Positions 1 through 64,000 of a stretch of DNA of 64,000 bases are shown piece after piece (positions within the stretch are counted from its first letter, which is position 1; every line of letters starts with the position of its first letter). Under the pieces are notes generated by a model that was given only the letters and a program-made list of their open reading frames with translations, was not told the DNA's origin and did not search any database. This DNA is from Mesorhizobium ciceri biovar biserrulae WSM1271. Lineage in GTDB: Bacteria > Pseudomonadota > Alphaproteobacteria > Rhizobiales > Rhizobiaceae. Location of the stretch: assembly GCF_000185905.1 (NCBI RefSeq), contig NC_014923.1:5851501-5915500 (forward strand), written 5' to 3'. The position numbers and the translations under genes are program-made.

Positions 1-776
1 AGAAACTCCGAGAATTGGATGGTTGCGGCCTTGACCATTCGCACTTTCCGTCTTCTGAGCGCTTGGCGATGGGAAAACAGCTGTCCGACCACATCCTGGC
101 ATTGAATCCCCCGATAGCGACCAATGCAAGCTCGTGCCTTACCCGTTGGCAGCTCTGTACTATCACGAGAGCGGCAACAAAGACTCGGGCGATCGAGTTG
201 ATCGACCTGACACTGAAGTCGCAGGGCGGTCCGTAGCTTATCCGCGACGAAGATGAACAGCATTTGCTGCAGTTCCTGGCCTACTTCAAGGGTGAGAAGG
301 TTTGTTACGGCGCTGTGTGTGCGGCTCCAAACAATGGCCGATTCGACAGCTGGTATACCGTTTCCGGCTGACCATCAGGTTTATGTTAGGGACAGAATTG
401 GCCGGGCGGACAGCTCTTGATGCGAACGGCGCAAAGCCGCCCGGTCTGCGAGATCGCCTTGGCTGCTCTTTTGGACTTAGGTCCGAAGGACGGCGGTCTG
501 CTACGACGCCACCGCCTTTGGTTAAGCGGGGCATGAGCTGAGCTACGCGTTTGCCCGCTTCGAACCGGCTTCGCGCACCGGTGCCAGATGGCCCCCGGAA
601 CCTTAAAATCGACCGGCGACAACACCTTCACGCCGGCCGGATCATGCCTGGCGGACCGCCCGGATAATCCTGAGATCCTGGCCGACGTCGGCGCCGCTTG
701 GGTAGCTGCGATTGAAATCGTTTGGGCGCAGATGCAACGTGGGTCCTTATTCCACGCATCGTTTTACGTGCTCAGC
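1..776. other. Decayed intergenic sequence, no gene recognised
   Basis: Only short overlapping open frames occur on both strands, and none shows a family motif or a convincing ribosome binding site. It is probably degenerate island DNA. Confidence 0.4.
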
Positions 777-1110
777 TCAAAACGTCAGCTTGAAGCCGGC
801 CGACAGGGTGAAGGCATAGGAGTCCATGCCAGCGCTGTTGCTACCCTTGATGCTTAGCTCTCCGCCGGTCGCGATGCTGTAGTCCGGGTTCTAGCCTTTC
901 TTGGGAAAATATTGTCCAGATTGCCGGCCAGGAAGACGCTGGCGCGGCCGGTTATCTGATAGTCGATCTTGGCTGGCCGAGATGAACGGCACCGTGGAGA
1001 AGTCGTCGTCAAATCGCAGCCCGGGCCAATCGCCCCCCATTGATGGTCAACATCGCTTGCGTCGATGGTCAGGCCGCCGCGGAGCAGACCCGAGGGCGTC
1101 AAGTGCTGAG
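777..1110 (-). pseudogene. Remnant of an outer-membrane beta-barrel protein, 3' end
   Basis: Read leftward in changing frames, the segment gives alternating barrel-like strands such as YQITGRASVFLAGNLDN and ends at a TGA (777-779) after SYAFTLSAGFKLTF. A terminal aromatic residue on an amphipathic strand is the usual outer-membrane insertion signature of autotransporter or porin-type barrels. Frames break at least twice, so this is a relic. The exact family (autotransporter, TonB receptor or porin) cannot be told from what is left. Confidence 0.35.
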
Positions 1111-1227
1111 CGTCGTGGTTGCTTCCGCGCCAAGGAACACGCCGAAATAGCGCTGTTCGTAATCGATGCTGGCTTCGCCGTCCGGGAACTTGCCGCGTTT
1201 CTCGCGGAAGCCGAAGCCGTTCCCACT

Positions 1228-1266
1228 ATATATGTACGATCCCCTTAGGCATATATGTACGATCCC
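1228..1266. repeat. 16-bp tandem direct repeat with 7-bp spacer
   Basis: The sequence ATATATGTACGATCCC occurs at 1228-1243 and again at 1251-1266. It is AT-rich compared with its surroundings and lies inside decayed DNA. It may be a protein binding site or a footprint of an old insertion; no function is evident. Confidence 0.6.
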
Positions 1267-1757
1267 GTTAGTCGCTCCGCTTCATGTTCGTGTAATTGAC
1301 GCCGCCATGAAGGTTGAGAACCGTGGCACGCTGATCACGAAACCTCGGCCGCCTGCGCCGTCCAAATTGATGTAGCGGTCAAGGTGGGTGTCGGAGTGGA
1401 TTGACTGATCCGACCAATCCCGTTCGGCAGAGCTCGGCGCTTCCTTGAGCCAATCATAGCAGCGATTCATGGGGCCGCCTCCTCGGGATAGCCGTTGGTG
1501 ATCTCTCGTTGAACGACGGCGGCTCTCAGCGACCGTTCGAAGACGTTGTTTGTCGCGGCGACCATTCCTGGGCATTGGTGCAAAGACGTTGAACTCCGAT
1601 GCGATGTTCAGGACGGCTTAGTCATTGCCCTTTGCCCGGTGCGTTGCATAGCGCCGCGCGGGCCGCCCACTACCGCGTTGCCGGGCCATATTGAGATTTG
1701 GCCCGGCGCGAGAGGCGGCACTCGTGGCCAGAGAGGTTGCACCGGCGGCCAGCCCTG

Positions 1758-2462
1758 TCAAAATGCCGAAGTTGGTGATCCGGTAGGACGCCTATCCTTT
1801 TTCCGCTCGTTGGCGAGGTAGCGGTCCAAATAGTGAATGTTAGCCGCACCTGAAACCACTCGTTTGCCGACAACGACCGCCGGCCCGCCGTGGATGGACA
1901 GCTTCTTTGCGAGCGCGGAATGGTGCTTGACGGTGTTTACGATTCCGGGGTCCTTCATGTCCCGCTTGAGCCGCTCAACGTCGAGACCCTCGTCTCGTGC
2001 GATATCCAAAATGTCGGATCCGCTGAGCCGGAGGCCAGTAGCCATTAGGCCGTGATGGAACGCCTCAAATTTTCCCTGTTTGCTGGCGGCGAGCACCGCC
2101 CGTGCGGCAAATTTGGAACCCGGTCTCGTGCTCGAATAAGGTATGTAGTAAACCTTCAGCTCGGGATCACGCTTGAGGGCTTGCTGGATCGTACGGTCTA
2201 CCGCGCGGCGCTGCGGGTCGTTGCAGTCCAAAAATACGGCGATATGGTGGTCGCCATTCGGGTTGCCTGCAGTTGGCGCAGCGGGGTCGTTGAAGAGTGC
2301 GTCGTGCCGGTCTGAAATGACCTTCTCCCTATCCTTGCGGAGCTGGCTATTGTATTCGTGCTGGAGCACGTAGTGTGTGACAGTTGGACCATATTTCGCC
2401 AGCACGGAAAGCAGCAGCAGTAGGGCTGAAAGGGCGATCCGGCCGGCTTTTAGATTAATCAT
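1758..2462 (-). CDS. DsbA-like thioredoxin-fold protein without the CxxC active site
   Basis: The N-terminus has a hydrophobic stretch (about residues 6-25) that would anchor or export the protein, followed by a DsbA/BdbD-like thioredoxin fold: beta strand and active-site loop at FLDCNDPQRRAVD, FAARAVLAASKQGKFEAFH in the helical insert, and GGPAVVVGKRVVSGA in the cis-proline loop. Relatives carry D-x-x-C-P-x-C-R here. In this protein both catalytic cysteines are replaced (D and R) and a lone cysteine sits two positions earlier, so it should not act as an ordinary thiol oxidase. ATG at 2462 is preferred over the upstream in-frame TTG at 2474 because GGAA lies 8 nt before it. Neighbours are decayed, so a partner is unknown. 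It could be a redox-dead binding protein or a gene beginning to decay, but the frame is intact. Confidence 0.7.
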   Translation of the reverse strand: MINLKAGRIALSALLLLLSVLAKYGPTVTHYVLQHEYNSQLRKDREKVISDRHDALFNDPAAPTAGNPNGDHHIAVFLDCNDPQRRAVDRTIQQALKRDPELKVYYIPYSSTRPGSKFAARAVLAASKQGKFEAFHHGLMATGLRLSGSDILDIARDEGLDVERLKRDMKDPGIVNTVKHHSALAKKLSIHGGPAVVVGKRVVSGAANIHYLDRYLANERKKDRRPTGSPTSAF

Positions 2463-2663
2463 GGGGAGTTCCAATTAACGGTGAATGGCAGGGCAGTAAC
2501 AGCCGGCTTGTGACACCCGGACCTGACAGCAGCCTGACAACCTCAGGGCATTTGCGTCACGCGGCGTTGAGCGTAGCGTCACGTTCAGAAAGACTCCGCC
2601 CTCGAACTGTCGCCCGGCCCCCCTGATGCCACTACGCTCGTCGAAGACGGCAAGGATCTTGGC

Positions 2664-3199
2664 CGCGGCTGTACGCGAACTTACGATGGTGGCCACGCGG
2701 TCGATTGGGCCAAGGTCCTGTCCGAAGCGCGGTTTCGCGAGCCCAGCGCTGGCCACGCGGTCGGCGATCCTTCTGTCGTGAATTTTACTCATGCTGCCGG
2801 CGAGCGCCGCCATGCCCCGGTGACGCCGACGATATCACCTTAAGCGGCAAGCGCTTCCCGTAAACTGGCGTTCGATGTCGGACAATGTCGGATCGGCAGC
2901 ATAGCAGAATCCGATTACTCACGTTGCCGAGACGAGTTTCTTGCTTGGCACGGCATGTGCGCGATCCCGCAAACGCCTCACAGACTAAAGAGAAGTCATC
3001 CGGTGATCACCCACCAAAGAATGCCCTCACATTGATTCACTCAAGATGACGCTCGCGTCAGGCCTCGCAAAATACTGATGGCTCAGCTGGCCCTGCGCTG
3101 CCCACGCATCCATTTTGTCCCGCAAGGGCGTCGAGGACGCAGCATCGGCAAAATGAGGGGCAACTCCTTCGCCTCGAACTTTGCACATCGCCCGGTAAC
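2664..3199. repeat. Long direct repeat, copy 1
   Basis: About 0.53 kb here is nearly identical to 3922-4452, apart from scattered substitutions and a few small indels. The repeat contains a sigma-54 promoter and a short start region (GTG ATC ACC in this copy) but no long gene. Both copies lie in the same orientation about 1.26 kb apart. Confidence 0.85.
2886..2960 (+). promoter_or_regulatory. Sigma-54 promoter with degenerate NifA site (repeat copy 1)
   Basis: The -24/-12 element TTGGCACGGCATGTGC (2945-2960) has the invariant GG-N10-GC spacing. Upstream at 2886-2901 is TGT-N10-GCA, one mismatch from the NifA activator TGT-N10-ACA. The second repeat copy has the perfect activator site, so this copy has probably lost it by mutation. 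Confidence 0.55.
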
Positions 3200-3921
3200 T
3201 ACAAGCTAGGCGGTCGATGAACCTTCGGTCTGGCGCTCCGGTTGTGGCGGCCAGCGATGACATCAAGGCGACGAATTTTCTGCTCGACAAAGGCGTGGTC
3301 CTAGTCCCCGATCACCGCGCGCCAACTATCACCCATATGGTGCGGTACAAGATCGGCAGCGCCGACGAGCCCGCCCGGGAAATTCGGCGATCGGGCATTT
3401 CCTTGAGCATCTGATTGGCGGTATCAATCATGCCGCCGGCGAGTTGGACCGCCCGGCGGTCGATATCGGCGGCTCGCAGCACGCTTCCAGCTCTCACGCC
3501 TGTACCGCCGCGCGGTGTTGCAGCTCGGCGCGCCACATGGCGATGGCGACGGGCCGTGCGCAATGTAATGACATTCGACCGGTTCTGACCCGCTCGGGAG
3601 AGCATGGCATTCAAGATGAACTCGCTGGCATTGTCGCTGGCGATGACCCGGCCCAATTCCCGGGCAGTCAACTGCCCTCGACCGTGCCGATTAGCGCGCC
3701 TTTGCCATGCCGGCGCATTAGCGTGGCCGACCTTACTTCGGCGTGACGCGAGCAATTTCTGCACCAGACGCGCAAGGTATGCCACTCCCTCAAACCGCTC
3801 AGCGGCACCTCTAGTCTATAGTCTAGGCCGGCATGTATGCTGCTCCCATCGCGACGGCGTGCGGCAACTCTTCTGGATCTTGACCCTGTCGGCGAGATTA
3901 TCCGACCGAGGCCAAAAACCT
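3200..3921. other. Decayed DNA between the long repeats
   Basis: Open frames on the minus strand (about 3312-3785) include a stretch ASDNASEFILNAM that resembles a transposase DDE strand, but no other transposase motif follows in frame. No gene is called. Confidence 0.3.
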
Positions 3922-4452
3922 CGCGGCTGTACGCGAACTTAGGATGGTGGCGACGCGGTCGATTGGCCAAGGTCCTGTCCGAAGCGCGGTGTTGCAGGCC
4001 CAGCGCTAGCCACGCGGTCGGCGATCCTTCTGTCGTGAATATTACTCATGCTGCCGGCGAGCGCCGCCATGCCCCGGTGGCGCCGACGATACCTTAAGCG
4101 GCAAGCGCTTCCCTTAACTGGCGTTCGATGTCGGACAATGTCGGATCGGCAACATAGCAGAGTCCGATTACTCACGTTGCCGAGACGAGTTTCTTGTTTG
4201 GCACGGCATGTGCGATCCCGCAAACGCCTCACAGACTAAAGAGAAAGTCATCCGATGATCACCCACCAAAGAATGCGCTCACATTGATTCACTCAAGATG
4301 ACGCTCGCGTCAGGCCTCGCAAAATACTGATGGCTCAGCTGGCCCTGCGCTGCCCACGCATCCATTTTGTCCCGCAAGGGCGTCGAGGACGCAGCATCGG
4401 CGAAATGTGGGGCAACTCACTTCGCCTCGAACTTTGCCCATCGCCCGGTAAC
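3922..4452. repeat. Long direct repeat, copy 2
   Basis: Second copy of the 0.53-kb repeat at 2664-3199. It keeps a perfect NifA activator site and sigma-54 promoter, followed by a conserved 10-codon frame (ATG at 4255, peptide MITHQRMRSH, stop at 4285-4287). Weak similarity to the first copy continues past the end with indels. Confidence 0.85.
4139..4213 (+). promoter_or_regulatory. NifA activator site and sigma-54 promoter (repeat copy 2)
   Basis: Perfect TGT-N10-ACA at 4139-4154 and TTGGCACGGCATGTGC at 4198-4213, with GG-N10-GC spacing. The arrangement is that of NifA-dependent nitrogen-fixation promoters. The start region that follows (GAAAGTCATCCG then ATGATCAC at 4255) resembles the one upstream of the prolyl oligopeptidase peptide at 17244, but the frame stops after 10 codons. 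Confidence 0.7.
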
Positions 4453-4621
4453 GTGGACCTTCGGTCTGGCTGGGTGCACAAGGCCACATTTTGCGACGGC
4501 GCTGACCTTCGCGACCACCGCTTCGGTTCTGGCGGTCACCAATGACAGAGCCGGTCGATCGCAGCCCGGACCCAGCTCTCCGGAATGAGCGTCAACGAGC
4601 GCGACTCTGCGGCAGGCAAAA

Positions 4622-4706
4622 TGTCAGGTTCACTACAAACTATATCTGAGCACCGTCGAAGCAAACGGCGCTTATTGGGCGCCGAGGTGTTGGCACGGCC
4701 TTTGCA
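4622..4706 (+). promoter_or_regulatory. NifA activator site and sigma-54 promoter for a small membrane peptide
   Basis: TGT-N10-ACA at 4622-4637 and a consensus -24/-12 element TTGGCACGGCCTTTGCA at 4690-4706. Transcription would start near 4717 and run into the 31-codon gene at 4829. Of the NifA-type promoters in the window, this one best matches the consensus TGGCACG-N4-TTGCA. Confidence 0.8.
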
Positions 4707-4828
4707 AATTGGAGGTGGCAACATCGAGCGAGGTGTTTCCCCTTGTTGCCGGACAGCGAAGTCAAAGCTTCGGAAGGTTTCAGCGGGAAGGAACTCAAAG
4801 GATAATTGCGTTCTCTCTGCCGGAAAGG

Positions 4829-4924
4829 ATGAAGAGAACGAGCACGGAAGCATACGCGGTTGGTTACGTTGGCGTAATTTACTGCATAATTTTTCTTGTC
4901 TTTTGGTTACCCATCTCTCGATGA
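4829..4924 (+). CDS. 31-residue single-pass membrane peptide under a NifA-type promoter
   Basis: The ATG at 4829 opens a 31-residue peptide with a polar, positively charged start (MKRTSTEAYA) and one transmembrane segment (about residues 11-28, VGYVGVIYCIIFLVFWLP). An in-frame start further upstream (TTG at 4709) would precede the likely sigma-54 transcription start, which is why the short form is chosen. A purine-rich GGAAAGG directly abuts the ATG, so the ribosome binding site spacing is poor. The leader from promoter to ATG is about 110 nt. Size and topology recall small subunits or regulators of membrane complexes (CcoQ- or CydX-like), but there is no sequence match I recognise. Expression in nitrogen-fixing cells is an inference from the promoter. 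Confidence 0.5.
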   Translation: MKRTSTEAYAVGYVGVIYCIIFLVFWLPISR

Positions 4925-4945
4925 GCATAAGCAGAAGAGAAAACA

Positions 4946-5206
4946 ATGAGTGCTGAAGGTAAAAAGAAACGCGGTGTATCTGGCCTCTCAAATGCGCGGA
5001 ATATTGCATTCCGCTATGGTGGTAGGCCTTCAAACTACAGCTTGGCGATAGGGCACACGTCTCATCCGCGTCTGGGCGGTTCGCTGTTCCTCAACGCTAT
5101 GATCCTGGGGCAAATGCTGCCAGGATTTAACCCAAGTGAACGTATGTTGAAGGCTGCCGACGCTTGTATTGAGGTATGCCCCGCTCTTGGTGCGCCTTTC
5201 CATTGA
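4946..5206 (+). CDS. Hypothetical 86-residue basic protein downstream of the membrane peptide
   Basis: It starts 21 nt after the membrane peptide and could share its NifA-type transcript. The N-terminus is lysine-rich (SAEGKKKRG), and no domain is recognised. The ribosome binding site is weak (AGAAGAG). The 3' part runs up to the tail of a decayed ParB-like gene on the other strand, so the C-terminal residues may be chance coding. Treat as a possible gene only. Confidence 0.3.
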   Translation: MSAEGKKKRGVSGLSNARNIAFRYGGRPSNYSLAIGHTSHPRLGGSLFLNAMILGQMLPGFNPSERMLKAADACIEVCPALGAPFH

Positions 5207-5214
5207 AAGAAGCC

Positions 5215-5978
5215 GAGAAACCGCAAATGACTTGGCAGATGGTATGAACCCAATTGTAGGCGGGCTGTGCCGCCTTCGTCTGCGGCATCGTCTTGTACTC
5301 CCAGGAATGGAACAGTGATTGGCGTCCATAACAACAACATCGGACCGTCCGGCGTCGAGATAGCCTGCCTGGCGCCTGGCAATCGCCGTATCGACGTCGG
5401 CGGTGAAATAGCTCTCCTCGCCAAAGAGATCGAGGAGGATCTGGCGGGGATAGATCGCAAACAGCGCGAACTTCGGTGGCATCAACTGTCCCGATCAGCC
5501 ATGCCTCCATTCGGCCCGCGGCGCGGCGCGTAGGTTGTTGAACAGCGACAGCCATTCCTTCTACCCGTCCTTGGTCGCTAGCGTCAAATAGCGCGCTCTC
5601 TCGGCCCCGATCTCGCGGCGGTAGGTATTGCCGATTGCGCCACGGCGGCGCCTGCCTTGGACAACTGGGCGAACCCGTTGCGCGACTTCACCCGATGTTC
5701 TCGATTAGCGAGGGTGAGAGAGCGGCCACATCGTCGCCGGTTCATGATGGCGCGCAGGTCTTCCCGGCTTGCGCTCATCGGCGATTTGTCTTTGCGGCGT
5801 AGTGGCGCGACGATGTCGAAAGGGTCTGGACTGCCGTTTTTCGGACCAATAGCGGCTGGAGGATGCTGCGCCGGCGGATGGACGGCACGTCATCGGATAT
5901 GTCCGGCGCCCGCTTGCCGTCTCGCACGTCGAAAGGTGACAAGGTGAGCTCGCCAACGCCAATACGAGCGAGTTGCAT
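5215..5978 (-). pseudogene. Broken ParB/RepB-like plasmid partition gene
   Basis: Leftward reading across several frames gives the order of a large-plasmid ParB-family protein: a start at ATG 5978 with MQLARIGVGELTLSPFDV, then RAPDISDDVPSIRRR-ILQPLLV (ParB nuclease-like domain), a GRRRYFAAKT-like block that has lost frame, then FPRQILLDLFGEESYF and ARRQAGYLDAGRSDVVVM in the C-terminal region, and FHSWEY near the end. At least three frameshifts and internal deletions make it non-functional. Intact relatives act with other plasmid maintenance genes in rhizobial megaplasmids, so this may be a trace of plasmid DNA in the region. Confidence 0.6.
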
Positions 5979-6372
5979 GTGATGGACTCCGGCTCCGTCC
6001 GAACCTCTGCCAGACCGCCGAGGGAGCCGGTTGCGCCAAGTAGCGCAGGTTATCCGTCCGGCCACTGAGGGATGCCGAGACTGCTGATGGCTTCGGCTTC
6101 CAAGATGTGACCTTCACTGTGGGCCCCTGCGGCGTAGACGCAGAGCGGAAAACCGCCACGAAATACCTGCGCTTGGGCAAGCCCATATCGACTGTTCGGT
6201 TTGTCTCCTAATGAGACCACCAACCAAACTAAAAGCCTTGAGCAATTCGCCCTTTCAAATTCGGGGATGGTCTACTAGCCGTCTGGCGGAGGCCCTATAA
6301 GGAACCCGCAGGTGCGGAATAGACATCGACGCCGCTCGACAACTCATCCGCCGCGTTTAAGAGGAACCCGGT
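5979..6372. other. Leader region of the dehydrogenase gene
   Basis: No gene is recognised. The ribosome binding site AAGAGGAA (6358-6365) for the next gene is at its right end. No clear sigma-70 or sigma-54 promoter was identified. Confidence 0.4.
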
Positions 6373-7848
6373 ATGCCCCTATGCCTACCGATGATCCGCC
6401 ACCTGAAATCCCCGGACCTGTTTGGCGCCATCGATCGCTTGCCGGCGCTTGGCACACCGGTTAGCGAGCGCACATTCGAAGTCATCAATCCATCGAGCGG
6501 CGAAGTGCTGGCGGTGCTTCCCGACATGGGTGTGGAAGAAACGCGCGCTGCGATCGACAAGGCTTACCTGGCGCAGCCAGAATGGGCGGGGCTGACCGCC
6601 CGAGAACGCAGTGACGCTTTGTGGCGATGGCATCAGCTGATCATTGACCACACCGACGATCTTGCCGCGATACTCACTGCAGAGATGGGCAAGCCCATTG
6701 CCGAAGCCAGGTCCGAGGTTTCGCACGCCGCCGCGTATCTGCAATGGTACGCCGAAGAGGCCAATCGCACTTATGGCGAGACGATCCCCGCGCCGTCGAC
6801 AGACCGTCGCATGCTGGTGATCAAGCAGCCCATCGGTGTGGTCGGCACGATTACGCCTTGGAATTTCCCGGCGTCGATGGTGGCGCGAAAGATCTCGCCG
6901 GCGCTGGCGGCGGGCTGCGCGATCGTGCTTAAGCCTGCTGAACAGACGCCGCTTGTGGCAGGTGCAATGTTCGCCCTCGCGCACCAGGCCGGCTTTCCCG
7001 AAGGCGTCGTCAACCTAGTTTATGCATCTGAAGGTGATGACGTCGGACGCGAGCTTTGCTCTAACCCCAAGGTTCGAAAGATCAGCTTCACAGGCTCGAC
7101 CGAGGTTGGCCGGCTGCTCATGCGCCAGTGTTCGGACCAGATCAAGAAGGTCAGTCTCGAGCTCGGCGGCAACGCGCCTTTCATCGTCTTCGACGACGCT
7201 GACATCGACGCTGCGGTTGACGGCGCGATCCAGGCGAAGTTCCGCAACGCCGGCCAGACTTGCGTTTCAGCGAACCGGCTTTACGTCCAATCGAGCGTTC
7301 ACGATGAGTTCGTCGAAAAGTTCGTGGAGAAAGCCCGGTCCTTGTCGGTCGGCGACGGCTTCGCTCCGGCAGTGGACGTCGGACCGCTCATCGACTTGCA
7401 TGCTTTGGCCAAGATCGAGTCCCACATCGCAGATGCCGTTGCCAAGGGTGGGACAATTCGATGCGGGGGCGAACGTATTGGCAAGGATGGGACCTTCTTC
7501 AAACCGACAGTCCTCACTGAAATTTCCAGCAGCATGGCGGTTGCGCAAGAGGAGACTTTCGGGCCGCTGGCTCCGATCATTCGCTTCCACGATGCGGATC
7601 AGGTAGTGCGTGAGGCCAACGACACGATCTACGGCCTCGCCGCCTATTTCTATGCCTCCAATCTGAAGCGTGTCTGGCGCGTTGCCGAGGCGTTGGAATA
7701 CGGCATGGTTGGCATCAACACGGGGCGTATGTCTTCGGAAGCGGCGCCCTTTGGCGGCATCAAGCAGTCCGGCATTGGGCGAGAGGGTTCCCGCCACGGG
7801 CTCGAAGATTACCTCGAAATGAAATACCTCTGCATGGGCGGCATCTGA
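6373..7848 (+). CDS. gabD: NAD(P)-dependent succinate-semialdehyde dehydrogenase family protein
   Basis: A full-length 491-residue aldehyde dehydrogenase. It shows the cofactor region GTITPWNFPASMVARK, the glycine motif FTGSTEVGR, the general-base glutamate in LELGGNAPF and the catalytic cysteine in RNAGQTCVSANR. The overall pattern (LFGAIDRLP start, EEANRTYGE, GGIKQSGIGREGSRHGLEDY end) is that of GabD, which oxidises succinate semialdehyde to succinate at the end of the GABA shunt. The start is fixed by AAGAGGAA about 7 nt upstream. It stands alone, with no GABA transaminase beside it, although a class III aminotransferase lies at 23.6 kb. Close aldehyde substrates such as glutarate semialdehyde cannot be excluded. 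Confidence 0.85.
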   Translation: MPLCLPMIRHLKSPDLFGAIDRLPALGTPVSERTFEVINPSSGEVLAVLPDMGVEETRAAIDKAYLAQPEWAGLTARERSDALWRWHQLIIDHTDDLAAILTAEMGKPIAEARSEVSHAAAYLQWYAEEANRTYGETIPAPSTDRRMLVIKQPIGVVGTITPWNFPASMVARKISPALAAGCAIVLKPAEQTPLVAGAMFALAHQAGFPEGVVNLVYASEGDDVGRELCSNPKVRKISFTGSTEVGRLLMRQCSDQIKKVSLELGGNAPFIVFDDADIDAAVDGAIQAKFRNAGQTCVSANRLYVQSSVHDEFVEKFVEKARSLSVGDGFAPAVDVGPLIDLHALAKIESHIADAVAKGGTIRCGGERIGKDGTFFKPTVLTEISSSMAVAQEETFGPLAPIIRFHDADQVVREANDTIYGLAAYFYASNLKRVWRVAEALEYGMVGINTGRMSSEAAPFGGIKQSGIGREGSRHGLEDYLEMKYLCMGGI

Positions 7849-8351
7849 TCTCTATGGGATGGGCCGCCTCAGGCGCAGAATGAACCAAAGGGATGATCGA
7901 ACGCTTTGGCGAACCTTCTTCCGGCTGGTTTCGGGTCGTTCACCGCGCCCCTGGCCTGCGCGCCTTAAGTGAGATCTAGACGCCGCGCTACGTGAACCGC
8001 CTCTACAGCGACGAGGCAAGGTGCCACAAGCGGACGGCAGGTTGCTCATCCTGATCCAAGCGCGGCACGTCTCGCCAGGCTAGTGGTTCGCTGGGAACTA
8101 GAGACGCGTTGTCCATCAGCTGCGTTGACGCAGCGAATGTCGGCAGCCGACGGCGCAGGGCGTCGGCACGGCGAGCGGTGCGCCCGACACGTTTACGCCG
8201 CAACCTCCTTATTGCCGCACGGCCAACTGGGCGCCCTTCGCGCATCGCTCTCAATCGGTACAGTCGCCGGCATTCTCGCCTGGAGAAGATTCAGTGACAC
8301 AAGCCGTGCTCAGGCCGTGCATGCACGAAAGACATCGAGGGTTGATATCCA
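7849..8351. other. Non-coding stretch
   Basis: No motif-bearing frame, repeat or promoter was seen. It may hold the promoter of the phosphatase gene that follows. Confidence 0.35.
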
Positions 8352-9116
8352 ATGATTACAGCGCATCTGCTCGACATGGACGGAGTCCTGGTCCGCGGCG
8401 GCCAACCGATTGCTGGCTCGGTCGGCTATGTGGCCGGGCTAATCGCCACGGGTGAGCCGTTTCAGATCTTCACCAACAACTCGCGCTTCACACCCGAAGA
8501 TCATGCCGAGCGTCTAAGAGCGGTTGGCTTCGCCGTGCAGCCAGAGCACATCTACACATCGGCGCTCGCCACTGCGCGGTTCATGGAACTGCAAAAGCCC
8601 GGATCATCTGCCTATGTCATCGGCGACCACGGTCTGGTTGAGGCTCTGCGGCAGGCAGGCTGCCGGATAACGGAGTTTTCGCCCGAGTTCGTGGTCCTCG
8701 GGGATACAATTTCGTACCACTATGAGCAGATCGCAACTGGTGCCGAGCTTGTGGCGAAGGGAGCGCGTTTTCTCGCCACCAAACCGGATGCGACTGGCCC
8801 GACCGAACGAGGCTTCCATCCGGCGTGCGGGGCAGTCGCAGCACTAATCGAGAAGGCCACCGGCCGTCAGCCCTATTTCGTCGGGAAGCCGAACCCGTTC
8901 ATGATGCGCAATGCGCTCGACCGGCTGGGAGTGCGAGCTGTCGATACCATCATGGTCGGGGACCGCATGGATACCGACGTGCTCGCAGGGCTGGAATCGG
9001 GCCTGAAAACAGCCCTTGTGCTTACTGGGGTGACCAAACTGGCTGACATAGAGCGGTTTCCATTCAGACCGGATTACGTGGTCGATTGCCTTGCGGATCT
9101 GGGCCAGATCATCTGA
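8352..9116 (+). CDS. HAD-IIA (NagD-like) phosphatase
   Basis: 254 residues carrying the HAD motifs in order: DMDGVLVRGG near residue 8 (motif I), FTNNSR near 40 (motif II), GKPNPFMMR near 177 (motif III lysine) and MVGDRMDTDVLAG near 200 (motif IV). Between motifs II and III is the large type IIA cap domain. Such enzymes remove phosphate from small metabolites (nucleotides, sugar phosphates, p-nitrophenyl phosphate); the natural substrate here is unknown. The ribosome binding site is weak (GAGGG). It could be co-transcribed with the dehydrogenase, but the 0.5-kb gap makes that unlikely. Confidence 0.85.
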   Translation: MITAHLLDMDGVLVRGGQPIAGSVGYVAGLIATGEPFQIFTNNSRFTPEDHAERLRAVGFAVQPEHIYTSALATARFMELQKPGSSAYVIGDHGLVEALRQAGCRITEFSPEFVVLGDTISYHYEQIATGAELVAKGARFLATKPDATGPTERGFHPACGAVAALIEKATGRQPYFVGKPNPFMMRNALDRLGVRAVDTIMVGDRMDTDVLAGLESGLKTALVLTGVTKLADIERFPFRPDYVVDCLADLGQII

Positions 9117-9767
9117 ACCAACAAGCCGAAGGCACCCCGACACCAAGCCTGAACGTGCTCCTTCTACGTTCCGGGCCGTCAACCCAGCGCAATCTGGTGG
9201 AAAGCTGGCCGCAAAAGAAGTGATAAGCATGACAAGTTAGTCGAACTACACCCACGTAGCCATGCCGGCGGTCTGCCGTTGCTGGGAAGGGCCGGCTCGG
9301 CCGCTGCGTATAGCGAGCCCTCATCAAAGCGATTCGAACAACTTTGAACGGGAGTTGGCAATGCGCCTGCCGCAAAAATGGGCTTAGAGCATCGCGCTTG
9401 CCGAGCGGCCTTGCGATGTGCGGAATCTGTCTCTCCAGGCTCCGCCTGCCGCGCTCGCCGCTCCATCGCATGTACCGACGACGATGGGAGAGCCTATGAG
9501 GTGCTAAGACTACGCTGCGTAGTGAGACTTCCGCACTACTTGAAAAGCGATCCTCGAGTTAACGATGGCCGAAATAGTCGCTGCCGTGAACATGAAGCAA
9601 CAACGACGCGCTCGACGATTTCGGGGCCTTGCGCTTCGTTTTCTATCCGTGGCAGACGCATTGGCAAGTTCCGCCGCCTCGACTACCTACAGCCACCAGC
9701 CCGCATAGCCGGACGCGAAATGGGCCTCAAACTTTAAGCTCTAAACGCGACTACGTCTGAGCGGCAT
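9117..9767. other. Degenerate DNA, no gene
   Basis: Only short overlapping frames without recognisable motifs. Confidence 0.35.
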
Positions 9768-9798
9768 GCCCGGCAGGAGACAGAGCTCGCTGCCGGGC
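9768..9798 (-). terminator. Strong hairpin downstream of a minus-strand NifA-type promoter
   Basis: GCCCGGCAG (9768-9776) pairs perfectly with CTGCCGGGC (9790-9798) around a 13-nt loop. On the minus strand it lies about 100 nt after the likely start from the promoter at 9881-9896. No T-run follows, so it could be an RNA structure rather than an intrinsic terminator. Confidence 0.4.
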
Positions 9799-9880
9799 CG
9801 GGTACGCCCTGGGAGGTGGCGTAAGTCCGCGACCTTCGTGGCGGGGGGGAACCACCCAGTCCGCTCGTTTTGCTGAGCGA

Positions 9881-9956
9881 GCATGTATCGTGCCAAGGCA
9901 AAAAGCGTTCTAAAATACCGGTCGCGGCAGCTTTTTTCTCTGTTGCGCATTCGACA
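9881..9956 (-). promoter_or_regulatory. NifA activator site and sigma-54 promoter, leftward, without a downstream gene
   Basis: On the minus strand TTGGCACGATACATGC (9896 down to 9881) has correct GG-N10-GC spacing, and TGT-N10-ACA lies 45 nt upstream at 9941-9956. No credible protein frame follows. A short structured transcript ending at the 9768-9798 hairpin, or a promoter orphaned by rearrangement, are the two readings. Confidence 0.6.
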
Positions 9957-10120
9957 TTGTCACCTATGGAACGTTTTCAAACGTGCCTCTCGGCATCGGC
10001 TGACGCCTCGACCAGAGCGCACCTAAGGCCTTGCCCCGCCAAGTCGACCGGGCGAACTGGGGTGACCGGTTCTAGCTCCGAACTGTTCGCCGGCTGATGT
10101 ACAGGGCGGACCGTCCCTTC
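9957..10120. other. Spacer before the fseA-like gene
   Basis: No gene seen. Confidence 0.3.
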
Positions 10121-10928
10121 TCAAAGAAGGAAATCCCTGTACCCTCCATGCATGAGGGCGCGGCCACGAGAGACAGCGCGGCGAATGCGATCGCGCAGAT
10201 GATCGCGAGGATCCCTCCAGTCGGCATGGACGCGCTGTTGACCAATCAGCGCTTCGGCGAGCTCGCGATGTGACGCCCCAGCAAGCGAGCCGTCGAGCGC
10301 CCGAAGAACGAAGGTCAAACGGGGACCCCGTTTTTCTGGCGGGAATAAGCGGGCAGGAAGCTGTTGGCCCACATTTAGACGATTGAGGGACTCGATCGCC
10401 CTAAGACGGTGCTTCGAAAGGGTCTCGGGCCAGATGGCCTCGGTACGGAGGCAAACGGGGTGCAAGATATCCGCGCCAGAGACGGCGAGTTGGAGCGTAT
10501 GCTCGGTATCCCGAAGAAGAACATGCTGGCCCTTGTCGGGGGCTAGCAGGACCGTCGAACGGCACGGCAATGCCGAGAGCTCGAACGGCGCTGTGCCCGA
10601 CCACGCGGACAGCTGTTCTGCAATGACCGGCAGCACATGAGCGCACCATAGCGGAGACCAGAATACGACCGAATTGCGCCCATGAGACTCGGCGAAACAG
10701 AACACCCCAGCGTGACAGTTCGCCGGCCACCGTGACCACATTGAGAAAAGGTCGGTACGACAAAGTATTGGCCTGCTGGCTTGCAGTGGTCACATCAGGC
10801 TGGAATGCTGGATTCCGGCGTAAGAACTCCCAGGCCCATTCGCGCGGCGTCAGAGCTGAGGTGTAATCATAAGATCTTTCGTCGCGCCAATCAGCCTCAT
10901 CGGCGCCATTCACGAGAACTGCAGGCAT
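10121..10928 (-). CDS. fseA: FseA-like DUF6499-DUF2285 transfer activator needing a +1 frameshift
   Basis: The first frame starts at ATG 10928 with AGGGGAG 8 nt upstream. It encodes a DUF6499-type domain (DWRDERSYDYTSALTPREWA, then WEFLRRNPAF) and reads to WGVLF. At 10691-10700 the minus strand reads CTG TTT C GCC. Moving +1 from UUU to UUC continues as FAESHGRNSVVFW into a full DUF2285 domain (QHVLLRDTEHTLQLAVSGAD; ARLFPPE; FVLRALDGSLAGASHRELA; DWRDPRDHLRDRIRRAV) ending at 10121, for 268 residues in total. Without the shift the product would run on out of phase to 10401 (175 residues). In ICEMlSymR7A the activator of island excision, FseA, is made by ribosomal frameshifting between msi172 and msi171, which carry equivalent domains. 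The frameshift is therefore more likely programmed than a mutation. Adjacent qseC/qseM/traR-like genes at 21-23 kb support the role. Confidence 0.75.
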
Positions 10929-11720
10929 CAGTTTGCTCCCCTGCCCGCCCCCAGACACGTCGAAACATCATGCCGGGTGGCAAAGCACCGGCGCAGGGGC
11001 CACCAGACCTCGACGAATGCGTTTCGTCGAAGCTGTTGCGGCCGGCACCGTTCAGGGCCGAACACGCCGGCAAATAGCGGCGACATGACCGAACCAGCGC
11101 AGCCAGCACGGCCCGAGCGGGCCAAGTGAGTTGGCTCGCCGCCAGTGGCCGGTTCCTGCGCCGCATTCCTGACGTTCCTTGAAGCCCGCGTGGCGCAGCG
11201 GTGGGTTTCTCGTTGATTGTGCGCAGGTCGTCGTAGCGCCAGCGATATAAGCGTAGCCATGGAGGTCTCCTGGGGGAAGTTCCCCGCCATTGGAGACCAA
11301 GTTTCAGGCTACGGCAGCCTGTATAGCTATACAGGTAAGCCGGGGGGTTCAGCGGACCGCAAAAGGACACCGGCGAGGGGCAATGGCTTTGAGGTGGTGC
11401 TCACGCCGAGCTTTTGCGAGCGGCGTGCACGTGGAGCGCGGCGGCCGGGATAAGCGTTATGGCAGGGGCTTGACCAACCATCAGATCGGCCAAACGGAGC
11501 CCTATCCGACTTTTGCCGCTCCGGTGTCTAGACGCTTCGGTCGCTCAAGTGGCCATCGACTGGGGGTGTCGTCGGCCAATTGGATCCGCAAGCATTTAAG
11601 CGTTCTGGCGAAGATGTTGCGGTCCAGCCAAGGTGTGTGAGGTTCACAGCTTGAGTTCTGACTGTGCCGCGGAACTCACCGTTGGAGCTTGATCCGCGCT
11701 CGTTGTGGGATTCTCGACGA
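10929..11720. other. Duplicated spacer upstream of the fseA-like gene
   Basis: This block is similar to 16304-17116. On the minus strand an AGGAGACCTCC sequence precedes ATG at about 11262, but the frame it opens (MATLISLALRRPAHN...) is not conserved between the two copies and matches nothing I know. An imperfect palindrome GGGGAAcTTCCCC lies just upstream of that ribosome binding site. In the corresponding position ICEMlSymR7A has traI2; no LuxI motif is visible here. Confidence 0.35.
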
Positions 11721-11796
11721 TGTCGAACATGCGACACAGCCCTACTAGACTCATCGCATTGTTTTTGAACGATCTCACAGTTGGCACGGCAAATGC
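11721..11796 (+). promoter_or_regulatory. NifA activator site and sigma-54 promoter of the truncated peptidase unit
   Basis: TGT-N10-ACA at 11721-11736 and TTGGCACGGCAAATGC at 11781-11796 with GG-N10-GC. It has the same arrangement and sequence surroundings as 17117-17192. Confidence 0.75.
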
Positions 11797-11846
11797 GGTC
11801 CTGTGCGCAAGAGCACTCTGGCCAGCCAACTGAGAAGAACCTTCTG

Positions 11847-11954
11847 ATGATCAAGCTTGTCGAAAATGCGGACGCCCCGGCCAGCACTGAGCATTCCCGA
11901 GCGGACCGAAACCGTTGCGCTTGCGCTTTCACTCGTCCGGTTATCGGGACATGA
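11847..11954 (+). CDS. 35-residue peptide gene overlapping a peptidase start (copy A)
   Basis: ATG at 11847 with AGAAG 9 nt upstream gives a 35-residue peptide that ends in a TGA sharing ATGA with the next gene start at 11951. It aligns with the 33-residue peptide at 17244: MI-x-x-x-E-x-ADA-x-A, then SRAD in the middle and a C-terminal part with F-x-x-PV/QV. This copy has two cysteines (CACAF) that the other lacks. Conservation in both duplicates of length, start, overlap and the SRAD block argues that the peptide is real rather than a chance frame. The role is unknown; a leader that couples translation or a precursor peptide processed by the neighbouring peptidase are both possible. Confidence 0.5.
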   Translation: MIKLVENADAPASTEHSRADRNRCACAFTRPVIGT

Positions 11955-12081
11955 CCGAGTTCGATTTCCGCCCAACCCTGAACGCACCCGACGATAACCC
12001 CCATCTTTGGCTTGAAGACGTAGACGGCGAACGGGCACTTGAGTGGACAGAAGGCCAGTCAGCAAAGACCCTGAAGTGCTT
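11951..12081 (+). pseudogene. Prolyl oligopeptidase, truncated N-terminus
   Basis: Begins MTEFDFRPTLNAPDD and continues NPHLWLEDVDGERALEW up to SAKTLK, matching the first 40 or so residues of the intact gene at 17342. It then runs into a piece of methionine synthase in another frame. Only the 5' end of the gene survives. Confidence 0.8.
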
Positions 12082-12215
12082 GCGGCGCTCGCCACGACCG
12101 AGCGCGAGCGCATTCTGGTCCTCGATGGCGCCATGGGCACGCAGATCCAGGGCCTGCGTTTCGACGAGGAGCATTTTCGCCGCGAGGCTTTCGCCGGCTG
12201 TGCCTGTCACGCCCA
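12064..12215 (+). pseudogene. metH: Fragment of cobalamin-dependent methionine synthase (MetH N-terminus)
   Basis: In the frame starting upstream at 12043, codons from about 12064 read KDPEVLAALATTERERI, LVLDGAMGTQIQGL and FDEEHFRREAFAGCACH, the N-terminal homocysteine-binding barrel of MetH. About 50 residues remain and the junction with the peptidase fragment lies at 12064-12081. It is a chimera created by recombination and is not functional. Confidence 0.75.
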
Positions 12216-12848
12216 ATCGTCGACTTCGAACGCTGGCTTGGGCCTATTTTCAACTATGTGCCGATGACGAGGCGGCGGAATAGCCGTGGCAAGCTCTATT
12301 GTCTCTTCGCTTTAAAAGTTCTGAACCGGCGGGCGAGGTCGAGATCCGCCTCGGCGCAGCCCGCCTGCCCGGTTGCCGCGCTCGAGAGCTGGATCCGGTT
12401 TTTTGGCTGCATCACCAGAGACCGCTCTCCGGCGCATTTTCAAGGACAACAAGACCGCCTATTCGAACGGCTCTCCGCATATCGCCTGCCTGTTCAAGTG
12501 GGCGGCGCTTGCCGCCGGTCGCGTCAGGGACCTCCCCTGGCCGTTCGACGCGTCTGCGACGTCGAACCCAGCGCCAGAAAAAGGCCGGCTGAGGAAGCTA
12601 AGCCGGGGAGACGCCGCTCAAAGCATGAGATCAACATCCGGAGGCCTGTTTCGCTCGGAATTCTTGAGAACAGGTCGGGGCCAACTGGGGCTGGATGCGG
12701 CCAGGCAGCAAGCGCTACAGATCGCTCAGGAAAATCCATGCTTGGCAATCGCTCGTCTCGCCTCACTCGGGTCGGTGTTATCGCTGACGACGGCGGTCCA
12801 CTTTCACAATCCGGCGCGCACAGATTGGCACTGTCCGCTGCACGACAA
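12216..12848. other. Unrecognised decayed sequence
   Basis: Plus-strand frames contain readable stretches such as FNYVPM and SNGSPHIACLFKWAALAAG, but no family was recognised and frames do not connect. Confidence 0.3.
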
Positions 12849-12923
12849 TGTTGGAGATGCGACAAAGCCGGTTGGACCGATTGCTTTGGTTTTAAGTGTT
12901 TCTTTCATTGGCACACCTTTTGC
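12849..12923 (+). promoter_or_regulatory. NifA activator site and sigma-54 promoter of the DPP-IV-like gene
   Basis: TGT-N10-ACA at 12849-12864 and TTGGCACACCTTTTGC at 12908-12923 with GG-N10-GC spacing, about 240 nt before the peptidase start. The leader in between contains a possible 40-codon frame (ATG at about 12989) without a clear ribosome binding site. Confidence 0.7.
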
Positions 12924-13163
12924 GCCGCACCTCGGTGTCAATGATGTTCGTGCAGCGAAAGTGGAGAGGTTTTTCCTTTGTCTAGGCTATGCCCAGACCA
13001 CCAGATGCAGAAAAGGAAGAGGCCAGTAGCCGAGGCGTAGTCTCGTCACGGGTGCATAGGCGCATTTCTGCTTCATCCGCACACACGTCCTCAGACTTGG
13101 CGCTGCCGTAGACTGGCGGTGACAGCCACATCCAAAATACGAATTCCGAAAACCGAAGAGTAA

Positions 13164-15491
13164 ATGGAAATGCACAGAACCCGCGCTTTGACGGTCGCGC
13201 CATCAATTCAGGGTGCGTCGGAATGGGCAACCGCTGAGGCGCTGGCTGTAGGTTCAAATGGTGGACATCCGCAGCTAGCGCCGGCCGATTTCGAGCGCGC
13301 ACTTACCATCAACGATTCATATGGCGGGCTCACCGTCAATGTCCCGGAGGTGCCTTTCTGGCCGAATGGAGCCGACGCGTTCGTCTACCGCCGGACTAGC
13401 CATGGCGAGCGCCAGTTCATGCTGGTCGATGTTGCCACGGGCATGCAGCGGCCAGCCTTCGATCAGTCTCGTCTGGCGGCGGCATTAAACAGGGCGAGCC
13501 ATAACCTGTACCACGCCGACCATCTTCCGTTCGACCATTTCGAACTGAGCGACGATGGTCGCAGGCTCGGCTTCCAGATTGAAGACATCCGGTGGAGCTG
13601 CGATCTTGCAAGCTATGAGTGTACCAACACCACATTCGATTCGGACAACCGGGAGCTTTGGCCGCTCGGCCACAACTACGTGCCGGTGCAGAACAACCCC
13701 GACAGTAGCAGGTTGTCGCCCGACGGAAAATGGATCGTCTACATCAAACACTGTAATGTTTTCCTGCGCAGCGAGGACGGATTGCGGGATGTCCCTCTGA
13801 GCCGAGACGGAGCCGAAGACAATTGCTACGTCGTTTCGACGCTAAGCTGGTCGCCGGACTCGCGCCACCTCGCTGCTTACCGTGTTCGCCCCGGCTACAA
13901 GCGGGAGGTCCCCTACCTCAATTCCTCGACGGACCAGTTGGGGCGCGAATATTCAACAAGGCCCTATCGCAAGCCGGGCGATGTCCTTCCGCTGCCGCAG
14001 CCGGTCTTGTTTGACATTGCCGACGGGCGCCAGATCGTGATTGACAATGCCCTATTCTCGAACGTCTTCGAACTTTCCCCTCCCCAGTGGTGGGCGGACG
14101 GTCGCGGCTTCACTTTCGAATATAACCAGCGCGGGCATCAGCTCTATCGCCTGGTCGAGGTAGACGCCGCCACGGGCCGCGCTCGCTCCCTGATCGAGGA
14201 GACCAGTGAGACATTCGTTGATTATCCGCCGCTGGGAGCGAGCCAGGAGGGTACCGGAAAAATCTTCCGTTACGATGTCGATGACGGGAAGGAGATCATC
14301 TGGGCATCCGAGCGCGACGGGTACGAGCATCTGTATCTTTTCAACGGCCGGACAGGCGCGCTCGAAAACCAGATCACCCGAGGTGAGTGGGTCGTCCGGA
14401 GGGTCGATTATATTGATCCGATCAAGCGACAGATCTGGTTCGAAGCGAGCGGGATGAACTCGGAGGAGGACCCCTATTTCGTTCATGCTTACAGCATCGG
14501 CTTCGATGGCAAGGGGCTGACTGCACTGACGCCCGATCCAGCCAACCACCATATCGAGTTCTCGCCCGACGGGCGCTATTATGTCGATCTCTGGTCACGC
14601 ATCGATCTGCCTCCGCGCATGGCACTTTACCGCGCCAGCGACAATGCCAAGCTCAAGGAGATCGAGACCGCCGACGTTTCCGAGCTCGTCGCCGCCGGTT
14701 GGCAGCCGCCGCTCAGTTTCCATTCCAAGGGGCGCGACGGCAAGACCGATGTCTGGGGCGTGATCCACCTGCCAGCCGACTTCGACCCGAGCAAGAAGTA
14801 CCCGGTGGTGGAGAATATCTATGCCGGGCCCCACGGCTCCTTCGTCCCGAAATCCTTCTCGGGGTGGACGGAGCCGCTCACGCAGCTTGGCTTCGTCGTT
14901 GCTCAGATCGATGGCATGGGTACCAACAACCGCTCGCGCGCCTTCCATGATGTTGCCTGGAAAAATCTGAAGGACGCAGGATTTCCCGATCGCATTCTGT
15001 GGCACAAGGCCGCGGCCGCACGATATCCGTGGTATGACACATCCAACGTCGGAATTTTTGGCGCGTCCGCCGGTGGCCAGAGCGCGGTCAGCGCACTGCT
15101 CTTTCATGCCGATTTCTACAAGGTCGCAGTTGCTGAAAACGGCTGCTACGACAACCGGATAGACAAGATCTGCTGGAACGAACTGTGGATGGGATGGCCG
15201 GTCGGGATTGAATATTCCCAATCCTCCGCCGTTGACAATGCTTACAGGCTAGAGGGCAGGCTGATGATCGCGGTCGGCGAAATGGATGATAATGTCGATC
15301 CGTTTTCCTCGTTCCAGCTTGCCGATCGGCTCGTCAAGGCAGGAAAAGATTTCGAAATGGTCTATGTGCCTGGTGCCGATCACTATACGCTAGGCATCTA
15401 CACCGAGCACAAACTCCTGGACTTCTTCGTTCGGAACATTCTAGGTCAGACCCCGCCCAACTGGAACGACTTGTTTGATCTAGAAGAATGA
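13164..15491 (+). CDS. Dipeptidyl peptidase IV-type serine peptidase (family S9)
   Basis: 775 residues. The first two thirds form a beta-propeller typical of DPP-IV (repeated LSPDGKWIVY, LSWSPDSRHLAAYR, FSPDGRYYVD-like blades), and the last 250 residues an alpha/beta-hydrolase. The catalytic triad is visible: Ser635 in GASAGG (the usual form is GWSYGG), Asp708 in GEMDDNVDP and His740 in GADHYT. DPP-IV enzymes remove dipeptides after proline or alanine from the N-terminus of peptides. No clear signal peptide is seen, so it may work in the cytoplasm on imported peptides. A NifA/sigma-54 promoter lies upstream, which points to expression during nitrogen fixation. It sits next to a prolyl oligopeptidase under a promoter of the same type. 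Confidence 0.85.
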   Translation: MEMHRTRALTVAPSIQGASEWATAEALAVGSNGGHPQLAPADFERALTINDSYGGLTVNVPEVPFWPNGADAFVYRRTSHGERQFMLVDVATGMQRPAFDQSRLAAALNRASHNLYHADHLPFDHFELSDDGRRLGFQIEDIRWSCDLASYECTNTTFDSDNRELWPLGHNYVPVQNNPDSSRLSPDGKWIVYIKHCNVFLRSEDGLRDVPLSRDGAEDNCYVVSTLSWSPDSRHLAAYRVRPGYKREVPYLNSSTDQLGREYSTRPYRKPGDVLPLPQPVLFDIADGRQIVIDNALFSNVFELSPPQWWADGRGFTFEYNQRGHQLYRLVEVDAATGRARSLIEETSETFVDYPPLGASQEGTGKIFRYDVDDGKEIIWASERDGYEHLYLFNGRTGALENQITRGEWVVRRVDYIDPIKRQIWFEASGMNSEEDPYFVHAYSIGFDGKGLTALTPDPANHHIEFSPDGRYYVDLWSRIDLPPRMALYRASDNAKLKEIETADVSELVAAGWQPPLSFHSKGRDGKTDVWGVIHLPADFDPSKKYPVVENIYAGPHGSFVPKSFSGWTEPLTQLGFVVAQIDGMGTNNRSRAFHDVAWKNLKDAGFPDRILWHKAAAARYPWYDTSNVGIFGASAGGQSAVSALLFHADFYKVAVAENGCYDNRIDKICWNELWMGWPVGIEYSQSSAVDNAYRLEGRLMIAVGEMDDNVDPFSSFQLADRLVKAGKDFEMVYVPGADHYTLGIYTEHKLLDFFVRNILGQTPPNWNDLFDLEE

Positions 15492-15764
15492 CTCAGCTAG
15501 GGATGCCGCGCCATCCGACTAACGTCCCGCGACGTCATCTTTAATGCCCCTTTTGACTGTCCACGGGATCTTTGTGGCTGGCGCTGCACCGGTGACCGAG
15601 ACCAAATGCCGAAGAAAGGCGGGTCCCTTCTCACGAGGCCCGCCCGGAGGCGCATGCATCGTAAGAGCCGTCCGAAGTTCCCACATCCGCCACAGCTGAT
15701 TTTTTTATGCGATGCCCGCGCGGCGTTTTAATGAGCTCACAGGGGTCGACGCTGAATGCCTTCG
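15492..15764. other. Spacer after the peptidase gene
   Basis: No gene seen. It separates the peptidase from the second copy of the duplicated block. Confidence 0.35.
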
Positions 15765-16303
15765 CGAGCTGCAGTGCTTCAAAAGCCTCTCGGGCCAGAT
15801 CGCTTCGGTACGGAGGTTGACAGGCTTGCAGCATATCGGCGCCAGAGACGCCGAGCTGGGAGCATGCTCCCCTTTGTGAAGAAGAACATGCCGGCCCTTG
15901 TCGGGCGGCAGCAGGACCGTCGCACCGCAGGCAATGCGAGAGCTCGAACGGCGCTGTCACCAAGGATCTTGACATCTGCAATGACCGGCAGCGCATGGAG
16001 GCACCAGAGCGGAGACCAGAATACGACCGAATTTCGCCCAAAGGACTCGGCGAAATAAGACAGGCCAGCGCGACAGGTCGCCGGCCGACGCGACTACGTT
16101 GAGAAAGGGTTGGTGAGACCAGGTGGGTGGCCTACTGGGTTGCAGCGGTCACATCACGGTGGACTGCTGGTCGCGTACTAAAAACTCCTAAGCCCATTCA
16201 CGGCGTCAGACCAGCGGAGTAATCGTATGATCTTTCATCGCGCCACTCAGCCTCATCCGCGCCACTCAGCCTCGTCCGCGCCAGTCACGAGAAGTGCTGG
16301 CAT
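15765..16303 (-). pseudogene. Decayed second copy of the fseA-like gene
   Basis: Similar to the 5' part of the fseA-like gene at 10121-10928. The start ATG (16303) is kept, but in-frame stops, a duplicated stretch near the start and deletions destroy the frame. The 3' part of the DUF2285 domain is missing. The slippery TTT C GCC GAG sequence is still present, as in the intact copy. Confidence 0.7.
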
Positions 16304-17116
16304 GATTGTGCTCCCCTGCCCGCCCCCACGGATGTCGAAACATCATGCCAGCTGGCAAGGCACCGGCGCTGAGCGCACCAGACCTCGATAGAGGCATTTC
16401 GTCGAGCCGTGTGCCATCGGCACTGTCGAGAGTAGAAGGCGCGCGCAATACGCGTCCAGGCCGTCGCATCCGCATTGCGACAGCCACCTCGGCCTGTGCA
16501 GGCCAACGCAATTGATTTCAAGTCCGTGATCGGCTCGTGAGACCCGTGCCAGATTTTCCTTGAGGGGCAGTGGGCGCCGCGGTGGATTGCACGCTGGTTG
16601 TGGGCAAGTTGTCGTAGCGCGGCGCTATAAGGTCAGTGATCGGGAGGTCTCCTGGGGGAATTTTCTCCCATTGGGCTCTACCGCCCCTCCTGACCCGCGT
16701 ATCGCATATCGGACGGCGGCCCCGACATCACCCCAAGTTGCCATGGGGACCAGTCCACTGCGTTCGCCCGAACAGCTTGCTGGCTTGATCGACAGACTTC
16801 AAGAATCCAATGAAGGGGACCGTGCAGGCCAAGGTTGCGGCAGGCCTTGGGGCAACCCTCAGATTGCCCAAGCGGCGCCCCAGTTCCTTGCCTGGCTCCG
16901 GTTTTTGCCGCCGGCTAGACCCACAGGTGCAGCCGGTCTTAGTCGCTCACTCGTCCATCACATCATGGTGGCTGCCATTGACTCGCATGCGTGAAGCGTT
17001 CCGGAGCGAAGATGTCGGCGGCCAACCAAGTTCATCGCGAGCTGCACGGTGTCAGCTATAGGGCTTGAGGTTGTTCCGGTGATCACAGGGTGCACTCGTT
17101 GTCGCTTTCGCGACGA
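16304..17116. other. Duplicated spacer, copy B
   Basis: Similar to 10929-11720 in patches. A long plus-strand frame (16560-16994) shows no family motif and is not conserved in the other copy, so it is not called. Confidence 0.35.
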
Positions 17117-17192
17117 TGTTTGACATCTGACACAGCTCTGTCAGAGCGATCTCATTGTTCCGTAAGGGCTTCCGAGTTGGCACGAGAGCTGC
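17117..17192 (+). promoter_or_regulatory. NifA activator site and sigma-54 promoter of the prolyl oligopeptidase operon
   Basis: TGT-N10-ACA at 17117-17132 and TTGGCACGAGAGCTGC at 17177-17192 with GG-N10-GC. The short peptide start at 17244 lies about 40 nt after the predicted transcription start. Confidence 0.8.
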
Positions 17193-17243
17193 GGTCCTAT
17201 GTGCAAGAGCACTGCGACGCCACCGGTTGGGAAGAACTCATCC

Positions 17244-17345
17244 ATGATCACGGTTTTTGAACATGCGGACGCCGCCGCAAACATTGAGCCTTCTCGAGCG
17301 GACGAGAGCCCTTCCGCTTTCATTCCTCAGGTCTTTCGGCCATGA
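17244..17345 (+). CDS. 33-residue peptide gene translationally coupled to prolyl oligopeptidase
   Basis: ATG at 17244 preceded by GGGAAG, first gene after the NifA-type promoter. The peptide begins MITVFEHADAAANIE, continues PSRADESPSAF and ends PQVFRP; its TGA overlaps the ATG of the peptidase (ATGA at 17342-17345). The peptidase itself lacks a good ribosome binding site, so its translation probably depends on reading this frame. A 35-residue homologue sits at the same place in the duplicate at 11847. Proline near the C-terminus (IPQVFRP) would make it a plausible substrate for the co-expressed enzyme, but that is inference. It could equally be only a coupling leader. Confidence 0.55.
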   Translation: MITVFEHADAAANIEPSRADESPSAFIPQVFRP

Positions 17346-19471
17346 GCGAATTCGATTTTCGCCCAACGCTGAATGCGCCCGACGATGACCCCCATCTTTG
17401 GCTTGAAGATGTAGAAGGCGAACGGGCACTTGCGTGGACCGCCAGCCAGTCGGCAAAGACCCTGAAGCACTTCGCGGGAACGCAGTTCGAGCGCGACCGG
17501 GCGGTGCTTAGAGTGATGTTCGACCGTTTCGACAGGATTCCGCTTGTCACGCGCCGCGGTCAGTACCTCTATAATTTCTGGCAAGATGCCGGAAACCCGC
17601 GCGGACAATGGCGCCGAACCACCCTTGCCGCCTACATGAAGGCGGATCCCCAGTGGGAGCTACTGGTCGATCTGGACGCCCTGGCCGCTAGCGACGGAGA
17701 AGACTGGATCTGGGGCGGCGCGTCGATCGAGCCTGAGACGCGCGAAAGAGCCGTCTTGCGCCTGTCGCGCGGGGGCAGCGACGCGGTCGTGCATCGCGAA
17801 TTCGACCTTAGCTCTTTGAGCATTGTCGCGGACGGGTTTAATCTCCCAGAGGCCAAGGGCGGGATAAATTGGCTCGACCCTGACACGCTTCTGCTTTTCA
17901 GTGCGCTTGGCCATGGCATGGCCACCCGCTCCGGATTCGCGCGGACCTTGCGGTTGTGGAAGCGTGGCGCCGATCCCCTCACCGCGCCGGTAATCTTCAG
18001 GACGGGTTCCGAATCCCTAAGCGTGTCTGGTCATATGGATCACACGGTCGAGAACGAGCGCCTTTGGTTCATCGAGAATACTGGCTTCTTCAAGCAGATA
18101 GTCCAAATCGGCGACAGGAGCGGGCCGAAGCTTGAGATCAACCTTCCTCGGGATGCCTGGTGGGCCAGCTTCGGTGATTGGCTGGCGGTAAAGCCGCGCA
18201 AGCCCTGGACAGTGAGAGGGACTACCCATCCCGCGGACGCGCTGATCGGCATCTCGCTTTCCTCTTTCATCGGTGGCGAACGCCGTTTCAGCACCCTGTT
18301 TGAACCGGGCGAGAGGCGCTGTCTGCAGTCATTCTTCTGGAATGACGGGAAGCTCATTATCGCCTACCTCGAGAACCTCGCTCCGCGTTTCGAGGTGTTG
18401 ACCCCGGGTCACCAGGAATGGACGCGCCGTGCCCTGGACGCGGTGCCGGCGCAAGGGACCGTCCACCTCTGGTCCCTCGATGCGGCAGATCACGAGACCA
18501 ATGGAGAGGTCTTCGTTTCGGCCCAGGACCCGATCACACCGTCGAAACTGCTCCTACTTGATCTCAATGATGCGCCGCCTCTTGGCGCTCCAGTGGTCCT
18601 GAAGCGCAGCCCGGAGAATTTCGACGCATCCGGACTGGTGGTCACGCGCCACGAGGCAGTCTCAATCGATGATGAATTGATCCCCTATACGCAGGTCGGT
18701 CCGGCGAACGGGAACGGAGATGCCCCGGTTCACCTTTCCGCATATGGCGGGTTCGGCATATCGCTCCTGCCCCACTACAACTCGTCGCTCGGCAAGCTGT
18801 GGCTCGAACGCGGCGGCACGTGTGTGGTGGCAAATATCCGCGGGGGCGGCGAGTTCGGCACCCGCTGGCATGATGCCGGGCGGAGGGAGGGCAAGCGTCT
18901 CGCCCATGACGATTTCGCCGCCGTAGCAGCCGACCTCGTGCGAAGGGGCATCACACTGCCGAGGCGGATTGCCGCCGAAGGCGGCTCGAACGGCGGCCTG
19001 CTGATTGCCAACATGCTTACCCGCTATCCTGAGCATTTCGGCGCGCTGTTCTGCACGGTTCCGCTTATCGACATGCGCCGCTACACCAAGCTCTTGGCCG
19101 GCGCGAGCTGGATCGACGAATATGGCGATCCGGAGAAGGCTGAGGATTGGGCTTTCCTGAAGGAACTCTCCGCCTATCACGCCGCCACGCCGGGACAGCC
19201 CTATCCGCCGATGCTGCTCGCCACCACGAAGCGGGACGACCGCGTTCACCCGGGCCACGCGCGCAAGATGACCGCAAAGCTGCAGGCCCTCGGCTATCCG
19301 GCTTATTTCTACGAGCCCGTCGCAGGCGGGCACGGCCACGGTAAGGACAATCGGGAGCGCGCTGCATTCATCAGTCTTGGCATCAATTTCCTTCGTAGCG
19401 CGATCGGCTGGCACGCCGATAGCTTTCACAAAGGATCGGGAACCCGAGGAGGGCGAACTTCGGATGACTGA
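17342..19471 (+). CDS. Prolyl oligopeptidase family serine peptidase (S9A)
   Basis: 709 residues, about the usual length. The N-terminal part holds the DPHLWLEDVEGERAL start and a beta-propeller, and the C-terminal hydrolase carries Ser549 in GGSNGG, Asp632/633 in KRDDRVHPG and His664 in GGHGHG. The conserved GGFG and NIRGGGEFG regions of this family are present. The enzyme cleaves short peptides after proline, normally in the cytoplasm. It starts inside the stop of the 33-residue peptide gene (ATGA) and is under a NifA-type promoter. The C-terminal end is duplicated downstream (19816-20080), followed each time by an OmpW-like start, so peptidase and OmpW genes formed one unit that later duplicated. 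Confidence 0.9.
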   Translation: MSEFDFRPTLNAPDDDPHLWLEDVEGERALAWTASQSAKTLKHFAGTQFERDRAVLRVMFDRFDRIPLVTRRGQYLYNFWQDAGNPRGQWRRTTLAAYMKADPQWELLVDLDALAASDGEDWIWGGASIEPETRERAVLRLSRGGSDAVVHREFDLSSLSIVADGFNLPEAKGGINWLDPDTLLLFSALGHGMATRSGFARTLRLWKRGADPLTAPVIFRTGSESLSVSGHMDHTVENERLWFIENTGFFKQIVQIGDRSGPKLEINLPRDAWWASFGDWLAVKPRKPWTVRGTTHPADALIGISLSSFIGGERRFSTLFEPGERRCLQSFFWNDGKLIIAYLENLAPRFEVLTPGHQEWTRRALDAVPAQGTVHLWSLDAADHETNGEVFVSAQDPITPSKLLLLDLNDAPPLGAPVVLKRSPENFDASGLVVTRHEAVSIDDELIPYTQVGPANGNGDAPVHLSAYGGFGISLLPHYNSSLGKLWLERGGTCVVANIRGGGEFGTRWHDAGRREGKRLAHDDFAAVAADLVRRGITLPRRIAAEGGSNGGLLIANMLTRYPEHFGALFCTVPLIDMRRYTKLLAGASWIDEYGDPEKAEDWAFLKELSAYHAATPGQPYPPMLLATTKRDDRVHPGHARKMTAKLQALGYPAYFYEPVAGGHGHGKDNRERAAFISLGINFLRSAIGWHADSFHKGSGTRGGRTSDD

Positions 19472-19608
19472 GTACAGGTCGATGACTGCGAGAACGGTGG
19501 AAATAATGCGAGGACGGTTTGTGCAAAGCGCGCTCGCACGCTCTCGATCTCAATCAATGCAGTCTACCATTTTCTGAAGAGCAAGGAGCAATCCATGGGA
19601 TCAAGTAA

Positions 19609-19815
19609 GTGAAACTGGCGCAGGGAGTAGTAACGGCCGTTGTCCTGATGCTGCTGGCACAGCAGGTTGTCGCGACGAGTCATCCACAAGTCCCTGCGCC
19701 TCCCCGCCTCCCCCGTCCCGTTGCGCTTACCCGTGCCCGTCTACGACACCAATCTAGGAGTCAAGCTCTTGGCATATCCGCCTGCGCGCCTCGGGGGACC
19801 ACATTCGGCTAGGTT
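19609..19815 (+). pseudogene. OmpW-like outer-membrane protein, signal-peptide end only
   Basis: Starts with a signal-peptide-like sequence (VVTAVVLMLLAQQVVA) parallel to the one encoded at 20141, including a damaged counterpart of the WQIRLRALG strand near 19770. It is cut short by a repeated peptidase tail. Confidence 0.55.
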
Positions 19816-20080
19816 AATACGGTGCCTATCCGGTTGCTTCTGCGGGACCAGCCCGGGCGGGCACAGCTACGGCAAGGACAATCCGACCCGGGCGCGTTCA
19901 TTGGCTTAGGCGACAATTTGCTTGGCGGCGCGATCGGCTGGCACGCCGGTAACGTTTATGGACGACCGGGAGCACGACGAAAGCAAGACGAACGAAGGAG
20001 CACAGGTCAGGACTGCGACAAAAGCAATAACGCGATCACAGTTGGTCAGAATGCGCGCACAGCTCCATCTATCTTGAAAT
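19816..20080 (+). pseudogene. Second copy of the prolyl oligopeptidase C-terminus
   Basis: Reads GGHSYGKDNPTRA and, with a frameshift, GAIGWHAGNVYG, matching the end of the intact peptidase (GGHGHGKDNRERA, SAIGWHADSFH). Only the last 60 or so codons remain. It marks a tandem duplication of the peptidase-OmpW unit. Confidence 0.7.
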
Positions 20081-20140
20081 AGACTAGTTGCATAATATTC
20101 GTTAGTTCTGAAGAGCAAGAGATATCAGTCAACAAAGCGA

Positions 20141-20804
20141 ATGAACCTGCGCGGGCAGCAACAGCGGCTGTCGTCCTGATGCTGATCGGACAGCAGGCGG
20201 TCGCGTCAGACCTTCCAGAACCGTGCGGCCCCGACGAGGGTCCTTCGGTCGCGGAATGGCCAAGCCCCTGGCAGATCCGCCTGCGCGCCTTGAGGGTCAT
20301 CACTGGGGGATTCGGGCTACGTCAATGGGTGTCTGGCTCCGGTCTTTCCTATTCGAACACGGTGACGCCTGCACTCGATATTCTCGGACAACGTCGCCGC
20401 CGAACTCATACTCGGCACCACCTATGCCAACATCAATGGCCAACGCTCGATGGGGGCTAGGCAAGGTCGGTAAGGTTTGGCTGCTGCCGCCCGCGCTCAC
20501 ATTCCAGTATAATTTTGCCGATTTCGGCGCCTTCAAACCCTATGTCGGCGCCGGCGTGAACTATACGATCCTTTATCATCAGGAAGCCGGCAGCGCCGAT
20601 GATCTCAAGGTCAAGAACACCTTCGGCACCGCGCTGCAGGTCGGGTTCGACTACAAGCTCGACCAGCACTGGGGCGTCAGCTTCGACGTGAAGAAGCTTT
20701 TCCTGGAGCCGGACTTCGAAGTCACCGTGGCCGGTAACAAGCTGACGGGGAAAGCGGAGCTCGATTCCTGGCTGATCGGCGCAGGTGTCACGTACCGATT
20801 CTGA
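20141..20804 (+). pseudogene. OmpW family outer-membrane protein, frameshifted
   Basis: The last 115 codons are in one frame and give typical OmpW strands: KVWLLPPALTFQYNF, FGAFKPYVGAGVNYTI, FGTALQVGFDYKLDQHWG, FDVKKLFLEPDF and WLIGAGVTYRF at the end. The signal peptide start at 20141 and the first strands (WQIRLRA, SNTVTPALDI, AAELILGTTYANI) are spread over other frames, so at least two frameshifts break it. Intact OmpW forms an eight-stranded barrel for small hydrophobic molecules. Confidence 0.8.
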
Positions 20805-21134
20805 TAGCGCGGCCTCGTGAGCGCGCTTTTAGCCAACGGCCCCCTCAGGCGCCCGTTAGCGTTCCCCCTTCCTCGGGTTAGTTTCGGTTTCCCGTGACGA
20901 CTTCTGCAGAACGCCCAGCACAAGGACGCCTGTCGAGGTACGCGATCAGCATGCGTCGCGCCCACCTTTGATCAGCACGTCGTAACCTCGACTGTAACGT
21001 CGTAGCGCTGGTTCTCTCAGTCACCTTGCCCGCGAGCCCCGGAACACTCATCGGCAAAGGGTGGCGGCGATAGCTGGTCGCCCCGAGGAAGATCCGTCAG
21101 GCGCTGGCGCCTAGTGCTTACATGAACGGCCACC
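20805..21134. other. Spacer
   Basis: No gene recognised. Confidence 0.35.
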
Positions 21135-21353
21135 TCAGGCCTGTTTGTCGGGCCGTACCAGATCCATGTGGCTGACGCCGAGCGCCAACGCCAGTTCATA
21201 GATCGTGATGATCGTCGGATTTCTTCGGCCCTTCTCCAAACCGCTGATGTACTGCTGGCTGAAGCCGGAAATGTCGGCAAGCTGCTCCTGGGTCAGACGC
21301 TTCCTTTGCCTGATCCGCTGCACATTCCGTCCGATCAACTTGCGCATATCCAT
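21135..21353 (-). CDS. qseC: QseC-like XRE-family repressor
   Basis: 72 residues made almost entirely of a helix-turn-helix of the XRE/Cro type: LIGRNVQRIRQRKRLTQ, EQLADISGFSQQYISGLEKG, RRNPTIITIYELALALGV. ATG at 21353 is preferred over the upstream TTG at 21392. It is transcribed away from a QseM-like gene 110 nt off, the same divergent pairing as qseC-qseM in ICEMlSymR7A, where QseC controls the promoters of both genes and so switches island transfer. The name rests on this arrangement and on the fseA- and traR-like genes nearby; the sequence alone only says small XRE regulator. Confidence 0.7.
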   Translation of the reverse strand: MDMRKLIGRNVQRIRQRKRLTQEQLADISGFSQQYISGLEKGRRNPTIITIYELALALGVSHMDLVRPDKQA

Positions 21354-21463
21354 GCACGCAAGCCACCGGATCAGGCGACTTGAGTTTATCAACTATAATA
21401 TGTAATTCACATTTTGCCGGGAGAGAAGTTCGCCGAGGCGATCATCTGGAGCTAGGATCAGCA
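21354..21463. promoter_or_regulatory. Divergent promoter/operator region between qseC- and qseM-like genes
   Basis: A perfect -10 box TATAAT lies at 21394-21399 pointing rightward, in an AT-rich core (21380-21415) unlike its flanks. Such a spacer should hold the QseC operators. No clean inverted repeat could be assigned by eye. Confidence 0.45.
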
Positions 21464-21730
21464 ATGTTACAGCCTAAATCGGACATGGCGATTGCCGACG
21501 AAGTGCCCTGGTCAGACGGCATCACAGCCTACGACAAGGAGCACTTTACAACCTACATGAGGCTCCTCGATGCATCCGGCGACGATGCTAGCGAAGAGGA
21601 AATGGCACATCTGATCCTCGGCATTGATCCGAGACGAGAACCGGAGCGTGCGAGGAAGGCTGTTCGCAGTCATCTCGACCGTGCAAACTGGGTGATGACA
21701 AGCGGGTACAAGGAATTGTTCGACAGCTGA
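21464..21730 (+). CDS. qseM: QseM-like DUF2285 antiactivator
   Basis: 88 residues with AGGA 7 nt before the ATG. The protein reads DEVPWSDGITAYDKEHFTTY, MRLLDASGDDASEEEMAHLI and LGIDPRREPERARKAVRSHL, a stand-alone DUF2285 helix-turn-helix domain ending GYKELFDS. In ICEMlSymR7A, QseM is a small DUF2285 protein that binds both TraR and FseA and blocks transfer. Here a TraR-like gene lies 0.5 kb to the right and an FseA-like gene 10 kb to the left, so the same circuit is likely. DUF2285 also occurs in other plasmid regulators, which is the main alternative. Confidence 0.75.
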   Translation: MLQPKSDMAIADEVPWSDGITAYDKEHFTTYMRLLDASGDDASEEEMAHLILGIDPRREPERARKAVRSHLDRANWVMTSGYKELFDS

Positions 21731-22228
21731 GAAATTGCGCAGTGCTCGCCCAGTGGCCGCCACTGCTTCGGCTACAGCCCCCTCCTCGGCGCCTGATCAG
21801 GCATCCAGGAACGGCCAACGGCAGCCTCAATTCGGTTCATGGGCATCGTTTTGGCCGGTTGGGGGTCTGATGCGACAAAAGGATCGCGTCCGTTTGGATG
21901 GGCAGTAGCCACAGCAGCACGTCATCGAGTGCCGCTCCTCCCACGAGTAAGTGTAGGTTTTCGGTGAAGCTGGATATTCAAATACCCGGTGCCCGCCACG
22001 GTTGACGCTTTGCGTCAGCAGTATGGGGCGAGCTATCCTCATAACCATGCAACGCGGACTAGCGTCGGAACGAGACGCCGACTGAGTCCTTTGAGTGCAA
22101 AGTGTGACGGGAATATACGACTGCATCGCGCCTGACTACGCCGGGCGGAACAAAGGGTCTCAGCATCCCTTCGCCGCTGTTAAAATGCTGCGACCGATGG
22201 CCCGAGCACAGCGGACCAAAAGAGCTAC
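21731..22228. other. Spacer between qseM- and traR-like genes
   Basis: No gene is recognised. In particular, no LuxI-type autoinducer synthase is present on either side of the traR-like gene. Confidence 0.4.
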
Positions 22229-22966
22229 TCAGAGGATCGAGCTCCCTTGGGACCCCAAAAGGGCTATGGCCTGATTTTGCGTGCGCACGCCCAGCTTCTT
22301 CTTGGCATTCTCCAAATGGAATGCGATGGTGCGCGGCTTAATGCCCAAGATGCGGCCGGTTACCCAGGCCGAATTGCCGCGCGCTGCCGACCGCAGGCAC
22401 ATATATTCGCGCGATGTCAGCAAGATCCCATCCACGGTTCGATCGCCCGGCAGTTTGCGGCGAACGCAGCGATGAAAGCAGGTGGCCATCAGCTGAAGAG
22501 CTTGTTCGTACCGCTCGATGACCCGAAGAAATACTGGACGAGGCTCATCGGCGGCGAACGTAACCGCGGCAGTGCGGCCTCGTAGATCGACGATTGGGAT
22601 CGTCAATCCGCAGCGGATGCTGAATCGGGCCGCCTCATCAAATAGCTGCTGTTGAGCCGGCGACATCTTACCGCCCCACAAATCCGACCCCCATTGAAAC
22701 GGGCGGCCGCCATTTCGAGCACGCAAGATGACAGGATCGAGCTTCTCATACTGATTTTCCAGATACTGCATGGCCCAGCGAGGTGGGTAATTCGAAATTA
22801 GCTTTGGCTTGCCGGAAGGCAGTGATGGCAAAGACAGGTACGCAAAAGAGAGTAGGTCAAATCTTGCGGCCGCCTCAGCCAAGGCTTCCCGGAAATCTGC
22901 TTCATCGACACTCTGTGACAGTCTTTCAAGGAATGTCTCGAAAACAAGTGGCATGTCCCTCGTCAT
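22229..22966 (-). CDS. traR: LuxR/TraR-type quorum-sensing regulator
   Basis: About 245 residues from the ATG at 22966. The N-terminal autoinducer-binding domain holds the usual ligand residues in order: Trp64 and Tyr68 (YPPRWAMQYLE), Asp77 (KLDPVI) and Trp92 (FQWGS). The C-terminal LuxR helix-turn-helix reads LTSREYMCLRSAARGNSAW and GIKPRTIAFHLENAKKKLGV. Such proteins bind an acyl-homoserine lactone and then activate tra promoters. With the QseM/QseC-like pair beside it, the symbiosis-island transfer role is most likely. No cognate synthase is in the window, so the signal must come from elsewhere in the genome or from other cells. An upstream in-frame start at 23035 has no better ribosome binding site. 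Confidence 0.8.
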   Translation of the reverse strand: MTRDMPLVFETFLERLSQSVDEADFREALAEAAARFDLLSFAYLSLPSLPSGKPKLISNYPPRWAMQYLENQYEKLDPVILRARNGGRPFQWGSDLWGGKMSPAQQQLFDEAARFSIRCGLTIPIVDLRGRTAAVTFAADEPRPVFLRVIERYEQALQLMATCFHRCVRRKLPGDRTVDGILLTSREYMCLRSAARGNSAWVTGRILGIKPRTIAFHLENAKKKLGVRTQNQAIALLGSQGSSIL

Positions 22967-23625
22967 AGTCGCGCTCGCTTCTTCCTCTTTCTGCACGCCT
23001 CCCGGCCGCGGCGTGCATGGCCGGACAACTGTCATTGACTTCGCAGGCGTCGCGGAGGCTGATCAGCAGATGTGGCCACACTGGGTTTGAGATGTGAGAA
23101 TTCACCGCCGCGATTGTTCTGCTGCGATCGATGATTGAGGACGATATCTTCGGCGTGGCCGCTCCGTTGAACGGTAGGGATGGCGCGCTGCAATGGTGTA
23201 AAGTCGCGTCTAAGTTCGATCTGCATCCCAACACGCAAATCATCTTTGAACGCCTGATTTCCGGCCGCCCATAATGATCGTGATGGGGTGAATCAAAAAG
23301 GGCGCCCTGCCGGCGGGGAGGTACACCGGCAGGGCGCGCCGCACAAAGGCCCTGGTTGTTGGGGGACAGGACAGTGGCGGCAGAACTGGTTCGGTTACAA
23401 CTTGCGAGTAAAGTGGTCCGGAGCATGCTCAGGATCAGATGTCTGGAATTCAACTATTTGGGTTTGCTCGGCGCAACAGAATGCAGTCAAGCCCAGCATC
23501 ACCCAAGGACAGCCCCTGACGCAGCCAGATCTTTACTACTGGTCCGTGCAGAGTTTTCACGGGATGATATGACAGCATTCTGGCACATGGTCATGCCAGT
23601 GCTCAATCCCGTCGCCTTTGGAAGA
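22967..23625. other. Intergenic region with a strong hairpin
   Basis: Contains the inverted repeat at 23302-23337. No gene is recognised. Confidence 0.4.
23302..23337. terminator. 12-bp perfect inverted repeat
   Basis: GCGCCCTGCCGG (23302-23313) and CCGGCAGGGCGC (23326-23337) around a 12-nt loop. It lies upstream of the traR-like gene and downstream of the aminotransferase gene with respect to leftward transcription, so it could end the aminotransferase transcript. No T-run follows. Confidence 0.4.
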
Positions 23626-25032
23626 TCATACGGCACCCTCAGCCTTCAGCGCGCGATATGTGGCATCGACTGATTTCGCGGTCGCACCGACGATGATGTC
23701 GATCTCTTTTCGGGTAATGATCAGAGGTGGCGCATAGCCGAGGATGTCGCCATGCGGCATGGCCCGTCCGATCACACCATTTTCAAACAGAGCAGCTGCA
23801 GTGCGCACCCCGACCTGAAGGTCAGGATCGAATGGTATCCTTTGTTTCGGGTCCCGCATCATCTCTACCGCGGATAGGATACCCACTCCGCGAACTTCGC
23901 CGACGATGGGATGTCCCGCCAGTTCGGCTTTCATGCGGGCCTGCCAGTACGGTCCGACATCCTTCACATGTTCCAGGATGTTTCTTTCTTTTAGCAGTCG
24001 AATATTGGCAAGCGCGGCCGCAGCACAAAGCGTGTGACCGGAATATGTCCATCCATGGCCAAGTGCGCCGTGCTTCTCGGTTCCTTGTTCCAAAACCGAC
24101 CAGACTCGCTCGCCAATGATTGACCCGGATATAGGGAGGTAGGCGGAACTCAAACCCTTGGCGATCGTCACGAAATCCGGGCGCATGTCGTACAGGTGGG
24201 AACCGAACTTCTCGCCGGTTCGCGCGAAGCCGCAGACCACTTCATCGGCAATGAGGAGGATATCGTACTTGTCGAGCACCGCTTGAATGGCCGTCCAGTA
24301 CCCTGTGGGGGGCGGCACAATACCTCCTGTTCCAAGTACCGGCTCTCCGATAAAAGCCGCAACAGTCTCGGGGCCTTCGGTCAGGATCAACGCCTCAAGC
24401 TCATCGGCACAGCGCTGGGAGAACGCTTCCTCGATCTCCCCGGTACGCGCTTGGCGATAGTAGTGCGGCGTCGTTGTATGGCGCACCAAATCCAGGGGCA
24501 AGTCGAAGAAATTATGGAAGAAGGGAAGCCCCGTCAGGCTACCGGTGACCAATCCAGATCCGTGATAGCCACGATTTCGTGAAATGATCTTTTTCTTTTC
24601 GGGCCGACAGAGGATGTTATTATAGTACCAGACCAGCTTGATGTTGGTTTCGTTGGCATCGGAACCGGATAGGCCAAAATAGACCCGTCGCATGTTCCGT
24701 CCGAAATACTCAACTATCGCCTCTGCCAAAAGGGCGACCGGCTCCGTCCCCTGGCTGGCATAGACGTGTGCGAACGGCAGCTCATGCGCTTGCCGGGCGA
24801 TAGCCTCGGCAATTTCCGTGCATCCATATCCCATGTTGACGCAGTAGAGCCCTCCGAAACCGTCGAGGCTCTTCCTGCCTTCGGTATCCCAGATGTAGAC
24901 GCCTTCTGCACCGGCCATAATCCGATTTGGGGTCTCGCCTCGGCTGTGCTTGGCCAGATGGGTAGACGGATGAAAGACGAAGCTTCGATCCTTCTCCCGG
25001 AGTTGCTCGGTTCCCAGATTGCTCAAGCGCAT
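23626..25032 (-). CDS. Class III (omega) aminotransferase, PLP-dependent
   Basis: 468 residues from ATG 25032, which follows AGGAGAGGAAC. The fold-type I pattern is complete: FGLSGSDANETNIKLVWYYN, NRGYHGSGLVTGSLTG (cofactor phosphate region), ILLIADEVVCGFARTG with the PLP-binding Asp, and the Schiff-base lysine in TIAKGLSSAYLP. The family includes GABA-pyruvate, putrescine-pyruvate and beta-alanine transaminases that take amino groups from omega-amino compounds. It lies leftward and separate from its neighbours. A link to the succinate-semialdehyde-type dehydrogenase at 6.4 kb (GABA use) is plausible but not shown by position. The exact donor cannot be read from the sequence. Confidence 0.85.
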   Translation of the reverse strand: MRLSNLGTEQLREKDRSFVFHPSTHLAKHSRGETPNRIMAGAEGVYIWDTEGRKSLDGFGGLYCVNMGYGCTEIAEAIARQAHELPFAHVYASQGTEPVALLAEAIVEYFGRNMRRVYFGLSGSDANETNIKLVWYYNNILCRPEKKKIISRNRGYHGSGLVTGSLTGLPFFHNFFDLPLDLVRHTTTPHYYRQARTGEIEEAFSQRCADELEALILTEGPETVAAFIGEPVLGTGGIVPPPTGYWTAIQAVLDKYDILLIADEVVCGFARTGEKFGSHLYDMRPDFVTIAKGLSSAYLPISGSIIGERVWSVLEQGTEKHGALGHGWTYSGHTLCAAAALANIRLLKERNILEHVKDVGPYWQARMKAELAGHPIVGEVRGVGILSAVEMMRDPKQRIPFDPDLQVGVRTAAALFENGVIGRAMPHGDILGYAPPLIITRKEIDIIVGATAKSVDATYRALKAEGAV

Positions 25033-25204
25033 GTTCCTCTCCTCGCAACACACTGGCGGAGGCACTCGGCCGGCCAGCTCATTGGCAAGCAGTATACCGG
25101 AAAGACGGCTCGAATTTCGCGGGAATGGATGTTTTTTGCAGACGAATTCGCGGAATCGGGATCAGATGCCGTGGAAATCAGCTGAGCTGTGTACCTTTGC
25201 CTGG
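25033..25204. other. Upstream region of the aminotransferase
   Basis: A GG-N10-GC spacing exists at about 25073-25095 on the minus strand, but it lacks the TTGGCAC core, so no promoter is called. Confidence 0.3.
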
Positions 25205-25606
25205 ACTGGGCCCGTTTGGACCGGACAGTCGGCTAATGTGGGAGGCTTGGGGGTATCGTCAAGCACAGGCGGCTGACGACTATCGACGGATTGAATTGCA
25301 GCGGCTGCGGTGGGATCGGTCGAATCTTTGGAGTTCAGAAGTGCGGGGGCTTGAAGAGCGCGTTCGCGACCTCGAGCGGCTTCTCGGCCGCAAGACCATG
25401 CAAGTGGAGATCCTCAAGGACGCGCTGGCCGGGTCGGACTCAAAATAAACCGACTTGCGGCGCTTGTTGCAGCCGAGTGACAGTTCCCGATGAAGGCCGT
25501 TGCCGAGACCCCGCGGTGGCGCGGCCCATCTCCATGACAAGGGTGCGTCGCCCGGTGAAGCCGCGCGGGCCTTATCGCAAACGCGTCCGCGGCTCCAGGA
25601 CCTACT
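25205..25606 (+). mobile_element. IS3-family (IS2-like) transposase remnant, orfA-orfB junction
   Basis: An orfA C-terminus with the leucine-zipper-like block LEERVRDLERLLGRKTMQVE and ILKDALAG is followed by a damaged orfB start (MKAVAETPRW..., VKPRGPYRKR). Only the middle of the element remains. It abuts the 3' end of the DUF6527 gene. Confidence 0.65.
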
Positions 25607-26062
25607 CTAGAGTTTTCTTGCATATATGTCTGGTCGGGCTCGCCAAGGCTCGACACCGGTGTCTTCACACCAATAGACCCTTCCGTCGCTGAGCCAGAAA
25701 TGGCTCAGGCATCCTTTGGTTCTCCAAACGGAGGGATGCAACGTTGGCCGGCCCTCCAGGCTCACCTCAATGCGCCACCTGGGGTTATGCGGCGCGTGGG
25801 TTGGCAATGAAACCACATCCCCACACCCACAGGGACACCTAAAGAGTGCCCAGTATGGTCGGCCTTTATGCACGACGCTGATGAAATGTCCCGGCCGAAC
25901 CGCGTCATTCGGGGGCGTTTTTTCAACCACATCATTGCGAGCGAAAGATACGTCCGCGAGCGATGCCTCAGAAGGAACTCCGTCCGCCGGTGTTTTTGGA
26001 CCACGTGGACCGAGAATGATTTCCTCTACCCACCGTAGGAAACTTAACAACCAAGACCACAT
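25607..26062 (-). CDS. DUF6527 family protein of a ubiquitin-like operon
   Basis: 151 residues from ATG 26062, which lies 5 nt after the stop of the JAB-E1 gene. It starts with a short hydrophobic stretch (MWSWLLSFLRWVEEIILG), then the conserved metal-binding-like motif FRCPCGCGDVVSL, the block HNPRWRIEVSLEGRPTLHPS and SHFWLSDGRVYWCE. DUF6527 proteins recur beside bacterial E1/E2/ubiquitin-like genes; their function is unknown. An IS3 remnant touches the C-terminal end, so the last residues may not be original. It is the last gene of a leftward four-gene operon. Confidence 0.75.
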   Translation of the reverse strand: MWSWLLSFLRWVEEIILGPRGPKTPADGVPSEASLADVSFARNDVVEKTPPNDAVRPGHFISVVHKGRPYWALFRCPCGCGDVVSLPTHAPHNPRWRIEVSLEGRPTLHPSVWRTKGCLSHFWLSDGRVYWCEDTGVEPWRARPDIYARKL

Positions 26063-26067
26063 GCGAA

Positions 26068-27522
26068 TCAACACAGCTTGCCGAGTGACGGCATTCCGAG
26101 CCGGTAGCCATTCTCGCGTGCGAGCAATAAACCGTCTGGACCGCAGCAAAAACAACCAGCGTTGTCTTTTGGCATATTGCTGTAAATTACCATGTGCACG
26201 AAATCGTACCATATATTGTCGCGGCGAATGTCGCTCGCAAGCCGCCTATAGGGGCGCACCAGATCAAACAAGGTCGCTACGGCCATGTCGGCGGTCGCAC
26301 TGGTGAAGGGACCTACTCCGGGCGCCCGCTCCCCGCCCCCGATCAGATAATACTCTTCCCGGAGCGTCTCTGGATCCAGCTCCGCCAGCTCCGGACGCGC
26401 CTTCAGTGCACTCTCGTAATCGAGCTTTTCCTCGGTGACGACGCCTTGGCATCTTAAGCACCCACCAGATTCGGGAAGAACTGTGCTAACCCGCCCTCTA
26501 TGATCACGTAGGTACGGCTGACGGTCCTGGTCAAGACCAATATTGCCCGTGAGCCCGCAGTCGATAAGTCCTTGGCAGTAATAGTAAACCGCCTGATTGA
26601 GAATTTCTCTCCCAGCGACATCATCAGTACAACCGAACACCAAGTCGGCGCTGGAAATGGCATCGACCGCTTCTGGAGACTCGTTCACATACCCCTCAAT
26701 GGCAACGACAGTCACTCTCAGGCCCAGATCCCGGACATATCGGGCTAACGTAGCAGCTTTGCTCTCGCCTACATCGCAACGGCGATATCCGCGAACGCGG
26801 TTGAGATTGCTAGCTTCGAGCGAATCGCCGTCTACAACGATGAGTTCGCCTACACCCGCGCGAGCGATAAGTGTGGCGACTGAAGACCCTGTTCCCCCTC
26901 CTCCGACGATTGCTACGCGCAACGATCTGATCTTCTCGTTGAATGGTTCGCCAAATGCAGCTTCTTGTCGCCTTAGCACTTCCGATGGTGCAGCATCGAC
27001 CCTGTTGCCCATGTGAACTGACAGCTGCGTCCCGAGCACACAGACATGCCGGACGTCAGCCACTCCGTGAGGGGCCGCACCCGTCCGAACTCTGGCACGC
27101 CAATGTCCGTCGGCCAAAATCATCGCGACAAGTGATACCTCAGGTCCATTGCAGCCAGCGTATCCCCTCAGAATGCTTTGTTCGTTCTCATCATCCTTCG
27201 TCGAGAAATCCAGAACGCCCCTTGGGTGACTGTGGGCAAACCCCAGCTCGAGCCGCTCCTGCTCGCAACGAAAGTAGATATCCTGGAACTTGCGGAGATT
27301 GATGCGCAAGTGCACCGGGGAGCTGTCCAGCACCCAGTCGCCATCCATCTCAATCGCGTCAACGGCCACAAAACGCGTTGACGGCGGCAGACCCAGTACG
27401 GTTCTCTCAATTTTGCGGAAGAGGACGAGCGCGCCCCGCTCGTCACCGTCGGGGTGCCCGGTCAACCAGCTCTTGAGCTTATCGTCGAGGGAACCGATAA
27501 TCGAAATCCGATGTCCGTTCAT
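26068..27522 (-). CDS. JAB isopeptidase-E1 (ThiF) fusion of a bacterial ubiquitin-like system
   Basis: 484 residues. Residues 1-160 are a JAB/JAMM metalloprotease: Glu28, His97-Ser-His99-Pro, then Ser107-x-x-Asp110, exactly the HxH-x7-S-x2-D zinc site. Residues about 195-450 are a ThiF/E1 adenylyltransferase: the nucleotide loop VGGGGTGSS (206-214), VVDGDSLEASNLNR with Asp231, GCTDD near 298-301, and two CxxC-like zinc pairs at 355/358 and 457-460. E1 would adenylate the C-terminus of the small ubiquitin-like protein encoded two genes upstream, and JAB would trim it or remove it from targets. It overlaps the E2-like gene by ATGA (27519-27522). Fusion of both activities in one chain is known in some bacterial operons of this kind. 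Confidence 0.85.
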   Translation of the reverse strand: MNGHRISIIGSLDDKLKSWLTGHPDGDERGALVLFRKIERTVLGLPPSTRFVAVDAIEMDGDWVLDSSPVHLRINLRKFQDIYFRCEQERLELGFAHSHPRGVLDFSTKDDENEQSILRGYAGCNGPEVSLVAMILADGHWRARVRTGAAPHGVADVRHVCVLGTQLSVHMGNRVDAAPSEVLRRQEAAFGEPFNEKIRSLRVAIVGGGGTGSSVATLIARAGVGELIVVDGDSLEASNLNRVRGYRRCDVGESKAATLARYVRDLGLRVTVVAIEGYVNESPEAVDAISSADLVFGCTDDVAGREILNQAVYYYCQGLIDCGLTGNIGLDQDRQPYLRDHRGRVSTVLPESGGCLRCQGVVTEEKLDYESALKARPELAELDPETLREEYYLIGGGERAPGVGPFTSATADMAVATLFDLVRPYRRLASDIRRDNIWYDFVHMVIYSNMPKDNAGCFCCGPDGLLLARENGYRLGMPSLGKLC

Positions 27523-27944
27523 GAACGCCTCGCGTCCGGGTACTTAAACGCCCATGAGATTCGGTCCATAATTGTCCGGACGTCGTCGACCTTTGGCTTC
27601 CAGGCATTTTTATGCCAGTGTCTGGACCATCGGCAAAACACTGTCGCCTTGTGCGTACGCGAATCCTCATTGGAACCAGGTCCGCCAGTATTTGGTATTG
27701 GCTTGCCGTCAGCCCGGTGAAGTCGTGGGTGAACCCAGAACATGTCCCCACCCGAGCTATTGTAATTCTGCGGAATCTCATACAACACATCGACAGCGTT
27801 TGCAGGTTTTGCATCTGCCAGGTAAATCCCTTTCGGCAGCGGAAAGCTTTTGAATATTAGGAAACGGGCGCCCTCCTCTTCTTCAAAATTGACGCCGGCT
27901 TTGTGGAGTGTCTCGTAATCAGAATCGAACAACAGGGGCATCAT
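27519..27944 (-). CDS. E2-like (Prok-E2_E) protein of a bacterial ubiquitin-like system
   Basis: 141 residues. The order FPLPKGIYL, VDVLYEIPQNYNSSGGDMFWVHP, then a gap and TVFCRWSRHWHKNAW-x-x-KVDDVRTIMDRISWAF fits the prokaryotic E2-like family. Cys104 in TVFCRW is the candidate thioester residue. E2 would take the ubiquitin-like protein from E1 and pass it to a target. The gene overlaps both neighbours by ATGA (27941-27944 and 27519-27522), so all are made together. The family assignment rests on this pattern and on the E1 and Ubl genes on either side. Confidence 0.75.
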   Translation of the reverse strand: MMPLLFDSDYETLHKAGVNFEEEEGARFLIFKSFPLPKGIYLADAKPANAVDVLYEIPQNYNSSGGDMFWVHPRLHRADGKPIPNTGGPGSNEDSRTHKATVFCRWSRHWHKNAWKPKVDDVRTIMDRISWAFKYPDARRS

Positions 27945-28186
27945 TCAATTCCGGCTTCGGAACTTGCATCCTGCGCGTAGAACTTTTCGATCCCCGGTGG
28001 CAGCAAGTCGATCGGGTCCTCGCGCCCAACCAACTGGCCAGGCTGGCCTGGCCTTTTCACATAAAGGTCCATGCTATCCGGTATGCCAGGGCCCACGCCT
28101 CGCACCTCGGCGCCGGTTATGAACCGGTTGTCCCAATCGTAATTTTCGTTTTCGATTTTGAACTTGAACTTCTCTTTGGCAGCCAT
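27941..28186 (-). CDS. Single-domain ubiquitin-like (multiubiquitin family) protein
   Basis: 81 residues with AAGGA before the ATG at 28186, first gene of the operon. FKFKIENENYDWDNRFITG, AEVRGVGPGIPDSMDLYV, then DPIDLLPPGIEKFYAQ match the 'multiubiquitin' beta-grasp domain, here a single copy rather than a tandem. The C-terminus is EAGIE and lacks the Gly-Gly of eukaryotic ubiquitin, so either the JAB domain trims it or conjugation uses another residue. It is the likely modifier of the operon. Targets are unknown. Confidence 0.8.
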   Translation of the reverse strand: MAAKEKFKFKIENENYDWDNRFITGAEVRGVGPGIPDSMDLYVKRPGQPGQLVGREDPIDLLPPGIEKFYAQDASSEAGIE

Positions 28187-28383
28187 GGATCCTTCTCTCG
28201 CAGTTGCTTGGTTTCAAGATATCTCTGGCGCGCACATCCCTCTTCTCCCGTTGATTACGGGCAGGGCTTGACCAGTTGCCTCTTATACGGGAAGCGTTCC
28301 TTCGGGTTTGACGGGAATGCGCGTGTTTCGCCACGGAATTCGCGGAATGGAGGTCCAAACCCGCAGGAATAACGCCTGGGCGT
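28187..28383. other. Promoter region of the ubiquitin-like operon
   Basis: No NifA-type or nod-box-like element was found here. The region should contain the promoter of the leftward operon. Confidence 0.35.
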
Positions 28384-28881
28384 CTACCGTTGTCTTAGTG
28401 AGGACAAGGGAATCGGCGCATTTGATTTCACAGGTTTGGTCACCACAAGGCTGTAATATTGATCAATCCCCAGCCCTGCCTGCAGCAGCCCCTCCATGAA
28501 ATCTTGATAGGTAGCCATGGAAAGTGTTGCGACGCGCATCAGATAATCGATCCTTCCGCCAATTGCCCAGCAATCCAAGATTTCGGGAAAATCTTGGATC
28601 GCGACCTCGAAGTGTCTTTGGTCCTCAAGGCGATGACGGTCCAGCACGACCTCCACCATTACAAAGATCATGCCGCCAATGAGGGCTGGACTGAGCCGTG
28701 CGTAGAATCCCTCAATAATTCCTCCAGCTTCGAGCGCACGGAGCCGATCCGAGCAAGCCGAAGCCGACAAATGGACGCGCTTCGCAAGCTCGCTTTTTGA
28801 AATTCGGCCGTCTGACTGAATCTCGGAGAGAATCCGTAAGTCCCAAGCGTCCAGGCCCGCAGGATTGGGTTTCGACTTCAT
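28384..28881 (-). CDS. Lrp/AsnC-family transcriptional regulator
   Basis: 165 residues. An N-terminal helix-turn-helix (LDAWDLRILSEIQSDGRIS, KSELAKRVHLSASACSDRLRALE) is followed by a RAM ligand-binding domain (MVEVVLDRHR, FPEILDCWAIGGRIDYLMRV). Such proteins respond to an amino acid and control its transport or breakdown. It lies just left of, and in the same direction as, the fumarase-like gene (71-nt gap). A role in sensing an amino acid linked to the methylaspartate genes to its right is a fair guess only. Confidence 0.85.
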   Translation of the reverse strand: MKSKPNPAGLDAWDLRILSEIQSDGRISKSELAKRVHLSASACSDRLRALEAGGIIEGFYARLSPALIGGMIFVMVEVVLDRHRLEDQRHFEVAIQDFPEILDCWAIGGRIDYLMRVATLSMATYQDFMEGLLQAGLGIDQYYSLVVTKPVKSNAPIPLSSLRQR

Positions 28882-28952
28882 GAGTTGTGCTCTTAGTTAA
28901 GCCGTTGTCGACAATAGAATTGACGTCAACCAACCGAGCTTGGTCAGAAGGC

Positions 28953-30506
28953 TCAAACGCCGATGTTGCGTGCGATGCTGTCCGCAGCCATGCGCTTTCG
29001 CCACTCAAGAGGGCCGGAATCATGAATGGAGTTTCCCTCGACATCGACAGCTGCGATGACAGGCATGTCCTTCACCTCGAATTCATAGACAGCTTCCATG
29101 CCAAGGTCTTCGAAGGCCACAAGCCGCGCTGACTTAATTGATTTTGAGATCAGGTAGCCAGCCCCTCCCACCGCGATGAGATACGGCGTTTTGTATCTTG
29201 CAATCGACTGTATTGCCGCCCGCCCTCTCTCCGCTTTGCCCACCATCGCGAAAAGCCCGGTTTCGGCTAGTACCTTTTCCGTAAAATCGTCCATTCGGCT
29301 GGAGGTCGTTGGCCCAGCCGGTCCGACGACTTCATCTCCCACCGCGCGGACGGGTCCAACGTAGTAGATAACGCGTCCCTGCAGATCGAAGGGAAGCGGC
29401 TTGCCGGCGTCGATCAACTCGACGATCCGCTTGTGGGCTGCGTCACGGCCCGTCAGCATCGTTCCGGATAAAAGGAGGGTTTCCCCGCAGCGCCACGATG
29501 CTGTCTCTTCCTTCGCCAGCGTATCAAGATTGATCCTGCGTACGCCGGCTGGCCTCAATTCGTCCGTTCCAATTTCGGGCCATTCGCTCAGATCGGGCGG
29601 CTGGAGGCTGATGGGTCCAGAGCCGTCCAAAGTAAACTTCACGTGCCGGTTGGCGGCACATTGCGGGATGAGGGCCACGGGCTTGGACGCCGCATGAGTA
29701 GGATAGGTAGCAACCTTGACGTCAACGACTGTCGTCAGGCCACCAAGGCCTTGGGCCCCAATACCAAGCGCGTTGATCCGCTCATAAAGCTCAATCCGCA
29801 GCCCCTCCTCTGGACTGGACGCTCCCCTGGCAATCAGTTCCACCATATCGATGGGCTCGTTCATGGCCTCTTTGGCCAGCAGCATCGCCTTTTCAGCGCT
29901 ACCACCGATGCCAACGGAGATCAGGCCGGGCGGACACCATCCGCTTCCAAGGGTCGAAACGGTATCGACCACCCAGTCGGCAACCGAGGTGCTCGGGTTC
30001 AGGGTGGTAAAGCGTGCCTTGTTCTCCGACCCGCCGCCTTTTGCCGCAATGGTGATCTCAATCCTATTACCTTGCACAAGGTCAACGTGGACCACTGCCG
30101 GCGTGTTGTCACGGGTGTTCATCCGTCGGGCAAGCGGATCGGCAACAATTGATGCCCTAAGCGGGTTGTCCGGGTCGAGATATGCCTGACGGACGCCGTC
30201 ATTCACGAGGTCTGCGAAACTGGCTGCTGAGTTGATGCGGACGTCCATACCGACCTTGGCGAAGACCACCACAAGACCGGTGTCCTGGCACATTGGCCGC
30301 CGTCCGAAGGCCGCCATACGGGAATTAGCGAGGATCTGTCCGATGGCATTCTTCGCCGCTGGACTCTGTTCACGCACGTAGGCCTGCGAAAGAGACCGGA
30401 TGTAATCTGGAGGATGGTAATACGAGATGTACTGAAGGGCGTCGGCAACGCTCCTTGTGATATCCTTGCCGGCGATGGTCCGCGTTCTATTTCCCACCGA
30501 TTTCAT
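28953..30506 (-). CDS. Class I fumarase-like hydratase, probably mesaconase
   Basis: 517 residues with both domains of class I (iron-sulphur) fumarases in one chain. Cysteines for the cluster occur at MCQDTG (CQDTG motif), GWCPPG and IPQCAANRH, and the C-terminal part contains YYVGPVRAVGDEVVGPAGPTTSSRMD. Class I enzymes hydrate fumarate to malate, and several also hydrate mesaconate to citramalate; Burkholderia xenovorans uses such an enzyme to grow on mesaconate. Here methylaspartate ammonia-lyase, a CaiB CoA-transferase and an HpcH-type lyase are encoded to the right, so mesaconate is the likelier substrate. Start overlaps the aldehyde dehydrogenase stop by ATGA. An N-terminal fragment of a second copy lies at 47.2 kb. 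Confidence 0.8.
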   Translation of the reverse strand: MKSVGNRTRTIAGKDITRSVADALQYISYYHPPDYIRSLSQAYVREQSPAAKNAIGQILANSRMAAFGRRPMCQDTGLVVVFAKVGMDVRINSAASFADLVNDGVRQAYLDPDNPLRASIVADPLARRMNTRDNTPAVVHVDLVQGNRIEITIAAKGGGSENKARFTTLNPSTSVADWVVDTVSTLGSGWCPPGLISVGIGGSAEKAMLLAKEAMNEPIDMVELIARGASSPEEGLRIELYERINALGIGAQGLGGLTTVVDVKVATYPTHAASKPVALIPQCAANRHVKFTLDGSGPISLQPPDLSEWPEIGTDELRPAGVRRINLDTLAKEETASWRCGETLLLSGTMLTGRDAAHKRIVELIDAGKPLPFDLQGRVIYYVGPVRAVGDEVVGPAGPTTSSRMDDFTEKVLAETGLFAMVGKAERGRAAIQSIARYKTPYLIAVGGAGYLISKSIKSARLVAFEDLGMEAVYEFEVKDMPVIAAVDVEGNSIHDSGPLEWRKRMAADSIARNIGV

Positions 30507-31936
30507 CCAAATGAGCTGAGACCATTGACCATTTTGAGGATTTGGAAGCTTCGCACCCCCTGTTCGCCGCCCTCGTATCCATAGCCGCTTTGCTTGACGC
30601 CTCCATAAGGCGCGTCCGCGGAAACCCCTTTCAGGTAATTCACACTGACAGCTCCCGCTGAAAGACTATTAATCAGCTTTCGTTGCGCATTGGCAGCGTC
30701 CGTGAAGAAGTAAGCGGCCAAGCCATAATCGGTGGCGTTGGCCTCCTCGATCGCCTCATCTAGCTCGTCAAAAGGCGCAATCGTAAGGATCGGTCCGAAC
30801 GGCTCTTCATGCAGCACTCTGGCTTCTTTCGGTACGCCCGTCAGGATGGTTGGCGGCCAGTAGAAGCCCGGCCGGTCGAGCCGAGAGCCACCGGTCTCGA
30901 TACGGGCGCCGCGTTCGACCGCATCCTTGGTCAGGCGCTGCATGGCCTCGATTCGCCGCGTGTTCGCCATAGGACCCATGTCAGTTGAGGGGTCGTCTGG
31001 TAGCCCGATTTTGATCTTTCGAGCCGCATCCGTCATTTGGGACAGGAATTCCTCATAGCGGGACCGGGCGACGAGAACCCTGCTGGGCGCGTTGCAGCTC
31101 TGGCCAGCGCACTCGAACTTGTATTCCGAAATTGCCGGGATGGCCTTTCCCAGGTCGGCATCCTCACACACAATAACCGGCGAGTGTCCACCGAGTTCAA
31201 GGATGCAACGCTGCAAGTTATTCGCGGCGAGCGTGGCCAGCTGTTTCCCCACCTCGGTCGAGCCCGTGAAAGTCAAGACCTTCACTATTGGCGAACTGAG
31301 GAGATGCCGCGATATATGCACTGGAACACCGAAGACGAGATTGACCACGCCATCCGGAATGCCTGCTTGACGCAACGATTCCACGATATGGACAGCTACG
31401 CTCGGTGTCTCTTCAGCCCCTTTGAGGATCACCGGACAGCCTGCCGCCAGCGCTGGGGCGAGCTTGCGGGCGATGAGAACGGCCGGATAATTCCATGGCG
31501 TAAACGCAGCAACAACACCGAGCGACTCCGGGACGACCATCCGGTTCGGGCCCACCGGAATCGGGGCCGACAGCTCTTCGGCATGTCTGCCGTTCCATTC
31601 CAGCGTTTCGACGGCGCGCAGGTACTCACCTGTCGCTTCGGCAATCGTCTTTCCCTGTTCGGCCGACAGGTCCCTGGCTGCGGCTCCAGCCTTCTCTGCT
31701 AGAATCCTGGCGGCGGCTACGAGGATCTCGCCACGATCCTTGGCTGGCCGCGACGACCACGCCTTGCGGCTCCGTTCTGCCGAAGCGAGAGCCTCATCCA
31801 AATCCGACACCGTCGCCGAAGCCACCGAAGCAAATACCTTCTCCGTCGCCGGATTAACTACCGGCAATGTGGCTCTGCTACCGCCGGCTCGCCATTTGCC
31901 ATTGATAAAGAGCTGGTGGCTCCTGGCGTCGGACAT
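30503..31936 (-). CDS. NAD(P)-dependent aldehyde dehydrogenase
   Basis: 477 residues from ATG 31936, chosen over an in-frame ATG 30 nt upstream because GGAG sits 7 nt before it. Motifs: AFTPWNYPAVLIARKLAP, FTGSTEVGK, LELGGHSPV with the catalytic glutamate, and the nucleophile in ECAGQSCNAPSRV. It resembles succinate-semialdehyde dehydrogenases. First gene of a leftward operon with the fumarase-like gene, with a nod-box-like operator 100 nt upstream. In a mesaconate or citramalate pathway no aldehyde step is needed, so it may handle a semialdehyde from another source. Confidence 0.85.
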   Translation of the reverse strand: MSDARSHQLFINGKWRAGGSRATLPVVNPATEKVFASVASATVSDLDEALASAERSRKAWSSRPAKDRGEILVAAARILAEKAGAAARDLSAEQGKTIAEATGEYLRAVETLEWNGRHAEELSAPIPVGPNRMVVPESLGVVAAFTPWNYPAVLIARKLAPALAAGCPVILKGAEETPSVAVHIVESLRQAGIPDGVVNLVFGVPVHISRHLLSSPIVKVLTFTGSTEVGKQLATLAANNLQRCILELGGHSPVIVCEDADLGKAIPAISEYKFECAGQSCNAPSRVLVARSRYEEFLSQMTDAARKIKIGLPDDPSTDMGPMANTRRIEAMQRLTKDAVERGARIETGGSRLDRPGFYWPPTILTGVPKEARVLHEEPFGPILTIAPFDELDEAIEEANATDYGLAAYFFTDAANAQRKLINSLSAGAVSVNYLKGVSADAPYGGVKQSGYGYEGGEQGVRSFQILKMVNGLSSFG

Positions 31937-32035
31937 CGCGCGCTCCACTTGTGTAATTCTTGCCATACGAGTGCCGTTTCAATATCGAAACCGCTGAACT
32001 CGCTCGAGCCAGTTTCATCGCGATGGTCGCGGTGG

Positions 32036-32077
32036 GTCAAATATCGATTAGTGCCGAAATCCATCTGGAATCCAGAT
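32036..32077 (-). promoter_or_regulatory. Nod-box-like LysR operator, copy 4 (aldehyde dehydrogenase-fumarase operon)
   Basis: On the minus strand ATC-N9-GAT (a perfect palindrome ATCTGGA-T-TCCAGAT) is followed after exactly 20 nt by ATTTGAC, ending at 32036. The same spacing occurs at 54580, 57325 and 62200. It lies 100 nt before the dehydrogenase start and next to a LysR gene that could bind it. Confidence 0.65.
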
Positions 32078-32128
32078 CGATCTTTCGAATGGCAAATAGT
32101 CGTGCCGTATTTTATAGATCGACGGCTG

Positions 32129-33055
32129 TCAGGTCGCGTCAGGAATGGATGCTGCCCAGCCGCGGCTCTCTATTAACTCTCTGGCCACCTTGGGGATGAT
32201 CTTGCGGACCGCGGAGACGGCCGCAGAACGCTCGTCCTTCGGATTTACAGCAAGCACAACCGAGCGGGTAATCACCGGATCAACGATCTTCACGGTCCGC
32301 ACCAGCCCTTGAGCGGCTTCTTTCTGAACCGCAGACGGGGCGAGAATAGAATGGGCTTTGCCCTCTATGACCATGTTGATGATCGTTGAAAGCGAGTCCA
32401 CTTCAAACTTGACGTCCAGCGCGCAACCATGTTGTGCGACGACATCAGCCACGGAACGCCTTACATTGTTGTTGCGCATGGGAACAGCCAGCGGGAATGC
32501 ATGCAGGTCAGCTAGAGATATTGCATCTTCGAAGGGTGGCTCACCGGACGGGACCACCAGACAAAGGTTTTCGCGCGCTAGCACCGTCATTCGCCCTACA
32601 CTGTCCGCGGTGCGGTAGAGGACCGCCAGATTGAAGCGTCCAGCAGCCATCCACTCCTCCAGCGGGCCAGTCATTCCCTCGACCATCTTAAGGGACACTT
32701 TGGGCAGTTCGTTTCTCACCGACTCAAGCAGCAGGCCGCTCAGGACGCGGGCTGCTCCAGATGGAATGCCAATAGTTACCTCCCCTGCAGGGGAAGAAGC
32801 TGTGTTGGTCAATTCCACCTCGGTAAGTCGAATTTCGTTGAGGATCGCCCGTGCCCGCTCGAGCAATTTGGCTCCTGACGCGGTGACGCTGACGCCGGTT
32901 CTGTCGCGTATCAGCAGCTGAGTGCCGAAGCCCTCCTCTAGTTGACGCACATGCAGGCTCAGCGCACTCTGGGCGACATTAAGGAAACCAGCGGCCTTCG
33001 TAAAACTGCCTGCTTCGACCACGCCGACGAAATATCTTAACTGCCTGATTTCCAC
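32129..33055 (-). CDS. LysR-family transcriptional regulator
   Basis: 308 residues. The N-terminal winged helix-turn-helix (MEIRQLRYFVGVVEAGSFT, KAAGFLNVAQSALSLHVRQLE) is followed by a periplasmic-binding-protein-like sensor domain with VTIGIPSG-A-A-R and the AVPMRNN segment. It resembles Nac/Cbl-type members. It is the most likely local candidate to bind the nod-box-like elements seen four times in the window. A sigma-54-type promoter lies upstream (33116-33131). Confidence 0.85.
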   Translation of the reverse strand: MEIRQLRYFVGVVEAGSFTKAAGFLNVAQSALSLHVRQLEEGFGTQLLIRDRTGVSVTASGAKLLERARAILNEIRLTEVELTNTASSPAGEVTIGIPSGAARVLSGLLLESVRNELPKVSLKMVEGMTGPLEEWMAAGRFNLAVLYRTADSVGRMTVLARENLCLVVPSGEPPFEDAISLADLHAFPLAVPMRNNNVRRSVADVVAQHGCALDVKFEVDSLSTIINMVIEGKAHSILAPSAVQKEAAQGLVRTVKIVDPVITRSVVLAVNPKDERSAAVSAVRKIIPKVARELIESRGWAASIPDAT

Positions 33056-33115
33056 GGGTACATCCGAGGGTGGACTCCAATGGATGTAATCTATCTCGAA
33101 ATGCGATGGCGCGAT

Positions 33116-33131
33116 AGCAATAATTGTGCCA
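33116..33131 (-). promoter_or_regulatory. Sigma-54-type promoter upstream of the LysR gene
   Basis: The minus strand reads TGGCACAATTATTGCT, matching the -24/-12 consensus except for one base and with GG-N10-GC. No NifA site (TGT-N10-ACA) was found within 150 nt, so another activator such as NtrC would be needed. Confidence 0.45.
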
Positions 33132-33479
33132 CGCTGCAGCGATCCAGTGGCGACGCAATTGGATCGCCGTGGTCTCTTGTCGTCCCGTCCGGTCTCTTCA
33201 GTTGTTAAGACGCCGTTTGGATATCGGAATTTTTGTTTGAGGTGAGGCGAATTGTGTTTCGAGTTCCGGACGTGGACAAAACCGGGTCGTGGGCGGATGA
33301 CCCAGTTCGTCAGGAAGACAAAGCGCTACCTGGATTGGCGAAATCGCGCGGCGTTTCTGTTCCAGACCCCCAAAACCTGGCTCTGGTGCTGAAAAAAACG
33401 TTGCACGCAAGCGCGATATCGCGGTCGATACGGGATGAGCCGGCCAGACAGCGCCGGCGCTCAGGCGACCTGGATGACA
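33132..33479. other. Intergenic sequence
   Basis: No gene is recognised before the IS5 remnant. Confidence 0.3.
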
Positions 33480-33750
33480 TCCGCCAGCGCTGGCCCTGGC
33501 CAAGCATCTGTTCGTAACGGCGCCTACCATCGCTAAAGCTCACGGACAAGCCGCCTATCTCGACTTCGTCGTGCAGGCAATCCGCCGATCCAACGACAGA
33601 AGGGCTTCGAAAGCCTCCCCCGCCGCTGGGCCGTCCAGCGAACTTTCGGCTGGATGACCCGATGGCGGCGCCTCGTGCGCGACTACGTGCAGCGCGTCGA
33701 CGTCTCTCACGACATGATCCTCGTCGCCATGGGCAATCTGCTTCGCTGAA
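33480..33750 (+). mobile_element. IS5-family transposase C-terminal remnant
   Basis: Frames on the plus strand read LAKHLFVTAPTIAKAHGQAA, then RRWAVQRTFGWMTRWRRLVR and YVQRVDVSHDMILVAMGNLL, the C-terminal helix and E-containing strand of IS5-type transposases. The 5' part of the gene is gone and there is a frameshift. Confidence 0.7.
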
Positions 33751-33789
33751 ATGCCCATCCGTGAATTTCAAAAACGGACAGACGCCCAG

Positions 33790-34689
33790 CTAGGCTTTCG
33801 GGCCCATGGCGATTATCTCACGGGCCCTTCGAATCACCGGTGCATCAACCATCTTTCCGTCTAAGGCGAAAGCACCTCTGCCCTGCGCCGAGGTATCGTT
33901 TTGCGCCGCGACGACACGACGGGCCCACTCGAGTTCCTGCTCGCTTGGCGAGAAAGCCTCATTGAATATGGCCACCTGGGTCGGGTGGATCGCCAAAGCT
34001 CCGACAAAGCCAAGCCGCCGCGCGTGAGCCGCGGCCTCACGAATCTTATGCGTGTCTGAGAACTCGCCGATGCTTCCTACGAAGCCAAGCGGTAGCAAGC
34101 CTGCGGCACGAGCAGCAAACAAAACGGAAAGGTTCGGCGTCAAGAGAAGGTCGAGTTCCGGGGCACCACCAACTGAGGCACTGAAGTCTTCAGGGCCCAG
34201 CGCCATTGCAATCATCCTGGGATCGGCCGACGCAATGGCCGCGAGATTTTGCAATGCAGCTGGGGTCTCGATCTGTGCAAGGAACCGGATTTGACCCGGC
34301 ACAAGATTTCTTTCTCGTTCAAGTTCCAGTACCGCATTCGCGATCTCCGATACCCATTCTGACGAATCCGTTTTCGGAAGAACAAGTGCATCAACACCCG
34401 CCATCACTGCTGCATCAAGATCTGCCGCCAAGGGGCGCAAACCACGATTCACACGGATCAAGACAGATGCGCCCTTTCGGCCCACCTTTGCCACGGATGC
34501 AGAAAGCCGCTTTCGCGACTCCTCTTTCTGATCCTGGGGAACCGAGTCCTCAAGGTCCAGTATGACGCCATCTGCCCCGCGCTCATGAGCAGTCTCCACA
34601 AAGCGCGGAACATGAGAGGGAACGAAAAGCAGCGATCTCCAGCGGGGAATGGACATCGGTCTTTCAATGGCCGGAACGGTGCGCTTCAT
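33790..34689 (-). CDS. HpcH/HpaI aldolase family, citramalyl-CoA lyase-like
   Basis: 299 residues of the CitE/malyl-CoA lyase fold: RSLLFVPSHVPRF, GADGVILDLEDSVP, a metal-ligand region ETPAALQNLAAIA, MALGPEDFSASVG and FVGALAIHPTQV at the end. Such enzymes split (S)-citramalyl-CoA to acetyl-CoA and pyruvate, or related acyl-CoAs. With a CoA-transferase 134 nt upstream and a mesaconase-type enzyme nearby, citramalyl-CoA is the best-supported substrate. Malyl-CoA or beta-methylmalyl-CoA are alternatives. The ATG at 34689 is used; a second ATG at 34656 is also possible. Confidence 0.8.
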   Translation of the reverse strand: MKRTVPAIERPMSIPRWRSLLFVPSHVPRFVETAHERGADGVILDLEDSVPQDQKEESRKRLSASVAKVGRKGASVLIRVNRGLRPLAADLDAAVMAGVDALVLPKTDSSEWVSEIANAVLELERERNLVPGQIRFLAQIETPAALQNLAAIASADPRMIAMALGPEDFSASVGGAPELDLLLTPNLSVLFAARAAGLLPLGFVGSIGEFSDTHKIREAAAHARRLGFVGALAIHPTQVAIFNEAFSPSEQELEWARRVVAAQNDTSAQGRGAFALDGKMVDAPVIRRAREIIAMGPKA

Positions 34690-34823
34690 GAAGATCTGCT
34701 GCCGGTTTTAGTGCGGGCTGTGTCAGTGAGCTGGCTGGGCGGCCGTGGGACTGGAAGGGGTCAGAGAGGTTGGTATGCACTCTGTGGGTCGCGACCGCGC
34801 CCCCTTGCCCACAAGAGGCGTGC

Positions 34824-35993
34824 TCATGCTGAGGCGGCTCTTGCGCGCAAACCTGCTTGAACCTCCTCGCGGACAGCCTCGGTATGAGCGCCAAGAGCCG
34901 GAACGGGGCGCAGCAACGGGCGCTCAGAGTTGAAGATCGCCGCCGGCGCTATCGTCTCGATGGTTCCTTCGGGTGTTCCGACCTGCACCTTGCGAATGTG
35001 TGGGTGCGTTGAAACATCCGCGACTTCGTTCAGTCGGCCATATGCCAACCCGGCCGCCTCGAGCTCCCGCATCGCTTCATGGCAGGATAGTTCGGAAAAC
35101 CGCCGTTCAATGATCTTATCAAGTTGCGCACGGTGACCGAGGCGCTCCATATTATCGGCGAAACCAGGTGTGCGTATAAGCGCCGGCTGCTTAAGAAATT
35201 TCTCGCAGAAATTTACCCATTCCCGGTCATTCTGAACCGAAAAGATGACCTCTTTGCCGTCGGCACAACGGTAAGCGCCATACGGCGCCAGCGACGGGTG
35301 TTTCACGCCGGCGCGTACCGTATGGTAGCCGCTATAGTCGTTTTGCAGAACCGGCACGTTCATCCAGTCGGCGATTGCATCGAACAGTGACACCTGGATG
35401 CTGGTGCCTTCACCGGTGACCTCGCGATGATAGAGGGCCTGAAGAATGGCGCTATGTGCTGTCATGCCTGCCGAGATGTCGCAAACCGACACACCCACAC
35501 GGGCGGGCCCCTGTTGCGTCCCGGTGATCGCACACAGACCAGTTTCGGCCTGGACGATGAGATCATAAGCCTTCAAGTGGGAATACGGCCCCTGCTCTCC
35601 GAAACCAGAGATATCGCAGGTGATCAGCCGTGGAAAACGCCGACGTAGATCCGCAGACCCGAAACCCAATTTTTCAATACTGCCCGGCTTCAGATTTTGG
35701 ATCAATACGTCGGCACCGGCAATGAGCGTGTCCAGGACGGCGCGGTCCGCCTCAGATCTCAAGTCCAGACAGACCGACTCCTTACCCCGGTTGAGCCAGA
35801 CGAAGTAGGCGCTCTGACCCCGCACCAACTTGTCGTAGTTTCTGGCAAAATCCCCTTCGGGCCTCTCGATCTTGATCACCCGGGCGCCGGCGTCAGCAAG
35901 GCGAGACGAAGCGTAAGGCGCAGCAACCGCCTGCTCCACGGCAACGACTGTGATCCCCTCAAGAGACTTCTGCATGCGACACCGTGTTTTCAT
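34824..35993 (-). CDS. CaiB/BaiF family CoA-transferase
   Basis: 389 residues of the interlocked CoA-transferase family (class III). The catalytic aspartate is Asp144 in KAYDLIVQAE, and the conserved VIKIERPEGD, NLKPGS and VSLFDAIADW blocks are present. Family members move CoA from succinyl-CoA to citramalate, mesaconate, itaconate and similar acids. The gene overlaps the methylaspartate ammonia-lyase stop by ATGA, so it is made together with it; this points to (S)-citramalate or mesaconate as the acceptor. Position and family support the role, but the acceptor itself cannot be read from the sequence. Confidence 0.85.
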   Translation of the reverse strand: MKTRCRMQKSLEGITVVAVEQAVAAPYASSRLADAGARVIKIERPEGDFARNYDKLVRGQSAYFVWLNRGKESVCLDLRSEADRAVLDTLIAGADVLIQNLKPGSIEKLGFGSADLRRRFPRLITCDISGFGEQGPYSHLKAYDLIVQAETGLCAITGTQQGPARVGVSVCDISAGMTAHSAILQALYHREVTGEGTSIQVSLFDAIADWMNVPVLQNDYSGYHTVRAGVKHPSLAPYGAYRCADGKEVIFSVQNDREWVNFCEKFLKQPALIRTPGFADNMERLGHRAQLDKIIERRFSELSCHEAMRELEAAGLAYGRLNEVADVSTHPHIRKVQVGTPEGTIETIAPAAIFNSERPLLRPVPALGAHTEAVREEVQAGLRARAASA

Positions 35994-37243
35994 CCAACGT
36001 TATCGGCTTGAACTCGACGACGGTTCAGTATCGCCAGCAATCGGTTCTGTTCGTTCCCGACGATGGAAAATCCCTCGTCGACCCCCATTCCCGGCTTTGC
36101 GAGCATCATGTCGGCCTGGGTCGCTACCGAAATGTGCACTGAAGCCTGGGCGGAGAGATCTGTCTCGGTACAACTTCCTCCGACATACGCTCCGACCCTG
36201 TTTTCCTTGCAGATGAGAACTGCGCGGGCCGTATCGGCGATTGAGCCTACGTCTGGCGTCTTGATTTGGACCAGATGCGTAGCCTTCGCTTCGGCAAAGA
36301 GCCGAATATCCTCAAGCGTATTGCATCTCTCGTCCACGACAATGCGGGCTCTGGAACCGCGGTTGTCCAAAATCGACACGATCTCCGCGTAGTTCTCAAT
36401 TTGCGCTTGAGTCGAACCAAAATCCGCAGGAGACTCGACATTGAGCGCGAAACCCGGAACGCTCTCGGCAACCCTGCAGATAAAGTCGGCGATCCGTTGC
36501 GGCTCCAAGCCGATTTCGAGGCCGATCCAGCCATATACATCGAAATGCAGCACCGGATGATACCCCGGGAGACCGATTTGGCGCGTACGCGTTGCAACCC
36601 ACTTCACGAAATCCATGAACGTCTGGCCGTCGGTGCCGAATTTCTGCCGAGAGTTGATAAGGCCGTGGGGAAGAATGTCCACGCCTTTCAAGATCATTCT
36701 GTCAACGTTGATTTCGCGAGCATCGCCGCTCTGGCAGTAAATTGGGACGCGGCACGTGGGTAGCGGCAGATCAAACTCGGCGCATACGATCTCCGCCATT
36801 GTCTTGCGCTGAAGGTGGGCGGCTGCGCGAAGAAGCGCTTGGCTCACGCCATATTCAATAGCCAGAGGTATCCGCAAATGCTCGACGGATTCAAAAACCC
36901 TCGTGCAAGAATCAATAAACCGAGAGGCATCGACATCAAAAAGCCTCGGCGCGACGACGCATGACGTTAGATCTGAGATTTGGTTAGTGTCGAACAGAGG
37001 ATCGCGTCCACCGGCACCAGCGTACTGGACGTTCATCATGTCACCCCAAACAACGGTCTCGTCCGCAAGGACGAGCCCGATGCTGAGCGAAGATGCCGGA
37101 ATACGAATGGACTTGAACCCGGGGGTCGTCGGTGCGCCGACATACATAAAGCCGTCCTGGATTGCGCCGGACCTAATGGCTTCCTGATCGTCATAGAAAA
37201 ATGCGCCGTTGCCAGGCGCTAGCAGGACATCTTTGATCTGCAC
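35990..37243 (-). CDS. Methylaspartate ammonia-lyase
   Basis: 417 residues from a GTG start at 37243. The sequence fits 3-methylaspartate ammonia-lyase of the enolase superfamily: QDVL-like start (QIKDVLLAPGNGAFFYDD), MNVQYAGAGGRDPLF, LHFDVYGWIGLEIG, a catalytic lysine region VQIKTPDVGSI and YVGGSCTETDLSA near the end. It removes ammonia from (2S,3S)-3-methylaspartate to give mesaconate. No B12-dependent glutamate mutase is in the window, so the methylaspartate source is outside or different. First gene of a leftward operon with the CoA-transferase, and preceded by a sigma-54-like element. Confidence 0.85.
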   Translation of the reverse strand: MQIKDVLLAPGNGAFFYDDQEAIRSGAIQDGFMYVGAPTTPGFKSIRIPASSLSIGLVLADETVVWGDMMNVQYAGAGGRDPLFDTNQISDLTSCVVAPRLFDVDASRFIDSCTRVFESVEHLRIPLAIEYGVSQALLRAAAHLQRKTMAEIVCAEFDLPLPTCRVPIYCQSGDAREINVDRMILKGVDILPHGLINSRQKFGTDGQTFMDFVKWVATRTRQIGLPGYHPVLHFDVYGWIGLEIGLEPQRIADFICRVAESVPGFALNVESPADFGSTQAQIENYAEIVSILDNRGSRARIVVDERCNTLEDIRLFAEAKATHLVQIKTPDVGSIADTARAVLICKENRVGAYVGGSCTETDLSAQASVHISVATQADMMLAKPGMGVDEGFSIVGNEQNRLLAILNRRRVQADNVG

Positions 37244-37301
37244 TTCGTTTCGCTCGATTCATTCCAGAGCCATTGACGGGCGACGCACTTCCACGGCTAC
37301 C

Positions 37302-37317
37302 TGCCAACTATGTGCCA
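37302..37317 (-). promoter_or_regulatory. Possible sigma-54 promoter of the methylaspartate operon
   Basis: The minus strand reads TGGCACATAGTTGGCA with GG-N10-GC spacing, 59 nt before the GTG. The nearest activator-like site (37345-37365) has TGT-N10-ACC, one mismatch. It is weaker than the other promoters of this type in the window. Confidence 0.4.
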
Positions 37318-37439
37318 TTTAGCGTTGGGTTCGCCAATATAATGTCCAGGACGGAACCATCGCGTTTTGAGATGACCGGCACCTTCCTGGCCTGCCCGAT
37401 CGTCCCTGAGGTATGGCTTTCGACGCGATGGCGGAGCGA

Positions 37440-37560
37440 AGATATGGCCAGAAAGAGACACAGTGCGGACGACCCGAGGTCCGTTCCCGCCATTTGGCAA
37501 CTTCTTCTGGTTGATGCCCCAGGGCTTCGCCAGCGCTCTCAGTCTCTCTTGATGAGGTGG
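37440..37560 (-). mobile_element. IS481-like transposase, N-terminal fragment (site of an IS110 insertion)
   Basis: The minus strand reads LRALAKPWGINQKKLPN, a variant of LRKLSKRYGINPKTVAKW in the second element at 40398-41145. It is cut at the same point, next to an IS110-type element on its right. Confidence 0.5.
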
Positions 37561-38243
37561 ACAGGCGCTCGTAACGGCATCATCCTCGTGAGAGGCGTGC
37601 CAAGATGGCTGCTGTCGAGCACTCATCTGGGGGAAACCGTCCATGAGCAATATTAACACCGATCTCAGTGCTGTTGCCACTATTGGCCTCGATCGGCCTC
37701 GATCTGGCCAAGCATGCCTTCCAGGTTCAGGCGATCGATGCCGCAGGCAGCGTCCTCACGACCCGGGCGCTGCGGCGGAAGGATGTTTTGACGGTTCTTC
37801 GAACCCTTGCCGTGCTGCCTCATTGGCTTGGACGCGTGTGGCTCGGCCCATCACTGGCTCGCGAACTCATGAAGTTCGGCCATGACGTGCGGCTGATGCC
37901 GCCAGCCTATGTGTAGGCTTACGTGCGTCGCCAGAAGAACGATGGCTGATGCAGCAGCCATCTGCCAGGCGGTGACAGCGCCCTTCGATGCGTTTCGTGC
38001 CGATGCGATCGGTCGGGAACCAGGCGGCGCTCATGCATCAAAAGGTACTCGTACTTGGTTGCCCAACGCACCCAACTGCTCAATACCCCTTCGCAGCCAT
38101 CTGGCCGAAATCGGGATTATCTCAGCCCAGCGACCGAACAACGCGCGCGCCTTGGATACCCTCGTCACCGAGGGCAACGACATGATCCGGCGACAGTGCG
38201 TTCGGCATTGTTGCCGTTGGTGCGCCAACTGAGCGAACTAGCT
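37561..38243 (+). mobile_element. IS110-family element, truncated copy 1
   Basis: The left end and the transposase start (37643) are nearly identical to those of the intact copy at 41150-42281 (same NINTDLSAV start, GHDVRLMPPAYV in another frame), but the frame is broken and the right half is replaced by another IS at about 38243. Confidence 0.8.
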
Positions 38244-38600
38244 GTGAGCTTTCAGTAGGTTGTCCATCCGGTCCAAGCCGGGAAAGCTGAGGTTGTCGAA
38301 GCTTCAGTGATTCTCGGAGGACCGAATGAACATCCATCAGAACGCCCGTCTGACGCCGCTGCGTCGAGAGGAGATAGCCCGCGACGTTGTTGAAGGCTGT
38401 CTTTCCAAAGCCGATGCGGCGCGAACATACGGGGTGGTGGCGCGCTGGGTGGAGCGCTTCCGGGTCGAGGGAAGCGCCGGCATGATCGACCGTTCCTCGC
38501 GGCCCAAAACAAGCCCCGAAGCAAACCGAAGTCCGGCACGTCCTCTCTTCATCCTCCGTCCCGCGAAGGACATTCATCCGCCCCTGTCGAATCTCGTTAT
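38244..38600 (+). mobile_element. IS481-family transposase, N-terminal fragment
   Basis: A fresh element starts at about 38244. The gene begins at 38326 (GGAGG before ATG) with NIHQNARLTPLRREEIARDV, VEGCLSKADAARTYGV and AGMIDRSSRP, the helix-turn-helix region of IS481 transposases. It breaks off after about 75 codons. Confidence 0.75.
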
Positions 38601-38671
38601 CGGATGTTCTCCCTTTCGTTTGGTGGACCGGCTATATCACCGCCGTCGCTTCCTCTCGCGCCCAGCGGAAC
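38601..38671. other. Spacer between IS fragments
   Basis: No feature seen. Confidence 0.3.
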
Positions 38672-39270
38672 TCACTGCCATCGGACCATATATTCTGTGC
38701 ATGATGAGGCTAATCTGCGAGCAAGGGCAACGGTCGCTCTTTGTCGGCCCCGGCGCTTAGCGACGTTCATCGCCCGAGCTTTCAGCCATGACCACTTTTT
38801 CACCACCGTCAGCAAGACTTGCGCGGCTTCATAAAGTCGCGTTCGCATCATGGAGTCACCGCACAGGGAAACACGTCCCGACGCGATTGTCCTCGCCTGA
38901 TTGATGCAGCGCGGCGTTAACCCAAGAGCCGGCCTACGGCCTTCGCATTCTTGAAGTGGGCAGGAATGTCGACTGTAGCCTTGAAAGCCAGCGCAACGAC
39001 AGGTCTGCGCCTTGAGAAAGGCCTTCGCATGACGGGTTTCGACGCAGATGCAGGTAGTCCGGCTCCCGCCAGACCACTGAACAACCATTGTGATAAGGGA
39101 GCAGCTTCAAGCCCGATCCGGGCCAAATTCCAGGCGGGGTTCTTCAACGCCTCAACAAGATCGTCCGGATGGCTCGCGACCTTCATCTCTCGGCAAATGC
39201 GGCCTCCTTCATCCACGATGCAAACGGCCGTCTCTTTCACGGAGACGTCCAGTCCGGCATAATGCTTCAT
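38672..39270 (-). mobile_element. IS110-family transposase remnant (leftward)
   Basis: Starts MKHYAGLDVSVKETAVCIVD with the first catalytic aspartate, continues LEAAPLSQWLFSGL, then after a frameshift and an internal deletion shows the C-terminal part (LGLTPRCINQAR, MRTRLYEAAQVLLT, SWLKARAMNVAKRRG). Not functional. It lies back to back with the next element. Confidence 0.75.
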
Positions 39271-39495
39271 GCTGCGCTTGCTTTCCTGATGCTTGTGGCT
39301 GTTCACGCAGACCACGTTTTATCATCAGCTCGAAGCGCAGCACCTCAAACATCCGTTCAAGACGTGGGGCTAGCCGAATACATGGGGTAATCGGTTTCCC
39401 AAGTCTTAGCTATGGAAGTGGGTGGCTGTTCCCCGACAGGATGGAATACGGGCTCACGATTCGCACCGGGCCCAGGCATCTCAGGGAGAACAGCC

Positions 39496-40330
39496 ATGGA
39501 AGACTATATCGGCCTCGATGTTTCGATGAAAGAGACAGCGGTTTCCATTCGACGTGAAGGCAAGCGCGTCTGGCGTGGGAGGTGCGCCTCTGATCCAAAG
39601 GTCATTGCCGAGCTTGTCCGCAAGCGGGCGCCGGCCGCAAAGCGCGTCGTGTTCTATCGGTGTGGTTCTATCATGCGCTGCGCGCAGAGGGTTTGCAGGC
39701 GATCTGCATCGATGCTCGTCATGCCAAAGCAGCGCTCGACATGGCCGCGAACAAAACCGACGCGAACGATGCCGACGGTTTGGCGCATCTTGCAGAAGTA
39801 GGGTTCTTTCGTGAGTGCGAGTGAAAGGCTTCGACAGCATGCTGACGCGCGCGCTCGTTGCGGCACGCACCAGGCTGGTCAGGATCACGACCGAACTCTC
39901 AAACCAGATCCGAGGGCTCATGAAGACATTCGGACTGCTTGTTCCCGCCGGCAAAGGAAGCACCTTCGAGAGGAAAGTCCGCAATCTCCTTGTCGACCAG
40001 GACGGCCTCCTATCGTGCTGCCGAGGCTGGAAGCCTGGCGCAACATGCGCGTTCGGGCCGCGGAACTCGGGCGTCAGCTTGTCGCTGGTGCGCGTCAAGG
40101 CCGAGCGTGTCAAATACTCGTGTCGATCGCCGGTGTCGGCGCAATCACCGCGACTTCGTTCGTGACCGCATTGAGGAGCCGGACAACTTCAAGAAATCTC
40201 GCCTCGTCGGCGCCTGGCTTGGACTGACGACCCGACGATACCAATCGGGAGAGGTCGACTATGATGGCCACATATCCCGGCGGGGCGATCATCATTTGCG
40301 AGGGCTTCTCTACGAAGCTGCGACGTCATC
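39496..40330 (+). mobile_element. IS110-family transposase remnant (rightward)
   Basis: Related to the element at 38672-39270 but running the other way. Readable parts are MEDYIGLDVSMKETAVSIR, ICIDARHAKAALDMAANKTD, FDSMLTRALVAARTRLV and GLTTRRYQSGEVDYDGHISRRG, spread over three frames. It is cut off near 40330. Confidence 0.75.
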
Positions 40331-40397
40331 CTAACCCGCAGCTGCGCCGACAGCAGCCTGCGAACATGGGGTCTAAAACTCCGGGAGAGGAACGCAG

Positions 40398-41145
40398 TTA
40401 GTCGTGATCGTCGTAGTGGAAACGCTTGACCGTAGCGTCCTTGATGGTGCGGTTCATGCGCTCGACCTGGCCGTTGGTCCAAGGATGCTTTGGCTTTGTG
40501 GTTCGATGTTCGATATCGTTCCTGGCGCAGGCGAGTTCGAAGGCATGAGCCCGGAATATCTCGCCATTTGCGATCGCTTCCTTGATCAGTGGAACGGCCG
40601 AACCGCCAGCTCCTGGCGTGGTGAACTGTATGCCGTTGTCGGTGAGCAGGATCTTGTAAGGGACGGCGGCGATCAGGCGGAGCAGAAACTCTTTGGAAAT
40701 GGCTGTCGGAGCCTTCTCGTGCAGTTCGACGAAGGCAAATTTCGAGGTCCGGTCGATGGCGACGAACATGTGTAGCTTGCCCTGCTCGGTTCGGACCTCC
40801 GCGATATCAACGTGGAAGAAGCCGATCGGATAGGCCTTGGACTTCTTCTTCGCCGGCCTGTCGCCTTCGACATCCGGCAATCGGCCGATGCCGTGGCGCT
40901 GCAGACAGCGGTGCAATGAAGAACGTGTCAGATGCGGGATTGTCGGCTGCAATGCGTAGAGGCAATCATCGAGCGGCAGCAGCGTGTGCCGGCGGAAGGC
41001 CACAACGACAGCCTCTTCCTCGACAGACAGAATCGTCGATCTCGGCTCCCTGGGGCCGGTGATCGGCGGTCGAACTCCGCTTCTTCCACTTAGCGACCGT
41101 CTTAGGATTGATGCCGTAGCGCTTCGAAAGCTTCCTCAGGCTCGC
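40398..41145 (-). mobile_element. IS481-family transposase, truncated and frameshifted
   Basis: Minus-strand reading gives the N-terminal HTH (LRKLSKRYGINPKTVAKW) near 41130, then, in another frame from about 41003, the DDE integrase core: FFHVDIAEVRTEQGKLHMFV, ILLTDNGIQFT and HRTTKPKHPWTNGQVERMN. It stops early at 40398. A short piece of a similar element lies at 54861. Confidence 0.8.
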
Positions 41146-41240
41146 TTGATGGGATGGACGGCGCCCGCAACGGCATCATCCTCGTGAGAGGCGTGCCAAG
41201 ATGGCTGCTGTCGAGCACTCATCTGGAAGGAGCACCGTCC

Positions 41241-42281
41241 ATGGGCAATATTAACACCGATCTCAGCGCTGTCGTTACCGTTTGCCTCGATCTGGCCAAG
41301 CACGTATTCCAGGTTCACGCGATCGACGCCGCCGGCCGTGTCGTCACGACCCGCGCGCTGCGGCGGAAGGATGTTCTGGCATTCTTCGAATGCCTGCCAT
41401 GCTGCCTCATTGGCTTGGAAACGTGTGGGTCGGCCCATCACTGGGCTCGCGAACTCATGAAGTTCGGCCATGACGTGCGGCTGATGCCGCCAGCCTATGT
41501 GAAGGCTTACGTGCGTCGTCAGAAGAACGACGCTGCTGATGCAGCAGCGATCTGCGAGGCGGTGACGCGCCCGTCAATGCATTTTGTGCCGGTGCGATCG
41601 GTCGAGAACCAGGCGGCGCTCATGCATCACAAGGTCCGCGAACTTCTGGTGGCCCAGCGCACTCAGCTGCTCAATGCCCTTCGCAGCCATCTGGCCGAAA
41701 TCGGGATCATCGCCGCCCAGGGACCGAACAATGCGCGTGCCTTGGCTATCCTCGTCATCGAGGGCAACGACATGATCCCGGCGACGGTGCGTTCGGCACT
41801 ATTGCCGTTGGTGCGCCAACTGAGCGAACTCGATGCCGAGATCAGGCAGAGCGATCAGGCCATTCTGGCCCTCGCCAAGACCGATGAAACGGCACGCCGC
41901 CTGATGACCGTTCCCGGCATCGGCCCTGTTACTGCCTCCGCGCTTGCGGCGAGCGTCCAGGATATCTCGGCTTTCTCAGGCCCGCGCGAATTCGCCGCCT
42001 TCCTTGGGCTCACACCAAGGCAAAACTCCTCAGGCGGAAAGGAACGGCTGGGGCGTGTATCCAAGATGGGAAACCGATATCTGCGAAAGCTGCTCGTGGT
42101 GGGGGCTCATGCTGTTCTGTTCCATCGCAAGCGTTCCGGCGATGTGTTGAGAAACTGGGCGGATCGCCTGATGGAGACCAAGCCCTTCAGGCTTGTCGCC
42201 GTAGCGACCGCCAACAAACTCGCCCGTATTGCCTTCGCACTCATGCGCGACGAGACACATTATGTCGGCACGCCGGCGTAA
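41241..42281 (+). CDS. IS110-family transposase
   Basis: 346 residues with GGAAGGAG before the ATG. The N-terminal RuvC-like (DEDD) domain holds VCLDLAKHVFQVHAID with the first aspartate, LETCGSAHHWARE and KNDAADAAAICEA; the C-terminal transposase_20 domain has TVPGIGPVTASALAAS and FLGLTPRQNSSGGKERLG. IS110-type enzymes work with a structured bridge RNA encoded in the element ends. The gene looks intact, unlike copy 1 at 37643. Confidence 0.9.
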   Translation: MGNINTDLSAVVTVCLDLAKHVFQVHAIDAAGRVVTTRALRRKDVLAFFECLPCCLIGLETCGSAHHWARELMKFGHDVRLMPPAYVKAYVRRQKNDAADAAAICEAVTRPSMHFVPVRSVENQAALMHHKVRELLVAQRTQLLNALRSHLAEIGIIAAQGPNNARALAILVIEGNDMIPATVRSALLPLVRQLSELDAEIRQSDQAILALAKTDETARRLMTVPGIGPVTASALAASVQDISAFSGPREFAAFLGLTPRQNSSGGKERLGRVSKMGNRYLRKLLVVGAHAVLFHRKRSGDVLRNWADRLMETKPFRLVAVATANKLARIAFALMRDETHYVGTPA

Positions 42282-42331
42282 CAGGAGCATCGGCTAAGGC
42301 CGCCATCCGGAATCGAGGGTGACAATGACGT

Positions 42332-42408
42332 GATGGGGTGGTCGCGGGTGCGGTCATTAAACCGCAGCAACAGGCCGGAGACATGACCGCACCCGCGACC
42401 ACCCCATC
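42332..42408. repeat. 26-bp perfect inverted repeat after the IS110 transposase
   Basis: The arms 42332-42357 and 42383-42408 are exact reverse complements (starting GATGGGGTGG and ending CCACCCCATC) around a 25-nt loop. The hairpin would be very stable. It is either a transcription barrier at the IS end, part of the IS non-coding RNA, or terminal repeats of a small palindromic element. Confidence 0.8.
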
Positions 42409-42420
42409 GCCGAAAATAAA

Positions 42421-42697
42421 CCCTTGATCGGCGGGCGCCGTCCAGACATGACTATGCTGTATCGCTCGACGGATCGCCTCTGTCGTTGTGGCGCTCCCAT
42501 GCAGAATCTGGCCCATAGCGCATCCTTTGATCCGGACGACAATGATGAACCATCAAAGCCTGGGATCAAACACCTAGAGATAACACATCCAGCTCACCAC
42601 GGCGGGAGCCGGCGGCTCCGCCGTCCCGTTGACAGCATTCGGTTCGTCGGCCTGACACTGAGACACTTGAGCCCGAAGCGCAGCAGTTTGCTGAGCT
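42421..42697. other. Region with an unassigned open frame
   Basis: A plus-strand frame from 42424 (TMLYRSTDRLCRCGAPMQNL) runs into the acetyltransferase gene on the other strand. The CRCG part resembles a metal-binding loop, but no family is recognised. Confidence 0.25.
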
Positions 42698-43207
42698 TCA
42701 CTTTCGCGGACGGCGCAATTCAAAGAATTGATATTTCTTTCCATCAAATACAACCGGCCCAAGGTAGGAATAGCCCATTGGGGTTCTCGTTTTGAGCGCT
42801 CGTATATTCGTGGAGCGTACGAGAGAGACCAACCGATCGATAGATTGGGTTGCGAAGGCGAATTCGATCACCGGCTGAAGGCTTTCCGGCCCAATCCCCT
42901 GACCGCACCGGGCTCCGAACAGGAAGCATGCGGTTTGAATGTCGTTTTCACCGAAGCGGCGCAGCCCGGACTTGCCTACAAAGCGCAAATCGCCATTAGC
43001 CTTTCGTTCATAGACCATCCAGAATCCGTACCCGTGGGTCTCCCAGTCATGAAGATAGAGGGACAGCCAAGCATCAGACATTTCCCGGGTTGGCGGAATT
43101 CCCTCCATGAATTTGAATACCAGCGGATCACAGTGCAGACAATGCAGGGCCTCGGCGTCCCAAGTACGAACTGGGCGCATGAATAAACGTTCTGTTTCCA
43201 GATTCAT
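42698..43207 (-). CDS. GNAT-family N-acetyltransferase (RimJ/RimL-like)
   Basis: 169 residues from ATG 43207, with GGA 8 nt upstream. It starts NLETERLFMRPVRTWDAEAL, typical of RimJ/RimL-like enzymes, and continues YGFWMVYERKANGDLRFVG, a CoA-binding region with GARCGQGIGPESLQPVIEFAF, and an end of IRALKTRTPMGYSYLG. It would move an acetyl group from acetyl-CoA to an amino group of a protein or small molecule. A 37-residue frame with a good ribosome binding site and a NifA-like promoter lies upstream on the same strand, so the pair may form one operon. Confidence 0.8.
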   Translation of the reverse strand: MNLETERLFMRPVRTWDAEALHCLHCDPLVFKFMEGIPPTREMSDAWLSLYLHDWETHGYGFWMVYERKANGDLRFVGKSGLRRFGENDIQTACFLFGARCGQGIGPESLQPVIEFAFATQSIDRLVSLVRSTNIRALKTRTPMGYSYLGPVVFDGKKYQFFELRRPRK

Positions 43208-43329
43208 GTGAAATTCCATCCATTGGAGAGATGCGCCAGCAAAGACAGCCCAAGTCAAGGCGGGTAAGGGCGCGTAGCTGCGAATGAGGTGCGTACCTTC
43301 GAAGTAGCGCAAGATGGGGCCGTAAGCCT

Positions 43330-43443
43330 CTATCGATCTCTGACCACGCGTTCGCCGGTATTCGATTGCGCATCCCCGATAGCGTCGGCGGTTAAAAACG
43401 AGAGCACTCGTTCCGAATAGACTTGCAAATTGGTTTGAGACAA
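43330..43443 (-). CDS. Possible 37-residue peptide upstream of the acetyltransferase
   Basis: TTG start at 43443 preceded by AAGGAGAAGAC, a strong ribosome binding site. The peptide reads SQTNLQVYSERVLSFLTADA and ends IGDAQSNTGERVVRDR. No homologue is recognised. A NifA-like promoter (43484-43560) lies upstream with about 40 nt of leader. It may be the truncated start of a longer lost gene. Confidence 0.35.
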   Translation of the reverse strand: MSQTNLQVYSERVLSFLTADAIGDAQSNTGERVVRDR

Positions 43444-43483
43444 AGTCTTCTCCTTGGCCCGTGACGTTCTGCGAATACCGAAT

Positions 43484-43560
43484 ACATGTGCCGTGCCAAC
43501 CAGAAATCTATTTGAAAAATAACGGCATAGCTCCAATGCTGCTACGTTGTATGTCTGACA
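43484..43560 (-). promoter_or_regulatory. Degenerate NifA-type sigma-54 promoter
   Basis: The minus strand has TTGGCACGGCACATGT (43499 down to 43484; -12 is GT instead of GC) and, upstream, TGT-N10-ACG (43560 to 43545; one mismatch to ACA). Two mismatches together make activity uncertain. Confidence 0.4.
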
Positions 43561-43699
43561 TTGTCGGAAATGACGACGCAGAGCGTGTCGACTGCCCAGT
43601 GAATTCCGCTTGCTCTTCGTGGATTTGCCCACGCTGATCCTCATGCAGGTCTCGTTCGGCCGTGTCCTATATTGTGACCGGCCGATCAGGACACAGCTT

Positions 43700-44080
43700 G
43701 GGTTAAGTCTGTCGTAATTAATTGGCCTCATATCCGGCAGCCTTGAAGAAGTTTCTGCATCCACTTGGCTCGAACAGATGGCAGATATCGTCGCCGAGAG
43801 CTTCGCAGAGAGCGTCGAAAGTTCTGGCCGCCTTCTTTCGCAGCGCGCCTTGAGTTTTGAGTAGGCCAGCTCGATGGGTTGAGATCGGGCGATTATGGCG
43901 GCAGGAACAGGAGCCAGGCGCCCCATTGGCGAACCAGTTGAGCGGCGCCCTCGTTCTTTTAGAAGCCGAGATTGTCGAGAATGACGACGTCGACGGGCGA
44001 CAGTCGGGAGCGAGTTTCGACGCAGCGCTCGAAGATGGCGGCATTGGCCCGGAAACAGCCAGCCCTGCGGCTTCGTGACG
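43700..44080 (-). mobile_element. IS630-family transposase C-terminal remnant
   Basis: In several frames the minus strand gives [24 protein letters not shown]-like and [10 protein letters not shown], then [15 protein letters not shown] and [10 protein letters not shown] at the end: the DDE end of IS630 transposases. Frameshifts make it inactive. Confidence 0.7.
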
Positions 44081-44149
44081 CTTGATGGGTGGAGACTCCC
44101 GAGCGGATTCCTACGCCGCGCAAGCTGCCAACAATATTGAGCCCAGACT

Positions 44150-44330
44150 AGGTGGTGCGCTTTCTCGGGGCGCTGCCACCACTGAAGGCACGCACCGCGT
44201 TGACCACCGCCTATGCCGCCGGCCTGCGCGCATCGGAGGTGGTAAGCCTGAATTGTTTCCCGGACGCGGCGACAAGCTGGGACTACCTGCGCTGGTGCGG
44301 AGGCGGCAAGGAGACCGCATATCCTTCCTA
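44150..44330 (+). pseudogene. Tyrosine recombinase (phage integrase) fragment
   Basis: The plus strand reads VRFLGALPPLKARTALTTAY and AAGLRASEVVSL, the start of the catalytic domain of IS91-associated or Xer-like integrases (the R of GLRxSE is present). It then loses frame and runs into the 3' end of the ATP-grasp gene. Confidence 0.65.
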
Positions 44331-45578
44331 TTCGCCAAGGGTCGGAAATGGTGTGATCGACCAAGCGATTAAGTCTACGGCACGCTGAAGTATCGCCGCG
44401 GTCTGAGCACGGCTGGGTGAAGCGGCGATGACATGCCCGATGTAGTCTCCATTATCGCCTTTCCTGACGATCGGCGTCTTGGGTTCAACAATAAATTTGA
44501 CCTCGACGACACCTGGTACGGCGGCCGCCCGGCTGCCGCCTTCGATCCAATCGAGAATGCCATCGCGATCAGGAACTAAGCACCGCGAAGCCACAGTCTG
44601 CGAATGCCTTTTGCGCAAATCCCATTCCTCGCCGATGACAAGCTTGATGTGCTCGGTGACGAGATCGACACCGTAAGCCAGTCGGACCCGTTCAGGTTCC
44701 CCAACACCAAGACGCGGATTAACCTCAATGACGACTGGGCCACCCTTCGTCCAGCGGAATTCAATATTCGATGGCCCCCAGCCAAGGCCGAGAGCTCGCA
44801 GACAGCTCAGCGAAACATCGCCGATACGTTGATGCTCATCATCAATCAGCGGGGCCGGACAGGTGCACTCACGAACGACGAAATACGGTGGCGGGCCGAA
44901 CTCGTAGGCGCTAATTCCAATGACCTCAGTTCCCATTAAATTAGCGACATAAAGGGGGCCTTGTACGAACTCTTCGACCACTATCCTTGGCGAAGACCGC
45001 CATATATGCTTCCCGCCCAACAGATAGGTCGTATGTTCGGCCAACTCATCGATATTGCGGCACAATCGGACACCGATGCTTCTGATGCCTACGGCTGGCT
45101 TCAGAACAACCGGCAGGCCAATCTCTGCGGCAGCCCGTTCTGCATCCGTCGCATTCGCTGCTAAGCGATAAGCGGGTATTGGAACGTCGGCATCATCGAG
45201 GAGCTGACGTTGAGTGAATTTGTCGCAGCACCGTTCAACGGATGCGGGGTTCGGTCCCGGTAGACCGAAATGTCGGCAGAGCTTGCCAACTGTCGCAGGA
45301 ATCGACTCATCGAGGCCCGCAAACCCGGTAATGCCGGCAATGTCATAGGTCGCACGCAGCCGCGAACATTCGTGGATCAGCGCATTGAGATTGTCTGTAT
45401 CGATACGGATTGCCTCGATCCCCTTCGCCGCAAGATAGTCGTATTGAGTTGGATCCGCCGTCAGGGTAATTGGATGAAGACCAAGACGCTGGGCCGCTTG
45501 GATGTATAGCGGACCATTACCCATTGACGCTCCAACCATAATGAGTGCTCTTTTTGCCATTGGCTTTAACCCCGACAT
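44328..45578 (-). CDS. ATP-grasp ligase of unknown substrate
   Basis: About 416 residues from ATG 45578 (AGGA nearby); ATG 45560 (MAKRALIMVGAS) is an alternative start. The order ALIMVGASMGNGPLYIQAA, an ATP-grasp core with GLPVVLKPAVGIRSIGV, VVEEFVQGPLYVANLMG and the metal-binding VVIEVNPRLGVGEPERVRL fits carboxylate-amine ligases such as amino-acid ligases or PurK/carbamoyl-phosphate-type enzymes. The product is not known. It lies near CapA, peptide-transport and peptide-hydrolysis genes, so a role in making or modifying an amide-linked compound is possible. An integrase fragment abuts its 3' end. Confidence 0.7.
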   Translation of the reverse strand: MSGLKPMAKRALIMVGASMGNGPLYIQAAQRLGLHPITLTADPTQYDYLAAKGIEAIRIDTDNLNALIHECSRLRATYDIAGITGFAGLDESIPATVGKLCRHFGLPGPNPASVERCCDKFTQRQLLDDADVPIPAYRLAANATDAERAAAEIGLPVVLKPAVGIRSIGVRLCRNIDELAEHTTYLLGGKHIWRSSPRIVVEEFVQGPLYVANLMGTEVIGISAYEFGPPPYFVVRECTCPAPLIDDEHQRIGDVSLSCLRALGLGWGPSNIEFRWTKGGPVVIEVNPRLGVGEPERVRLAYGVDLVTEHIKLVIGEEWDLRKRHSQTVASRCLVPDRDGILDWIEGGSRAAAVPGVVEVKFIVEPKTPIVRKGDNGDYIGHVIAASPSRAQTAAILQRAVDLIAWSITPFPTLGE

Positions 45579-45789
45579 TGCGTCCTGTGTGGCGGTACGA
45601 GTTTGAATCGTCATCTACTTTTTCAGCCGTGCCTGACTCAGACCTTGCCGTGAGCGTATCATCGTCAGCGATTTGCGGTCGCAAAGATCCTGTAAATTTT
45701 ATTCGAAGGATCTGTTGCAAGAGTTGGATTCGCACGTGAAGAAAGTGGCGAGCTGCTGGTCAGGGTCAACTCAGGGAACTGCTGGATAA
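45579..45789. other. Upstream region of the ATP-grasp gene
   Basis: An ATC-N9-GAT pair occurs (about 45660-45675), but no ATTTGAC at the required spacing, so it is not called a nod-box-like site. Confidence 0.3.
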
Positions 45790-46000
45790 ATTCTGGGGGG
45801 CTTTGCCGCTGCTTTAACGGCGCCCCATAGATCGTTGGCTGCGTCCCCTCTGGCAGCTGGGTGCCCACGGCCTTGTTCGCCGGGTTCCTCTTGCGGGCCT
45901 GGCTCACACATGACGATCGAGCACGACTTGAACGGTGCTCTTGGCCGGGATACGCACCTCGCCGGCGAGCTTGCGCACCAGCAACTCGCGTATCTTCATG
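45790..46000 (-). mobile_element. IS481-family transposase fragment
   Basis: Minus strand: KIRELLVRKLAGEVRIPAKS, TVQVVLDRH, then SQARKRNPANKAVGTQLPEG and TQPTIYG-like residues. It corresponds to the part just before the DDE core of IS481 transposases. Confidence 0.55.
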
Positions 46001-46229
46001 GCGTATCCTTTGCTGAGGAATTCAGAAGCCCATGCCGGTTGGCTACGGCACCAGCATCGGAGGCATGAAAGAGGTGTCGCCTACTGGAAGAACCGGATTG
46101 CTCAACAACCAGATGATCGCGGGACTGTCACGCCCTGTGCCGATTGGCTTATCGTTCCTGGGTTTTGAAGAACTCGAGGACGGAAAGCAAAGCGACCCTA
46201 TCGGGTTCGATATCACAAAAGCTACGGCC

Positions 46230-46970
46230 AACTGGTCGTGCAGGATTCACCTGGCAAGATGCTGCGGTCCGGACCGGGTGAAGAACGACCGTCACCCTCT
46301 CGGCTCGTTTCTAGAACGATATTGTGAGAACTCTCATGCCGTTCTGGAAGCCACGCGCAACTGGGATGGCGATGTACGACTGGCTCCACCACATCTGCGT
46401 TGTGTTGGCGTACCCCTTGAAGGTGAAGGCGATCGCCGACGCCAAGATCAAGACGGACACGATCGACGCGACTGTGCTGGCGCACCTTCTTCGGGCTGAT
46501 CTGGTGCACCCCAGCCCTCAATTTCCAGATGTGAATTCGGCGCGGAGCCTGATCTTTTGATCTTTGGTGACGACGCTTGGTTGAGATGCTGCGCTCGGTT
46601 ATCTGTCGAGACCCGGCATACCATTTCTAAAGGCCCAGCCGGACAAAACCGATCACATTGACGCCCGCGGCATTCCCCAGATGATGCGGGTCAACCTGTT
46701 CCGCCCGATGCATGTGAAGACGCTAGACTAACCAGCCAGAACGTCGGGCACTGCTGTCGGCACGCAAGCTGCTGCAGGACAAGGCGACTGCCATCGAGAA
46801 CGACATCCGGGGGATCTTGCGCAATTTCGGGCTCAAGCTTGGCAAGGCCAGTGCCGCAAGCTTCGAGGATCGCATCCGCAAGCTCGCCGAAGGCCTGCCT
46901 GACCTGATCGAGGAGCCGCTGCTCCGATCCACGAAGCAAGCTGCGCGCGCTCGCTCGGGAGGATGAGACG
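46230..46970 (+). mobile_element. IS110-family transposase, chimeric remnant
   Basis: Part one reads KPRATGMAMYDWLHHICVVL, KVKAIADAKIKTDTIDATVL and AHLLRADLVHP; part two, from about 46620, reads KAQPDKTDHIDARGIPQMMR and IENDIRGILRNFGLKLGKAS. The two parts look like different IS110 subgroups joined at about 46570. Not functional. Confidence 0.7.
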
Positions 46971-47162
46971 TGCCGCCGTCTGATGCGGTCCCAGGGGTCT
47001 GGCCGGGGGCGCGAAGATGGCCGCAGGGTCGAACCGGATCGCGGAATTGATGAACGTGAAATTTTAAAAGCCGGAAGAAAGCTAGACGATAAGTTCCCAC
47101 TTGCCGGTGGGACGCTGGCCCTCGCGGACGATGGATGAGGTGAGTTCGCAAACTTGCTTGTT

Positions 47163-47351
47163 CCGCTTCGGGAATTCAGCAGAATCTGCCCGATAGCGTT
47201 TTTCGCCGCCTGACTCTGTTCGCGCGCGTATGCCTGCGAAAGGTATCGGATACAGTCGGGAGGATGGAGTTCGAGATGTACCCGAAGCGCGTCGGCGACG
47301 CTTTGTGATATCCTTGCCAGCATTTCGCTGCGCGACCGATTCAGTGCGCAT
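47163..47351 (-). pseudogene. N-terminal fragment of a second class I fumarase/mesaconase gene
   Basis: Starts at ATG 47351, five nt after the CapA stop, and in two frames reads AGKDIT, SVADALRVHLELHPPDCIRY and LSQAYAREQSQAAKNAIGQI, matching the first 60 residues of the gene at 28953-30506. It is then cut by an IS110 remnant. A CapA-fumarase operon must have existed here. Confidence 0.75.
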
Positions 47352-47355
47352 CGCC

Positions 47356-48795
47356 TCATCGTGAAGCGCCGGGCAGCTTTATCACTCCAACGTCGTTCTC
47401 AAATGCAATTTCAGTTCCAAATGGCTCCGAGAGCTTCTGTAGGCGTTCCAGAATGGCCTTTGCTTGCGACCTGGCAACCAACTTCGGGATGCCACGATTG
47501 GCAAATCTCTGGGCATAGCCCAGCTCGATTGGATATAGCCGCAATTCAGCGAGATGATTTCTTTCAAATCGGCTGACTGTGATGATGCTCTCGTAGTAGA
47601 TCGGTGCGGCGAGCGCGCCCACAAAGCCGCCTGCCCTGGGGTATCCTTTTGTCTCTTCGTCGACCGTCACCTCTGCATCGGTGTCGGTTCGTGGATTCTT
47701 GCCGTAGAGGGCGAACATGTCAGCCCCTACGGGCGTCCGCAGGTCGTCGTAGAAGAAATTCCCCAGGCTGTAGAGGATTGGTCGGCCTTTGTAGATCTCG
47801 ATGCCTCTCAATAGGTGCGGCCCGTGTCCGACATATGCATCCGCCCCTGCATCTATTGTCTTACGCGCAAAGGATTGCTCGTAATCTGGCGGTTCCTGGC
47901 TCCAGTTTCCGGGCTCGTGACAATGGTTGGTGACGACGCAGAAATCAGAAAACTGCTTGCCGCGGCGAACGTTTCGCAGGATATCAGCGACATCGCCCGC
48001 GTCGGGTTCGTAGCTATAACCGGCCTTGTCGCCAGATTTGAACGTCGCTCCAGCGAGACTAAGCCGGTTCGGGTTCTTATGGTCGGGACTGGGATTGGGT
48101 AGCGAATCACTCACGTTCCGTAAACTTTCGAGCATCGTCGGCGGCACTACGATGCTTTCAGTCAAGCGAAGGGCATAGAGTCCCGGCCTGCCCGGCGCCT
48201 CGCCGGCGGGATCGCACGCCCGGGACATCGGCGTAAAAGACGTAGTAAATGACACCAGCGCCACCCGCCCCCGCGCCGTCTCTAGAAACCGGGCAGCGCT
48301 GGCTTCTGCAAGGTTCTCACCCGCACCCGCATGAATGATTCCGCTCTCGTCGAGGATCCGGCCGGTTGCGCGCATACCTTCGAGGCCCCAGTCGAGTGTA
48401 TGGTTATTTGCGCGCCCCATAATGTTGAAGCCCATCGCCTTTAGATCGGGTCCGACCTCTGGAAGGCTGACGTGGTACGCACCACCATGCTCGGCTTGTG
48501 GGCTTCCCTTGAACGATCGGATGTCGAAGATGACGGATTCCATGTTGCCGAAAGTGGCATCGCCATTGCGAAGGATTTCGGCAATGGCGTGGATGCCGGG
48601 ATGCCGGCCTTCCATCAGAGCCCGGGATACGATGAGGTCACCGACTGCGACCATCGTGAAGCCGTCGGCAACATTAGTTTCGATCGAGCCGACCGTATCG
48701 TAGCCATCAGCACGTCGGGCTGGATCACAACCGTTGTCGTGTAATTTTTTCTCCATATCTTCCTCAGTAGGCTGATTGCTTATAACCGAATCCAT
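47356..48795 (-). CDS. CapA/PgsA family protein (metallophosphatase-like)
   Basis: 479 residues of the CapA family: VAVGDLIVSRALMEG, NMESVIFD, GFNIMGRANNHTLDWG (the metal-site NHTxD motif), VTNHCHEP and GHGPHLLRGIEIYKGRPILYSLGNFF. In Bacillus, CapA takes part in poly-gamma-glutamate export or modification; many family members lie in other pathways and their chemistry is unclear. No export signal is evident here. It follows a peptide ABC transporter operon on the same strand and preceded a now lost fumarase copy. The ATG at 48795 is used; ATG 48756 with GAGGAAG before it is equally possible. Confidence 0.8.
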   Translation of the reverse strand: MDSVISNQPTEEDMEKKLHDNGCDPARRADGYDTVGSIETNVADGFTMVAVGDLIVSRALMEGRHPGIHAIAEILRNGDATFGNMESVIFDIRSFKGSPQAEHGGAYHVSLPEVGPDLKAMGFNIMGRANNHTLDWGLEGMRATGRILDESGIIHAGAGENLAEASAARFLETARGRVALVSFTTSFTPMSRACDPAGEAPGRPGLYALRLTESIVVPPTMLESLRNVSDSLPNPSPDHKNPNRLSLAGATFKSGDKAGYSYEPDAGDVADILRNVRRGKQFSDFCVVTNHCHEPGNWSQEPPDYEQSFARKTIDAGADAYVGHGPHLLRGIEIYKGRPILYSLGNFFYDDLRTPVGADMFALYGKNPRTDTDAEVTVDEETKGYPRAGGFVGALAAPIYYESIITVSRFERNHLAELRLYPIELGYAQRFANRGIPKLVARSQAKAILERLQKLSEPFGTEIAFENDVGVIKLPGASR

Positions 48796-49003
48796 TCGCC
48801 TTTGTCATTCCTGTTCCCCCAGCTCTACCAGCGTCGCCGCGCCACTCGCACCACAAGCGCTCCTTTAGCTGAGAGGTTGCGATGCTCCCTTTGCGACCAG
48901 CGCGCCTCGCGGCCATACTGCCGCCCACGTTCATGGAGAGGGCCGGAAATATCGACTACCAAATACGACTCGACCATGGGAGCGTTAGATTTGTCTTGTA
49001 TTT
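48796..49003. other. Gap between dppF-like and capA-like genes
   Basis: No terminator or promoter stands out. Confidence 0.3.
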
Positions 49004-50041
49004 TTATGGGCTCCTAATCGCCGAAACCGTTGCAGCCGAGAAATTGGCCGCCGCAGCAGACTGGCCTGTGGCCGGAGCGCGCACGTGGCAGGCCACGAGG
49101 CGCCCGTCAGCCATCGGCACCAAAGGCGGTATCTCGGCACGGCAACGCTCGACTGCGAGCGGGCAGCGCGGATGGAAGGCGCACCCGCTCGGCGGGTTGA
49201 TGGGGCTCGGCACCTCGCCCTCGACCGGCACCTCCAGCCGAACCCGCGTCGGATCCGGCACCGGAGCTGCCGCGATCAACGCCTCGGTGTAGGGATGGAC
49301 TGGATTCTCGAAGAGCGCCTCGCTCCGGGCGAGCTCCACGATGCGCCCCAGATACATGACGGCAACGCGATGCGCGATATGCTCCACGACGCCGAGGTCA
49401 TGCGAGATGAAGACGAAGGCGATGCCCATCTGCTGCTGGAGATCCAGAAGTAGGTTCAGAATCTGCGCCTGCACGGAGACATCGAGGGCTGACACCGCTT
49501 CGTCGGCGATGATGAGCGAAGGCTTGAGTGACAGTGCGCGCGCAATGCCGAGCCGCTGGCGCTGTCCGCCCGACAGCTCGGAGGGTAGCCTGTGCATCAT
49601 CTCGGGCGACATTCCGACCTTACGCAGAAGCTCCGCGGCAAGTGCCTGGCGTTGCTTCCTGCTGAGGCACTCAAAATTCTCGACCGGCTCGGTGATGACC
49701 TGTCCGGCGGTAAGGCGTGGGTTCAGCGACGAGTGAGGATCCTGAAAGACCATCTGCATGCGACGGCGCCAGGCGCGAAGCGCGTCCTTCTTGAGGCCAG
49801 CAATGTCGGTTCCCTCGATCAGCACGCGCCCACCCGTCGGCTCCACGAGCCGCATCAGGAGCCGCGCGACAGTCGACTTTCCGCAGCCCGATTCACCGAC
49901 GATGCAGAGTGTCTCGCCCGCCTCGACGCAAAAGGATACATCCTCCACCGCCCGGATCACCGGAATGCTTTTCTTGAATATTCCAGCACCGAGCGGATAA
50001 TGCTTGGTCAGATTTTCGACTTTAAGCAAAGGACCATTCAT
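49004..50041 (-). CDS. Peptide ABC transporter ATP-binding protein (DppF/OppF)
   Basis: 345 residues. Walker [10 protein letters not shown], signature [13 protein letters not shown], Walker [15 protein letters not shown] and the H-loop SHD are all present, and the C-terminal oligopeptide/dipeptide extension with the cysteine-rich [15 protein letters not shown] motif marks the Opp/Dpp family. It couples ATP use to uptake of peptides through the DppB/C-type channel. Start overlaps the DppD-like stop by ATGA (50038-50041). It is the last transporter gene of the operon running leftward from 54475. Confidence 0.9.
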
Positions 50042-51045
50042 GCGCCCATCACCTCTTCGGCGCGCCAGCAAGCTGCGGCGTGGCTCGGCCCGACATCACG
50101 CAGGATGGGTGTCTTCTCGCGGCAAATATCGATCGCGAACGGGCAGCGTGGTGCAAAGCTGCAGCCGACATTGGGCTCGCGCAAGTTTGGGACGATGCCG
50201 GGAATTTCCGGAAGGCGGCGCTGGCGGCCACGCCGCGGATCTGGCACCGATCGCATGAGGCCCTGGGTGTAGGGATGTGCGGGACGCGCAAACAGATCTA
50301 TCACGTTAGCTTGTTCCACGATCCGGCCGGCATACATCACGATCACGCGTTGGCATGTCTCGGCTACAACGCCCAGGTCATGCGTGATGAACATGACGGC
50401 CGTTCCCGTGCGCGCTTTCAGATCGACAATGAGCCGCAGGATCTGCGCCTGGATCGTGACGTCAAGCGCGGTCGTCGGCTCGTCGGCGATCAACAATTCC
50501 GGCGAGCAGGCAAGAGCCATGGCGATCATGGCGCGCTGGCGCATGCCGCCCGACATTTCGTGGGGATAATTACAGACGCGCCGTTCCGGATCCGCGATGC
50601 GGACGAGACGCAGCATCTCTTCGGCCTTTGCCATGGCCACGGTCCGCGAGACCTTGGTATGGATCTGCACCGCTTCCGCAATCTGGTGGCCGACCGTATA
50701 AACGGGGTTCAGGCTCGTCATCGGCTCCTGGAAGATCATGGCGATCTGGTTGCCGCGGATCTTTCGCATCTCCCGATGGGACAGCTTAAGGAGATCGCGT
50801 CCGTGCAAGCGGGCCTCGCCGCCGACAGTCCTGGCGGTCAGCTTCGGCAGCAGACGAAGGATAGAGAGAGCGGTGACGCTCTTCCCGCATCCCGATTCAC
50901 CGACGACGCCAAGTGTCTCGCCTTTCTTGACCTGAAAGCTGATGCCGCTGAGCGCACGGGTGACGCTCTCTTCGCCGTAAAAATGCGTCTCTAGGTCTCG
51001 GACATCGAGAAGCACGTCGTTCCCTGCAGTTTGATGCATCTGCAT
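50038..51045 (-). CDS. Peptide ABC transporter ATP-binding protein (DppD/OppD)
   Basis: 335 residues from ATG 51045, one nt after the DppC-like stop. Walker [10 protein letters not shown], signature [16 protein letters not shown], Walker [15 protein letters not shown] and the C-terminal [15 protein letters not shown] motif identify the DppD/OppD subunit. It forms a pair with the DppF-like ATPase. The intact order A-B-C-D-F of the operon argues for a working importer. Confidence 0.9.
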
Positions 51046-51046
51046 G

Positions 51047-51928
51047 TTAGCGCCTCTTCTTGGCGCGGGGATCGAACAGGTCGCGCAAACCGTCCCCGAG
51101 CAGGTTGACAGCAAGGACCGTCACGGCAAGGCAGATACCGGGGGCGAAGATCGTCATTGGAGCGATGGCAAGATACAGGCGCGAACTGGCAATCATGTTG
51201 CCCCAGCTCGGAATCTCGGGCGGCACGCCCACGCCGAGGAAACTCAGCCCCGCCTCCGTCAGGATCGCACTGGCGCAGACGGTAGCGCCCTGGACCATCA
51301 GCGCCGGAATGGTACTCGGCAGGATATGCCGCCACAGCACCTTGGGCAGGCGCGCCCCGCCGCAGAGTGCGGCCTCCACGTAGGGACGCTCGCGAACACC
51401 CAGAACCACCGAACGAACCAGCCGCGCGACAGCTGGCGTTTCTGGGACCGCGATGGCGACGATGAGGATGCCGATGCCGGGCCCGGTCAGAGAAATGAGC
51501 GCGATCGCCAGCAGAATCGTCGGGATCGACATCAGGCCGTCCATGACCCGCATGACCACGTTGTCGAAGCTGCGGCTGTAGCCTGCGACGATTCCGATCA
51601 GAAGCCCCGCAAGAGCCGCACACGCCGCCGACAGCAGCCCGACCACAAGAGAGATGCGGGCGCCGAAGATCGTTCGCGCAAACACGTCCCGGCCCAGATT
51701 GTCGCTCCCGAACCACATCTCGGCGTACGGCGGCTGAAGGCGCTTGAACGGATCCATGTTCACTGGATCGCCGGCGTAAAGAGGGGCGGCAATCGCCAGA
51801 GCGATCAGGAGCACCAACAGACTGCCGCCCACCAGAACCAGCGGGTGCCGCCTAGCCAGACGCGGAATATCGGATAGCTGCAGCCGACCAATCGGCACGG
51901 CCTCAACCGGTGCGGAAAGAAGGGTCAT
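51047..51928 (-). CDS. Peptide ABC transporter permease (DppC/OppC)
   Basis: 293 residues with a long first membrane segment ([20 protein letters not shown]) and the transporter permease loop [20 protein letters not shown] (EAA motif) followed by further membrane segments. [20 protein letters not shown] is typical for the DppC family. It would form the inner-membrane channel with the DppB-like protein. Confidence 0.9.
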
Positions 51929-51929
51929 A

Positions 51930-52871
51930 TCAGTACCGGATCCGGGGATCGATCAAGGTGTAGGCCAGATCGACTGTGAGATTGATAAGGACGTACAAAC
52001 CCGAAGTCAGGATGAGCACACTCTGTATGATCGGATAGTCGCGGTTGTTGATTGCATCCACGACCAGACGACCGATACCGGGTATGTTGAACACCGTTTC
52101 CGTGAGGACGACGCCGCCGATCAGATAAGCGAAGCTTATGCCGATAACGGTCAGGATCGGAACACCCGCATTCTTCAAGGCGTGGTGGAATAGCATGGCA
52201 TAGGACGAAGCGCCCTTGGCGGCGGCCGTTCGCATATAGTCTTCCGACAGGACCTCGAGCATGCTCGCCCGTGTAACCCGGGCAATGAATGCAATGTAGC
52301 CAAGCCCTAAGGCCACGGTGGGAAGGATCAGGTGCACAAACCAAGGCCCGAGACCCTGGTTTAAAGGGATGTATCCTTGGACCGGCAGCCAGTGTGTCCT
52401 GATGGCGAAGAAGTATATGAGAAAATAGCCGATGACAAAGACCGGGACGGAATAACCAACTGCCGAAAAGGCTGCGAGGAGACGGTCGAGCAGCCCGCCA
52501 GATCGCCACGCGGCAAGAATGCCGAAGGAGACCCCAACGGACACGGACAGGATCATCGTCAGGATCGACAACGAAAGGGTCGGTTCAAGCCGCTGCGAGA
52601 TCAGGTCGAGGACCGGTCGCCCGGCAAAGATCGAGGTGCCGAAATCACCGCCGAGCATGTCGCGCACCCAACGCATGAACTGAACCGGCATGGGGTCGTT
52701 CAGGCCCAGATGCTCTCGGATACTGGCGATCAGCTGCGGAGCGGCATTTCTGCCGGCGATCATGGCCGCCGGGTCGCCGCGAGCCAGCCTGAGAAGCAGG
52801 AATATGAAGATCCCGACCATCGCCATGACGGCGATGGTCGAAACGAATCTGCGTAGGATGTAGGCAGCCAC
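51930..52871 (-). CDS. Peptide ABC transporter permease (DppB/OppB)
   Basis: 313 residues. The start is a GTG at 52871 whose first base is shared with the TAG stop of dppA; this gives the usual AAYILRRFVSTIAVM start. Further family marks are LRLARGDPAAMIAG, DYMRTAAAKGASSYAMLFHHAL (EAA-type loop) and VVLTETVFNIPGIGRLV. Six membrane segments are expected. Confidence 0.9.
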   Translation of the reverse strand: MAAYILRRFVSTIAVMAMVGIFIFLLLRLARGDPAAMIAGRNAAPQLIASIREHLGLNDPMPVQFMRWVRDMLGGDFGTSIFAGRPVLDLISQRLEPTLSLSILTMILSVSVGVSFGILAAWRSGGLLDRLLAAFSAVGYSVPVFVIGYFLIYFFAIRTHWLPVQGYIPLNQGLGPWFVHLILPTVALGLGYIAFIARVTRASMLEVLSEDYMRTAAAKGASSYAMLFHHALKNAGVPILTVIGISFAYLIGGVVLTETVFNIPGIGRLVVDAINNRDYPIIQSVLILTSGLYVLINLTVDLAYTLIDPRIRY

Positions 52872-54475
52872 TAGGCCGGAACCTTCTGCATATTCCACAT
52901 CGCTGTGAGCGACGGCATTTCGATGAGACCAGTGAGCGTCTTGCGGCGCGCGATTGGCGAGAGAACTGATCCCAGTAGAACGGTGCCCGCGATGTCCCAC
53001 TGTATACGTTGCATCTCGCGCGCCAGTGCCTGGCGCTCTTCGAGTGTTTCGACATCCGCCCATTTTGCCCGAAGAGCCTCGTATTCATCGCTCTGCGGCC
53101 ACCCCCACCAACCCTGCTCGCCATTCGCGGTCAGAGTGGGATTACTGAGCGTAGTGCTGCGCTCATAATCGGACTCGGACGTGATGAAAATGCTCCAGCC
53201 GTCGTTCTCAACGGAGCCCTTGTTCCTTCGGCGGGCGCCATTTGAGGCCGAATCGCCCGGGGCAAGCTCGGCGTTGACCCCAATCTTGCGCAGAGTGACC
53301 GCCAAGAGCTGCGCACAATTGCCGGCCTCCGCCCAGTCCGTTCGCTGCAGGATGACGACTTTTTCGCCGGCATATCCCGCCTCCTTGAAGAGCTGCTTGG
53401 CTTTTTCCGGATCACCGCCCTTCTTGTACCACCCTGTATTTTCGTCGTTGGTATAGGGCGTTTGGTTTCCGAAAAACGAAGTGATGGTGCGGGTGTATTC
53501 TGGGGGAAACGAAGTACGCATAAATGCCTCCTGATCGATCAGGTGAAGCATTGCTTGGCGTGCCTTGACGTTGTCGAACGGCTTCTGCAGGCAGTTCATG
53601 CGCATGAAATATACATCGCCCGCCTTGTTAAGAACCTGCAGTGCAAGGTTAGTGTCGCTTTCAATCGCTGGGTAAAGATCGGCGGGTGGCAATAAGTGAA
53701 AATCGACCTCGCCCGACTGCAAGGCCGCAACGGCGGTCTGCTGATCAGTGATATTTTCCCAGATAACGCGATCGACGTTGACGACCTTCCCGCCCGCGAA
53801 CCCGTCTGTCGGCTCGTGGCGGGGTACATACTTTTCATTGCGGTCGTAGGTGAAGCTGGCGCCCGGCTTAGCAAGAGCATGGTTAAACTTGAACGGCCCC
53901 GATCCGATGTTCGCGGTCACCTGCTCTGTGGCAGCGAGATTCGCGTCCTTTTCGCGCATGATGTACAAGACCGGCGTGACCGCTCCCGCTAGGATTTCAA
54001 TAAGAAGTCCCATCGGTTCCCTGAGCGAGATGATCAAGGTTTTATCGTCCTGCGCCGAGATGTCGCTGGCCCGTTCCACGATCAGCTTTCCGCCAGAAGG
54101 CACCTCGCCCCAGCGACAGATCGAGGCGACACAGTCCTTCGCGGTGACGGGGGTGCCATCATGCCAGCCCAGACCATCCCGCAGCTCGAACGTATAAGTT
54201 TTCTTGTCATCGGAAACGGCCCACTTCCCCACCATTTGCGGTTGTGGAATCAATTTGGAATCAAGCGAAAACAGCATGTCGTAAATCGCAAGGCCATGAT
54301 TGCCGGTCATAGTAGCCGTCGTAACGATCGGATCGAAGGTGCTGAGGTCGCCCATCACCATGCGGACCGTCCGCGCGTCGGTTGGTGCTGTTTGTGCCCT
54401 CAGGACTGAGGGAATCGATATAGCCGCTCCGGCGGCCAAACCCGCTTTGATCATTTCACGTCGAGAGATTGCCAT
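52871..54475 (-). CDS. Peptide ABC transporter substrate-binding protein (DppA/OppA)
   Basis: 534 residues. The N-terminus SRREMIKAGLAAGAAISIPS looks like a Tat-type export signal, followed by an SBP_bac_5 domain (LSTFDPIVTTATM, LRDGLGWHDGTPVTAKDCV, SGPFKFNHALAKPG). It captures peptides or related compounds in the periplasm and hands them to the DppB/C-type channel. It is the first gene of the operon, and a nod-box-like element lies 105 nt upstream (54580-54621). The ligand cannot be told from sequence. Confidence 0.9.
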   Translation of the reverse strand: MAISRREMIKAGLAAGAAISIPSVLRAQTAPTDARTVRMVMGDLSTFDPIVTTATMTGNHGLAIYDMLFSLDSKLIPQPQMVGKWAVSDDKKTYTFELRDGLGWHDGTPVTAKDCVASICRWGEVPSGGKLIVERASDISAQDDKTLIISLREPMGLLIEILAGAVTPVLYIMREKDANLAATEQVTANIGSGPFKFNHALAKPGASFTYDRNEKYVPRHEPTDGFAGGKVVNVDRVIWENITDQQTAVAALQSGEVDFHLLPPADLYPAIESDTNLALQVLNKAGDVYFMRMNCLQKPFDNVKARQAMLHLIDQEAFMRTSFPPEYTRTITSFFGNQTPYTNDENTGWYKKGGDPEKAKQLFKEAGYAGEKVVILQRTDWAEAGNCAQLLAVTLRKIGVNAELAPGDSASNGARRRNKGSVENDGWSIFITSESDYERSTTLSNPTLTANGEQGWWGWPQSDEYEALRAKWADVETLEERQALAREMQRIQWDIAGTVLLGSVLSPIARRKTLTGLIEMPSLTAMWNMQKVPA

Positions 54476-54579
54476 GGCTCATTCCCCTTTGTCCGGTCGC
54501 GCCGTTATCACGCTTATCGGTTAGATGAATACTGAGAGGAGCATTCATTCAATCTATGTTCCGTCGCGCCACAACCTCC

Positions 54580-54621
54580 GTCAAATTCAGTTTGCGTATC
54601 GTTGCCATCTGGTTTTGAGAT
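54580..54621 (-). promoter_or_regulatory. Nod-box-like LysR operator, copy 1 (dpp operon)
   Basis: Minus strand: ATC-N9-GAT (54621-54607), then 20 nt, then ATTTGAC (54586-54580). The spacer ends CGCAAACTGA as in copy 3. The layout ATC-N9-GAT-N20-ATTT is that of the canonical nod box bound by NodD. Confidence 0.7.
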
Positions 54622-54639
54622 AACTCAGAGCGGTTTGGA

Positions 54640-54860
54640 TTGTGGATATGAGGTATCCTGGGCCCTTTCCCCGGCTGAAGACCTCCGTGCTCGCCCGTCC
54701 TGCCATTGCCGCCAAAGGAAAGCGCCTGCCGAAAGGTCAGCCAGTTCTAGCCGAGTAACCGCGCTCGATGACCGCGGCACACAGGATCAGGATGTTGATG
54801 CCGGAATAGGTGCGGCTGGTGGCGGCGTTCTTCGGCAGGTCGAAGGCCGCCTTCGCCCTG
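54640..54860 (-). pseudogene. ArdC-like antirestriction protein fragment
   Basis: Minus strand reads FDLPKNAATSRTYSGINILI and LCAAVIERGYSAR, and after a frameshift LTFRQALSFGGNGRTGEHG. This is the ArdC N-terminal (DUF1738) pattern of plasmid proteins that bind single-stranded DNA and protect it from restriction on transfer. Confidence 0.6.
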
Positions 54861-54965
54861 CGGTTCAGCCGTGCCATTGATCAAGGAGGCCATCGCAAAC
54901 GGTGAGCGCTTCTGGGCCCATGCCTTTGAACACGCTTGCGCCACGAACGACATCGAGCCACCGAC
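54861..54965 (+). mobile_element. IS481-family transposase fragment
   Basis: VPLIKEAIANGERFWAHAFE and HACATNDIEP match the corresponding part of the element at 40398-41145. Only about 35 codons remain. Confidence 0.7.
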
Positions 54966-55019
54966 CAAGGAGCAGGCATCACGATGCACCTTCTTGGAGT
55001 TGTTGAGCGGCAATTAATC

Positions 55020-55745
55020 TGGGCGGACGACCACCATATCGACTGCCGGCGCCTTTTTCGAGTCTGACATTGGCCCGGCGGTTCAAGAGGTAATCGATGG
55101 TTGGTGGCATATCGATGGCGCTTGAGAATGCCCTTTCGCCCGAGTTGGTGAAGGGTCGAGGCGCACACGCCGAGCTGCTGGGCTACGTCCTCGCCAGTCA
55201 GCATGCCGCTCTCCCGCAGCCGTTCCTACCGGGTCTTCAATCCATAGGTGCGGCGCACGAGCATGACCCTTCTTCAGCGTGAAGAGTTCGCCGCGCCAGT
55301 TGCGATGCCCGAGTTCATTGAGACGGGCGGCGATCTGCTGGTCGTTGGCGGTCTCTAGCAGCTCGTTCAATATCGCCACGACTGTGCCGGCGTCTTGCGT
55401 ATCACTGACATTGGCCGCGGTCTGGTCACCGACAGGCTCGCATGCCCTCGCCGCGCCAGCGGCTATGGATGTTGACCTGCTCGTCGACGAGCAGCGTCAC
55501 GTCTTCCATGAGAAGGCCGAGCATGCGCTTGCGTTCGACGGCACCGGTGCGCTCGTCATTCCAGATGCGTGGGAAATCGGCGGCCAGCGCCTTGATGCGC
55601 TCCTGCGCTGGCTCGTCCAGCAGCGAGCGGTCGGCCTCGTTCTGGCGCTCGTGCTCGCGCTGGAGCGCGTCCAGGTCACGCAGCCGTGCGTTCCAGTCGG
55701 CTTCCAGCGCGTCGGCGACCAGGTTGTCCGCATTGACCATTCCGC
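55020..55745 (-). pseudogene. Large serine recombinase, C-terminal remnant
   Basis: Reading leftward: NLVADALEADWNARLRDLDA, LQREHERQNEADRSLLDEPA, FPRIWNDERTGAVERKRMLG and MEDVTLLVDEQVNIHSRWRG, then VVAILNELLETANDQQIAAR and LNELGHRNWRGELFTLKK, then MLTGEDVAQQLGVCASTLHQ in another frame. This is the C-terminal part (coiled coil and HTH) of transposon/phage-type serine recombinases. The catalytic N-terminus is missing. Confidence 0.7.
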
Positions 55746-56104
55746 AAGGCTTCTTGAAAAACCAAGTTCAATGTGTTGCTGCCCAATCTTGCGTTCAGGC
55801 TCAGTCCAGAAGCTGCCGGATTGGATCGGAGGGCAGGTGCAGGCCCTGAGCTTTTTTGGCGGGCGTCGTCAAGGCCCTGTGGCAAATGATTGCGCAGTCT
55901 CTGCATCGCACTTCTCAAAAGCTTCCTGATCCACCGGCCAGACGCGACGTTCGACATCGCAAGGTCGACCAGCGAATCAGAATCGCCGGATCGATGCGCG
56001 ATGCGCTCAAGCCGGGGCACCAGCATACCCTATTAAACCAACACGTAGTTCTTGATAGCTTTCGTGAAATAGCGTGCGTCCCAACGGTCACGGCGGAAGC
56101 GATG
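55746..56104. other. Intergenic sequence
   Basis: No gene recognised. Confidence 0.3.
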
Positions 56105-57238
56105 TTAAAGGGTGCTCGCACTGCAGAAAAGGCTTTCGATAAGGACCTCTCTGCTGTCACCAATGTCGTCTCCATTGAAGTAGAGGATCGCGCCAGTCCC
56201 GTCCTTTTCACGGAAGCCCATAAACGTCCTGACACCAGGATCGCCGCCAGTGTGTCCCCAAATAACATCACCATTTTCAAGGATGAATTTGTGCCAGCAG
56301 AGGGGGCGACCATCGTGGACTTCAGAGAGCATCACGTCGATGGTTGACTCTTTCAGCAACAGATTTCCGCCTCGGTTTCCGTAGGTGGCGAGAAAGAGCG
56401 ACAGTTCCTCAATGCTCGTGCGCGCTAGTCCCTCCATATAGGTGGGGTAACTGTAGAGGCAAAGCGCCACGCGGCCCTCCGGCGCAACCTCATCAATTGT
56501 CAAGCCAGGAACTGCAAATCGGGAGGAAAATGCTTGCCCGCCTCCCTCCCACTTTTCTTTGGTACCCCTGCTATAGAGAACTGCATGCCGGTTAATATTA
56601 ACATCGCGCACATACCAGCCAGTGCTGTTCATGCCCAAGGGGGTGAAGATGTGGTCGGCGCAATAATCGGTGAAGCGCGCGCCAGCTACGCACTCGACAA
56701 GGTGGCCGAGCAGGCCATAAGCAACATTGCAATACCCGCCGGGGTGATCCGGATCGAGTTTGCCGGGCGCCCACCCGTGGAAATTGTCGTTGGCGTCGAA
56801 ATAGATCCCCCCTGGCGTTAGGTATGCCTCGAGCCAGTCCCCAAGAGCAACCGTCGGATCGCCGCAGGCGTAGCTGTCTGAGTAAGACTTCCCGTCCCGG
56901 ATTGACGAGCGATGATTCAGGAGCCGCCGTGCTGTGATGGCCAGCGATGGGTGTTTCGGATTGACGACCTGATAGGGAAGATACCTACTGACATCCGCAT
57001 CCAGGTCAATTAACCCGTGTTCCCAAAGCTGCATCACGGCTGTTGCCGTAATAGTCTTGGACACGGAGCCGATATTCATGATGGTTTTGGGCGTCATCGG
57101 AACGCTGCGTGTCACATCTGCCCATCCATACCCCTTCGCCCAAACAAGCCTGCCATCGTGCACGAGTCCAACTGCCGAACCTGGAATTGAAAATTCCTTG
57201 AGCTTGCCCTCGACGATCTTATCAATAGATGATTGCAT
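56105..57238 (-). CDS. Serine hydrolase of the beta-lactamase/S12 family
   Basis: 377 residues from ATG 57238, preferred because GGGAG lies 8 nt upstream; an upstream ATG at 57262 is weaker. The three penicillin-recognition motifs are present: S58-V-S-K61, Tyr-x-Asn in GGYCNVAYGLLGH, and the HTGG box (usually KTG) in WGHTGGDPGV. Such enzymes act as D-aminopeptidases, esterases or D,D-peptidases. No signal peptide is seen. A nod-box-like operator lies 87 nt upstream, the same type as in front of the peptide transporter, so a role in processing the imported peptide or amide is plausible. Confidence 0.85.
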   Translation of the reverse strand: MQSSIDKIVEGKLKEFSIPGSAVGLVHDGRLVWAKGYGWADVTRSVPMTPKTIMNIGSVSKTITATAVMQLWEHGLIDLDADVSRYLPYQVVNPKHPSLAITARRLLNHRSSIRDGKSYSDSYACGDPTVALGDWLEAYLTPGGIYFDANDNFHGWAPGKLDPDHPGGYCNVAYGLLGHLVECVAGARFTDYCADHIFTPLGMNSTGWYVRDVNINRHAVLYSRGTKEKWEGGGQAFSSRFAVPGLTIDEVAPEGRVALCLYSYPTYMEGLARTSIEELSLFLATYGNRGGNLLLKESTIDVMLSEVHDGRPLCWHKFILENGDVIWGHTGGDPGVRTFMGFREKDGTGAILYFNGDDIGDSREVLIESLFCSASTL

Positions 57239-57324
57239 AGGTCTTACTCCCAAAGCGCTCATCTTCCCGTCTGCGATTCGGCTCTTTAATTGGTCAGTTG
57301 ATTTTCAAATGCCGCGGGGTTCAC

Positions 57325-57366
57325 GTCAAATTCAGTCTGTGTATTGCGGCCATCTGGTTTTCAGAT
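57325..57366 (-). promoter_or_regulatory. Nod-box-like LysR operator, copy 2 (S12 hydrolase)
   Basis: Minus strand: ATC-N9-GAT (57366-57352), 20 nt, then ATTTGAC (57331-57325). The palindromic half ATCTGAAAACCAGAT is close to that of copies 1 and 3. Confidence 0.7.
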
Positions 57367-57619
57367 GAAACTCAGATTGCCGGAGGGCCGGAATTTCGTC
57401 GCTCTTAGCACAGCATCCCGGCGCTAAAGCACCGGCATCTCTGAATCGCGGGTGTCGAGGCTGGTCGCTGACGGCATGCGACAGCGGCATATTTTGGGGA
57501 GTCGGTCTCATTCGTCGTGATCCTATGAGGAACTATCGAACCGAGAGGCTCGCCCCCGGTCAGCGGGGGCGGTAGCCATTCCAAGCTCGACCCGCGTTGT
57601 GCGTTCCTACTTGGCCTTG
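57367..57619. other. Spacer with a GC-rich hairpin
   Basis: CGCCCCC (57551-57557) pairs with GGGGGCG (57565-57571). It could end leftward transcription of the decayed BKACE gene. Confidence 0.35.
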
Positions 57620-58461
57620 TGAGAAGGATGACATCACCATGCCGAAGCTTGCCGCTGAACAGGCCGCTGCTGCAGGCGTCCAGATTCCCCCGCCTCAATC
57701 TCGCGCTGGCTCATCAGGAATGTCAAAAAAACGCTGCTGGCCAGCGAGCAAGATCGTCCCCACATCAGCAGGGCGCGGCAGGAGTGGCAGGCTAGGGCGC
57801 CAGCCGCGGATCGGCGATGGTCCGGCGAGAATTGAGAGGAAGAACACCGGTGATGTCGATGCGGCCTGAACGATTGTCGGCATCCGCTCCGAACCCCCAA
57901 GGATTCCTATCACGAACTGGACAAACGTCCTGCCCTTGACAAGGCCGCGGTCCAGAAGATGCACCAAGTTGTAGAGATGCCCGCCGTCATAGGCTTCAAA
58001 CTCGAAGCGCGTGCCGAACTGGTCTGCCAGTTCACCAATTATTCTCTCTATATCGGCAAAAGTATTCCGAAGAAGCCGCTCTTCATGGTCTCAAGGGACG
58101 GCTTCTCCCACGAGTGTGTCCAGGTTCGCTCCGTCAATGCCATCGGGTGCAGCGAAAAATTCATCGTGCCAGATCGAGGGAACAAAGTTCAGGTCGGAGC
58201 CGGCGCGCTGCCGCCGGTCGTGATGCTAGGCAGAGCGTCGCAACCGGCGCGAATGCGTCCCACCACACGTTCAAACCGTTCCGCATCGGAGCTCGGGCGA
58301 CCCGTCACGGGGTCACGGACGTGAAGGTGAATGACCGTCGCCGGCATCAGCCGCCGCGATCGCCTGCGAAACAATGTCGTCCTCGCTGATGGGCAGATAG
58401 GGCTGTGATGGCGCAAGTAATGATGGCTTTGCGTGGAGACATCAGGCGGCTCCAATGTCAT
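57620..58461 (-). pseudogene. BKACE (DUF849, beta-keto acid cleavage enzyme) pseudogene
   Basis: Leftward reading gives LPISEDDIVSQAIAAADAG-like, ATVIHLHVRDPVTGRPSSDA, RIRAGCDALPSITTGGSAPA, RFEFEAYDGGHLYNLVHLLD and GLVKGRTFVQFVIGILGGS in different frames. BKACE enzymes split beta-keto acids such as beta-ketoadipate or beta-ketoglutarate with acetyl-CoA. Several frameshifts and an internal deletion show decay. Its start overlaps the preceding aminotransferase stop (58458-58461), so the two once formed an operon. Confidence 0.7.
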
Positions 58462-59070
58462 CGGGCCTCTCGCACCGACTTGCCAAGCTTGTCGGCGATT
58501 TCGCTTAACTCCGCGTCTGTCGCGTTATACCTGGGGGAAATGATGATTGTGTCGCCTGCCACTCCATCGACGTTCCCGCCTGACGGATAGCAGATGAGGC
58601 CATTTTGCAGCGCCCGTCGCCACAGTCTCAGGAAAGCCTGGCTCCCGGGGTCGAACGGAGGCCTTGGTGGCAGGGGCGACAAGCTCGATTCCGACGAAGT
58701 AACCTCGCCCTCTAATATCGCTACGGACGCTACCCTGTCGAGCGCATCGCGCAGCAGGGAAATCAGCTTCGATCCGTTGGCTGCGACAGGTTCAATAAGC
58801 CGCTCCCGCTCGATTATCCTCTGAACAGCCACGCCCGCGGCACAAGCCGTGGTATGGCCGGTGAACGTATGTCCGTTCTGCGGGCCTCCGTACACCGATC
58901 TGATGACATCCCCGGCTTTGCGGTTGTAAACGGCGGCTCCCAATTGGAGTCATCGATGTATTGCTCGCCATCGGCATCGAAGACATAGCCGCCCCGACCA
59001 TGGCACCTTGGGCAACGCGGCTGCGGTAATCATTGTTGAAGGTCTTTACAGCCGCTGCGGCAGTAGGCAT
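58458..59070 (-). pseudogene. Class III aminotransferase with internal deletion
   Basis: The N-terminal part (VKTFNNDYRSRVAQGA, then YVFDADGEQYIDDSNW in another frame) is joined directly to the C-terminal part (AAVYNRKAGDVI, GHTFTGHTTACAAGVAVQRI, DTIIISPRYNATDAELSEIA). About 200 residues, including the PLP lysine, are missing. It paired with the BKACE gene. Confidence 0.75.
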
Positions 59071-59581
59071 CACAAACCTCTTCTCAACAGAATGGTCAGA
59101 CAGTGTGCCGAACCGCCTTCGAGCACGAGCTGTTGGAGATCCGGCTCCAGCACCTCAGTCCGTTGGCACGACCGCACGGCGACTCATTCACCATTCATTC
59201 ATTCTGTCCTCCCCGCAAGCCATGGTTAAATAGACGCGGCGGCTCGTTTTTCTGGGATGAAGTTGCGCCTCGGTCTCGAACTTGGCAAACGGGTGTGTCA
59301 GGGCAACATTTTTAACTTCCCCGGTTCGGTTGTGCGGATCCCATGATCTGAGCCCGATTGCATGACGCGGCTCGTTACTCCGAGCCAGATCCAGCTTATA
59401 TACGGTCGCTGTTCGAAACAGCGGCACCAACATCCCGCTTGCGGCGGACAAGGGCTCAAGAGGACGAGACCATTCTGAGACAACGACTTTTGAAGCCACG
59501 CTACGTGCCGGTTCGTCCACCTTGGATCCGCCAGGACTGATCAGGTCCTGGAAGATGGCAGAATTCGATGGGTGTGGCGCA
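59071..59581. other. Region before the IS110 element
   Basis: A minus-strand frame of 133 codons (59188-59589) has no recognisable motif. No gene is called. Confidence 0.3.
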
Positions 59582-60742
59582 TTAGGCAACTGTCATGATC
59601 GCTCCCTCGATGACAACGCCGACATTGACGTATTTCCACAGCGCCACGAGCAGCTTGCGGGCGAGCGCGACGATCATCGTCTTCTTCAGCCGGCCGTCGT
59701 TCTGCTTCACCCGCTCCTTGAACCATAAGGTGAGCGCCGAGCGCGGCTGATGGCGCACCCATAGCCAGGCCATCTGGACCAGCGTCGTTCGCAGCTTCGG
59801 ATTGCCGGATTTCGACACCCCCTGCTCGTGATCGATCGCCCCACTCTTCCAGGGCGTCGCCGCCAGGCCGGCATAGGCGGCAAGCTGTCGCCGGTTATCG
59901 TAATGGCGGGACAAACCTTCCGAGCACAAGACGGCGGTAAACTCCGGTCCGATGCCTTTCAGGGCAAGTAGCATCGCCGGGGCGGGCGAGACGGCCTGCT
60001 CAGCAGCAAGCATGGCGTCGCGCTCGGCCTCGACCGCCTTGATCTGGTCGATCAGCAGCTCGAGCCGGTCGAGTTCGCGGCCAATCTGTCGCTTCAGATG
60101 GACAGGCAACGGACGACCATCGCCGGTCTTCAGTTCCTCCAGCCGCTCGCGCCGGTCGCGGCGCAACGGTTCGTAGCCAGATATGCCTTGTGCAAACAGC
60201 AGCCCCTTGAGGCGATTGATATGGCGTGTGCGCTCATTCGTTAATGCTTTGCGCTCGCGTGCTATACGGCGGCGATCCTCTTCCTTGGGTGTGGGAACCC
60301 ACAGCATCGCACACACGCGCGGCTCGCCCCGCTTGTAGGCGAGCAGCGCGCGCACCAGCGCCTCGCCGTCGATCTTATCGGTCTTTGCCCGCCGCCGCCT
60401 GCGCGAGGTCGCAATCGACGCCGGATCGACGACGTAGCTTTCGATCCCTTCGGCCTCCAGTAGCCGGTGAATCCAGAAGCCGTCGAGTCCCGCTTCTTGG
60501 ATCACGATGATCGGAAGGTATGTCCCGCTTCGCGCCTCAGCCCTCCGCTTGAGCTCGGCGAACCGCGCCAGCAGGTCGGCGACGTCGCCCGCCGTCACCA
60601 TGTGCTTCGACATCTTCTCTCCGCCACCCGGCAACAGCGACGTGATCAGCCATTTCGAGCGGCTCAATTCCAACGACACGAAAATTGCGCCAAGATGGGT
60701 GCGGATAGCGGTCGGTTTTTCCGGTTGGCGAGTGACTGGCAA
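59582..60742 (-). CDS. IS110-family transposase (second type, intact)
   Basis: 386 residues from a TTG at 60742 with GGAGG 7 nt upstream. Features: IFVSLELSRSKWLITSL at the N-terminus (Glu where other IS110 enzymes have the first catalytic Asp), VVIQEAGLDGFWIHR, AKTDKIDGEALVRALLAY and, in the C-terminal domain, LKGIGPEFTAVLCSEGL and LAATPWKSGAIDHEQGVSKS. It belongs to a different subgroup from the copy at 41241. It lies between the decayed aminotransferase and the metal hydrolase and has no frameshifts. Confidence 0.9.
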   Translation of the reverse strand: MPVTRQPEKPTAIRTHLGAIFVSLELSRSKWLITSLLPGGGEKMSKHMVTAGDVADLLARFAELKRRAEARSGTYLPIIVIQEAGLDGFWIHRLLEAEGIESYVVDPASIATSRRRRRAKTDKIDGEALVRALLAYKRGEPRVCAMLWVPTPKEEDRRRIARERKALTNERTRHINRLKGLLFAQGISGYEPLRRDRRERLEELKTGDGRPLPVHLKRQIGRELDRLELLIDQIKAVEAERDAMLAAEQAVSPAPAMLLALKGIGPEFTAVLCSEGLSRHYDNRRQLAAYAGLAATPWKSGAIDHEQGVSKSGNPKLRTTLVQMAWLWVRHQPRSALTLWFKERVKQNDGRLKKTMIVALARKLLVALWKYVNVGVVIEGAIMTVA

Positions 60743-61033
60743 GTTTAGCCTCCAAGGTGAGATGTTTTGGCGACCTCACTTTGCCACCGCGCCGGTCGCT
60801 ATCCACCTCCTCATAGGATCTGAACAGTTCGCCTGTCAGTTCGTCTTCGCCCCGCACGATTCACTCCCACCTCTTCGTGGTCAGAGTGGATCACGAACCT
60901 GAGACCGTCGCGAGCCCTTTTTCAACAGCCTGCTAGTGCCGTCGGGATCGTCGAGCGGTCGAGCCACCAGGCGACGGTGAAGCCGGCGATCGCCGGATCG
61001 TTGGCTGCGATCGCGTTCCTGCGCTCGCGGATT
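60743..61033. other. IS end and transposase fragment
   Basis: Upstream of the IS110 gene. A short minus-strand piece MRGEDELTGELF resembles the start of an IS5/IS1182-type transposase. The non-coding end of the IS110 element should lie here. Confidence 0.35.
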
Positions 61034-62032
61034 TCAGCGATTTAACGGCCGCCCGAGGAGCGCTATAAATTCGCCGACCTCGACATAACTTCCGGATCGA
61101 ATTCCACAGACGATGGATGTGCCAGGCGCAAGGACATCAATGGTGTCGGCCGTTAACGAGTCCATCGGGTATAGTACTCCGATTAGATCCCCCTGCTTAA
61201 CTTCGTCCAACATCGAGCAGCGAGGTTCGAAGATGCCTCGCGCGGGCGAATACAGCTCGTCGGACGAGCGCCGCGTTTCAAGTGCCTGGACAGAGTTCTG
61301 GCGACGGAACGTCAGATAGTCAGATTTTCCTTCGACCAGTCCAAGCGCGATGAGTCCGTTGCGTACTCCAGCTTCGTATATTGCAAGAGCTTCGGCGCCA
61401 ACCTCGCCGCCACCGAGTTCGGGGCAAATGAATACCTTGCCCTGATTTTGGGCCAAAGTATCGAACATTCCAGGCGTTTCTGGGTGTTCCCAGATCAACG
61501 TCATGGGTAATTTGAACGCCTCTGCCATTCTAATCGTCTTGGCCATGAGGCCGGGATCAGCTACGGGATGTGTCGTATTGACCAGAGGAAATTCCCAGCC
61601 CGGTCCGTAGCTGTGAAGATCAAAAATGGTGTCCGCGGTAGGCAACAATATCCGAGAAACCGCGTCCGCGATTCGTTCGGTTGCCGACCCGTCGGCACGG
61701 CCCGGAAACACTCGATTGAGGTTCAATCCGTCAATCGGTGTATTGCGGGTGAACGCCTGCACAGCCGGTGGATTGAGCACCGGTACGATGATGATCCGTC
61801 CACAGGTTTGCGCTTCGGGCAGCCACTCAATAAGCCGTCGCGCAACAATCGGCCCTTCGAGTTCATTACCGTGACATCCGCCGGTGATCAGGAGCCGAGG
61901 CCCCTCGCCTTTGTTGAGGCTGAATACTGGGAGCGAAAGAGCTTCGCAATCGGCGCCCTTTGGCACAACAAGATCCCCTTTGCTCACGCCGGGCTTTTCG
62001 AGGTCGAACGTAAGGTGTGGTGCTTCGCTCAT
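61034..62032 (-). CDS. Succinylglutamate desuccinylase/aspartoacylase (M14-like) zinc hydrolase
   Basis: 332 residues, AAGG 8 nt before ATG. The zinc site is visible as GGCHGNELEGP (HxxE) and TIFDLHSYG with the third ligand His. The family includes AstE and aspartoacylase, which remove acyl groups from amino acids, and deacetylases of ectoine breakdown. It would release an amino acid from an N-acyl or amide compound in the cytoplasm. A nod-box-like operator is found 168 nt upstream (62200-62241), the same as in front of the peptide transporter and the S12 hydrolase. Confidence 0.85.
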   Translation of the reverse strand: MSEAPHLTFDLEKPGVSKGDLVVPKGADCEALSLPVFSLNKGEGPRLLITGGCHGNELEGPIVARRLIEWLPEAQTCGRIIIVPVLNPPAVQAFTRNTPIDGLNLNRVFPGRADGSATERIADAVSRILLPTADTIFDLHSYGPGWEFPLVNTTHPVADPGLMAKTIRMAEAFKLPMTLIWEHPETPGMFDTLAQNQGKVFICPELGGGEVGAEALAIYEAGVRNGLIALGLVEGKSDYLTFRRQNSVQALETRRSSDELYSPARGIFEPRCSMLDEVKQGDLIGVLYPMDSLTADTIDVLAPGTSIVCGIRSGSYVEVGEFIALLGRPLNR

Positions 62033-62199
62033 TGTTCAGCCTTCATGGTGTCGTTTGCGAGACGAGACTTTCTAAATGACGTTGTGGCACAGGATGGCCC
62101 GACTAACGGATGGTACCTCGCGGCTATTGGGGTCGGCGTTTATCAGCGAGATATCGCGAAGAACGTGTATCCGAACTATGATCCGGCGCGGCGATCGAC

Positions 62200-62241
62200 G
62201 TCAAATTCAGTTTGCGGATCGGCACTATCTCGTTTTGAGAT
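62200..62241 (-). promoter_or_regulatory. Nod-box-like LysR operator, copy 3 (M14-like hydrolase)
   Basis: Minus strand: ATC-N9-GAT (62241-62227), 20 nt beginning AGTGCCGATC and ending CAAACTGA, then ATTTGAC (62206-62200). The GATC after six bases is also found in canonical nod boxes. Confidence 0.7.
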
Positions 62242-62689
62242 AAAAACTCAGAGCGGCCGTGACTTGGAGGAGAATCGCCCCTGTGTCCGCCTACAAAGAC
62301 CGGTACTTCTGCTAGGGTTGAGCGCGCGAAAAAGATGCAGTTTAGGGCTTGAAAAGGGCTGGCCATTCGGCCCTGGTCGACGGTCCAAATCTGCATGACC
62401 ATAGCGTGCTGGAGGCTGGATGTGTTCCGACGCAGACACCGAGACAAGCATATTCGGCCCCGTTCCAAGGACTGCTTTGTGCCGCCCGATTCGCCCTGCA
62501 CCGGCTATTGAAGCCCTAACCCCTACCTGTGTGATCCTCACCGTCTTCCTCCCATTCCGTTCGCAAGCGCGACAGAAAGTGGTCCAAAGCCGGGATGGTC
62601 AGCAGAAGCGGCGATCAGGCAATTTGGCAATCGTCTTTACCAGTCTAGGAGGGAACCATTATGGCTGACACCAGATGCGTGTAGCGAGG
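62242..62689. other. Intergenic sequence
   Basis: No gene recognised. Confidence 0.3.
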
Positions 62690-63745
62690 AGTTTGAGTGC
62701 CAAGTGCTTTGGCCGGGTTACGGCCGCCTCGGTTCTGAGCTCGGTCGAGCGGGAGTATCTGGAGCGGCAGGTCCGGCGTCGGCGTGTAGCGCGATCAATG
62801 GCGGAGCGGTGCCGGATCATTTCTTCGATGCGCTGACGGTGTCTCCAGCAAGGTCGTGCAGCCGAGTTGGGCGTGCACGAACACACGGTCGGCAAATGGC
62901 GACGACGTTTTCCTCAAAGATCGCGCCGAGGGGCTGCTGGACGAGGCCCGCCCCGGCTGACCCGGACGATCTACGATGATCAGATCGCAGCTGTAATCGA
63001 GCGGCCGCTACGCTCGAATCCTGATGATGCGACCCATTGGTCAATCCGCTCGATGGGCACTGCGACTGGCTTCTCCCATACGACGATCCGCCGGATATGG
63101 ACCGCCTTCGGGCTGCAGCCGCATCGCTCGGAGACGTTCAAGCTGTCAAGCGATCTACTGTTTGTCGAAGTGTTCGCGACATGGTCGGGCTCTACCTGTC
63201 ACCGCTCAACAGGGCCCTGGTTTTGAGCGTCGACGAGAACAGAGCCAGATCCAGGCATTCGATCGGGAGCAACCGGTCCTGTCGATGATGCCGGGCATGC
63301 CGGAGCGCCGGACCCATAGCTCTGTCCGACACGGCACCACCTCGCTGTTCGCGGCGCTCGATGTGGCGTCCGGCGTTGTGATTGGCAAATGCTACAAGCG
63401 GCACTGGACAACCGAGTTTCCGGACTTCCTCAAGCAGATCGACGCCAACGTGCCGCGCGATCTCGATGTCCACATATCATGGATAATTTATGCCCCCACA
63501 AAACCGCGCTGGTCAGGTCGTGGCTGGCGCGCCGGCCTCACTCCCATGTCTACTTCACGCCTACCTCGGCATCCTTGATCAATCAGGGTCGAACGCTGGT
63601 TCGCTGAACTGACCCGAAAGCAGCTGCGACGCGGCGTGCATACCTCAACCAGCCAGCTCGATGCCGATATTTGCACCTTCATCGAGCGCCACAATGAGAA
63701 CCCGGAAGGCCGAGCAGACCTTATGTGGCGAACTTTAGATTCAAA
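62690..63745 (+). mobile_element. IS630-family transposase, frameshifted
   Basis: Readable parts in order: the HTH (VHEHTVGKWRRRF), DPDD-like IYDDQIAAVIERPLRSNPDD, ATHWSIRSMGTATGFSHTTI, RRIWTAFGLQPHRSETFKLS, LVLSVDENRARSR (first catalytic Asp), TTSLFAALDVASGVVIGKCY, FLKQIDANVPRDLDVHI and SQLDADICTFIERHNEN. It spans the whole gene but is split over three frames, so it is inactive. Confidence 0.8.
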
Positions 63746-64000
63746 TGACTAGCACTGCAGAGCAGACCGCATCTTCCTCCGGATCGGCAGGTATCTTCGC
63801 ATGGCGGATCGATTCCGGATGAACGCACGCATGTTTGGCCGTTGTGAGGTATCGAGTGCAGGAACGCGCACTCAAATTATGCATGAAAAAGCGTGTGAGG
63901 TGTGCTGCTTAGTATTTCCGTACCGTTATCTGTAACAAGAACATGCTCACTGGTTCCAAACAAGTAACCACTTTCACCACATAAAATGATTGGCATATGC
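63746..64000. other. Window end, no gene
   Basis: AT-richer sequence without a recognisable gene. Confidence 0.3.

Follow-up and report, generated by a model that had tools for sequence, protein, structure and literature searches.

This locus raises the question of whether four tightly packed genes of a nodule bacterium encode a working ubiquitin-like conjugation pathway, by which residues it would act, and what such a pathway is doing in a symbiosis region. In the window, that is, the whole 64,000-nucleotide stretch of Mesorhizobium ciceri biovar biserrulae WSM1271 that was analysed, the genes for a ubiquitin-like modifier (Ubl), an E2-like protein, a JAB-E1 fusion and a DUF6527 protein run leftward (Table 1). 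The Ubl and E2 genes overlap by 4 nt, as do the E2 and JAB-E1 genes, and 5 nt separate the E1 stop from the DUF6527 start at 26062; this layout had been described in the first-pass annotation and is exact on the coordinates. Its assignment to the Bub/multiubiquitin kind of operon also proved right, and by the tested sequence and fold features the operon is a member of the Bub, or Iyer type 6e, family. What sets it apart is the one-domain modifier and the tail of that modifier, a Cys pair in the E1, the N-terminus of DUF6527 and the position in the genome. The reading that we favour, and consider probable from the conservation patterns, is that of a Bub/6e conjugation operon in which the modifier would be trimmed at Gly79 and relayed as an oxyester on Ser107 of the E2, with a stress or defence ancestry and a present residence in the symbiosis region. 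Among the literature matches listed for Multi_ubiq and related terms and for Bub operons, no title described the Mesorhizobium type found in the window.

Table 1. Features of the operon and its flanks, with positions in the window
Feature	Positions	Strand	Remarks
Class-III aminotransferase gene	23626..25065	-	Pfam; directly after Lrp in 3/22 operon-free loci (L098, L099, L102)
Conserved segment, copy 2	25086..25179	-	Just upstream of class-III aminotransferase gene
DUF6527 gene	25607..26062	-	151 aa
JAB-E1 fusion gene	26068..27522	-	JAB (JAMM) peptidase + ThiF-type E1, 484 aa, BubCD-like
E2-like gene	27519..27944	-	141 aa, BubB-like
Ubl gene	27941..28186	-	Single beta-grasp ubiquitin-like protein, 81 aa, BubA-like
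Conserved segment, copy 1	28266..28375	-	Between Lrp and Ubl gene
Lrp/AsnC-type regulator gene	28384..28881	-	Pfam; upstream neighbour in 11/11 window-type Mesorhizobium genomes

The same four genes were found in identical order in a gammaproteobacterial MAG and in eight Mesorhizobium loci, one of which, L010, has its Ubl and DUF6527 frames broken. Median dN/dS values, calculated from eight sequences with L010 left out, were 0.195 for the Ubl, 0.158 for the E2, 0.152 for the E1 and 0.281 for DUF6527, compared with 0.076 for Lrp and 0.098 for the fumarase-like gene. The operon genes are under constraint, less tight than that on these two neighbours. Since the four genes recur in order with median values of 0.15-0.28, the operon is not a chance assembly. 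Three loci that repeat other rows (L002, L015 and L016) were dropped from the E2 and E1 tables, and some of the remaining rows may derive from identical strains.

At the level of single proteins, the Ubl matched Pfam Multi_ubiq with an E value of 1.1e-4 (22.8 bits, under the 24.5-bit cut-off) and the PDB multi-ubiquitin entries 9d59 (E 1e-8) and 9cd2 (E 4.5e-7), which places it by sequence as a probable beta-grasp Ubl of the multiubiquitin family. The E2-like protein matched Prok-E2_E (1.4e-29) and the DUF6527 protein its own Pfam family (4.6e-23). The fusion protein matched ThiF (8.4e-37), Prok-JAB at E 0.024, below the Pfam cut-off, and BubCD at E 5.8e-22. The nearest structures to the operon's proteins come from the Bub system (Citrobacter BubA, BubB and BubCD; PDB 9ea4, 9ea8, 9eae and 9eav), which shares the Ubl, the RWSRH-bearing E2 and the JAB-E1 fusion; in the Bub plasmid operons of Citrobacter koseri and Enterobacter roggenkampii, DUF6527 follows the E1 as it does here. 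The window operon differs from Citrobacter Bub in its single Ubl domain and separate E2 gene, in the Ubl terminus (AG plus two residues, against NNG), in Cys355/358 of the E1, which are absent from BubCD in the alignment, and in having Lrp directly upstream where Citrobacter has a CapK/S-like pair. No DNA-damage regulator was seen beside the operon: Lrp and fumarase-like genes lie directly upstream in 8/8 loci, and L003 and L006 are the loci with a complete reading of the downstream side. The available text of PMC13373217 gives CapW or CapH+CapP for 219/544 Bub operons and CapK+CapS for 59/544. Such regulators are frequent and not universal, hence not a defining feature, and membership in Bub stands without one.

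Type 6e, as set out in the available part of PMC1779556, comprises a Ubl of one to three domains, an E2/RWD-like protein, a JAB-E1 fusion and a metal-binding protein, all shared by the window operon, and its listing includes a solo-Ubl case. The genome holds a second Bub-type operon at about 979 kb (G000:C1; L001/L137), which shares the RWSRH motif and the JAB-E1 and DUF6527 genes after the Ubl-E2 gene. It differs in that its Ubl is fused to the E2 (369 aa), with NNG-E at the junction, and the fusion matched multi-ubiquitin 9d59 at E 1.5e-63 and BubB at E 6.9e-33. An M78 peptidase gene lies upstream of this second operon, and DNA polymerase III alpha-like and ArdC-like genes are found nearby. 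Bil (bacterial ISG15-like) operons also combine Ubl, E2, JAB and E1, but in the sections available of PMC11354881 the BilB Cys is part of a CEHH motif, with BilC and BilD as separate proteins, whereas the window E2 lacks a conserved Cys (Cys104 in 33/82 homologs) and its JAB is fused to the E1.

The location in a symbiosis region, also part of the first-pass annotation, is supported by the distances to nifH (about 140 kb) and nodA (about 180 kb) and by the adjacent Lrp gene, which tracks nodA in 71/72 genomes. On a contig of 6.2 Mb, the window occupies 5.78-5.84 Mb, while nifH maps to 5.948 Mb and nodA to 5.989 Mb. A GC and tRNA scan of 20 stretches of 20 kb plus the window located no borders of the region and a single tRNA-Cys; the window itself carries no tRNA gene. 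A Prok-E2_E gene is present in 31/145 Mesorhizobium genomes. Eleven of these carry the window type; ten were recognised from their sequences, and G527 was assigned from its score and position. The distance between the E2 gene and one and the same Lrp gene is 452-464 nt in each of the 11, with the Ubl start about 0.2 kb from Lrp. The upstream order LysR-AldDH-fumarase-Lrp is common to eight loci. The window type was absent from 396 further genomes sampled from the order, where the best match reached 39% identity, and among 398 sampled from the phylum, three additional genomes carried E2s that were more distant. At E values of at most 1e-60, the Lrp gene occurs in 72/145 genomes; 71 of these 72 are nodA-positive, compared with 29 of the 73 that lack it (Fisher p 2.7e-16), and operon carriers are nodA-positive in 11/11 cases, against 100/145 overall (p 0.014); both p values overstate the case because the genomes are related. 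Genomes with only other E2 types were nodA-positive in 13/20 cases.

A conserved segment of about 100 nt helps to describe the site. It follows Lrp directly in 30/30 Lrp loci, of which 8 hold the operon and 22 lack it. In six occupied loci (the window, L003, L004, L007, L009 and L010), which are those with the aminotransferase gene on the sequence piece, another copy lies ahead of that gene. A search of the genome found the segment in two places only, flanking the operon, with 89% and 77% identity to the consensus. The Lrp-adjacent segment thus forms direct repeats on either side of the operon, and these repeats may be a trace of the operon's entry. Three operon-free loci (L098, L099 and L102) have Lrp, a single segment and the aminotransferase gene side by side; L104 has an aminotransferase fragment near, and the remaining 18 have none within 1.5 kb. 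The segment is therefore tied to Lrp, and its candidacy as the aminotransferase promoter is weakened. Ahead of the Ubl gene, it may now serve as a promoter or operator. No covarying RNA structure was detected (0/6 predicted pairs with changes on both sides in 14 sequences), and positions 24900-28700 yielded neither a sigma-70 consensus on the operon strand nor an Rfam match.

The strongest competitor, to which we assign somewhat less than an even chance, is that the operon is a plain anti-phage cassette that landed in the symbiosis region by chance and has no link to symbiosis. Relatives of the operon do keep such company. Among 14 plasmid loci chosen from 131 + 152 records, an ImmA/IrrE peptidase gene lies close by in eight (L046, L048, L051-L053 and L134-L136) and a CapK/CapS-like pair, recognised by annotation and not by profile, in two (L132 and L133), with neither in four (L047, L049, L050 and L054). 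L011, which is of the window's four-gene type, adjoins UvrD-like, HamA and DEAD-helicase genes, and the M78 peptidase beside the second Bub-type operon points the same way. For multiubiquitin (PF14452), the part of PMC4963859 at hand states that 70% of the proteins examined adjoin potential toxin-antitoxin loci with a DUF955 component. Against a chance landing, the Mesorhizobium window type is unshuffled, at one site in 11/11 genomes and with the same two genes upstream in 8/8 loci, and a 2026 paper, in its available text (PMC13373217), states that phage protection by Bub operons has not been shown. The opposite proposal, that a Bub module was recruited to symbiosis, held at one site beside Lrp and between the segment copies, co-expressed with the neighbouring amino-acid pathway and tagging proteins in nodules through Gly-Ser oxyester chemistry independently of phage or DNA damage, appears unlikely to us. 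Most likely the operon would be a stress or defence module by ancestry, now resident at one fixed symbiosis-region site between the segment copies. This fixed position allows a defence-only role of bacterial ubiquitin-like systems to be questioned.

For our favoured reading, the first step concerns the modifier's C-terminus, which had been flagged as lacking Gly-Gly and as departing from the usual rule. Gly-Gly is indeed missing, and what is conserved instead is Ala-Gly79, or Pro-Gly in 4/118 sequences, with a short tail; such an end is ordinary for the family. In the window the conserved ...SSEA-Gly79 is followed by two residues, IE. Gly79 is invariant in 118/118 Ubls (the query and 117 homologs), preceded by Ala in 114, and is followed by a variable tail of 0-9 residues, with 20/118 stopping exactly at the Gly. 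Because the homolog search matched by 5-residue words taken from the query, it may be biased towards the conserved end, so Ubls in loci found through the E2 (L003-L009 and L011) were also examined; in this small set, 8/8 intact ones end in SEAG plus two residues. Free Ubls of more distant operons end in TTEG, QTEG, PSEG, NFG, TFG, SFG or NPG, with or without a short tail, and in others the Ubl joins a fused E2 after TTEG, QTEG, QTDG or xNG. The Gly end was not seen in L010 and L035, where the frame is broken, nor in the weak partial hits of L041 and of one frame in L050. In the solved structures, BubA chains terminate at NNG, and the BubB chain comes next in the aligned fusion, numbered from 237; these chain ends are construct borders, yet they are consistent with one polypeptide cut after Gly. 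A fixed Gly79 with a variable tail is as expected of a precursor that is trimmed, and the JAB would cut after Gly79 to remove the two-residue tail.

The JAMM residues E28, H97, H99, S107 and D110 are identical in 50/50 aligned fusions (18 of window type, 32 other), in agreement with the earlier claim of a full JAMM zinc site and a ThiF/E1 domain in one chain; a JAB with full JAMM stands at the N-terminus of a ThiF-type E1, as in Bub/6e. From its invariant ThiF-type residues, the fused E1 would adenylate the new Gly carboxylate with ATP. Six Cys are invariant in 121 E1s (86, 298, 355, 358, 457 and 460), and Cys355/358/457/460 form a probable Zn site. Within positions 359-400, no position has Cys in three or more of the 121 E1s. 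Cys347 occurs in 70/121 close homologs (Thr in the window) and in 0/50 of the wider set of fusions. Position 363 is Thr/Ser in 120/121 close homologs, but in 32 other types it is D (14), N (7), S (5), T (4), C (1) or K (1), which removes Thr363 as a universal acyl carrier; a helix cap would be the likelier reading of this position. Across the 121 close homologs and 32 other types, no fixed residue to carry the acyl group emerged in the E1. Phage records held no substantial E1 relatives, with two records each covering 23% of the query.

Sulfur carriers such as ThiS and MoaD end in Gly-Gly. A pathway without conjugation, in which an inactive E2 accompanies a Ubl and E1 that act as a ThiS/MoaD-like sulfur carrier or regulatory partner, is improbable. 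It would fit the best NCBIfam matches of the E1, which are ThiF and MoeB models at scores far under their cut-offs, and the two retained C-x2-C pairs. The JAB fused to the E1, the near-invariant Ser-x-His of the E2 and the Bub-system origin of the nearest structures argue against it, as do the Ala-Gly before the tail and the absence of any sulfur, cofactor or thiamine gene among 20 further window ORFs scanned (71 ORFs of at least 150 aa lie in the window). In its favour, the 6e E2 was called inactive by Iyer, Burroughs and Aravind in 2006, in the available text of PMC1779556.

Conservation in the E2 bears on the relay itself. Ser107 and His109 of the RWSRH motif are each present in 80/82 E2s, while Cys104, proposed earlier as the catalytic residue, is present in 33/82 and replaced by Leu in 27, so that Cys104 was rejected as the active site. 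The Ser-x-His pattern extends to other subtypes, in which the loop length differs: every E2 row reads WSRH, or FSWH in L042-L045 and L054, and a second sampling round agreed wherever an E2 matched. Within the window clade, a spacing of 8 residues separates the Ser from the W-x-P Trp that follows it in 64/75 pattern-caught sequences (82 given). Eukaryotic E2s separate their catalytic Cys from a Trp by the same 8-residue spacing. The E2 structure model was built from the query aligned with 45 of 81 homologs. With a UBC fold, Ser-x-His and no conserved Cys, the protein agrees with Bub/6e, where taking the motif as definer is the present reading. Ye et al. reportedly found that Bub conjugates through oxyester intermediates (Nat Struct Mol Biol 2026). 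On that basis and from conservation, Ser107 is the candidate acyl-carrying residue, together with His109: the Ubl would pass to Ser107 with help from His109, as an oxyester instead of a Cys thioester, and would then be joined to putative targets. A classical thioester cascade on Cys104 is highly improbable, for although this Cys shares the loop of Ser107, three residues ahead of it, and occurs in every listed window-type Mesorhizobium copy, the position is Phe in L011 with its same four genes, mostly Gln in Mesorhizobium copies of other types and Gln in solved BubB. The operon can be seen as a compact one-domain Bub pathway, and with the processing site and Ser107/His109 readable from conservation, the oxyester model becomes testable in a small system.

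The DUF6527 protein, which may correspond to the Ser-His protease BubE, contains the motif C-x3-C-x37-C-x2-H (Cys76, Cys80, Cys118 and His121), a probable metal site; the motif of type 6e is printed as C-x(3)-C-x(35-38)-H-x(2)-C in the available part of PMC1779556. Cys76, Ser111 and His121 were present in 38/38 sequences compared (L015, L016, L114 and L116 left out), all of which matched a search pattern that itself demanded these three residues. Cys80 and Cys118 were present in 36/38 and lost together in L048 and L130, so the metal site may be dispensable and Ser/His not. One speculative reading is a Ser-His hydrolase on a metal-stabilised fold; the JAB, and perhaps DUF6527 through Ser111/His121, could then remove or edit conjugates, and both residues are worth testing by name. 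A PDB sequence search gave no match at E 10, no relatives were found in viral contigs, and a literature search returned no paper on the family. The window protein begins with a hydrophobic stretch (mean hydrophobicity 1.06, moment 0.47), modelled as helical with pLDDT of about 70-80 within an otherwise poor model (nine sequences, mean pLDDT 47.6). DUF6527 follows the E1 in 14/14 of the chosen plasmid loci, with one gene between them in L054, and is the usual metal-binding companion of Bub-type operons, not an odd extra.

The operon lies between two copies of a conserved segment that is roughly 100 nt long, one copy on each side. This segment immediately follows the gene for the Lrp/AsnC-type regulator in 30 of 30 loci, and the operon-free loci carry a single copy within the sequence stretch examined. 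An open frame between the operon and the class-III aminotransferase gene was judged by eye and looks like a transposase helper remnant; a Pfam search with this frame returned no match.

Features identified in the window and at two compared loci
Feature	Location	Description
Conserved segment, about 100 nt, two copies	window 25086-25179 and 28266-28375	flanks the operon on both sides
Open frame	window 25125-25448	strand opposite to the operon; between operon and aminotransferase gene
Methylaspartate ammonia-lyase, CoA-transferase and HpcH-type lyase genes	window 33790-37243	
IS110-family transposase	window 41154-42281	Pfam DEDD_Tnp_IS110, Transposase_20
Second Bub-type operon	L137 6451-9301 (G000:C1 about 978.5-981.3 kb)	Ubl-Ubl-E2 fusion, JAB-E1, DUF6527
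Window-type operon and neighbours	L011 5634-14223	gammaproteobacterial MAG

Among close E1 homologs, 70 of 121 carry Cys at position 347 of the JAB-E1 protein (window 26482-26484), where the window protein has Thr. At the Mesorhizobium metallidurans locus (L010), the Ubl and DUF6527 frames are broken (7556-7930 and 9790-10312) and the E2 and JAB-E1 frames are still open; decay may be under way there. The L011 operon adjoins a UvrD-like helicase and a Hachiman-like HamA/DEAD-helicase pair.

The genome that contains the window encodes a second operon (L137), of a more canonical Bub type than that of the window. It is preceded by an M78 (ImmA/IrrE) peptidase gene, and its surroundings include DNA polymerase III alpha-like, dCTP deaminase-like and ArdC-like genes. 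Within the window, the methylaspartate ammonia-lyase group lies close to aldehyde dehydrogenase and fumarase-like genes, with which it perhaps forms a mesaconate-type amino-acid pathway.
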